A DNA stretch of 41,111 nucleotides from Candidatus Fibrimonas termitidis. GTDB lineage: Bacteria > Fibrobacterota > Fibrobacteria > Fibrobacterales > Fibrobacteraceae. The stretch spans positions 1-41,111 of the forward strand of contig LIUG01000107.1 of NCBI GenBank assembly GCA_001462245.1, read 5' to 3'. The notes beneath the pieces were generated by a model. That model made no database searches, was not told the origin of the DNA, and saw only the letters and a list, made by a program, of their open reading frames with translations. This document shows, in pieces, positions 1 to 41,111 of the stretch; the first letter of the stretch is position 1, and each line of letters begins with the position of its first letter. Made by a program: the position numbers and the translations under genes.

Positions 1-312
1 AAAAATCTATCTGGCCTCAAAACAGAAGGTTTGATAGAACGCATTGGACCAGATAAAGGCGGATACTGGAAGATTGAGGCCCCCTATAATTTTTCTGAAA
101 GTTCGGAGAAGAGTTCGGAGAAGAGTTCGGAGAAAAGTTCGGAGAAAATAGTAAATATTATAAGAAATAATCCTTTCGTTACAATAGAAGAGCTATCCGT
201 TTTGTTGAATAAAACAACAAGAGCTATAGAAAAAAATCTATCTGGCCTCAAAACAAAAGGTTTGATAGAACGTATTGGACCAGATAAAGGTGGATATTGG
301 AAGATTGTTTAG
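1..312 (+). CDS. C-terminal part of a winged-helix (HTH) DNA-binding protein, 5' truncated by window edge; resembles C-termini of AlbA_2/Schlafen-type ATP-binding regulators
   Basis: Frame open from base 1 to TAG at 312; VTIEELSVLLNKTTRAIEKNLSGLKTKGLIERIGPDKGGYWKI is a typical winged-helix segment and is present twice. Confidence 0.6.
   Translation, partial: KNLSGLKTEGLIERIGPDKGGYWKIEAPYNFSESSEKSSEKSSEKSSEKIVNIIRNNPFVTIEELSVLLNKTTRAIEKNLSGLKTKGLIERIGPDKGGYWKIV
100..147 (+). repeat. 12-bp tandem repeat (AGTTCGGAGAAG x4) encoding (SSEK)4
   Basis: Directly visible in sequence; linker between two winged-helix copies. Confidence 0.9.
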
Positions 313-1946
313 TAACCCTCACACCCCAACTTCTTCTCCAACTCCAAAGTCCAGGCATCGCTAAAATGGGCTATGGGAAACCTCGCCGCCTCACACGCCC
401 TTTCCAAATCCCCCATCTCGAAATAAATCTCCGCACGCCCTTGGCTAACAGGCCATGAATAACCGGCAATCTCCTCTATCGCATCCATAGCTTTCAAGGC
501 GTCTTCATAGTTTTTTTGCCGCAAATGCAATTGAGCGAGATACCAAAGCACAGCCGAATTTTTTGGATATATTTCAAAGGCTCTGTTGATGGGTTCTAGA
601 TTTAAGAACAATTCTTCACGGTCGGAAAAATGCCCGTATTCCAGACGGGTAAGGTGCATTGAATACAACTGCTTGCCTCTGTCCCAAAGCAAAAAAGAGA
701 GCAGGGGAATTAAGATTATGAAAAACAGATTGCGTGCCAAGCCTTTGATAGCAAAACTGCGTTCGGTTTGCAACGGCAGAAGGGCTTTCACGCAGTAAAG
801 CAAAAATATCCAATGGATTATTTGTATGAAAGCGAACATGGATATTGCCTCGGCTACTTCCATAACGGAAAGCATGGAGGCGAGCATTCCCGCTATGAAT
901 AGAAAATGAGGCTTGCCGGTTTTGAGATAGCGGAAAATGGATACGAACCAAGGTATTGCGAATAAGGCACAGTAGTAGAAAAATCCGGGCCAGCCTATTT
1001 CCGTCAGAATTTGGAGGTATTGGTTGTGTGTGCTGGTGTAAACCGTTGCTCCGTGTTTCAGATAGGCTTCTTCTATGGTCGGCCAGTGCTGCATGGAGTT
1101 TGCGCCGTATGCGCCGAAGCCAACGCCGAGAGGCTTTTCCTTGATCAGGTTCCAAGCGGCTTTCCAGTTGTCCAGCCTGCTTGTCGCTTCCGGCGGGGAG
1201 TCTGAGTTGAAAAAATTGGAGTTGACGGCGATTATGGAGGAGAACATCAGTGCTAAGAATATCAGGGCGGCGAGGGATATTCCGAGGTTTTTGGGTAGGT
1301 TGAATTTTTTCCAGAGGAATAGAGCGGTGGTGAATATAATTCCGCATCCAAGTCCGAGCCATATTCCAAGGGCGTCTTCACTACTGATTTTGAGTATTTT
1401 TGTGTAGATGTCATCTCCTACCACAAGGGAGATAGAAGCTAAGGCTCCGATTGCTACGGCATATATTCTCCAAAAAATATTATTGTCTTTGCGGTAGATG
1501 ATAATTGAGCAAAACATTAGGAGCATGTAGAAGAACATTATTTCGTTTGCTAAGGGGAAAATGCTTCTTATTGCTACTGTTTCGTTGTTTATGATTGTTC
1601 CGAAAATCTGCATAATCAAGTGCATATTTCCGCAGACAATCACGCTTCTGAAAATCCATTTGCTGTAGATTTCTTTTTGGGAGAATACGAGCAGTGTTGC
1701 TGCGAACATTGAGAAGCATAGTATCATGTCGTCTGAGGCGAATTCAAGTTTTTCGTTTATGCTTGCGAAGAGGATTATGGGCATTGCGAGGTATGGGAGT
1801 GTTTCTATGGGGATTTTCAGTTGGTTTTTGAAGGCTGTTGTGATGAGGGTTATGAGCAGTATGATTGCTATCACGGAGCTTTGGGGCGCAAGGGGCTGTC
1901 TAAGAGAATAGACGATTACAAAAGAGACGAAAGGGATCAGGAACAT
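309..1946 (-). CDS. O-antigen ligase/polymerase-like (Wzy_C family) membrane protein with C-terminal TPR-like region
   Basis: Multiple TM segments; GVGFGAYGANSMQHW...STHNQYLQILTEIGWPG motif typical of the O-antigen ligase family. Confidence 0.8.
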   Translation of the reverse strand: MFLIPFVSFVIVYSLRQPLAPQSSVIAIILLITLITTAFKNQLKIPIETLPYLAMPIILFASINEKLEFASDDMILCFSMFAATLLVFSQKEIYSKWIFRSVIVCGNMHLIMQIFGTIINNETVAIRSIFPLANEIMFFYMLLMFCSIIIYRKDNNIFWRIYAVAIGALASISLVVGDDIYTKILKISSEDALGIWLGLGCGIIFTTALFLWKKFNLPKNLGISLAALIFLALMFSSIIAVNSNFFNSDSPPEATSRLDNWKAAWNLIKEKPLGVGFGAYGANSMQHWPTIEEAYLKHGATVYTSTHNQYLQILTEIGWPGFFYYCALFAIPWFVSIFRYLKTGKPHFLFIAGMLASMLSVMEVAEAISMFAFIQIIHWIFLLYCVKALLPLQTERSFAIKGLARNLFFIILIPLLSFLLWDRGKQLYSMHLTRLEYGHFSDREELFLNLEPINRAFEIYPKNSAVLWYLAQLHLRQKNYEDALKAMDAIEEIAGYSWPVSQGRAEIYFEMGDLERACEAARFPIAHFSDAWTLELEKKLGCEGY

Positions 1947-2146
1947 TTATTGTTCTCCATGGGCACCCCCGCCCTTCTCACCCCAAACCTCGCACCGTAA
2001 AGTGACGAGGTGATAAACGTTTGGGCTTAAGAGGGCTGGGGCGCATCCCCGCAGAGCGAGGACACCAAGCAACCTTTGCTACGCTGGGCAACTAAGAATA
2101 AGGAAACTTCGTTGTTTGCGTGGTGGGGGCTGGCTGGTCTTTAATT

Positions 2147-2608
2147 TCAATTTCCTATCTTTCCGAAACTTGGAGTTAAAGTAAAACATCCATTTGTCGG
2201 TGTTCCGAATGCGCCTGAGCTGGCAGTTATACTCCACCTTCCTCCGGAGGCACTCCCGCAATTGATGCTAGCAGCTTTAAACCAATCCCCAGCCGATGCC
2301 TCCCAACTAGGCTTGCTCCCCTCAGTGTATGTGAAATTACTGGTTTTACTTCCACTTTTACCATTATCGCCAGGAGCGGTATATCCAATATCGTCCCATC
2401 CTCCTCCACTGGATATATCAGGAGCTTCCATAGTCCAAGCTGTATACAGCTTTGTCCAAGTTCCGGCTGCTGGGCCAACCTCGCTTGCTTTTGCCTTTGC
2501 GCTCATGCCAAACAGTTTTGGGATGGCGATGGCTGCTAAAATACCGATGATCACTATAACAACCATCAGCTCGATAAGGGTAAAACCCCGCTTTTTCTGA
2601 GTAGACAT
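2147..2608 (-). CDS. Type IV pilin / pseudopilin (prepilin N-terminal methylation motif)
   Basis: MSTQKKRGFTLIELMVVIVIIGILAAIAIPKLFGMSAKAK: class III signal peptide, G|FTLIE cleavage site; AGGAGG RBS on minus strand. Confidence 0.92.
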   Translation of the reverse strand: MSTQKKRGFTLIELMVVIVIIGILAAIAIPKLFGMSAKAKASEVGPAAGTWTKLYTAWTMEAPDISSGGGWDDIGYTAPGDNGKSGSKTSNFTYTEGSKPSWEASAGDWFKAASINCGSASGGRWSITASSGAFGTPTNGCFTLTPSFGKIGN

Positions 2609-2663
2609 AATTTCCTCCTGTCTCTAAACAAGCCTACTCTTTTCAACGATTTTCAGCTTCCTC

Positions 2664-2697
2664 GTGTCCACTTTAAACCATGGTTTAAAGTGGACAC
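2664..2697. repeat. 34-bp perfect palindrome GTGTCCACTTTAAACCATGGTTTAAAGTGGACAC (site A)
   Basis: Both 17-nt halves are exact reverse complements; near-identical second copy at 2788-2821. Confidence 0.95.
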
Positions 2698-2777
2698 TTT
2701 TTTCCAAAAAAATGACTGGGAAATGATAAAAAATTGACAGAAAAATAAAAAAAACACCGCTTTTTCAAAAAATTATG

Positions 2778-2783
2778 TATATT
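2778..2783 (+). promoter_or_regulatory. Putative extended -10 (TG)TATATT of the recombinase promoter, lying between the two palindromes
   Basis: TATGTATATTTATAG; same -10 hexamer precedes several other genes in the window. Confidence 0.45.
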
Positions 2784-2787
2784 TATA

Positions 2788-2821
2788 GTGTACACTTTAA
2801 ACCATCGTTTAAAGTGGACAC
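2788..2821. repeat. 34-bp near-palindrome GTGTACACTTTAAACCATCGTTTAAAGTGGACAC (site B), 2 differences from site A
   Basis: Direct comparison with 2664-2697. Confidence 0.95.
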
Positions 2822-2844
2822 CCCTTTTTTCTAAAATAAAGCTT

Positions 2845-3432
2845 ATGATATATGGTTATGTAAGGGTTTCAACAACCCATCAAAATGTTGAAAATGGAAC
2901 TTTCGAAATAGCGAAATTCGCTCAAAAAAGCGGTTTTTCTGTTGACAAATGGGTGGTTGAACAAATTTCTTCCTTAGAAGGGCTGTCCAGGCGCAAGCTT
3001 GGGGCATTGATAAGAAAACTCAAAAAAGGCGATATTTTAATCGCCACGGAAATTTCCCGGCTGGGCCGGAATTTGCTCGAAGTAATGGATATCCTGCATC
3101 TCTGCCTCAAAAAAAACTGCCAAGTTTGGACAATCAAAGAAAACTATCGCCTCGGCAGAGACATTCAAAGCAAAGTAATGGCCTTCACATTTGGAATTTC
3201 CGCAGAAATAGAACGAAGTCTCATCTCCGCACGAACCCGTGAAGCCCTGCAAAGGGTCAAAGCAAATGGCAAAAAACTGGGAAGGCCCACCGGATTTAAA
3301 AAAGATGTCCTAAAACTCGATCCAAGAAGATTGGAAATAAAAGGTTTACTAAGAAAAGGCTTCAAAAAGCGAGAAATAGCAAAACAAATTGGAGTAAGCC
3401 ACACCACGCTGTATAGGCATTTGAAGAAATAA
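2845..3432 (+). CDS. Serine recombinase, resolvase/invertase family, similar to Bacteroides Mpi master DNA invertase
   Basis: MIYGYVRVSTTHQNVENGTFEIAKFA (catalytic Ser), ISRLGRNLLEVMDIL, KVMAFTFGISAEIERSLISARTREAL, GKKLGRPTG, C-terminal HTH; ATG at 2845 fits better than the ORF-track GTG at 2788. Confidence 0.9.
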   Translation: MIYGYVRVSTTHQNVENGTFEIAKFAQKSGFSVDKWVVEQISSLEGLSRRKLGALIRKLKKGDILIATEISRLGRNLLEVMDILHLCLKKNCQVWTIKENYRLGRDIQSKVMAFTFGISAEIERSLISARTREALQRVKANGKKLGRPTGFKKDVLKLDPRRLEIKGLLRKGFKKREIAKQIGVSHTTLYRHLKK

Positions 3433-3543
3433 ATGTATGGGGGGGATATGGTAAGAATTTCATCTGCATTTTTCTATATTCCAACCCCTGATGAAGACCA
3501 TGAAATTTGAAATTGAGCTTATAGATAAAGCTCATGGGGTAAA

Positions 3544-4677
3544 ATGCAACCGAATTTCGAAGCCATAATAGTTAGCAAACTAGCGGAGAAACAAAAGCAA
3601 GGGCTTTTGCGCTCCTTAAGCCTACCCTCAGGTGTTGACTTTTCAAATAACGACTATTTAGGACTGGCCGGCCACTTTGAAATAGCAAAGACCGCCGCAG
3701 ACGCATACGTAAAACTCGGAGCCGGCAGCAAAGGCTCCCGGCTTTTGGGCGGAAACAATAAAATTTTTGAAGAAACCGAAAAATGGTTCGCAAATTGGAA
3801 AGGCACGGAAGCCGCTTTGATTTTCAACTGCGGATATAGCGCGAATTTAGGCATTATTTCCGCTTTTTGCGGCATAAAAACACATCTGTTTTGCGACAGG
3901 CTAAGCCATGCCAGCATTCTGGACGGCTATGCTATGAGCAACGGAAAATTGCACCGCTTTAAGCACAATAATCCGGCAGACTTGGAAAACGCCCTGCAAA
4001 AAGCAGAGGCGGATAGCTTTAAGCTAATAGCCGTTGAAGCCGTTTACAGCATGGATGGCGATGTTGCGCCGCTCAAAGAATACGCAGACCTAGCGGAAAA
4101 ATACGGTGCCATGCTCTATGTTGACGAAGCCCACAGCGACGGGGTTTTAGGTCCTGGAGGCAAGGGTCTGGTTGCGCAGCTCGGCTTGGAAAACAGGATC
4201 CATTTATCGCTCACAACATTCGGCAAGGCCTATGGAACTATGGGAGCCTGTGTCTTTGGCTCTAAGCTCCTAATTGATTACCTGCAGAACCACGCTCGCA
4301 GCTTTATTTATTCCACGGCAATTTCGCCCGGTGCCGTTGTAGCCATGCAAAAGGCGGTTGAAGTAGCCACAAGGGAGAGTTTCCGCAGGGAAAGCGTGTT
4401 AAAAATGTCTGCGAATTTCAGGCAGAAAATCACCGAAGCGGGGTACGATTGCCTGCAAAGCGAAACGCAAATAGTGCCGATTGTGCTGGGAACTGTGGAA
4501 AAAACCAAAAAATGCCACGCTTTTTTGCTTGAAAACGGATTTTATGCCGCTTGCATTCGCCCGCCAACAGTACCGAACGGAACTGCGAGGCTAAGGATAA
4601 ACATAACAGCAGCCCACAAAGAAACGGATATTGAAAGCTTGGCAGAAACTTTAATTTTATATATTCACTCTCTATGA
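3544..4677 (+). CDS. bioF: 8-amino-7-oxononanoate synthase / AONS-family PLP aminoacyl-CoA synthase
   Basis: NNDYLGLAGH, GAGSKGSRLLGGN, VEAVYSMDGDVAPL, VDEAHSDGVLG, TFGKAYGTMGA motifs. Confidence 0.85.
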   Translation: MQPNFEAIIVSKLAEKQKQGLLRSLSLPSGVDFSNNDYLGLAGHFEIAKTAADAYVKLGAGSKGSRLLGGNNKIFEETEKWFANWKGTEAALIFNCGYSANLGIISAFCGIKTHLFCDRLSHASILDGYAMSNGKLHRFKHNNPADLENALQKAEADSFKLIAVEAVYSMDGDVAPLKEYADLAEKYGAMLYVDEAHSDGVLGPGGKGLVAQLGLENRIHLSLTTFGKAYGTMGACVFGSKLLIDYLQNHARSFIYSTAISPGAVVAMQKAVEVATRESFRRESVLKMSANFRQKITEAGYDCLQSETQIVPIVLGTVEKTKKCHAFLLENGFYAACIRPPTVPNGTARLRINITAAHKETDIESLAETLILYIHSL

Positions 4678-6299
4678 GCAAACTATATATCGCAATATTG
4701 TGCTTCGCTTTGCTCGCCCTGGTGGCTTGCAGCGATAATCTGTTCGGCAGCAGCAGCGAAAGCAATTGCGGCAATGATGTTAAATGCTGGCGCCTGAAGG
4801 CGGAGAATGAATTTAGGGACGGCAATTACGAAGCCTCTTATAAATCCTACGGCGAAATACTGAAGCTGGATTCGACAGCCTCCATAGGCTATTTCGGAAT
4901 GGCGAAGGCAGGCCTGTGGATGAAGGGCATAAATCCTTTTGATGTATTCCGATATGTTGATACCGACGATGACAAAATTCCCTTTATAAGCGATTCTATA
5001 GTAACGCAGAACAGATATTTGCAGGGAATGAGAATCGCTGCCATACCATTATCCAAATTAAAGACACGCGATAGCCTGACCACTCTTTATGAACTTCACC
5101 AAAAAAACGACCCTGCCAATCAGAGCGATAGCCTCTCCAAATTTAGAGAAGATTTTTGCGGCAACTCCAAGACCGGAGCTTGCTACGATAACTCAAAAAA
5201 CCCTCGCGAACCTTTTCCCCTAAGCGATATGGAATACAAATACAATTCCTACTATGGCGGCTTATTGATTTCTATCATGGCAAAAACCCTGCTGGAGTTT
5301 TTTGATACAAACGAGGATGGTTGCATAACAAGAAGAGGGGGCATACCAAAGGTAGATAACCCGGGCGATGAAAAAGACACAAAGGCATGGGAAAAATGGG
5401 GCTGCGAAAAAAAAGGCGATAGATTCGGCTATGATTTGCCCGTAAAATTAGTGAAGGATTCCACCGGAAATTTTTCGGTTGATCTGAGCCAAACTCTTGA
5501 AAGTATTGAGATCGATTATCAATATTATTTAGATCACCCTGATGAGCCGCTGCCGCAAGAGATTGATGACATCAACAAAAAAATAGATGATTTCAACGGC
5601 AATATGAACGATGTAATAGACATATTAAATGTGAGCGGCGGCGAATCAGAAGACTCCTGGCAAGAGGAGATGAACAAATATAAAGATTTTGCTGCGTTTT
5701 ATAGGGTATCAACCCGCATTGATGAAGACGGAGATGGTTGCATAGACGAAGAACTTTTGAACGGACAGGATAATGACGGCGATGGCATTAAGGGTGAAAA
5801 CTCCAGATTGGCCTCCCTTGATCCGGACAGCCCTATCTTCGGCAAAACAGGCATAAACCACAGTATGATTGGGACTAATCCCGAAGACCCGGCAAGCATT
5901 AATAATTCGATAAACCTGCCTGTGGTACTGGGATATGTTGATATTAGTGTTCCGCCGGAAGATAGAACAACGCCATATTATATATGCAATACGTCGGATT
6001 GCTCTGCTCAAACTCCCCTATGGGGAGATAGCACCGGACTTGTTACCGCTGTAGGATTCACCCAGGAACCCGGCTACTGGATTACGGATGACCTTGAACT
6101 AAAACTCAAAGTTGCGCAAGACACTGCATGCCCGCCGCAGTATGACCTTGACTTCAGAAAAATCAACGTAGGCGGTTGCTGGCAATATTATGATAATGAA
6201 AAATTTGTGAATTATTGGTTAAAGAGAAAGTTAGCGCGCGATAAAAAGCGCATTCACCCCACTTGTGAGGCATGTACATCCACAGCATGTTTGCAATAA
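4674..6299 (+). CDS. Lipoprotein with TPR-like N-terminus and Asp-rich DEDGDGCIDEELLNGQDNDGDG segment
   Basis: Lipobox LVACS after a hydrophobic signal; start overlaps bioF stop. Confidence 0.6.
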   Translation: MSKLYIAILCFALLALVACSDNLFGSSSESNCGNDVKCWRLKAENEFRDGNYEASYKSYGEILKLDSTASIGYFGMAKAGLWMKGINPFDVFRYVDTDDDKIPFISDSIVTQNRYLQGMRIAAIPLSKLKTRDSLTTLYELHQKNDPANQSDSLSKFREDFCGNSKTGACYDNSKNPREPFPLSDMEYKYNSYYGGLLISIMAKTLLEFFDTNEDGCITRRGGIPKVDNPGDEKDTKAWEKWGCEKKGDRFGYDLPVKLVKDSTGNFSVDLSQTLESIEIDYQYYLDHPDEPLPQEIDDINKKIDDFNGNMNDVIDILNVSGGESEDSWQEEMNKYKDFAAFYRVSTRIDEDGDGCIDEELLNGQDNDGDGIKGENSRLASLDPDSPIFGKTGINHSMIGTNPEDPASINNSINLPVVLGYVDISVPPEDRTTPYYICNTSDCSAQTPLWGDSTGLVTAVGFTQEPGYWITDDLELKLKVAQDTACPPQYDLDFRKINVGGCWQYYDNEKFVNYWLKRKLARDKKRIHPTCEACTSTACLQ

Positions 6300-6301
6300 C
6301 C

Positions 6302-7594
6302 ATGATAAAAAAACTAACTTTTATACTGCTTTGCAGCTTTGCATTTGCAAGTGCCGCTAAGGGGCCGCAATACCGCTCTCTGAGAGTGCATGGCATGGGC
6401 GGCGCTTTTGTTGCTGTTGCCGATAATAAAGACGCTCTCTACTATAACCCCGCAGGCTTAAATCTGATGAACCGCCTAGGAAATTATGAAGAAAATCCGG
6501 ATATGGGCTATATGCCTAGAAAACGCTTTGAATTCCGGCTGATAACCGTATCCGGCTCGCTTCCCGGAAACACAATTACGGATGCCATTGATCTTTGCGG
6601 AGCGCCGAGTATTGGCAAAATTGTGAAGAAAGCTTTATTCTTCGATTTTGGCTATTTTGGTGATGCTAAATGGTGCCCGATATATGAGAACATAATTCCC
6701 GATGATAAGAGTGATTTGCCCGATTCTCTGCAACATAATCAGGATTTGGCAAATAGATTAACTCGGTTTGATAGACAACCGATTGAAATAGGGACGCAAA
6801 TCAGCGTTTTGGAATTTGCCATGCACAATTTCGGTCTTTCGGTGTGGGCAAACACTTCAGTCGCTCCATATGTAGATATGGGTATTTTTGTGCCTTCTTT
6901 TGGCCATGAGCCTGTGCAGGTTGATTTTGCCGCGCAAACAGCATTTGCATTTTCTCCTGTGGATAAATGGTCTGTTGGAATGGGATTAAAAGCCGCAAAA
7001 AGAAGTACGCTGCCGGGGTACGAGTTTTACCCCGAATACAGTCTTGACAGCGTGAACTACGAGAAGGCTTTGGATACTTTGGAAAACCGCTGGGAAGATT
7101 TTGCAGATGACTTGCGCAAATTCAAAGACTTTAATTTTGCCCTTGACTTTGGCGTGCTTTACCAGATAACTCGTGAAATACGCTTGGGAACATCGCTTCG
7201 CAATGTATTTTTCAGCAAACTCGCCGACGAATCCATAACCCCGAATTGGTCTATTGGAGCGATGGCAAGCCCCATGATTTTGCAAAGCAATAGCTGGTGG
7301 GGGCGCAAAGTGAATTTTGCAATGGACTATGTTGATATTTTAGACGGCACCGTAGGCGATATGTTTTTGGCGCATTGGAATTTTGGCGCAGAAGTTGAAC
7401 AAGTAGTAATACCGTTTTTGCTAAAAGTTTCCCTTGGCGGTGGTTTTGAGGGCGGTTATTATGCTTGGAACACCGGTGTTGGCATTGGCGATGCGGTTAC
7501 CATGCGCTTTGGTTCCTATGCGGAAGAAAGAGGTGTAAGAACAGGGCAAAAAGAGCATAGATTTTGGACCGGGGAACTGAGCGTAGGTTTTTGA
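6302..7594 (+). CDS. Outer-membrane beta-barrel protein, PorV/PorQ or UPF0164-like
   Basis: Signal peptide then GPQYRSLRVHGMGGAFVAVADNKDALYYNPAGLNLM, typical N-terminal motif of PorV/FadL-like barrels. Confidence 0.65.
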   Translation: MIKKLTFILLCSFAFASAAKGPQYRSLRVHGMGGAFVAVADNKDALYYNPAGLNLMNRLGNYEENPDMGYMPRKRFEFRLITVSGSLPGNTITDAIDLCGAPSIGKIVKKALFFDFGYFGDAKWCPIYENIIPDDKSDLPDSLQHNQDLANRLTRFDRQPIEIGTQISVLEFAMHNFGLSVWANTSVAPYVDMGIFVPSFGHEPVQVDFAAQTAFAFSPVDKWSVGMGLKAAKRSTLPGYEFYPEYSLDSVNYEKALDTLENRWEDFADDLRKFKDFNFALDFGVLYQITREIRLGTSLRNVFFSKLADESITPNWSIGAMASPMILQSNSWWGRKVNFAMDYVDILDGTVGDMFLAHWNFGAEVEQVVIPFLLKVSLGGGFEGGYYAWNTGVGIGDAVTMRFGSYAEERGVRTGQKEHRFWTGELSVGF

Positions 7595-8538
7595 TGTCCA
7601 GTATTTTTGGAAAATTATTTACAGTTAGTACTTGGGGAGAATCGCACGGAGAGGCTATAGGCGCAGTTGTGGACGGTTGCCCTGCCGGGTTGGAAATCAG
7701 CGAAGAATATATTCAAATTTTTTTAGATCGCCGCCGCCCTGGGCAAAGCGCATTGACAACTCAAAGAAAAGAAGGCGATGCCGTTAAAATTTTGAGCGGA
7801 GTATTTGAGGGCAAAACCACAGGCACCCCCATATCCTTAATCATCAAAAACACAGACCAGCACAGTGCAGACTACGAACAGATAAAAGATTGGTACAGAC
7901 CCGGCCACGCAGACGAAGTTTATGATTCCAAATACGGATTCAGGGACTACCGAGGCGGAGGCAGAAGTTCAGCACGAGAAACAGCAACAAGAGTAGCAGC
8001 CGGTTCCATAGCCAGAAAATTTTTAAACGAAAAATGCGGAACGGAATTCACCGCAATAGTCTGCGGGGAAATTGAAACAGCAATCGAAACGGCTCGCAAA
8101 AACAATGACAGCATTGGCGGCATAATAAATTTAACCATAAAAAATCCGCCGAAAAATTTGGGCGAACCCGTATTTGATCGCACAGAGGCCTTGCTCGCAA
8201 TGGCTATGATGAGCATTCCTGCGACAAAAGGTTTTGAGATAGGCGAAGGTTTTAACGCTGCAAAAATGCTTGGCAGCGAACACAACAAATTAGGCGAAAA
8301 CCACGCAGGCGGAGTTTACGGCGGCATAACGAGCGGCGAGGATATTTTTTGCAGAATTGCATTCAAGCCAACCCCCTCAATTTCAAAGCCGCAAAGAGCG
8401 AAAAACAAAAACGGCGAAATCGGCGAAATATCGATAAAAGGCAGGCACGACCCATGCGTAGCCCTGCGTGCTCCGGTAATTGTGGAAAGCATGGCAGCAT
8501 TGGTTTTAATGGATTTGTGGTTATGTCAGAGCAAATAG
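7594..8538 (+). CDS. aroC: Chorismate synthase
   Basis: MSSIFGKLFTVSTWGESHGEAIGAVVDGCPAGLEI; RPGHADEVYDSKYGFRDYRGGGRSSARET; KGRHDPCVALRAPVIVESMAALVL. Confidence 0.97.
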   Translation: MSSIFGKLFTVSTWGESHGEAIGAVVDGCPAGLEISEEYIQIFLDRRRPGQSALTTQRKEGDAVKILSGVFEGKTTGTPISLIIKNTDQHSADYEQIKDWYRPGHADEVYDSKYGFRDYRGGGRSSARETATRVAAGSIARKFLNEKCGTEFTAIVCGEIETAIETARKNNDSIGGIINLTIKNPPKNLGEPVFDRTEALLAMAMMSIPATKGFEIGEGFNAAKMLGSEHNKLGENHAGGVYGGITSGEDIFCRIAFKPTPSISKPQRAKNKNGEIGEISIKGRHDPCVALRAPVIVESMAALVLMDLWLCQSK

Positions 8539-9221
8539 AAGAAGAACAGCCGCTTGCAGCAGACCTTCCCCCTATTGAGAGCGTGGAAGAGCTTTCTTGT
8601 ATTGTGCAGGCATTGGTGTTTGCCTCAACCGAGGTTGTTACATTAAAAAAATTAAAAGAGATACTGGGAGATTTTTTAGACCAAAGCCAGGTTTCCGGTG
8701 CGCTCAGGCACGCAAATGAACAACTGCTGAAAATAAAATCGCCTTTTGAAATTGTGGAAGTCGCAGGCGGTTATCGCTTTAGAACAAAAAACGCATATTA
8801 CCCATATATCCGCAAACTTTTTCCGGACAACAACCGCCGCAAACTCACTCACGCTGCTCTGGAAACCCTTGCTATTATAGCCTACAAACAACCCATAACA
8901 AAGGCCGGCATAGAAGCCGTCCGTGGAGTTTCCTGCGATGGACCTATTCACAGTCTTTTGGACAAAAAATTTATCGCTTTGGGGCACCGCGCAGACTCTA
9001 TCGGCAACCCCTATACTTACGTAACCACCGAAGAGTTTTTAAAATACTTCGGCATAAATCGCATTCCCGACGACCTCCCCCGCCTCACGGAGTTCAGCGA
9101 TATTCTGAACAGCGATTTCTTAATTCCGCAATATCCATTGCAACAAAAACAAAACCAGCCCGAACCGGCTCCAACGCAAGAAGCAACCGAGCAGTTGGAA
9201 ATACCATTGGAAGAAGCATGA
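8523..9221 (+). CDS. scpB: Segregation and condensation protein B
   Basis: VQALVFASTEVVTLKKL; HAALETLAIIAYKQPITKAGIEAVRGVSCDGPIHSLLDKKFI. Confidence 0.93.
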   Translation: MSEQIEEEQPLAADLPPIESVEELSCIVQALVFASTEVVTLKKLKEILGDFLDQSQVSGALRHANEQLLKIKSPFEIVEVAGGYRFRTKNAYYPYIRKLFPDNNRRKLTHAALETLAIIAYKQPITKAGIEAVRGVSCDGPIHSLLDKKFIALGHRADSIGNPYTYVTTEEFLKYFGINRIPDDLPRLTEFSDILNSDFLIPQYPLQQKQNQPEPAPTQEATEQLEIPLEEA

Positions 9222-11788
9222 CCCCCCTGATGCGTCAATACAACGATGTAAAAGCGGCTAACCCCGGCTGCATACTGTTTTTCAGGATGGGAGATTTTTA
9301 CGAACTCTTTGAAGACGATGCAATTATAGCATCAAAGGTTTTGGGCTTAACCCTAACGACCCGCAACAACGGCGGTGCAAAAGAATCCCCCTTATGCGGA
9401 TTTCCCCACCACGCCGCAGAGCGATATGTCCCAAAAATGCTCGCCGCAGGTCACCGAGTTGCGATTTGCGAACAATTGGAAGACCCAAAACTCGCTAAAG
9501 GCATAGTCAAAAGAGATGTGATAGAAGTAATTTCCGCCGGAACAAGTTTTTCCGAAAATAATCTGGATGCAAAGCAATCATCTTATATATGCGCATTCTT
9601 AAAAAGCAAAGACGGAGCGGTTCTCGCCATAGCGGATATAAGCACAGGATATTTTGCAGTCGGTGAGTCCATAGCTGCGAATGTGGAAAGCGAAATAGAA
9701 AGGCGAAGCCCAAAGGAAATTTTAGTGCAAAGCGGAGAAATCCCGGAGAACGTTCAAGGCATAGTGCGCAGAAACAGAATTATGCTAACAGAAATTCCGG
9801 AGCAGCAATTTGAATTTGATTTTTGCAAAAATGTTTTGAAAGGGCATTTTGGCAGTTTTGATTTGCAAAATGATTTTTTGATAAGGGCGGCGGGTGCCCT
9901 TCTTTTTTATATTTTGGAGCAAAAAAAATCGGGACTCAGCCACATAATAAAAATAAACTCCATTCCTTGGAGCGATTACATGGCATTGGACCCGGCAACG
10001 CAACGCAACTTGGAACTAACGGCCCCCCTCCACCCCGAGGACTCAAACTCTACTCTGCTCTCCATTATGGATTTCACAAAAACCGCAATGGGTGCCAGAT
10101 GTTTAAGGGAATGGATTTCCCATCCTTTGGTTTCTTTCGAGAGCATTTCAAACAGGCTCTCCTGCGTGGAAGAATTGGTTGGCAATTCCATGTTTTTAGA
10201 CGACATTGCAGAGGCTATGAAACCCATTCCAGATATGGAACGTGCTATGGGGCGTGTGGGGAGCGGAAGGGCGAATGCCCGTGATGTGCAGAGTTTGGGG
10301 AAATCTCTTTTGCAAGCAGAACGGATAATAGGATGTTTGCAAAATTTGAAGCAGAAAAAATTCGGTGAAATTGCGGAGAAACTCTCCTTAGCAAAGGGCA
10401 AGGGGAAGGAAATTTGTGCTCTCTTAAAAGACGAGTTGCCGCTAACAGTGAGAGAAGGAAATTTAATTCGCCAAGGAGCGAGTGAGGAAATTGAAAATTT
10501 CAGAGAAGAAATTCAGGAAAAAAAGGACTGGATTGCGAATTTGGAAACTCGTGAAAGAGGGCGGCTCGGCATTCCGTCTTTAAAAGTTGGCTATAACAAG
10601 GTTTTCGGTTATTACATAGAGATAACGGCCAGCCATGCACATAAAAAAGTTCCCGATGAATATATCCGCAAGCAAACCTTAACCACCGGTGAACGCTATA
10701 TTACACCGGAGATGAAGGATGTGGAGTCTTTTATTTTGAATGCGGAAAGCAGGCTTTTTGAGAAGGAATACAAGGTTTTCTGCGAGTTGCGAAACAAAGT
10801 GCATGAATGGCGTGCGGATTTGCAAACAATAGCAAATGCCGTATCGGAACTGGACTGCCTTTGCTCCCTAGCCCTAGCCTCACGCAGATATGGGCTTACC
10901 AAGCCCATAGTGAACAATGGCGACAGAATAAAGATAGCAGGTGGCAGGCATCCGGTGATTTCCACTCAGCCCGACATTCAATTTATCCCAAACGAGATAG
11001 ATATTTCAAACAGCGAAACTCGTTTTATGCTAATTACCGGTCCGAACATGGCAGGTAAATCCACATATTTGCGGCAAACAGCCTTAATCACCCTGCTCGC
11101 CCAAATAGGTTCTTATGTGCCCGCAGATTTGGCGGAGATAGGCATTGTGGATAAAATTTTCACAAGAGTCGGGGCAAGCGACAGGCTTGCAAGGGGGCTC
11201 TCAACCTTTATGCTTGAAATGACCGAAACCGCAAATATTTTGCAAAATGCCACCCCAAAAAGTTTGATTCTTTTAGATGAAATCGGGCGAGGCACAAGCA
11301 CCTTTGACGGGCTTTCCATAGCGTGGGCCATAACAGAATTTCTGCACGACACCCCCGAAAAAGCGGCAAAAACCATTTTTGCAACCCATTACCACGAACT
11401 GACAAATCTCATAGAAAACTTAGAACACGCAAAGAATTTTCAAATAGCGGTAAAGGAGAACAACGGAAAGCTTCTATTTCTGAGAAAAGTTTTAGAGGGT
11501 GCCTGTGACTCCAGCTATGGCATTCATGTAGCGGAAATGGCCGGAGTTCCCGACGATGTTGTTCGCCGAGCAAAGCGAATTTTGCTGCGTTTGGAAAAGG
11601 AAAAAATAGACCCAAGCGACGGCGCCCACAAACCAAAAGAAGCTCAACTCTCCTTCTTTGAACCGCCCCCGATGAGCGAAAACACCGAGCTTTTGCTAAA
11701 GGAATTGAAGGCGGTGAACCCGGAAGAGATGACGCCGATACAGGCGTTGCAGTTTTTGGGGAAGATTAGGGAGAATTATGTTGTCTAA
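9218..11788 (+). CDS. mutS: DNA mismatch repair protein MutS
   Basis: [45 protein letters not shown] Walker A; [28 protein letters not shown]. Confidence 0.99.
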   Translation: [856 protein letters not shown]

Positions 11789-11907
11789 CCCCCCACCATA
11801 ACCATAATATAATCTTGGTCAGGGACGCAAAGACCGGTTACATTAAATCTGCGCATATTGAGGGAAGGTAGAAAATCAAGGCTGTGCGTTTTCTACATTA
11901 CCTCACG

Positions 11908-12750
11908 ATGAGAATAGCATTCCAAGGCAGGCATGGGGCGTATAGCGAGAGCGCAGCGCTTCATTTGTTTGGGAAAAATATGGAAACCGTTCCTATTGAT
12001 ACCTTTGGAGAACTGCACAAAATGGTGCAGAATGCCGAGGTGGATTACGCTGTTATTCCAATGGAAAATTCCACGGCCGGCTCGGTTTGGGAAAATTACG
12101 ATTTATTGTTAAGATACAGGTTGCCCATAATAGGCGAAATTAAAATTCAAATAGACCACTGCCTAATAGCTTTAAAAGGCGAAAAAATTGAAACCTTGAC
12201 TAAGGTCATTTCTCACCCTCAAGCCCTGGAACAATGCTCAGGATTTTTTGAAAAAAATCCGCAGATAGAGAAAAAACCTTTTTTTGATACAGCCGGTTCC
12301 GTTGAAAGAATTGCGAGAAAACAGTTAAAAGGCGTGGGTGGAATAGCCTCTGCTTTTGCGGCGGAATTTTACGGGCTGGAAGTTCTGAAAAGTCCGCTCG
12401 CGAATTTTCCGGGCGCAAATTCAACGAGATTTTTTGCCATTCAGAAAGAACCGGTTCCGATTGACCGGGCTTTGCACACAAAAACTTCAATAGCATTTAT
12501 TGCGGGAAAAAATGTGCCGGGTGCTTTACATGCCTGTCTCGGCTGTTTTGCAAAACATGATGTGGATTTAATTCGCATAGAAAGCCGCCCAAAAAGCGGC
12601 AGCCCTTGGGAATATGTTTTTTATGCGGATTTCGCAGGCAACCCTTTGCAGAAAAATGTGGAGCAGGCTCTGCAAGAATTGAAAACAATGGCAGAGGTAA
12701 TTTTGCTGGGGAGCTATGCAAGGGGAGAAAACAAAGGAGTAGAATTTTGA
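11908..12750 (+). CDS. pheA: Prephenate dehydratase (possible GTG start at 11884)
   Basis: MRIAFQGRHGAYSESAALHLFG; VIPMENSTAGSVWENYDLL; C-terminal ACT domain with RIESRPKSGSPWEYVFYAD. Confidence 0.95.
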   Translation: MRIAFQGRHGAYSESAALHLFGKNMETVPIDTFGELHKMVQNAEVDYAVIPMENSTAGSVWENYDLLLRYRLPIIGEIKIQIDHCLIALKGEKIETLTKVISHPQALEQCSGFFEKNPQIEKKPFFDTAGSVERIARKQLKGVGGIASAFAAEFYGLEVLKSPLANFPGANSTRFFAIQKEPVPIDRALHTKTSIAFIAGKNVPGALHACLGCFAKHDVDLIRIESRPKSGSPWEYVFYADFAGNPLQKNVEQALQELKTMAEVILLGSYARGENKGVEF

Positions 12751-13940
12751 ACAGCATTTCAGAAGCATTATCCGAATTTAAGAAAGGCAAAATTTTAATC
12801 ATTGCCGATAATGAAAACCGTGAGAGCGAGGGAGATTTTGTTTGCGCAGCCTCGCTTTGCACAGAGGAGCATATAAACTTCATGGTGACGCATGGCAGAG
12901 GTCTTGTATGCGCCCCATTAAGCGAAGAGCGGGTTGAGCAGTTGTGCTTGCCCATGCAAACAATGCGCAACACAAGCCGCTTTGAAACAGCCTTTACCGT
13001 TTCGGTTGAAGCACGTGACGGCACCACAACGGGAATTTCCACCGCCGAACGTGCCTTAACCTGCCGTACGCTTGCGGATTTTTCAAAAAATGCAAACGAT
13101 TTTGTCTCTCCCGGCCATGTGTTCCCGTTAAAAGCGAAGAAGGGCGGATCCATGGAACGGGAGGGGCACACTGAGGCTGTGATAGACCTTTGCCGTATGG
13201 CAAAACTGCCGCAAGCCGGTGTTTTATGCGAAATTCTAAATCCGGACGGCACAATGGCGAGAATGCCGCAGTTGAAGAAAATTGCAAAAAAACACAAATT
13301 GACTTTGATAACCGTTCAAGAGATAATAGATTGGCGTTTGGCAAACGAAAAACTTGTGGAACGTGTTGCCGCACCAATGGTTCCAACAAAATACGGGGAT
13401 TTTCGGGCGTTTGCGTATAAGAACAGGATTAATGGGGAGGAATATGTTGCGTTAACGGCGGGGGTCGGCAAAAATGTTCGCATCCACAGCGAATGCCTTA
13501 CCGGCGATGTGTTCCATTCTTTAAAATGCGATTGCGGCGAGCAGTTGGAATTTTCAATGAAGTACATAGCCAAGCACGGCGGGGTTTTAATTTATATGCG
13601 TGGGCATGAGGGTAGGGGGATAGGGCTTGCGAACAAGTTAAAAGCTTATGAATTGCAAGAGCAGGGATTGGATACAGTGGATTCCAACTTAAAACTGGGT
13701 TTTGCCGCAGACCACAGAAACTACGCTTTTGCAGCGCAAATTCTCAAAGACTTAGACATAAAAGCTGTGAATTTACTCACCAATAATCCTCAAAAAATAT
13801 CCGAGCTGGAATTTTACGGAGTTAAAGTTTCAAAAAGAATTCCCATTGAAATAGAGCCTAATTCCTTTAATAGAAAATATCTAAAAGCGAAAAAGGAAAA
13901 AATGGGGCATATTTTGATTTCTACCTTACTACCTCAATGA
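12747..13940 (+). CDS. ribBA: Bifunctional 3,4-dihydroxy-2-butanone-4-phosphate synthase / GTP cyclohydrolase II
   Basis: TTG start with GGAG RBS; ADNENRESEGDFVCAA, HTEAVIDLCRMAKLPQAGVLCEI (RibB); HSECLTGDVFHSLKCDCGEQL, RGHEGRGIGLANKLKAYELQEQGLDTVDSN (RibA). Confidence 0.97.
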   Translation: MNSISEALSEFKKGKILIIADNENRESEGDFVCAASLCTEEHINFMVTHGRGLVCAPLSEERVEQLCLPMQTMRNTSRFETAFTVSVEARDGTTTGISTAERALTCRTLADFSKNANDFVSPGHVFPLKAKKGGSMEREGHTEAVIDLCRMAKLPQAGVLCEILNPDGTMARMPQLKKIAKKHKLTLITVQEIIDWRLANEKLVERVAAPMVPTKYGDFRAFAYKNRINGEEYVALTAGVGKNVRIHSECLTGDVFHSLKCDCGEQLEFSMKYIAKHGGVLIYMRGHEGRGIGLANKLKAYELQEQGLDTVDSNLKLGFAADHRNYAFAAQILKDLDIKAVNLLTNNPQKISELEFYGVKVSKRIPIEIEPNSFNRKYLKAKKEKMGHILISTLLPQ

Positions 13941-15304
13941 ATCCCCCAAACAAACCGCTGAACGGAGGCGATACTCGCCCCCCCATAGAAGGACGGACGA
14001 TAACCTCTGTATTCAAGCCTATGAAACAAGGGCCGCATTACCCTCCCGGAAACGTGCGAACCACCAAACTTTTAACACGAATGTTCTTGCAACTTTTTAT
14101 AAACATGATTGCTATTCTAAAATTACGGCGAATATATGCCAAACAAAGGGCAAATAGAAAAGAAGAAGATTTTTCCGTGATTTTCTACTCCGACAACCTA
14201 GACGAGATAAACGGCATAGCAAATAGTTTGCGCTCCGTTGTGCCATACTTAAAATCAAAAGGAAGAAAAGTACAGCTTTGGGGCAGCGCATTCCACACAC
14301 GCACAAACGGAGTAGTTGAAGACAGCTTTGTAGTTTTATTCCCCCGTGCCGTGAGCATGGAGCAACTCGGATACGCAGACTCCGAACTCGCTTCTCCCTA
14401 CCTCGCGCCGATTCTGAAAATGCTCAAACGCTACCCCGCAGATTTAATAGAGCTTGAAACCCCAAGCCCCGGCGCATGGCTGGTTGGCATTACTGGTAAA
14501 ATACTGGGCATAAAAGTTTTGAGCCACTACCGCACCGATGTCCCAAGTTACACCCGCTCGCTCGTGAAAGAGGCATGGATGCGCCGCTACGTGCTTTGGC
14601 TGATGCGAGTGTTTTACCAAAACACCACCCCCGTAATAAGCCCCTGCGAGGCCTACCGCAAAATCCTGGAAACGGAGATAAAGGTAAAACCCAAACACAT
14701 AAAGATTTTACCCAGAGGAATTCCTTTGGAAAATTTTTCGCCAACATACAGAAAAGAATCTACGCTCATACGCTTTATATACGTGGGCCGCATTTCCTCC
14801 GAAAAAGACATTCCTTTTTTGGAAATTTTGTGGAAAGAATTTTGCAAAGAAAACCAAAATGCGGAACTGACTTTTGTGGGTGGCGGCTGGTACTTAGATA
14901 CCTTAAAAGAAAACATGAAAGATTATAAGAATGTAAACTTTGCCGGAATAAAAGCGGGCAAAGAACTTGCGCAGTACTACGCCAATGCGGATTTCTTTTT
15001 ATTCCCAAGCGCAACGGATACCTTTGGAAATGTGATTGTTGAATCTCTCGCTAGCGGGACCCCTGCGCTCGTAACCGATAAAGGCGGGCCTCAAGACATA
15101 ATCAGAAGCGCAAAAGAAAAATGCGGATGGGTTCTGCCTTTCAGGGATTTGGAAATTTGGAATGCGCAATTAAAACAATGCTGCGAAATGCTTAAAACGC
15201 CCGAATACAAACAAATGCGAAACTTTTGCACAGAACACAGCAAGAACTACACGCTGGAAAAAATGACAAATGCCCAATGGGAGTTTTATAAATCCATATT
15301 CTGA
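13937..15304 (+). CDS. Glycosyltransferase family 4
   Basis: FIYVGRISSEKDIPFLEILW; NADFFLFPSATDTFGNVIVESLASGTPALVTDKGGPQDII. Confidence 0.9.
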   Translation: MNPPNKPLNGGDTRPPIEGRTITSVFKPMKQGPHYPPGNVRTTKLLTRMFLQLFINMIAILKLRRIYAKQRANRKEEDFSVIFYSDNLDEINGIANSLRSVVPYLKSKGRKVQLWGSAFHTRTNGVVEDSFVVLFPRAVSMEQLGYADSELASPYLAPILKMLKRYPADLIELETPSPGAWLVGITGKILGIKVLSHYRTDVPSYTRSLVKEAWMRRYVLWLMRVFYQNTTPVISPCEAYRKILETEIKVKPKHIKILPRGIPLENFSPTYRKESTLIRFIYVGRISSEKDIPFLEILWKEFCKENQNAELTFVGGGWYLDTLKENMKDYKNVNFAGIKAGKELAQYYANADFFLFPSATDTFGNVIVESLASGTPALVTDKGGPQDIIRSAKEKCGWVLPFRDLEIWNAQLKQCCEMLKTPEYKQMRNFCTEHSKNYTLEKMTNAQWEFYKSIF

Positions 15305-16200
15305 AGGGCTGCGCCGCTGGCTCCCTTGCCTAGGTTATCTAAAACCACGGTGATTTGCCCATGAACTTCGTGCCCGAACACAAAAATTTTCGCATTATTT
15401 GTTCCGTTGCAAATTGTGGGATCCAGCATGGCAGGGTTCTCGCTTGCAGGAACAACGCTCACAAATTCGCAACCTTTATAATAATCCGTTAAAAATTCTC
15501 TCAGTTCATCAAAGGAGTTTAAGCCTTTCAGCATACTGGGAAACAGGCTTACAGTTACCGCCATTCCTTGGCAGTACGGCCCGATAATCGGGTTGAATAA
15601 AGGCGGTTTTGAAAGCCCGGCATTTTTTTGCATCTCCGGCAAATGCTTGTGGCGAAGCCCTAAAGCATAAGGTTTTGAAGCCAAAACAGATTCGGATTCA
15701 AATTTAATGTGCTTAAAATTTTCCTGATATTCGGCTATTATTTTTTTTCCTGCGCCGCTATAGCCTGTTAAACTATAGCAACTCAAATTTTCATCCGTTT
15801 TCACTATGCTACGTGTCACGAGCGGATGGACTGCGAGCAAAAAACCCGTTGCATGGCAGCCCGGATTTGCTATTCTTTTTGAATTTTTGATTTTTTCCCT
15901 GTGCTGCAAAGAGAGTTCCGGCAAGCCATAGGCCCAAGCATCATTTGTGCGATGTGCCGTGCTTGTGTCTATTACAATGGTATTTGGATTGTTTACAAGC
16001 GAAGCGGCTTCCTTTGCGGCTTCGTCGGGCAGGCATAAAAAAGCGACATCGGCTGCGTTCAAAAGCTCGGCTTTGCGTGCAGGGTCTTTGCGAAGCTCCG
16101 GTTCAATTTCCAAAATCTCCACATCTTTGCGGGCTTGCAGTTTTTCCATTATCTGCAAACCCGTTGTGCCTTCCCTGCCGTCAACGAAGACTTTTTTCAA
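15286..16200 (-). CDS. argC: N-acetyl-gamma-glutamyl-phosphate reductase
   Basis: VFVDGREGTTGLQIMEKL; IANPGCHATGFLLAVHPL; TGYSGAGKK; GLRHKHLPEMQ. Confidence 0.93.
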   Translation of the reverse strand: MKKVFVDGREGTTGLQIMEKLQARKDVEILEIEPELRKDPARKAELLNAADVAFLCLPDEAAKEAASLVNNPNTIVIDTSTAHRTNDAWAYGLPELSLQHREKIKNSKRIANPGCHATGFLLAVHPLVTRSIVKTDENLSCYSLTGYSGAGKKIIAEYQENFKHIKFESESVLASKPYALGLRHKHLPEMQKNAGLSKPPLFNPIIGPYCQGMAVTVSLFPSMLKGLNSFDELREFLTDYYKGCEFVSVVPASENPAMLDPTICNGTNNAKIFVFGHEVHGQITVVLDNLGKGASGAALQNMDL

Positions 16201-16203
16201 AAG

Positions 16204-16653
16204 CTATTTCGCCTTATTCGTAACCCAAACGGAAACGGTGGCTTCCACACCGGAAAATACTTTAACCGGAACCGAGTAATTGCCGAGCTGCTTTATAGGC
16301 TCCTGCAAGGCAACTTGCCTCTTTGCTACGTTAAAGCCCAAAGCTTTAAGAGCAGCGGCAATATCGGAGGCAGAAACCGAGCCGTAAAGCCTTTCGTTTT
16401 CCACAACGCTGCGCTCTATGGTTATCTGCGTAGCGGAAATTCTTGTGGCAACGTCTTCGGAGGCGGCAAGTTCTTTGCGGAACAAGGCTTCCATAGCGGC
16501 ACGGTTCTTTTCCAGAGAGTGCTTTGCCTCTTTGGTAGCCAGCACTGCAAGGTTGCGGGGGAGCAGGTAATTGCGGGCAAAGCCGTTTTTAACCTGAACC
16601 ACATCGAGCAGTTTTCCCAAATGCGGGACTTCTGTTTTAAGAATAACTTCCAT
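16204..16653 (-). CDS. rplI: 50S ribosomal protein L9
   Basis: MEVILKTEVPHLGKLLDVVQVKNGFARNYLLPRNLAVLAT. Confidence 0.98.
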   Translation of the reverse strand: MEVILKTEVPHLGKLLDVVQVKNGFARNYLLPRNLAVLATKEAKHSLEKNRAAMEALFRKELAASEDVATRISATQITIERSVVENERLYGSVSASDIAAALKALGFNVAKRQVALQEPIKQLGNYSVPVKVFSGVEATVSVWVTNKAK

Positions 16654-16663
16654 GGTTCCTCCC

Positions 16664-16918
16664 TTACCTCAAAGAATCCGCTACGAATGGAAGCAACGCC
16701 ACGTGACGGGCACGTTTAATGGCTTCAACAAGCTCACGTTGATGTTTTGCGCACGTTCCGGACAAACGGCGGGGCAGAATTTTGCCACGGTCTGAGAGAA
16801 AACGGCGGAGCATCGCTTCGTCTTTGTAATCTATAAAGCTGATTTTATTCTCAGAGAACCAGCAGTTTTTTTTGCGCGGAACGTTGTTGCGTTCGTTCTT
16901 TTTTTCTTCAAAGTTCAT
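16664..16918 (-). CDS. rpsR: 30S ribosomal protein S18
   Basis: [54 protein letters not shown]. Confidence 0.97.
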
Positions 16919-17295
16919 CAGTCTGCATCTCCATAGTCAAGGTCAAAGCCAACAGTGTCTTCTGTACTGCTCACATGGTCTTGGTTGTAAATTATCTCGG
17001 TAAGCGGATAATCGGCAAGCGTTAAAAAGCGCAGGATATTTGTGTTTATGTTAAAACCGCGCTCCAAATCCAAAACAATGCCGCTATCTGCTTTGTAATA
17101 GAATATCACATAAAAGCCGTGCGTTTGTTTGCGGATTGCATAAGCTAGCTTGCGCTTGCCCCATTTGTCGCATCTCTTGACTTCTCCTGAGTGCGCCAGT
17201 ATCTTTTTTTCAACAGAGGCTATTTCCGACTCTATTGCCTCATCGGAAATCATGGCGTCTATAACAACCATGGTTTCGTAATCTTTTATACCCAT
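16918..17295 (-). CDS. rpsF: 30S ribosomal protein S6
   Basis: [15 protein letters not shown]...[26 protein letters not shown]; operon order rpsF-rpsR-rplI. Confidence 0.97.
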
Positions 17296-17369
17296 AAATG
17301 TTCTCCCTATGGACTTAGCCCGCCCCCAACATTAGGAGCGGAAGGTACCTGTTTTTTGCAGGTAAGGCA

Positions 17370-17398
17370 AATATAGAAATTTTTTTCGGATTTGTCAA
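17370..17398 (-). promoter_or_regulatory. rpsF operon promoter: TTGACA-N17-TATATT (minus strand)
   Basis: Minus-strand TTGACA at 17398-17393 and TATATT at 17375-17370, 17-bp spacing. Confidence 0.8.
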
Positions 17399-17401
17399 GA
17401 A

Positions 17402-17429
17402 ATTACTGCAGTAGAGATTACTGCAGTAG
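17402..17429. repeat. Two direct copies of ATTACTGCAGTAG (15-bp period), each containing the palindrome TACTGCAGTA, between divergent promoters
   Basis: Directly visible. Confidence 0.85.
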
Positions 17430-17451
17430 GGTAGATTAGCAAAAATACCCC

Positions 17452-17480
17452 TTGACAAACCAGCAAAAATTTGCTAAATT
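17452..17480 (+). promoter_or_regulatory. Promoter TTGACA-N17-TAAATT upstream of small lipoprotein gene
   Basis: TTGACA 17452-17457, TAAATT 17475-17480. Confidence 0.75.
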
Positions 17481-17511
17481 TGCCACCGAAAACGAAAGAA
17501 GAGGCTTTTTG

Positions 17512-17691
17512 ATGAAAGCGTTTTTTGCTATAGTTTTTGCGTTGTTCCTCTGCTCCTGCAGCACGGGGCTGGGTGGAATGCCAAACAGGGATTTCCTTAG
17601 CAAGCGGGGAACGGGGTTTGTGGAGATAGCGCATTCAAAAGATTATGTATTAGATTACAAGGAGGAAATAAAACACGAGGGGAAACTATGA
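17512..17691 (+). CDS. Small lipoprotein
   Basis: MKAFFAIVFALFLCSCSTGLGG lipobox; RBS-like AGAAGAGG. Confidence 0.65.
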   Translation: MKAFFAIVFALFLCSCSTGLGGMPNRDFLSKRGTGFVEIAHSKDYVLDYKEEIKHEGKL

Positions 17692-18668
17692 AACAGAGCT
17701 TGCTTGCGGTTTTTTGCGTTGTTTTATTCGGGTGCGAGAATAACATTAACGGCATTGGCTATGACAGGGACGAGGCTGAGTATAAGTGGGGCGAATGGGC
17801 TGACCCTAGATTAATATCCATAGTGGACGATTCTTTGGCTGTTTTGGCGATTTATAAACCTTATTATAAAGAGTGGTATCAATGCGGTTTTGAGGGTTGC
17901 CGTATTGACGAGGAAGTTGCGAATTACCACGTTGGCTTGTTTGTGGTTAATTACAGAGAAAAACGAGAACCTGTGTGGGGAGATACTTTGGATTATGATT
18001 TAAGGATAGCTAAAGATTATTTCAGAGATTCTTCCGTGCTGGTATTTGACAGAAATCGTAATAAGTTCGGTTTTTGGAAAATAGGAACAAAGGAAGTAAA
18101 ATTTGTTGATTATAGCGGTCATGGATATAATGGTTATTTCAATACCAGACCTTTTCCAAACGGGAATGTGCTTTTAATTGGTAAACCGAGTTATATATTG
18201 GACACAGAAAACAGGCAGTTAAAGCAGTTTGAATTTTCCGGGGAATATGAATGGCTGTCTAAATGCGGAAATAGTCGGATTAAAAGAGAATGGGTGTATG
18301 ATGAGGAACAACAGCAAGGTTACTATGATTATAAATATGATTATATGAATATATCCTACATTGGAGGCGAATTGGTTTGCATTAAAGGCAATGAAACGGC
18401 AGATAATTTTGAATTAATCGTAAACAATGCTGTTAAAGATACAAGTAGCCTAAGCAATACTTTTTTGTATGAAAGTATAACAGGTTGGTACGGAATTTAC
18501 GCAAAGGATAAGTCAAATAGAATTCATAAAATTGACACGTTGAATTTCAAATTTGACAGAAATTATGTTCCTATGTATATCGGTGAAGATATTAGTACTT
18601 ATTTTTACGGAAATCAAGGTGGTTCAATGCGTTATTCAACACAGGATTTGCTCGGAGTTAACAATTAG
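17688..18668 (+). CDS. Hypothetical lipoprotein, paralogue A (close paralogue at 22412-23377)
   Basis: MKQSLLAVFCVVLFGCENN lipobox; near-identical in long stretches to 22412 product. Confidence 0.75.
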   Translation: MKQSLLAVFCVVLFGCENNINGIGYDRDEAEYKWGEWADPRLISIVDDSLAVLAIYKPYYKEWYQCGFEGCRIDEEVANYHVGLFVVNYREKREPVWGDTLDYDLRIAKDYFRDSSVLVFDRNRNKFGFWKIGTKEVKFVDYSGHGYNGYFNTRPFPNGNVLLIGKPSYILDTENRQLKQFEFSGEYEWLSKCGNSRIKREWVYDEEQQQGYYDYKYDYMNISYIGGELVCIKGNETADNFELIVNNAVKDTSSLSNTFLYESITGWYGIYAKDKSNRIHKIDTLNFKFDRNYVPMYIGEDISTYFYGNQGGSMRYSTQDLLGVNN

Positions 18669-18682
18669 TCAAGGAGACCCTC

Positions 18683-18726
18683 ATGAGAAAGTTCATCAGT
18701 TCAACAGTCATTCGTGCCTCCGTGCT
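18683..18726 (+). pseudogene. Remnant of the 5' end of a PDZ-protein gene (duplicate of 23392 onward)
   Basis: GGAGACCCTCATGAGAAAGTTCATCAGTTCAACAGTCATTCGTGCCTCCGTGCT vs GGAGACCCTTATGAAAAAGTTCATCAGTTCAACAACAGTCATTGCC... and GCCTCCGTGCTG at 23518. Confidence 0.6.
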
Positions 18727-18764
18727 CCTAAAAACATCCCTAAAAACATCCCTAAAAACATCCC
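18727..18764 (+). repeat. 12-bp tandem repeat CCTAAAAACATC x3
   Basis: Directly visible, immediately after the PDZ-gene remnant. Confidence 0.9.
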
Positions 18765-18814
18765 TTGACAAAACTAAAGAATATTTCTACTTTTTAGTTA
18801 ACGGAGAGGATTAT

Positions 18815-21800
18815 ATGAAAAACGCCAGAGTTGTATTTACGGTTGTGTTTTTTGTTTTTTTCCATGGCATATCACAAGCCATAAGCGAGAGCGATGCTAC
18901 AGATATTATAAATAGCATGAAAGCAGGCTACACAATCCTATCTTCGCCTTTGCCTTCACATAAAATCATTGCATGGCCATTCAAAGAACCCCACAATGAA
19001 GATTACGATTTTACTAAAAATTATTGCGTGAAGCCAAGAGATTTCAAAGTTACCGGCTTGGCTATGAAATTGCAATATGAATTTGTGGAATCAAGTCTTT
19101 TTGATGGGAGTCCATTAAGTCAATGGGATTGCCAATTCCATGTGGTAAAGGTTGATTACGAGATAACGTGCCTCAATAATCTTACATATGAAGGAACTCG
19201 GTATATTACAAGCAGCAGATCACTTATAGAACGTAATATTGGTGGTTATACACGAGGCAGGAGAATGGCGAGCGAGGCTTATGATTGGATACGAAATTTG
19301 TCACCTAATGAATATATCAATGCAAATGGCACCATAACTAAAGATGCCAAACACGGAATGTGGCAAGCTTATACAATCGCTAGATTGGATACTTCGGCAA
19401 TTTATAAAATGTGGGAAAGCCAAAAAGTGGCTATTCCTGACTATGAATATATGGGCGTTCCGGGCAAACTGCCCCGCCCCGTTCTGCTTATACATGGCCT
19501 AAACGATAATTATAAAGTTTGGGGAGTTAAGATAGAGACTTCTGGGTTTAAAGATGGCAAAGTGGAAAAATACGAAAATGGCAGTTTGCCAGATATACTC
19601 GCCCGTAGCAATAATTTGTATACAAAAAAAGAAGATAGCGTATTTAATGGCAAAGTGGTGCATAGTATAAACAGCAACGGCATCTATTTCTTCCAATCGC
19701 CCGGCGAAATGATACGAAACAATTGGGTAGACGCAAAACCGCATTGGGGAAATGATCCAAATTTGTCCCAGTCTCGCAGTCTTTACGAGAAAATAGAGGC
19801 GGTTATGGATGATTTTTATGGGAAATTAGGCGTGAATTGGAAATCAAGCGACAAATACCAAATAGATTTGGTCGGCCATAGCCAAGGAGGATTGGTTATC
19901 AGAGAGATGCTCAGAGGCTTGCGGGAAAATCCTGTAGGCCCGCAAGGAACCGAGAACGCAGCCAACCATATAAATCGCATAATAACCGTAAACACCCCGC
20001 ATTTCGGCAGCGCGCTTGCAACGAAAAGGGGAAATTTAAGCAAAATAGCACATGAATTTCCTGGGGTCGCTGTAATAATAAATGACATTGAAAACCCTGT
20101 TGACCATACCTTGGTAGAAGCCGATGTTGATGTGAGTTTTTGGGAAATATATAAGAATGTATATTGGCAAGCATTAACAATTCCTACAATTGCGGGAGCG
20201 GCTATTTTCGGAGAGGCAGGAGCCATTTTAGGGCTTGGAGTAGGAGCAATAGCAGGGCCAATAATAGCGGCAACAACGGATGTTTCACTTACGATAAAAG
20301 GTCCATACCTCGGTGCTTACAAACCGGAATTATTTTTGGATATTATTGGGCCATTCAACCAGACCATGAATTTAGGCAGCATTAAAATACCAGAGGGCTT
20401 TAAAGACAGGCTTGCCGAGCCTCGCAAATCAGGCAGTCATTTGGATAAAAGCGATGATTTTATGATGGACTTAAATGAACGCAATAAAGATGGATTATTT
20501 CCGCTACGTCCAAACGGCAGCAGGGTAACTTTACTTTCAATGTATTCGGATTCTGCACATAAGATATTGCCTGATCTCTTTGAGATGGCCGGCGAAAATG
20601 CTGACAAGTTTTGTGTTGCTGAGAATAAGGATCCGAATTGTTTTGCTGTGGGTGCAGTTTTGAGAAGATATGCATGGGAAATGAAAAAACAAAAAATTTC
20701 CAATATTGAATTTGACAGAGGGCTTTTGAATGCTTTAGTCAGCATTCAAAACGATTGGCTCAAGCATGGCGATGCTGTTGTGGAGGCAAGCAGCCAAAAG
20801 TTTATCAATAATGGCAACACGCCTGACAACGAACATTTTTTGGCTCCTCGCAATTACGTCATACACGACGCCCTTGCTCCTTGGGAGCCTGTGCTTCATG
20901 GCCCATTTGGAAATTACAGTGGTGCTCCCCAGCAAGGCTTAGACATTCTCTGCGCTTTATCCCCTGCTTGCGACAAGGCCTTCAGGGCAGCGAAGGAGGG
21001 AGGTCGCGATTCTGTTCTGAAGCTTTCGGGAACAATAGGGAAAGGCGGATTTAACGAAAGGTATTTGGATGTTGCAGGCGATTTTAACTTGGCTCCGGTT
21101 TACATATCAGAGGGCATACAGGCATTTTCTCTTTCTGCAAATGACGAAACTGTGCTTACCGCCACATACGAGCCCGGCAAAGGCTCTTCGATAACTTTGA
21201 AATATGGCGGAACGGAGAAAACCGAACTTTTGCTAGGCCCGGAATTTGTTATGCAACCCTCAATGACTCGCAAAGGCGATTCAATTTATGTTTCCTTTAC
21301 AAATTACTCAGGCAGAGCTTTGCAAAAAGGTTACTTTTTGCCGGAGCTTCCCGGCAGTTTGACGGCGACAGTCATAGCCAGCGGTTCAGCAATGTCTCCC
21401 GTGATAATAGGCAGCGCAACAGCAACAAACCCAGAAACCCAGAAACCCGCCACGCCTCCGCCCGGTCACAGGCTCGCCCCTGTCACGCTTGGAGTTTTGC
21501 ATCGCGAAGCAAGAGGGGAACACGAAAGCAATACTTCCAGGCCTCGTCTCTTGGTTTTCAACGTAACCGAAGACACTCTTGAATTTTCAAAAGTAGCCTA
21601 TTATTTTACCGCAGATCCGGCAAGAGTACCCAGGGTTGTGGTTGACTATCCCTATGTTCCTGTTTCCTTGGAAAACTTGGGTGGCGACCAGTGGCGTTTT
21701 GTGCTTGATGTCGGAAACCAGAAAATAGCCCCGAAGACTTTCTATCCCTCTGCGGACGGCTGGCAGATAAGGGTTCATTACTCTGATTGGTATGAGCAAG

Positions 21801-22399
21801 ACCATTTTGACGATTGGTCTGCGGACTACAGCCTTGGACTCGTGCAATTGAACCGCAAAATCGTTGTTTTCGACAAAAACGACAAAATAATTTGGGGCAG
21901 CGAGGCTCCGGGCTATGAGAGCGAAGACAATGGCATAATCCCAACGCCTAAGGGAACAATTGCGTGGAAAGACGATTCCCCGTGGGAAACCAATGCTTTC
22001 AAACCGAGAGTGACTGTCAAGAATACCGGCTCCGTGGCTCTTTCGGATTACCATGCCCAGCTTTGGTTCCGTGTCCCGCAAGGAAAAAATCTTGCCGTTC
22101 CATCTCCTGACGCATGGTATACGCCGGAATCCCAAGCCTCTGCCCAAAACATAAACGGCACTGTTTGGATGCTGGATATGCATTTTGACAGGCATATATT
22201 GTATCCGGGAGATTCCGTCAGCGAAGGCAATATTGGCTTGCATTTGACCGACTGGGGCTTGTTTGACAAAACTGTTTGCGGCATTGCTCTCAAAGATAAA
22301 GACGGGAATATATTGTTCGGCAGAGAGCCTAGTGTTGCGGAATGCGAAAGCTACAACGGCCCAAATCTTTTGCAGCCATTGTATTCCATAAAGGAATAA
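18815..22399 (+). CDS. Large secreted alpha/beta-hydrolase (PGAP1/lipase-like) with C-terminal CBM3-like tandem domains
   Basis: Signal peptide from M at 18815 (GGAGAGGA RBS) rather than ORF start 18683; PVLLIHGLNDNYKVWG, DLVGHSQGGLVIREML, NTPHFGSA lipase motifs; C-terminal beta-rich repeated modules. Confidence 0.7.
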   Translation: MKNARVVFTVVFFVFFHGISQAISESDATDIINSMKAGYTILSSPLPSHKIIAWPFKEPHNEDYDFTKNYCVKPRDFKVTGLAMKLQYEFVESSLFDGSPLSQWDCQFHVVKVDYEITCLNNLTYEGTRYITSSRSLIERNIGGYTRGRRMASEAYDWIRNLSPNEYINANGTITKDAKHGMWQAYTIARLDTSAIYKMWESQKVAIPDYEYMGVPGKLPRPVLLIHGLNDNYKVWGVKIETSGFKDGKVEKYENGSLPDILARSNNLYTKKEDSVFNGKVVHSINSNGIYFFQSPGEMIRNNWVDAKPHWGNDPNLSQSRSLYEKIEAVMDDFYGKLGVNWKSSDKYQIDLVGHSQGGLVIREMLRGLRENPVGPQGTENAANHINRIITVNTPHFGSALATKRGNLSKIAHEFPGVAVIINDIENPVDHTLVEADVDVSFWEIYKNVYWQALTIPTIAGAAIFGEAGAILGLGVGAIAGPIIAATTDVSLTIKGPYLGAYKPELFLDIIGPFNQTMNLGSIKIPEGFKDRLAEPRKSGSHLDKSDDFMMDLNERNKDGLFPLRPNGSRVTLLSMYSDSAHKILPDLFEMAGENADKFCVAENKDPNCFAVGAVLRRYAWEMKKQKISNIEFDRGLLNALVSIQNDWLKHGDAVVEASSQKFINNGNTPDNEHFLAPRNYVIHDALAPWEPVLHGPFGNYSGAPQQGLDILCALSPACDKAFRAAKEGGRDSVLKLSGTIGKGGFNERYLDVAGDFNLAPVYISEGIQAFSLSANDETVLTATYEPGKGSSITLKYGGTEKTELLLGPEFVMQPSMTRKGDSIYVSFTNYSGRALQKGYFLPELPGSLTATVIASGSAMSPVIIGSATATNPETQKPATPPPGHRLAPVTLGVLHREARGEHESNTSRPRLLVFNVTEDTLEFSKVAYYFTADPARVPRVVVDYPYVPVSLENLGGDQWRFVLDVGNQKIAPKTFYPSADGWQIRVHYSDWYEQDHFDDWSADYSLGLVQLNRKIVVFDKNDKIIWGSEAPGYESEDNGIIPTPKGTIAWKDDSPWETNAFKPRVTVKNTGSVALSDYHAQLWFRVPQGKNLAVPSPDAWYTPESQASAQNINGTVWMLDMHFDRHILYPGDSVSEGNIGLHLTDWGLFDKTVCGIALKDKDGNILFGREPSVAECESYNGPNLLQPLYSIKE

Positions 22400-22411
22400 A
22401 AAGAGGCAATT

Positions 22412-23377
22412 ATGAAACGGAGTTTGCTTGCGGTTTTGTGCGTTGTTTTATTGGGATGTGTGAGTATTGACGGCATTGGCTATGACAAAGACGAGGCTGA
22501 ATATAAGTGGGGGGAGTGGGATGACCCTAGAATAATATCCATAGTGGATGATTCTTTGGCTGTTTTGGCAATTTATAAAGCTTATTACAAAGAGTGGAAG
22601 GAATGCGGTTTTGAGGGGTGCCGTACTGAAAGAGAAATCGCAAATTTTCATGTTGGATTGTTTTTGGTTAACTATAGGGAAAAACAAGAACCTATATGGG
22701 GAGATACTTTGGATTATAATTTAAGGATAGTTAATGATTATTTTAAACACTCTTCCGTGCTAGTATTTGATAGAAATCATAATAAGTTCGGTTTTTGGAA
22801 AATAGGAACAAAGAAAGTGGAACTTATTGATTATAGCGGTAATGGGCGGTGGGATATAGCCAGACCTTTTACAAACGGAAATATACTTTTAATTGGCGAA
22901 CCGAGCTATATATTGGAAACAGAAAGCAGGCAGTTAAAACAATTTAATTTTTCCGGGGAATATGAATGGCTGTCTAAATGCGGAAATAGTCAGATGAAAA
23001 GAGAGTGGGTATATAATGAGGAACAACAACAAGGTTATTATGATTATAAATATGATTATGCGAATATATCTTATATTGGAGGCGAATTAGTTTGCATTAA
23101 AGGTAATGAAACAGCAAATAATTTTGAATTAACCGTAAACAATGTTGTTAAAGATACAAGCAGCCTAGGCAGACATATCTATGAACGTATAACAAGATGG
23201 AACGTGAATTATGTAATGGATGCGAGAAATAAAATTTATAAAATTGACACTTTGAATTTCAAATTTGACAGCACATACGCCTCTATGTATATCAGTGAGT
23301 ATAGTGCTTATTTTGACGATTTCCAAGGTACTTCGGTACGTTATTCTACACAAGATTTGCTTGGAGTTAACAATTAG
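22412..23377 (+). CDS. Hypothetical lipoprotein, paralogue B
   Basis: MKRSLLAVLCVVLLGCVSIDGIGYDKDEAEYKWGEWDDPRIISIVDDSLAVLAIYK; near-identical to 17688 product. Confidence 0.75.
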   Translation: MKRSLLAVLCVVLLGCVSIDGIGYDKDEAEYKWGEWDDPRIISIVDDSLAVLAIYKAYYKEWKECGFEGCRTEREIANFHVGLFLVNYREKQEPIWGDTLDYNLRIVNDYFKHSSVLVFDRNHNKFGFWKIGTKKVELIDYSGNGRWDIARPFTNGNILLIGEPSYILETESRQLKQFNFSGEYEWLSKCGNSQMKREWVYNEEQQQGYYDYKYDYANISYIGGELVCIKGNETANNFELTVNNVVKDTSSLGRHIYERITRWNVNYVMDARNKIYKIDTLNFKFDSTYASMYISEYSAYFDDFQGTSVRYSTQDLLGVNN

Positions 23378-23391
23378 TTAAGGAGACCCTT

Positions 23392-24201
23392 ATGAAAAAG
23401 TTCATCAGTTCAACAACAGTCATTGCCGCATTATGCACGGTAGCTATCACCCAAGCATCCGAATCATTCGGCGGCTTTGGCATTTCCGTTTATCCGGGCA
23501 AAAACGGGGCGAGCATTGCCTCCGTGCTGCCCAACTCGCCAGCCGCCCAAGCAGGGCTGCAAGCGGGGGACGTGATAATTTCCGTGAACGGAACGCTTCT
23601 ATCTTCCGTGGTTCCTGAAAAACAGATTTCTCTGCTCAGAGGGAATTCAGGCTCTTCCGTTGATTTGAAAGTCAGCAGAAGCGGGGAAAGCATAAGCATT
23701 TTCGCAAAACGAGCTTTGATTTCCGTTCAGGATATTGAAAATCAAGACATTTCCGCATGGCTTGGCAAAAGCAAGAACCTGAACGTGGAAGACCTTAATT
23801 ACTTGGCCTCGCAAAAAATAGGCGATGGCTATGAGTTTCTGGGGCTTATGCAGAAAGGGCTGCTCATAAGCTCCAATATGGAAAGTTTGAATCCCAAGCA
23901 GATTCATCAAATTTCTTTGAAAAAAGAATCCCCGGCCAATGTCCAGTCCACGCCAGCAGCCAATGCGTTGAATTTCGCTAACTTTAGCACAATTTCCTTT
24001 TCCCTTGCCAATGAAGCAAAAAACTCAAGGATTGCGGTTTTGAATGTCAAGGGGTCAACTGTTTGGCAGAAGAATTTAGGGAAACTGCCAGCCGGTGCCA
24101 ATAACATTGATTGGAGCGGGGCAAGCCTCCCCGCCGGTTCTTACCATTTAGTGCTGGAAACTGACGGCAAGGCTTTGTCTTATAAGTTTGATTTGAGGTG
24201 A
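23392..24201 (+). CDS. Secreted PDZ-domain protein with C-terminal FlgD-Ig/T9SS-sorting-like domain
   Basis: GFGISVYPGKNGASIASVLPNSPAAQAGLQAGDVIISVNGTLL (PDZ); WQKNLGKLPAGANNIDWSGASLPAGSYHLVLETDGKALSYKFDLR. Confidence 0.75.
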   Translation: MKKFISSTTVIAALCTVAITQASESFGGFGISVYPGKNGASIASVLPNSPAAQAGLQAGDVIISVNGTLLSSVVPEKQISLLRGNSGSSVDLKVSRSGESISIFAKRALISVQDIENQDISAWLGKSKNLNVEDLNYLASQKIGDGYEFLGLMQKGLLISSNMESLNPKQIHQISLKKESPANVQSTPAANALNFANFSTISFSLANEAKNSRIAVLNVKGSTVWQKNLGKLPAGANNIDWSGASLPAGSYHLVLETDGKALSYKFDLR

Positions 24202-24260
24202 TAAACATACAGTCGGCCCAATATATGGCTCCTTTTATGAGAGGTTTCTATCTTCCCCCC

Positions 24261-26537
24261 ATGCCCTTTTGTAAAGCATTCAAAAAAACAACGATTTTTG
24301 CTGTTTTATTGCTTGAAATTGCAATTTTTGCAAAGTCACCGCAGCAAAACGTGCTTATATTACACTCTTACAATCAAAATTTTCCATGGGCAGATCAAAT
24401 CATTCAAAGCATACAAGATGTTTTAACGGAAAGCAGCAATGTGAAAATTCATATTGAATACATAAATATTATAGCAACGTCTGAATTGGAAATTTTGGAA
24501 GTTTACAAGACGCTTGAAAGCAAGTACAGAGACTTTAAATTTGATGCGGTGATAACTGTTGATTACCCGGCTTTTGATTTTGCAAAACGGTTCAAAAAAC
24601 GGTTATGGGAAGAAATCCCCATTGTGTCTTGCGCAATAAGCCGAACTCAAGCTAAGACCGTGGATTCCGCTAATTCCTTGTGGTCGGGTGTTTATGAATA
24701 TTATGATGTAGCTGCGCAAATAGATTTTATAAATCGTATGCAGAATAAAATTGAAAGGATTATATTCATAACCGATAATACCCAAGCCGGGCAAGATATA
24801 AGGGAACAACTCAATACGGATTCGTATATTAATCAAAGAGAGATAAATTTGGAAGTATGGAAAGAGCCGGTATGGGCGAGTATTCCTAAATTTCTTTCGT
24901 TACTCGATTCCACACGGGACGCAGTTGTACTTGCCGGTACAAATCTTAGCGATTCTGCTAATGTTTCGCATAACTTATGGCAAGTATTAACCGAATACGT
25001 GAACGAGCATAGCAATGCCCCCGTATATTCCTTTTGGGACGTAGGGGTACAAAACGGAGTGGTTGGCGGCAATGTGATTTTTGCCCCCTTAATGGGAAAA
25101 AATACAGGATTAATCGCTGCGGCTATCCTAGCCAGCAATGGCAGCTACAGACCGGGTTTTCAAAGAAATGCAAATATACCCATGCTTGACGATAAAGCTG
25201 CGCTCAGCAGACATCTGAGTTTTGACAAACTTCCACAAGAAACAATCAGGCTCAATAAAACGGATTCTAAGGCGGATTCATGGCTGGCTAACGCATATCT
25301 GGGATATCAGGGTTATGTATCTAACATGATGAATGTAATAATTGCAGAGTCTGTTATCATAGTGCTATTAGGTTTTGCTTTTTATGCGTATTTCAAACGC
25401 TCAAACAGAAAACTGTTGAAGGAAATAAACACTGTTAAGGAAGCGAATAAGGCAAAAAGTTTGTTTTTGGCAAACATGAGCCATGAGATAAGAACGCCTC
25501 TTAATTCAATACTGGGATTTTCCGAACTGCTTTTGAGCAAAAGCACAAATTTGAGCGATGAGCAAATGGAATGGTGCAAAACCATAGAAACATCCTCCTA
25601 TCATTTGCGCGATACATTTAACAATATAATGGATTTTTCAAAAATTGAAGCCGGAACCCTTGAAATTAAGGAAGAGTGGGTTAACATATTTTCCTTGCTT
25701 GACGATTTGATAAGTGTTTGCAGGCATTATTTGCTTTACAAGAATATCAAGATTTCCAGGGAGCCTATCAGGTTTTATGTTCTGCCGTCTATTAAAATCC
25801 CTAGATTTATAAAAACAGACCCGGTCAAGTTAAAGCAGGTTCTGGTAAATTTGGTGAGCAATGCGCTCAAATTCACAAACAAAGGCACGGTAAAATTAAT
25901 TGCCAGCCATATACCCTATGAAGACGGTTGCAAAATTCTTTTTGAAATAAAAGATACTGGCATTGGCATTTCAAAAGAGAATATCGAAAAAATATTCAAA
26001 CCTTTTGAACAGGTAGATAAGGGACGTTCCAGAAAATACGAAGGCTCCGGATTAGGGCTTTCAATATCGCAAGACATTTTGAAGGCCATGGGTTCTAATT
26101 TAGAGGTTAAAAGCAATAATCACGGCAGTTGCTTTTATTTTACTCTATTTGTAAAAACAAAAGAAGAATCTTTTTACAAGAGGTTTTTTAACAAGGAAAA
26201 TCAAAGAGTTGCCGTTCACAACCAAAGCAAGGAAGTATTGAAATTCATGAGCGATGGCATTAAAACCATTAATGGAATTCCAACTGAATCTACCGACATA
26301 GAAGTTCTTTTGAGCTTAAGCAATCATGATTTGCTGATAGCCGAAGCAGACCGCTTTACGAGTACTCAAATACAGAGAATAGCTACCCTGTATCCCAAGG
26401 TTATACTTATATTTTACAAAGAAAGCGACAGAGTAGAAAAAATAAAGCATGATTTCCCAAAATTTGAATGTATTTTATCCCCCATCAAAAGCGGAGACAT
26501 TACGAATGCGGTGCGGAAGCTGTACGCCACGGATTAG
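24261..26537 (+). CDS. Sensor histidine kinase with ABC-type substrate-binding-like periplasmic domain, HisKA/HATPase and C-terminal degenerate receiver-like region
   Basis: VLILHSYNQNFPWADQIIQSI; NMSHEIRTPLNSILGFSELL (H box); KQVLVNLVSNALKFTNKG (N box); DTGIGIS; GSGLGLSI. Confidence 0.9.
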   Translation: MPFCKAFKKTTIFAVLLLEIAIFAKSPQQNVLILHSYNQNFPWADQIIQSIQDVLTESSNVKIHIEYINIIATSELEILEVYKTLESKYRDFKFDAVITVDYPAFDFAKRFKKRLWEEIPIVSCAISRTQAKTVDSANSLWSGVYEYYDVAAQIDFINRMQNKIERIIFITDNTQAGQDIREQLNTDSYINQREINLEVWKEPVWASIPKFLSLLDSTRDAVVLAGTNLSDSANVSHNLWQVLTEYVNEHSNAPVYSFWDVGVQNGVVGGNVIFAPLMGKNTGLIAAAILASNGSYRPGFQRNANIPMLDDKAALSRHLSFDKLPQETIRLNKTDSKADSWLANAYLGYQGYVSNMMNVIIAESVIIVLLGFAFYAYFKRSNRKLLKEINTVKEANKAKSLFLANMSHEIRTPLNSILGFSELLLSKSTNLSDEQMEWCKTIETSSYHLRDTFNNIMDFSKIEAGTLEIKEEWVNIFSLLDDLISVCRHYLLYKNIKISREPIRFYVLPSIKIPRFIKTDPVKLKQVLVNLVSNALKFTNKGTVKLIASHIPYEDGCKILFEIKDTGIGISKENIEKIFKPFEQVDKGRSRKYEGSGLGLSISQDILKAMGSNLEVKSNNHGSCFYFTLFVKTKEESFYKRFFNKENQRVAVHNQSKEVLKFMSDGIKTINGIPTESTDIEVLLSLSNHDLLIAEADRFTSTQIQRIATLYPKVILIFYKESDRVEKIKHDFPKFECILSPIKSGDITNAVRKLYATD

Positions 26538-26581
26538 TTTACTATATTGAAAGTTCCTAATAATTGAGGAGATTTAGACAA

Positions 26582-28735
26582 ATGAAACTCAAAGCCAAAT
26601 TAAGCCTACTTGTAACAGCCATTTTAGTGGTTGTAGTGACCGGAATCGCCGTATTGCTGGTCAATGAAATGTCTAGCATGAGCCGCAATCTCAGCATCCA
26701 GGGGATTAGATATCTTGCAACCGACCAGGCTACATATTGGAAAGGGCGGCAAGATACCCGTTTGCAAGCGCTGCACATTCTCGCAGAGGTAATGGGGGAA
26801 TATGAGAATATGCCGGCGGAAACCAGACGGGACCGCCTTGATGATATGATGAAGGGAGTCATAACTGCCGACCCCTATATTCTTCAATTATACTCCGTTT
26901 GGAAACCCAACGCCGTAGATGGCATGGACGCCGAATACATAGGCAGGCCCGGCTCTACCCCCACCGGTCAATATGCCACAACTTATACTAGGGAATCAGG
27001 AAGTCTGCAAGTTCGCACTACCGGAGATGTTGCCCCTTCAATGGCTTATATCAACGGTACCAATTCAAAGAATGATAGAGTAGAGCAGCCCATTATCAGG
27101 AATATGGGTGGAAAAGACTTTCTTTTGCTCAGATTGATGGTTCCTATAATCAATCCTCGCACTAAAGAAACGGTAGGCGGTGTTGGCTATCTTTTGGACT
27201 TATCGGTGATACAGCCCGCAGTTCAGCAAGTGATGAAAGAGAATCCGGAAATTGCCGCTTTAACAATTTTTGCCAGCAACGGGTTTATTTTGGGGCACAA
27301 GGTGCCGGAGCGGGTTGGCAAAACGCTAAAAGAAGCGGAAACAATATTCGGCGAACATGCTGATGCCGCTAATCTTGCCGTTAAGGAAGGGCGAGAATAC
27401 CAGTTAAATACATATTCACCCGTGCTGAGTTCAAAAGTAGAGCTTGTTGTTTTGCCTTTCACCCTCGGCACTTCCGGTACTACATGGTCGGTAATGGTGG
27501 TTATATCCGAAGATCATATTTTGACCCCAATACGATCTGCAACCAGAAATGCCGTTATCATTGCGGTGCTTGCCATAATTGTATCTTCAATAATCCTTTT
27601 TGTTGTCCTGAGCGGCGTGGTTAAACCCATCGTTAAGGTAACAGAAACCCTAAAAGACATTTCCGAGGGCGAAGGCGACCTCACGCAGAGCATCAAGGTT
27701 CAATCTAAAGATGAAATCGGGGATTTAGCCCGCTACTTCAACAAACTTATGGAGGCTCTAAGAATCCCCATTGGCGAGGTGAAAAAGATAGTGGTTTCCT
27801 TAGCCTCTGTTTCCGAGGAATTATCCGCCGTTAGCAAGCAGTTAGCGAGCGGCTCGGAAAAGGCCGTGACTCAAAGCAATACTGTTGCAAGCACAACGGA
27901 GCAGATGGCGGTGAACATAAACGCAATGGCAAGCGGCGCAGAAGAGGCTTCTGTCAACGCTAATGAGGTGGCCGGCGCCGCAGAGCAGATGAGCACAAAT
28001 ATGAATACAATAGCCAGTGCTGTTGAAGAGATGAGCGCAAGCATAAGCCAAATAGCGAGCAATGCCGGCGAAGCCCGCAAAGTAGCGGGAGATGCAACGG
28101 CAAAATCCAACGATGCAACCGATGTGATGAGCAAACTAGGTACTGCGGCAAAGGAAATCGGCAAGGTTACCGATGTAATCAAAAGCATAGCGGACAAAAC
28201 AAATTTGCTTGCACTTAATGCAACCATTGAGGCGGCGAGCGCAGGCGAAGCCGGCAAGGGTTTTGCAGTTGTAGCCGGTGAGATCAAGGAACTTGCAAAC
28301 CAAAGCGCTCAAAGCGCAGACGATATCGCACGCAGAATAGACGGCATTCAGCAAGGAACCGGGACTGCGGTTAAGGTTATCAGCGATGTATCTGATATTA
28401 TCATTAAGATTAACCAATCTATTGAATCCATAGCCGGCTATGTTGACCAGCAAACCAAGGCCAGCAACGAGATAGCGAGCAATGTAGCGCAGGCGAACAC
28501 GGGCGCAAAGCGTGTGGCCAGCGCTATAGGCGAGGTAGCGCACGGCGCAAACGATGTTAGCCGCAATGCGGGAGAAGCAGCAAAGGGCGCAAGCAATGTA
28601 AGCCATAATGTTGTTGGCATGAGCCAAGCGGCAAAGGAGAATTCGCAAGGAGCTTTGCAAGTGAATCAAAGCGCAGATGATTTATTCAAAATGTCCGAAC
28701 AGTTGCGGATGGCTATGGATAAGTTCAAGGTATGA
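26582..28735 (+). CDS. Methyl-accepting chemotaxis protein (Cache sensor, HAMP, MCP signalling domain)
   Basis: Two TM helices, VKPIVKVTETLKDISEGEGDLTQSI (HAMP), SIADKTNLLALNATIEAASAGEAGKGFAVVAGEIKELANQSAQSADDI. Confidence 0.96.
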   Translation: MKLKAKLSLLVTAILVVVVTGIAVLLVNEMSSMSRNLSIQGIRYLATDQATYWKGRQDTRLQALHILAEVMGEYENMPAETRRDRLDDMMKGVITADPYILQLYSVWKPNAVDGMDAEYIGRPGSTPTGQYATTYTRESGSLQVRTTGDVAPSMAYINGTNSKNDRVEQPIIRNMGGKDFLLLRLMVPIINPRTKETVGGVGYLLDLSVIQPAVQQVMKENPEIAALTIFASNGFILGHKVPERVGKTLKEAETIFGEHADAANLAVKEGREYQLNTYSPVLSSKVELVVLPFTLGTSGTTWSVMVVISEDHILTPIRSATRNAVIIAVLAIIVSSIILFVVLSGVVKPIVKVTETLKDISEGEGDLTQSIKVQSKDEIGDLARYFNKLMEALRIPIGEVKKIVVSLASVSEELSAVSKQLASGSEKAVTQSNTVASTTEQMAVNINAMASGAEEASVNANEVAGAAEQMSTNMNTIASAVEEMSASISQIASNAGEARKVAGDATAKSNDATDVMSKLGTAAKEIGKVTDVIKSIADKTNLLALNATIEAASAGEAGKGFAVVAGEIKELANQSAQSADDIARRIDGIQQGTGTAVKVISDVSDIIIKINQSIESIAGYVDQQTKASNEIASNVAQANTGAKRVASAIGEVAHGANDVSRNAGEAAKGASNVSHNVVGMSQAAKENSQGALQVNQSADDLFKMSEQLRMAMDKFKV

Positions 28736-30020
28736 GATACGCCACTGCCCCCGCCGCATAACCCAAAGCGGCTAGTGGGGTTATTCTTTTAAGGTACCAA
28801 CCAAAAGTCAAATTTTTATCCATGCCCATAGCCGCAACTCCTGCTGCAGAACCTATGACTAGCATACTTCCGCCTGTGCCGGCACAATAGGATACAAACC
28901 CCCAAAACAAGCCGTCTTCTCTGAAAATATCCGAAGCGTTATCTATGACATACATTTTCATTGTTGCGGCAACGAGCGGAACATTATCAACAATAGCGGA
29001 AAGAGTGCCAATGGCAAGAGTTATTATGCGGATATCGCCAATGTTCTCATCCAATATTTTTGCCAAAGCTGCAAGCTGGCCCGTTGAACCCAAACATCCT
29101 ACGGCAAGCATAATGCCGGCAAAAAACAAAACACTTGACATATCAATTTCTTTAAGAGCATGAAAAATACTCAGACGATCTACATCGTAAGCATATTTGC
29201 GCCCCAAAAGTTCAGTGACAATCCATAGAACACCCAAAACAAAAAACATGGCAATATACGGCGGAACATGGAAAAAAGTTTTAATTACCGGTACCATTAA
29301 AAGGCCGCCGATACCGACAGTGAAAAGTGTATTTTTCTCATACGAAGACGGTTTTTGCGTTACTAATTCTGCCTGTGCCGATTTCGAGCGAACTTTGCCC
29401 TTAACAATGAAACTGACAATTATAACGGGGACTAAGAGACAAATTATGCTTGGCAAAAATAAGGATTCTATAATGCCTACTGCGGAAATCTGTTTGCCAA
29501 TCCAAAGCATAGTTGTGGTCACATCACCAATTGGGCTCCATGCGCCGCCGGCGTTTGCCGCTATAACTATTAAGCCGGTAAAAAATAGCCTGTCCTTTGT
29601 ATCATCAACCATTTTGCGGCAGAGAGTCACCATGACTATGGTTGTTGTTAAATTATCCAAAACTGCGCTCAAAAAGAAAGTTATAAATGAGATTATCCAC
29701 ATTAGAGTTTTTGCATTATCGGTTTTTATGCGAGAAGTTATCAATGAAAAACCATCGTTTGCATCTATTACAGCCACTATAGTCATAGCACCCATTAAAA
29801 AGAATAAAATTTGAGACAAATCGCCAAAGGTATCAAACAACTGATGAGAAACGAGTTCCAAACCGTCTCCATGAGGAGATCCTTGAAATCTAAACCATAC
29901 CAGCCAAAGCGCCGCTCCCAAAAAAAGCGCGCTTGCGGATTTATTTACCTTGATATAATGTTCAAGGGCAATAGCTAAATATCCGAGTACAAAAATGATT
30001 GCAATGGCGGTTAGAATCAT
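28725..30020 (-). CDS. nhaD: Na+/H+ antiporter NhaD family
   Basis: FFLMGAMTIVAVIDANDGF, SAVLDNLTTTIVMVTL, AGGAWSPIGDVTTTMLW, AIVDNVPLVAATMKMY. Confidence 0.9.
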   Translation of the reverse strand: MILTAIAIIFVLGYLAIALEHYIKVNKSASALFLGAALWLVWFRFQGSPHGDGLELVSHQLFDTFGDLSQILFFLMGAMTIVAVIDANDGFSLITSRIKTDNAKTLMWIISFITFFLSAVLDNLTTTIVMVTLCRKMVDDTKDRLFFTGLIVIAANAGGAWSPIGDVTTTMLWIGKQISAVGIIESLFLPSIICLLVPVIIVSFIVKGKVRSKSAQAELVTQKPSSYEKNTLFTVGIGGLLMVPVIKTFFHVPPYIAMFFVLGVLWIVTELLGRKYAYDVDRLSIFHALKEIDMSSVLFFAGIMLAVGCLGSTGQLAALAKILDENIGDIRIITLAIGTLSAIVDNVPLVAATMKMYVIDNASDIFREDGLFWGFVSYCAGTGGSMLVIGSAAGVAAMGMDKNLTFGWYLKRITPLAALGYAAGAVAYLIP

Positions 30021-30036
30021 AGCATAATAAATTTAG

Positions 30037-30276
30037 TTTCTGTTATTTGGTAAAGGGGTTAATGATTGGGAAATTGGGAGTGAAGGTGGGGATTTTTGGG
30101 ATGAATGGTGTTTCCGAGGCGTGATGCTAATAGGGACAATGGAAGTTTTGGACGATAAAAAGACGAAAAAAGAAATCTGGAAGGATGAATATGAAATGTA
30201 TTACAAAGGCGGCAGAGATGCGGAAAACGGTAGATATTATAGTAATTTTCGTTCGGAGGATTTTGGGGTGGAATGA
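30037..30276 (+). pseudogene. C-terminal fragment of a pyridoxamine-5'-phosphate-oxidase-like (FMN split-barrel) protein
   Basis: Frame after TAG at 30034: FLLFGKGVNDWEIGSEGGDFWDEWCFRGVMLIGTMEVLDDKKTKKEIWKDEYEMYYKGGRDAENGRYYSNFRSEDFGVE*; no N-terminal half visible. Confidence 0.55.
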
Positions 30277-30315
30277 AAGAGATAGAAAAATATGCGATTA
30301 TATTTGCTATTTTAC

Positions 30316-30321
30316 TATATT
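30316..30321 (+). promoter_or_regulatory. Putative -10 TATATT of the cas operon
   Basis: TACTATATTATCCTATATG; hexamer ends 7 nt before the cas9 ATG. Confidence 0.45.
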
Positions 30322-30328
30322 ATCCTAT

Positions 30329-33300
30329 ATGAAAAAAATACTCGGTTTGGATTTGGGAACCAGCAGCATTGGCTGGGCGTTGGTGAACGAAGCGGAAAAT
30401 GATGAGGAAAGCTCTTCAATTGTTCTGTTGGGAGTCAGAATTATTAATTATGATAATTTTGTCAGCACAAAAACAGGGAAGGAATCAAAGGAGCCGGAAA
30501 AAGATTTCGCAGGCGGTAAAGGAATTTCTCCTAATGCAGGAAGAACTCTCAAGCGTAGTATGCGCCGTAATTTGCAACGGTATAAACTTCGCCGTGAAAA
30601 TTTGATAGAAATCTTGAAAGAATACAAATTTATTTCTAACGAAAGCATTTTGTCTGAAAATGGCAATAGAACTACTTTTGAAACATACCGTCTAAGAGCC
30701 AAAGCGGCTAAAGAAGAAATTTCGCTGGAGCAATTTGCCCGCGTGTTACTGATGATAAATAAAAAACGTGGTTATAAAAGTAGTCGCAAGGCAAAAAATA
30801 CTGAAGAAGGAACTTTAATAGACGGAATTGAAATAGCAGAAGAATTGTACGATAGAAATTTAACTCCCGGAGAATATTGTTTGGAACTTTTACGGAAAAA
30901 TACAAAAGCATTGTTACCTGATTTTTACCGCTCTGATCTACAAACAGAATTTAATAGAATTTGGGAAAAACAAAAGGAATTTTATCCTGACATATTGATT
31001 GTGCAATTAAAAGAAAATTTACAAGGTAAAAATGAAAAACAAACTTGGGCTATTTGTAGAGAACCTTTTGGTATAGTTGGTGCTAAAAGAAATGGAGATA
31101 AAGGAGAACAAGAAAAAGAAAATTATGAATGGCGAGCAAAAGCCTTAAATGAAAAAATAGATTTAGAATATTTAGCTATAGTTTTACAAAAGATAAATTC
31201 GCAAATAAATGGTAGTAGTGGTTATTTGGGCAAAATCAGCGATAGAAGCAAAGAACTTTATTTTAATAAACAAACTGTTGGGCAATACCTAATGGCAATT
31301 TTAGATAAAAATTCAAATACAAGTTTACGAAATATGATATTTTATCGTCAGGATTATTTAGATGAATTCGAAACTTTGTGGAGCAAACAAGCAGAATTTC
31401 ACATAGAATTGACAGAAACTTTAAAAAAAGAAATTAGAGATGTAGTAATCTTCTACCAACGTAAATTAAAAAGTCAAAAAAATTTAATAAGTTTCTGCGA
31501 ATTTGAAAATCGTAAAATTGAAGTTGAAATTGACGGGAAAAAAAAGATAAAAATCATTGGAAACCGTGTTATTCCTCGTTCTTCACCTTTATTTCAAGAA
31601 TTTAAAATTTGGCAAATTTTAAACAACATTGAAGTTACAGATAAAAATTCAGGTGAGATTACACTTTTAAGTAAAGAAGAAAAGGAAAAATTATTTGCTG
31701 AATTACAAAAAGCAGAGAGTTTAAGCACAAAAAAAGCATTGGAAATTTTATTTGAAAAAAGAGCAAAAAATTATTCAATAGAGAATTATAAAGAAAAAAT
31801 AGAAGGCAATAAAACAAGAGCGAAAATTTGCGAAATTTTGAACAAAACTTTAGCAGACGAGAAACTAAATGAACTTTGGCATTTGCTCTATTCTTGGGAA
31901 AGTGAAAATTCAAATTTGGCTGAAAAACTAGAAAAAAAATATGTTTATCCATCAGACATTGCAAAGAAACTTTCCAATATAACTTTTTTGGATGATTATG
32001 GGAATCTATCTGCAAGGGCAATTAAAAAAATCTTACCTCATCTAAAAAATGGTAAACAATATAACGAAGCGTGTGAACTTGCGGGTTATGCATTCTCTAA
32101 AAGTTCTTTAACAAAAGAACAAATTGAAAATAAAATACTCAAAAATAGATTGGAAATTTTGCCAAAAAACTCTTTGCGAAATCCAGTTGTGGAAAAAATT
32201 CTTAATCAAATGGTAAATGTTATAAATTCCATAATTGATATTTATGGCAAACCTGATGAGATTAGAATAGAATTAGCAAGAGAATTAAAAAAGGGGGCAA
32301 AAGAAAGAGAGGAAATGGCTGCCAGCATAGCATATGCAACAAAAGAAAATGAAAGAATAAAAAAACTTTTGCAGTCTGCTCCATTTAACATTGCAAATAC
32401 AAGTAAAAACGATATTATTCGTTATAAATTGTACGAAGAACTCGCAAGCAATAGCTATCGTACTCTGTATTCAAATACTTATATACCTCAAGAAAGCTTA
32501 TTTACCAAAGATTTTGATATTGAGCATATAATTCCGCAATCTCGGCTTTTTGATGATTCTTTTAGTAATAAAACTCTAGAAAAAAGGCAAGAAAATATAG
32601 AAAAAGGAAATTCTACTGCCTATGATTGGATGGCTAAAAAAGGCGAAAAAGAATTAGCAGATTATGAAATAAAAATTAAAAATCTTTTTGACCAAGAAAA
32701 AATTTCACGTGCAAAATATAACAACCTTAAAAGGAGAGAAAAGGATATTCCTGATGATTTTATTGATAGGGATATTAGAGATACTCAGTACATAGCAAAA
32801 AAGGCACGAGAAATGTTACAGGAGTTAGTCAGAGTTGTTGTACCTACAACTGGTTCGGTCACGGCTCATTTGCGTGAAGATTGGCAGTTGGTAAATGTTA
32901 TGCAAGAATTAAATTTTCCAAAATATGAAAGACTTGGACTTGTAGAAGAAATAGAAAACAAAGATGGACAAAAAATTAAGAGAATAAAAGAATGGACAAA
33001 ACGAAATGATCACCGACATCATGCAATGGACGCACTAACAGTTGCTTTTACAAAATATGCTCATATTCAATTTTTTAATCATATAAATTCACATTATGAT
33101 TCTACAAGTGAAATTTATGGTATAAAACAAAAATATTTTACTAATGACAATAAAGCATTACCGCCAATCCCATTAAAAAATTTTAGAGTAGAAGCAAAAA
33201 AACAATTGGAAAAGATTTTGGTTTCTATTAAGGCAAAAAATAAAGTTGTCACTACAAATATAAATAAGGTAAATAATCAAAAAACATTAACACCAAGAGG

Positions 33301-34306
33301 ACAATTACATAATGAAACTATTTATGGTAGCCAAAAACAAAATGTAGTAAAAGAAGAAGCTATAAATGCAAAATTTAATGAAGCGAAAATTTTGACAGTA
33401 ACCAAACTCGCATACAGAGAGGCATTATTAAAACGTTTACGAGAAAACGAAAATGATCCTAAAAAAGCGTTTACGGGGAAAAATAGTTTAGCCAAAAATC
33501 CGATTTATTTAGACAATATGCATACGAAACAGATGCCGGAAAAAGTGAAGACTGTTACATTTGAAATCGTTTATACAATTCGTAAACCAATAGATAAAGA
33601 TTTAAATGTAGAAAAAGTTGTTGATGTAAAAGTAAGAGAAATTTTGAAAGATAGATTGAATAAATACAATAATGATCCGAAAGAAGCGTTTGTCAATATA
33701 AAAGAAAATCCGATATGGCTGAATGAAAAAAAAAGGATTTCTATAAAGTATGTAACTATTTTCGGTGTAAGTAATGTCGAAGCATTACACGATAAGCATG
33801 ATAAGGACGGCAATAAACAGCCAGTTGGTTTTGTAAGTACCTCCAATAATCACCATGTAGCAATTTACCGTGATGAAGACGGAAATTTACAGGAGAATGT
33901 AGTATCGTTTTATGACACTGTTAAAAGAGCCAATGCGGGTTTACCTGTAATAGATAAGGAATATAAGCAAAGCGAGGGCTGGCAATTTCTTTTTACTATG
34001 AAACAAAACGAATATTTTGTTTTCTCGAATGAAAAAACAGGGTTTGACCCGAAAAAAGTTGATTTAATGAATCCTGAAAATTATCATTTGATTAGCCCAA
34101 ATCTATTTAGAGTACAAAAAATTGCCTCAAAAAATTATATGTTTAGACATCATTTAGAAACTAAAGTATCTTTTGAAACTAAGGAAATGGAAAAACAATT
34201 AAGAGGAATTGCTTGGGAGTTGTATCAAAGTACGGAAAAACTAAAATATATTGTAAAAATTCGTGTTAATCACATTGGGCAAATTATACAAGTTGGAGAA
34301 TACTGA
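30329..34306 (+). CDS. cas9: CRISPR-associated endonuclease Cas9, type II-C (large Bacteroidetes/Fibrobacterota-type)
   Basis: RuvC-I MKKILGLDLGTSSIGWAL; arginine-rich bridge region LKRSMRRNLQRYKLRRENL; RuvC-II DEIRIELARELKKG; HNH FDIEHIIPQSRLFDDSFSNKTL; RuvC-III RNDHRHHAMDALTVAF. ATG at 30329 preferred over ORF start 30185. Confidence 0.98.
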   Translation: MKKILGLDLGTSSIGWALVNEAENDEESSSIVLLGVRIINYDNFVSTKTGKESKEPEKDFAGGKGISPNAGRTLKRSMRRNLQRYKLRRENLIEILKEYKFISNESILSENGNRTTFETYRLRAKAAKEEISLEQFARVLLMINKKRGYKSSRKAKNTEEGTLIDGIEIAEELYDRNLTPGEYCLELLRKNTKALLPDFYRSDLQTEFNRIWEKQKEFYPDILIVQLKENLQGKNEKQTWAICREPFGIVGAKRNGDKGEQEKENYEWRAKALNEKIDLEYLAIVLQKINSQINGSSGYLGKISDRSKELYFNKQTVGQYLMAILDKNSNTSLRNMIFYRQDYLDEFETLWSKQAEFHIELTETLKKEIRDVVIFYQRKLKSQKNLISFCEFENRKIEVEIDGKKKIKIIGNRVIPRSSPLFQEFKIWQILNNIEVTDKNSGEITLLSKEEKEKLFAELQKAESLSTKKALEILFEKRAKNYSIENYKEKIEGNKTRAKICEILNKTLADEKLNELWHLLYSWESENSNLAEKLEKKYVYPSDIAKKLSNITFLDDYGNLSARAIKKILPHLKNGKQYNEACELAGYAFSKSSLTKEQIENKILKNRLEILPKNSLRNPVVEKILNQMVNVINSIIDIYGKPDEIRIELARELKKGAKEREEMAASIAYATKENERIKKLLQSAPFNIANTSKNDIIRYKLYEELASNSYRTLYSNTYIPQESLFTKDFDIEHIIPQSRLFDDSFSNKTLEKRQENIEKGNSTAYDWMAKKGEKELADYEIKIKNLFDQEKISRAKYNNLKRREKDIPDDFIDRDIRDTQYIAKKAREMLQELVRVVVPTTGSVTAHLREDWQLVNVMQELNFPKYERLGLVEEIENKDGQKIKRIKEWTKRNDHRHHAMDALTVAFTKYAHIQFFNHINSHYDSTSEIYGIKQKYFTNDNKALPPIPLKNFRVEAKKQLEKILVSIKAKNKVVTTNINKVNNQKTLTPRGQLHNETIYGSQKQNVVKEEAINAKFNEAKILTVTKLAYREALLKRLRENENDPKKAFTGKNSLAKNPIYLDNMHTKQMPEKVKTVTFEIVYTIRKPIDKDLNVEKVVDVKVREILKDRLNKYNNDPKEAFVNIKENPIWLNEKKRISIKYVTIFGVSNVEALHDKHDKDGNKQPVGFVSTSNNHHVAIYRDEDGNLQENVVSFYDTVKRANAGLPVIDKEYKQSEGWQFLFTMKQNEYFVFSNEKTGFDPKKVDLMNPENYHLISPNLFRVQKIASKNYMFRHHLETKVSFETKEMEKQLRGIAWELYQSTEKLKYIVKIRVNHIGQIIQVGEY

Positions 34307-34328
34307 ATAAATAAACCCGAAAACAGAT

Positions 34329-35231
34329 ATGATTAAACAAACACTTGATTTTTCCAATCCTGCTTATTTGAGCACTTCAAATGCTCAACTTGTAATCAAA
34401 ACATCGGAAAAAACGATAACCCGCCCAATAGAAGATATTGGTGTTGTAATATTAGATAATCAACAAATTACAATTACACAAAGTGCAATAGCGCTATTAC
34501 TGGAAAATAATGTGGCAATAATAACAACGAATTCAAAACATTTACCAGTTGGGATGTTTTTAAATTTAGACGGTAACACATTACAAAGCAATAGGTTTCA
34601 AAAACAAATAGAAGCGAGTGAACCGCTCAAAAAGTCGCTCTGGCAGCAAACTGTACATGCAAAAATTATAAATCAGGCTGCAGTTTTAAAACGACAAGGC
34701 AAAGATATCAAACGATTGGATTTTTTGGCAAATACCGTGAATAGTGGAGATACAAATAACTGTGAAGCACAGGCAGCATCTTATTATTGGAGTCTTGTTT
34801 TTGAAAATTATATTCAAAATTTCTCTCGTTCACCAGAAGGTGAGCCGCCAAATAATCTGCTTAACTATGGATATGCGATAGTCAGAGCTGCAATTGCCCG
34901 TGCCTTAGTTGGTTCCGGGCTTTTGCCAACATTTGGAATTTTCCATAAAAATCAATACAATGCATACTGCTTAGCAGATGATATTATGGAACCTTATCGT
35001 CCTTATGTGGATTTAGCAGTACTTGGTTTACTTGGAGATTTATCCTTGGAACTAACTTCTGAAATAAAAAAACATCTCTTAAATATTCTTGCCTGCGATT
35101 GTTTTTTTGAGCGAGAAAAAAGCCCTATGCTTGTGGCTTTAACTCGCACTACATCATCTCTTGTTGCGTGTTTTGAAGGAAAAAAGAAAAAGATACTATA
35201 TCCGAGAATTTATGAACCTAAGTGCTCTTAA
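34329..35231 (+). CDS. cas1: CRISPR-associated integrase Cas1 (type II)
   Basis: Follows cas9; GVVILDNQQITITQSAIALLLENNVAIITTNSKHLPVGMFL, NYGYAIVRAAIARALVGSGLLPTFGIFHKNQYNAYCLADDIMEPYRPYVD. Confidence 0.98.
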   Translation: MIKQTLDFSNPAYLSTSNAQLVIKTSEKTITRPIEDIGVVILDNQQITITQSAIALLLENNVAIITTNSKHLPVGMFLNLDGNTLQSNRFQKQIEASEPLKKSLWQQTVHAKIINQAAVLKRQGKDIKRLDFLANTVNSGDTNNCEAQAASYYWSLVFENYIQNFSRSPEGEPPNNLLNYGYAIVRAAIARALVGSGLLPTFGIFHKNQYNAYCLADDIMEPYRPYVDLAVLGLLGDLSLELTSEIKKHLLNILACDCFFEREKSPMLVALTRTTSSLVACFEGKKKKILYPRIYEPKCS

Positions 35232-35550
35232 CCAATACCGTATTATGTGGATAATGGTATTTTTTGACTTGCCTACCGAAACCAAAGAGGATAAGCGGAG
35301 GCATGCTCAATTTCGGAAAGACCTTATAAAAGATGGTTTTGTTATGGGGCAACTTTCCGTTTATTGGCGACACTGTGCAAGCAAGGAAAATATGGAAGTT
35401 CATATTGAGCGTGTCAAAAAATTTTTACAACCAAATGGCAAAGTTTGCATTTTGCACTTAACAGACAAGCAGTTCGGTGATATGCAAATCTTTTATGGCA
35501 AAAAAGACAGCCTACCTCCGGTAGGTCCGGTACAGTTGGAGATGTTTTGA
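35212..35550 (+). CDS. cas2: CRISPR-associated protein Cas2
   Basis: MWIMVFFDLPTETKEDKRRHAQFRKDLIKDGFVMGQLSVYWRHC; overlaps cas1 end. Confidence 0.96.
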   Translation: MNLSALNQYRIMWIMVFFDLPTETKEDKRRHAQFRKDLIKDGFVMGQLSVYWRHCASKENMEVHIERVKKFLQPNGKVCILHLTDKQFGDMQIFYGKKDSLPPVGPVQLEMF

Positions 35551-35557
35551 AATTTTG

Positions 35558-35563
35558 TATATT
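35558..35563 (+). promoter_or_regulatory. Extended -10 (TG)TATATT of tracrRNA promoter
   Basis: TTTTGTATATTTATCGTT directly upstream of anti-repeat; predicted TSS about 35570. Confidence 0.6.
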
Positions 35564-35570
35564 TATCGTT

Positions 35571-35668
35571 AATGAAACCAATTCACAATAAGGATTATTC
35601 CGTTGTGAAAACATTTAGTGCCTCGGCTATCTCTGGGGTGTGCCTCTCTGCAAAGAGAGGCATTTTTA
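35571..35668 (+). ncRNA. tracrRNA
   Basis: AATGAAACCAATTCACAA (35571-35588) is exactly complementary to the minus-strand repeat 5' end TTGTGAATTGGTTTCATT; followed by TAAGGATTATTCCGTTGTGAAAACATTT, a tracr-like body, and a terminator. Confidence 0.9.
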
Positions 35669-35670
35669 TT
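35642..35670 (+). terminator. Rho-independent terminator of tracrRNA
   Basis: GCCTCTCT-GCAA-AGAGAGGC followed by ATTTTTATTT. Confidence 0.9.
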
Positions 35671-35748
35671 TCAAATAAAGCTGATTATTAAAATTTAGGT
35701 TGTTTAGAGCCTCACTTGCAAGGTCTTTCAATGTTTTAAAATAAGAAA

Positions 35749-35783
35749 CGGATTCTAGATTTCCCTAAAATCCGCTCTTTTTT
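35749..35783 (+). terminator. Second Rho-independent terminator-like hairpin
   Basis: CGGATTcTAG-atttcc-CTAaAATCCG followed by CTCTTTTTTG. Confidence 0.65.
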
Positions 35784-35838
35784 GTATTTCTAAGAGCCTC
35801 CATAAGTGGCTCAAATTAGGAAAGTTACAAACACAAAG

Positions 35839-37004
35839 GTTGCGAACAATCCTAATTTAGAAAAAATGAAACCAATTCACAACCTGCGAACAGATGCGAA
35901 CGAACCTACGTAGTTGCGAACAATCCTAATTTAGAAAAAATGAAACCAATTCACAACTCAAGCACGATGCAAGGCACATTAGCCATCGTTGCGAACAATC
36001 CTAATTTAGAAAAAATGAAACCAATTCACAACCTATGATGACTGCGTAAAAGCACTTATGGGGTTGCGAACAATCCTAATTTAGAAAAAATGAAACCAAT
36101 TCACAACTAATTCGGATGCCGTGCTTAAAACTGAATGTTGCGAACAATCCTAATTTAGAAAAAATGAAACCAATTCACAACGGGTGGGAAGAGTTTATGA
36201 ATCTTATAATCGTTGCGAACAATCCTAATTTAGAAAAAATGAAACCAATTCACAACAATAGTTGAGGTAGTCGCGGATGCGATTGGTTGCGAACAATCCT
36301 AATTTAGAAAAAATGAAACCAATTCACAACCGACATTCCATATAATACTTGCAGAAAGCAGTTGCGAACAATCCTAATTTAGAAAAAATGAAACCAATTC
36401 ACAACGCAAATATCCGTATATCATTTTATCCCCCCGTTGCGAACAATCCTAATTTAGAAAAAATGAAACCAATTCACAACCAACTGGCCTGGGATTGTAT
36501 TTTCCGCAAGTTGCGAACAATCCTAATTTAGAAAAAATGAAACCAATTCACAACTGGTGTAAGTGGCGTAGGAATTTGGCAATTGTTGCGAACAATCCTA
36601 ATTTAGAAAAAATGAAACCAATTCACAACCTCAGGTCAAGGTGTATGTGCTCAGTTCCGGTTGCGAACAATCCTAATTTAGAAAAAATGAAACCAATTCA
36701 CAACGGCGCTGTCTACACTTTCTACAGAAACTTTGTTGCGAACAATCCTAATTTAGAAAAAATGAAACCAATTCACAACCTTCCTGCATTAGGATCCCAA
36801 ACTTTTTTTGTTGCGAACAATCCTAATTTAGAAAAAATGAAACCAATTCACAACAGAACAGGCTACGTATGGAAATGCGGGCATGTTGCGAACAATCCTA
36901 ATTTAGAAAAAATGAAACCAATTCACAACGGTATAAAGCCGATGATGGAGATGGAGACGGTTGCGAACAATCCTAATTTAGAAAAAATGAAACCAATTCA
37001 CAAC
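35839..37004 (-). CRISPR. CRISPR array: 16 identical 45-bp repeats, 15 spacers (29-30 bp); crRNA strand predicted minus; repeat on minus strand GTTGTGAATTGGTTTCATTTTTTCTAAATTAGGATTGTTCGCAAC
   Basis: Repeats start at 35839, 35913, 35988, 36063, 36137, 36212, 36286, 36361, 36436, 36510, 36585, 36660, 36735, 36810, 36885, 36960; direction from complementarity to tracrRNA. Confidence 0.97.
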
Positions 37005-38815
37005 GCGTTGGCTTGGCCTACTCCCCCAGCTATTGCGGGGTTGGGATTGATACTTTTGATTGTGCCGGGTCGCGCATTCTCAAGTTTTTTTACTGCGGAG
37101 GCTATCGTTCTTCCGGTCAAATTATCCGTAAGCGGTTTTCTTATTCCTTTTCCTGTAAAGAAATTATTGTCGCCCCTAAGCTGTTTAAATGTTTGTCCGT
37201 CAACGCTTTCCCCCAGATTGTTTGCTATGTTCATCCACTTTACGCGCTCGCTGAAATCTGTCCCAAATGCTTTGTCAAATTCTTTCAATTGCTCAAGCAA
37301 TTTTGTTTTGCGATTATTTCCTTCTATATTTTCAAGATTTTTGGCAAGTCTGTCCTGTGCTGTATTTTTGTTTTCCGGAACTCTCAAAGCGTCAAACAAA
37401 GCCTCTCTTGCGCCCAGCTTGCCCGCCATTGCTCTATACGCTTCTACCGCAGCCGTTTCGCCTTCGGTTTCCGCTATGTTCATAAGCTGGTTTCTTAGAT
37501 TGAAATAAGCGTCTTTGAGAGCCTTAACCTCGCCGTCCGGCCTTCCCATCTGCTCCCGCTTGAAATCATCTTCCAAAAGCTGGCCTATGCGCTGGCGGGC
37601 ATTGTTAAGCTCCTTTGCGGTCATTTCCCGTACTTTCCTAGGTGGGTTTTTGCTTCTTGCTATTTGCTGCCCCTCAGCATTGAATAAAACGGGCTTTTCC
37701 GTTTTAACCTCAAACACGCTTTCTGGAGCCGGAGCTTTGGGTTTCTGTTCGTAAAATATCTCCGCTTCTTTTGGCAGCCGTCTTTGTGTGGCTTCCTCTA
37801 TTGTTGTCAAACCGCCGCCACCCGCCTCTTCTAAAACACGCTTTTCATATTCGGTTAAATTCTTGACTGCAGCTTCCGGCTTTACCTTGGTTTGCGAGCG
37901 GTCTAAAAATTCTTGCACGGTTTTATTCTCTGGAAACTTCCCTTCGTCAAAATGCTTGTAATCTATAAGGTCTTCTGCAATCTGGGCTTGCGTTTTGTAA
38001 TTCTGCGGCATTTTCGCCCTGCCTTCCGGCGTGGCTGCCGCATTCAAAAATTCCGGCTTCACATTGTTTTTGTTTGCCAGCCTTAACAGCAGTTTGTCAA
38101 ACTCCGCTTGGCTTAAACCGCGGCCTAGCAGTTTAGCCGCTCCTTGCAGAACGGTATTTGTCGCCGCGCCCATAACAATATCTCTGTCTAATTGCATGTC
38201 GTCTGTTGTAACTACAGGTCTTGCTAATCCCATTGCCGCTCCGCCGGCTGCGCCTTCAACCGCGGGTTTTGCGACATTGTTCAGCAATACCGACGCCGCT
38301 TTATTTTTGATGGCGTTTCCTAAATTTCCAAGGCCCGGTATTTTAACCGGAATAGCTGCACCCGGTATAAGCAAAGGGTCTCTAATTACGCCTTGCGCTA
38401 TATCTCCCAGAGTGCTACGTTCCCTATCATTCGATTTGGCTTCGCCTAAGGATTGCATATAATCTTCATAAAAGCTATTGTCGCCCATCACCCCGTCAGC
38501 AATAGCACCAATTGACCTGCCGCCAAGGCTTAGCATATCGTCCGAACCGGATTTTGTTATGAAAGGCTTTTCGCTCTTTCTTGCGATTTCGTCCGCAGTT
38601 CTCGGAAAATATTTAGACAACAAGGGATTATCCGCCTCTATTTGTTTTTTGCGAGCTGCTTCTATTTCATGCTCTTGGTATTCTTGAGGAGTATAAATTT
38701 CAAACTCAGAAGGATCAAGTTCTGATTCCAACAGTAATTTAGTTACATCATTTTTGCTTTCTCGATCCCTTATTTCAATGCTACCATCAACTTTGTCAAT
38801 TATAAAGAACTTCAT
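36998..38815 (-). CDS. Phage-like large hypothetical (virion-associated?) protein; 3' end formed by the last CRISPR repeat
   Basis: Long ORF with GGAGGCAGC RBS; adjacent gene block has phage-like architecture; stop codon TGA lies in the repeat sequence GTTGTGA. Confidence 0.5.
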   Translation of the reverse strand: MKFFIIDKVDGSIEIRDRESKNDVTKLLLESELDPSEFEIYTPQEYQEHEIEAARKKQIEADNPLLSKYFPRTADEIARKSEKPFITKSGSDDMLSLGGRSIGAIADGVMGDNSFYEDYMQSLGEAKSNDRERSTLGDIAQGVIRDPLLIPGAAIPVKIPGLGNLGNAIKNKAASVLLNNVAKPAVEGAAGGAAMGLARPVVTTDDMQLDRDIVMGAATNTVLQGAAKLLGRGLSQAEFDKLLLRLANKNNVKPEFLNAAATPEGRAKMPQNYKTQAQIAEDLIDYKHFDEGKFPENKTVQEFLDRSQTKVKPEAAVKNLTEYEKRVLEEAGGGGLTTIEEATQRRLPKEAEIFYEQKPKAPAPESVFEVKTEKPVLFNAEGQQIARSKNPPRKVREMTAKELNNARQRIGQLLEDDFKREQMGRPDGEVKALKDAYFNLRNQLMNIAETEGETAAVEAYRAMAGKLGAREALFDALRVPENKNTAQDRLAKNLENIEGNNRKTKLLEQLKEFDKAFGTDFSERVKWMNIANNLGESVDGQTFKQLRGDNNFFTGKGIRKPLTDNLTGRTIASAVKKLENARPGTIKSINPNPAIAGGVGQANAL

Positions 38816-38843
38816 GCTGCCTCCTTAAAGATTAGGGGAAATC

Positions 38844-39113
38844 TTATTTCTTTTTGTTTATTATTTTTTGGTCTATGAAGGCCAAGGATAAAATCCAAAC
38901 GCAGTAGAATAGGAATGCGCACATTCCGTGCCAAAGCGCCGGAACTCTTGCTATCGCACCTCCGCCCCCTACACCATCGGGAGGCGGTTGCTCCACAAGC
39001 AGGCTTAGCAAAATAGCGGGAATAATGCCCAGCAGATACAGCGATGTTTCCAACGCGCCTTTCTTGGCTTTGAAGTAATTTGCTATAACGCGCCTCATAT
39101 CTATAATATACAT
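38844..39113 (-). CDS. Small membrane protein with two predicted TM segments (phage-block gene)
   Basis: ETSLYLLGIIPAILLSLLVE and MCAFLFYCVWILSLAFID hydrophobic stretches. Confidence 0.5.
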   Translation of the reverse strand: MYIIDMRRVIANYFKAKKGALETSLYLLGIIPAILLSLLVEQPPPDGVGGGGAIARVPALWHGMCAFLFYCVWILSLAFIDQKIINKKK

Positions 39114-39130
39114 TTTTTTTCATAAAAACC

Positions 39131-40537
39131 TCATTTTTTTAATTTGCTTAACCTTCTATCTACTTGCTTCTCTTCCGTATTAGGATAGCGATTTCTCAAA
39201 CGCTTTATAGCCGCGTCAAATTCCCTTTGTGCAAGTTTTTTATTTTGGCCGGTTATTATTTCCCAAATTCCCTTTGTGGTTGGATCTATGCCGGCTTTAT
39301 TCAAAATATCGTTGTAAGTTGGGTCCAGCTGCGCTATATCTGCCCCATTGTTTTCCAAATTGGGATTGTTCCATATAATGGATTTAATCAGGTTTATATC
39401 CGATAATTCGTTATTTTCTTTTCTCTCGGAGAACCCCGCCGATCTCTTAGCGGCTATAAGAGCTAACCGCTTCGTCTCTTCTTCTATTTCACGAATAGTT
39501 TTTCCTGAATTTTTAGCAATTTCGCCTTTCCATTGTTCTTGTGCCGTTTTCTTTTGATTGGGGTTAAGGTTATAACTATCGGCCCAAATTTCAAAATCAA
39601 CGGGAGAAAAATCTTTTGCATTGCCCACTGATTTTTTCAAATCAAGTTTTGCTTGGATGTCAAAATCTTTATAATCATCCGCCTCGAGCGTGTTGCTGGA
39701 CTTACTTGTTTGCATTGACTTGCCAGCATCACCCTTTTCGCCCATACCCGAAACGCCTATGAATGTACTACCTCTTATTTTCTGGTTACCCATCAGAGCG
39801 GTCAAATATTCGCGGGCTTGCTTTTCACGGTTGCTCTGGGCTTGGTACTGTCCTTGTAAATCGTTTATCTGTTCATCAAATTCAGATGCCGCCTGAATAG
39901 CCGCTTCTTCTCTAGTGTAATTACCACTCGCATACAATTGATTATAGCGACTTGTCCGGTTTGCCATAGCCGAGTTAAGACTTGCAAGGCTGCTCTGCTT
40001 CTTGCTCTCAGCTTCCCACAATAGCCTCTGGGCGTTGTTAGCGTCATCCTGCAATAATTTGTTCTCTGATAATTCTCTATTTAAATTCTGCTCTTCCAAT
40101 TTATACTCCCTGTTCGTCAAATCGGCAAGCGCCGTCTGGTCGTATGGCAAGCCCATCATCATGTTTTGGTACTGCTCAATCGCGAACTTTTCCCTGTCCC
40201 AGTCCTTCTTGTCCCAGTTGACGGCGTTTTTTCCGAAGTCGAGGAGCCTTCCGCCGCCGTCTTTGGCCAGCCCGAACGCTTTTGTGAAGAAACCCGGCTC
40301 CTTGGGCGGCTCCGCCGGCTTGGGCAATGCGGGCCGCGCCTCCGACGCAGGAGCGGGCATCCCAAACGGCGCGGGCCGGGTCGTTGCGGGCTCCCCCGAG
40401 GGAACTCCCCGGCCGCCCCCGAAACTCGTCATAATCTCTTTGTAAATGCCCGGCTCGTTCTGCTGCCCCCAGTGCATAGCCTCCAAAATATCTTCTTGGC
40501 TAAGTTGGTCAAATTTCGAAGTTCCGTAGTTTTCCAT
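39131..40537 (-). CDS. Phage-like hypothetical protein, Pro-rich linker plus coiled-coil-like region
   Basis: Start at MENYGTSKFDQLSQEDI (40537) has AGGAG RBS and is preferred over ORF start 40762; long Gln/Asn/Glu-rich helical region. Confidence 0.55.
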   Translation of the reverse strand: MENYGTSKFDQLSQEDILEAMHWGQQNEPGIYKEIMTSFGGGRGVPSGEPATTRPAPFGMPAPASEARPALPKPAEPPKEPGFFTKAFGLAKDGGGRLLDFGKNAVNWDKKDWDREKFAIEQYQNMMMGLPYDQTALADLTNREYKLEEQNLNRELSENKLLQDDANNAQRLLWEAESKKQSSLASLNSAMANRTSRYNQLYASGNYTREEAAIQAASEFDEQINDLQGQYQAQSNREKQAREYLTALMGNQKIRGSTFIGVSGMGEKGDAGKSMQTSKSSNTLEADDYKDFDIQAKLDLKKSVGNAKDFSPVDFEIWADSYNLNPNQKKTAQEQWKGEIAKNSGKTIREIEEETKRLALIAAKRSAGFSERKENNELSDINLIKSIIWNNPNLENNGADIAQLDPTYNDILNKAGIDPTTKGIWEIITGQNKKLAQREFDAAIKRLRNRYPNTEEKQVDRRLSKLKK

Positions 40538-40548
40538 GCCTATTGCTC

Positions 40549-40947
40549 CTAATGCGATCTCTTTTCCTTGTCTTGCTCGAATGAAATGAATGTTTTGAAC
40601 GAGCCGCTCAGTTCCGAAACCTTGTCCGAAATATCTCCCAGCCTCTTCCCGAATGAGGCCAGCGAATCGAACATCTTCACGAAATTTTCGTCTATCCGCT
40701 TGAACTGGTTTTCGTAGTATTTGTCCATGTTGTTGTGAAGCTCCATGTGCGAATCCTGCCAAGCCTCGTTTTTGTCTTTGGATTTTGACCGCTCCTTGCG
40801 GTCAAGGTATATATAAGCCATTATTCCTACCACCAAAACAAAAAGCATTATGTGCAGAAAACCTTGGTTGCTGGCCTGCGCCACCACGCCTAAAATGCCC
40901 GTGGCGTCCGCCGTGCCTGCAATCGTTCCTGTTATGTCATTGTCCAT
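40549..40947 (-). CDS. Small membrane-anchored coiled-coil-like protein (phage-block gene; start may be 41001)
   Basis: One TM segment FLHIMLFVLVVGIMAYIYLD followed by a charged helical tail. Confidence 0.5.
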   Translation of the reverse strand: MDNDITGTIAGTADATGILGVVAQASNQGFLHIMLFVLVVGIMAYIYLDRKERSKSKDKNEAWQDSHMELHNNMDKYYENQFKRIDENFVKMFDSLASFGKRLGDISDKVSELSGSFKTFISFEQDKEKRSH

Positions 40948-41111
40948 GCTTGTAATTTTATCAGCCGAAAATGCTTTGGCTCGAGAACGTGGGTCTCCCA
41001 TTGAAAATTTTAGGAGCGATCTGAACGGGCTGCCTCCGCGGGGGCCGCTCGTAGCTTGCGGCGAGGCAAAGGGACTCCAAGCGGTCAGGGCTTCGCCCTA
41101 TCTTCTTCTTT

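What the first reader, a model, noticed from the sequence alone, without database searches (positions are those of the whole stretch)
2664..2821. Candidate invertible promoter between a type IV pilin gene and an Mpi-like serine invertase
Two 34-bp palindromic sites (site A perfect, site B with 2 differences) sit 124 bp apart and bracket a roughly 90-bp AT-rich segment with a TGTATATT -10. One neighbour is a minus-strand pilin, the other a plus-strand recombinase with the Mpi-type signature. In Bacteroides fragilis the Mpi invertase flips promoters flanked by inverted repeats to phase-vary surface structures. If this segment inverts, the recombinase promoter would point at the pilin gene. This would be a phase-variable pilus switch controlled by the adjacent enzyme. 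Caveat: the central dinucleotide of both sites is AT, so orientation is ambiguous and deletion is as possible as inversion.
Basis: partly seen in the sequence, partly recalled or inferred. Interest (0 to 1): 0.66.

Follow-up and report, generated by a model that had tools for sequence, protein, structure and literature searches.

The report
Self-flipping promoter between pilin and recombinase
In an uncultured gut bacterium of the Fibrobacter group, a short promoter bounded by two recombination sites appears to flip between driving a DNA-flipping enzyme and driving a surface pilus gene, and the same sites lie before about ten other genes, mostly for surface proteins, so one enzyme probably reshuffles much of the cell surface.

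Summary
Two near-identical 34-bp palindromes (2664-2697, 2788-2821) bracket a 90-bp promoter between a type IV pilin gene (-) and an Mpi-like serine recombinase (+).

- The genome has one serine recombinase (this one). The same sites lie upstream of ten other genes, mostly FISUMP-type lipoproteins. Eight of these loci are unresolved in the assembly exactly at the sites; the two with damaged sites assemble cleanly.
- Across the genus, 18 site pairs always share the central dinucleotide while flanking bases vary. All eight pairs with an asymmetric centre are inverted relative to each other, which predicts inversion, not deletion.
- Homologous promoter segments occur in both orientations, toward and away from the surface gene or recombinase.
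- As assembled, the window promoter points at the recombinase: recombinase ON, pilin OFF.

In five other species the related recombinase also sits about 23 bp downstream of such a pair. The best model is a self-switching, multi-locus Mpi-type phase-variation system, apparently undescribed in Fibrobacterota. Inversion, and this enzyme's role in it, are inferred; no reads or experiments were available.

The parts
2664..2697 (.). recombination site A, perfect 34-bp palindrome, centre AT
2698..2787 (.). invertible promoter segment, 90 bp; as assembled it reads toward the recombinase
   Evidence: homology to fixed pilin promoters
2762..2789 (+). promoter-like pair TTTTCA-16-TATAGT, with the conserved TATATT block at 2778-2783
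2788..2821 (.). recombination site B, 34 bp, two differences from site A, centre AT
2808..2837 (+). possible orientation-independent basal promoter of the recombinase (TTTAAA-18-TAAAAT); consensus match only
   Evidence: the TTTTCTAAAATAAAGC leader is kept before the relocated G001 copy
2845..3432 (+). Mpi-like serine recombinase, 195 aa, the only PF00239 protein in the genome
2631..2666 (-). DUF805b RNA (RF02914) in the pilin leader, abutting site A
2147..2608 (-). type IV pilin, phase-variable target, OFF as assembled
309..1946 (-). Wzy_C O-antigen-ligase-like protein with TPRs downstream of the pilin; the pilin-ligase order is kept in G007:C20 and G002:C45, so possibly co-transcribed

Best explanation
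Segment 2698-2787 is an inverton: a promoter between two serine-recombinase crossover sites. The neighbouring Mpi-like recombinase (2845-3432) most likely binds both palindromes, exchanges strands at the shared central AT and inverts the segment. In the assembled orientation the promoter drives the recombinase and the pilin is off; inverted, it would drive the pilin (through a DUF805b RNA leader), perhaps with the downstream Wzy_C ligase, and leave the recombinase at a basal level. The same enzyme probably acts in trans on the same sites before about ten other genes, mostly surface lipoproteins. SHOWN by sequence: the site pairs, the set of loci, promoter direction by homology, central-dinucleotide matching, both orientations among homologous loci. 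INFERRED: inversion in cells, this enzyme as the actor, transcription effects, self-silencing.
For: Same sites in front of ten other genes of the genome and a single serine recombinase. Gaps or contig ends fall exactly at the sites in 8 loci, while the 2 loci with damaged sites are contiguous. Central 2 bp identical in 18/18 pairs; 8/8 asymmetric pairs inverted. Flipped homologous segments: G005:C35 against G002:C133 and G004:C31; 7 toward and 12 away among 19 loci. Helically phased spacing. Orthologous locus in G001 with the same 124-bp spacing. Six of seven close relatives of the enzyme sit directly downstream of such a pair.
Against: No reads, RNA or biochemistry. The window segment itself is seen in one orientation only, also in G001. 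The central AT is palindromic, so deletion is formally possible. The window locus assembled without a gap. Repeats shared between loci can also cause gaps. P0001 is 7 bits below the NCBIfam Mpi cut-off.
Confidence: 0.82

Rival explanations
1. The palindromes are plain operators: the resolvase-like protein (or another regulator) binds them and represses a divergent pilin/recombinase promoter without recombination.
For: Sites flank promoters and overlap the -10 region; one site has a terminator-like T-run.
Against: Operators need no matching central dinucleotide, no inverted register and no flipped homologous segments. The catalytic residues R7, S9, R72 and R75 are present.
Confidence: 0.06
2. 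The sites are invertible, but another enzyme (a tyrosine recombinase, or a recombinase missing from the draft) acts on them and the adjacent Mpi-like gene is a passenger.
For: In G001 the pilin inverton sits next to a truncated Mpi remnant while the intact 85% copy lies elsewhere, so adjacency is not required. The genome is about 93% complete, and tyrosine recombinases were not surveyed.
Against: P0001 is the only PF00239 protein found. Site arms abut a 2-bp centre, as for serine enzymes; tyrosine recombinases need 6-8 bp between arms (general knowledge). Enzyme clade and site type vary together.
Confidence: 0.07
3. The sites act mainly by deletion or by exchange of promoter cassettes between loci (a mobile promoter), not by inversion; the palindromic AT centre would allow it.
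For: AT centre in the window and in most G000 loci. Nearly identical segments at C91, C147 and C178 with different flanks. G002 C7, C35 and C46 share a cassette that begins at the site edge.
Against: No clean single-site deletion product was found in G000; site loss at C147 is a deletion between short repeats. All asymmetric-centre pairs are inverted. FISUMP loci share their leader, so gene duplication explains part of the sharing.
Confidence: 0.05

Closest known systems
Mpi (FinA) master DNA invertase of Bacteroides fragilis and its 13 invertible promoters
   Same: Mpi-family serine recombinase acting (here: inferred) in trans on many promoters of surface structures; site core related: ARACGTTCGT (quoted in PMC8375218) against AAACCATCGT here (8/10) and AAACCTTCGT in G007 (9/10).
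   Different: Phylum Fibrobacterota; targets are a type IV pilin and FISUMP/GLUG/outer-membrane proteins, not capsules; the recombinase lies behind one of its own invertons, while in B. fragilis mpi stands head-to-head with a tyrosine recombinase gene (PMC4747536); 34-bp near-perfect palindromes; AT rather than TT centre.
Bacteroides intestinalis capsule promoters with GTTCGTTTAA repeats and Mpi homologues
   Same: Invertible promoters with shared repeats at several surface loci (PMC8375218); the G007-type site TTTAAACCTTCGTTTAAA is 9/10 identical to the repeat.
   Different: Capsule loci, 183-186 bp segments, recombinase not reported to be controlled by one of them in the passages read.
Hin/Gin family serine invertases
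   Same: Small serine recombinase with catalytic N-domain and C-terminal HTH; 2-bp central crossover. Gin and Tn3/gamma-delta resolvase are among the closest solved structures.
   Different: About 30% identity or less to phage Pin-type invertases; hin lies inside its segment (general knowledge); one or a few loci; no Fis-enhancer equivalent was looked for.
E. coli fimS (type 1 fimbriae) invertible promoter
   Same: Functional analogy: a short invertible promoter turns a pilus operon on and off next to its recombinase genes.
   Different: Tyrosine recombinases (FimB/FimE), short repeats, chaperone-usher pili, single locus (general knowledge).

Membership tests
Mpi family serine recombinase (NCBIfam NF009949) | score at or above the curated cut-off of 272 bits | tested here: not met
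   P0001 264.8 bits, full-length match 1-194; orthologue in G001 275.7 and other genus members 308-329, met. Borderline: Mpi-like, not a strict member by this cut-off.
Small serine recombinase (resolvase/invertase) | Resolvase domain with catalytic Ser/Arg set plus C-terminal HTH | tested here: met
   PF00239 4.6e-31, HTH_7; R7, S9, R72, R75 by alignment with Tn3 resolvase
Mpi system (master invertase) | one recombinase, many genomic invertons with a common repeat | tested here: met
   one PF00239 protein; eleven loci with the common site. Trans action itself is inferred.
Mpi system (master invertase) | B. fragilis site consensus ARACGTTCGT | tested here: inconclusive
   8/10 in window-type sites and 9/10 in G007-type sites (sites; consensus quoted in PMC8375218)
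Invertible promoter (inverton) | promoter bounded by inverted repeats | tested here: met
Invertible promoter (inverton) | both orientations occur | tested here: inconclusive
   shown between homologous loci and species, not within one population at the window locus
Invertible promoter (inverton) | recombinase catalyses inversion and the orientation changes expression | not testable with these tools
   needs reads, a reporter or biochemistry

The most novel reading that the evidence does not exclude
A shuffle-then-freeze latch. The recombinase's own promoter lies in one of the segments it inverts, so a cell in the recombinase-ON state reshuffles about eleven promoters, mostly of surface genes, until the master segment flips away. 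That would shut the recombinase down, freeze the surface pattern and turn on the phase-variable pilin. In five related species an invertible promoter about 23 bp before the recombinase is kept even though the site sequences differ, which suggests that self-inversion is the selected feature.
Probability: 0.45. Interest if true: 0.75.

Novelty: new variant of a known kind. Interest (0 to 1): 0.62.

Why it matters
Literature searches here found no description of invertible-promoter phase variation in Fibrobacterota (open-access library only). The targets are proteins these cellulose degraders are expected to show at the surface: a second type IV pilin, and FISUMP proteins, which have been described as putative extracytoplasmic cellulose-binding proteins (PMC5541161). 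If true, one enzyme randomises how gut Fibrobacterota meet fibre, phage and host. FISUMP paralogue families would then be at least partly a phase-variable repertoire rather than all expressed together, and the orphan RNA motif DUF805b would gain a context as a frequent leader of such genes. The self-inverting recombinase promoter gives a simple testable model for limiting the activity of a master invertase.

Tried and rejected
Single-sequence AlphaFold2 of the recombinase gave pLDDT 44 and was not used. Viral contigs held no relative; phage relatives exist but at most about 58% identical. C178 taken alone as proof of inversion was rejected: its flank joined to the gene-proximal end of the segment looks inverted, but its gene side is missing from the contig. 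C133:7119, C106 and G010:C52 site-like matches were judged chance or remnants. A pure repeat-collapse explanation of the N gaps is weakened by C91 and C147, which share the repeat yet assembled, but the count is small (0 of 2 damaged loci unresolved against 8 of 8 intact ones, or 8 of 9 with the window). DUF805b as a strict marker of invertons was rejected: about 20 of 29 readable loci have an adjacent site or a contig end in one, and about 9 have ordinary promoters. The primary papers on B. fragilis Mpi and on DUF805b were not in the library.

Full report
WHAT IS THERE. Two 34-bp palindromes (2664-2697 perfect; 2788-2821 with two changes) bracket a 90-bp AT-rich segment between a minus-strand type IV pilin (2147-2608) and a plus-strand serine recombinase (ATG 2845). 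The half site occurs only here in the window, 4 matches against 0.02 expected; simulated windows reach 13/17 for the best palindrome against 17/17 here. The recombinase has the Resolvase domain, an HTH and the catalytic R7, S9, R72, R75. It scores 264.8 bits against the NCBIfam Mpi model (cut-off 272); its 85% orthologue in a same-genus genome, G001, scores 275.7. G001 appears to be Fibrobacteria bacterium GUT307: its contig C73 and record LIUI01000073.1 are both 20404 bases and both carry the recombinase fragment. PMC5541161 lists GUT307 among genomes reconstructed from termite-gut, digester and rumen metagenomes.

A REGULON. The window's genome holds exactly one PF00239 protein. The core TTTAAACSATSGTTTAAA recurs, nearly always in pairs, in front of other genes: C111, C136, C11, C91, and at the edge of C178. 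Searching with the leader of one target gene found eight paralogous lipoprotein-type loci (C11, C40, C51, C91, C111, C118, C141, C147), all with the site or its remains directly upstream. Of the targets checked, C111, C11 and C147 carry the FISUMP domain and C136 carries GLUG repeats; the short C91 protein has no Pfam hit; C40, C51, C118 and C141 were placed by leader and start only. A second site at the very end of C136 precedes another gene. With the window this makes eleven loci.

ASSEMBLY FOOTPRINT. Six of these loci have scaffold gaps that begin within or at the sites (C11, C40, C51, C111, C136, C141), and contigs C118, C136 and C178 end at or just beyond a site. The two loci with damaged sites are contiguous, with the promoter pointing at the gene: C91, whose distal site has lost one central base, and C147, whose distal site is deleted. 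They share the same segment, so repeat copy number alone does not explain the gaps; mixed orientations would. This is suggestive and not proof: the numbers are small, and the intact window locus did assemble.

CROSSOVER SIGNATURE. In 18 site pairs from nine genomes of the genus, the two central bases match in every pair when the second site is read in reverse complement, while the next bases out differ in 3-6 pairs and the outermost bases in up to 14. Centres are AT, TT/AA, AC or TA. All eight pairs with an asymmetric centre match in the inverted and never in the direct register, although several pairs are related and so not independent. This is what serine recombinases require for inversion. 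Centre-to-centre spacings (82.5, 93, 104, 124, 155, 168) fall near one helical phase (p 0.003 at 10.5 bp, 0.013 after scanning periods).

BOTH ORIENTATIONS. The window segment is homologous to promoters of fixed, site-free pilin paralogues (G000:C76, G001:C41, G006:C279, G010:C154), which shows that it points away from the pilin and at the recombinase. Beside the recombinase, the G005:C35 segment matches those of G002:C133 and G004:C31 only when flipped (58 and 52 against 19 and 26; no shuffle of 1000 reaches the flipped scores). Over 19 loci, 7 point toward and 12 away from the surface gene, with one weak call (G002:C97) and one locus (C178) whose gene side is assumed. The seven phase-variable pilins checked are all OFF as assembled.

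SELF-CONTROL. In a tree of catalytic domains the window enzyme falls in a seven-member group (support 94/87). Six of the seven lie about 23 bp downstream of a site pair with a promoter in between, although site sequences differ between species; by eye five of these six promoters face the recombinase. The seventh, in G001, has moved away, leaving a truncated copy next to the pilin inverton. The other neighbour varies: pilin (G000, G001), a gene upstream of a FISUMP lipoprotein (G002), or no divergent gene (G010). I infer that the conserved function of this inverton is to switch the recombinase itself, and that in the window species the pilin is tied to the opposite state. A weak promoter-like pair outside the segment (2808-2837) could give basal expression, so full self-silencing is not established.

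LEADER RNA. Between site A and the pilin lies a DUF805b RNA (RF02914, 41.1 bits against 35.6). It has the same place at six other phase-variable pilin loci and, with lower scores, at several other invertons. About 20 of 29 readable DUF805b loci in the genus have an adjacent site or a contig end in one.

KNOWN AND NEW. It works like B. fragilis Mpi: one serine recombinase, many surface promoters (13 regions; PMC4747536). Mpi's repeat ARACGTTCGT, as quoted in PMC8375218, is close to the cores here (8/10 for the window type, 9/10 for G007). By score the window enzyme is a borderline case of the Mpi model. Searches of the open library found no account of invertible promoters in Fibrobacterota. I therefore call it a new variant of a known kind: new host phylum, new target classes and a recombinase behind its own inverton.

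LIMITS. No reads, RNA or biochemistry were available. Inversion at the window, action of this enzyme, and expression effects are inferences. Tyrosine recombinases of this genome were not surveyed; the 2-bp spacing between site arms argues against them.

Noticed in passing
L058:2294-, L059:876-, L061:3165-, L062:3004-, L064:3075- (related recombinase genes): Five related recombinase genes carry one extra A in an A7/A8 tract between the catalytic domain and the HTH, leaving a conserved HTH in the +1 frame (pN/pS 0.27-0.79); the window and G001 have A6 and are in frame. Possible transcriptional slippage or a contingency tract.
   Followed up: partly
window 2631-2666 (-) and L060, L066, L068, L102, L105, L115: The Rfam orphan RNA DUF805b sits directly between the inverton site and the surface gene at phase-variable pilins and many other invertons; some DUF805b elements have ordinary promoters.
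   Followed up: partly
L109:3345-, L111:3200-, L112:3017- (G002 C7, C35, C46): The same site-plus-promoter cassette, beginning at CTGTAAC, lies before three unrelated outer-membrane genes, and all three contigs end inside it: possible movement of the cassette between loci.
   Followed up: no
L004:4300-, L052:4265-, L053:75-, L129:1880-: Intergenic arrays of degenerate CTTTTAG...GTCGG repeats (about 42 bp in L004) lie on the distal side of several FISUMP invertons.
   Followed up: no
window about 1960-2130; L102:3500-3640; L120:2800-2980: A conserved non-coding repeat (ACCTCGCACCGTAAAGTGACGAGGTGATAAACGTTTGGG...) follows several pilin genes; it could be a terminator or a mobile element.
   Followed up: no
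L102:4402-4590, L147:1633-1872, L120:3977-4081, L103:2340-2618: Truncated or decayed Mpi copies repeatedly lie beside invertons or pilins, as if local recombinases are lost and the sites are left to a distant copy.
   Followed up: partly
window 1-312 (+): The window begins in a gene with a duplicated winged-helix-like stretch separated by SSEKSSEK repeats.
   Followed up: no
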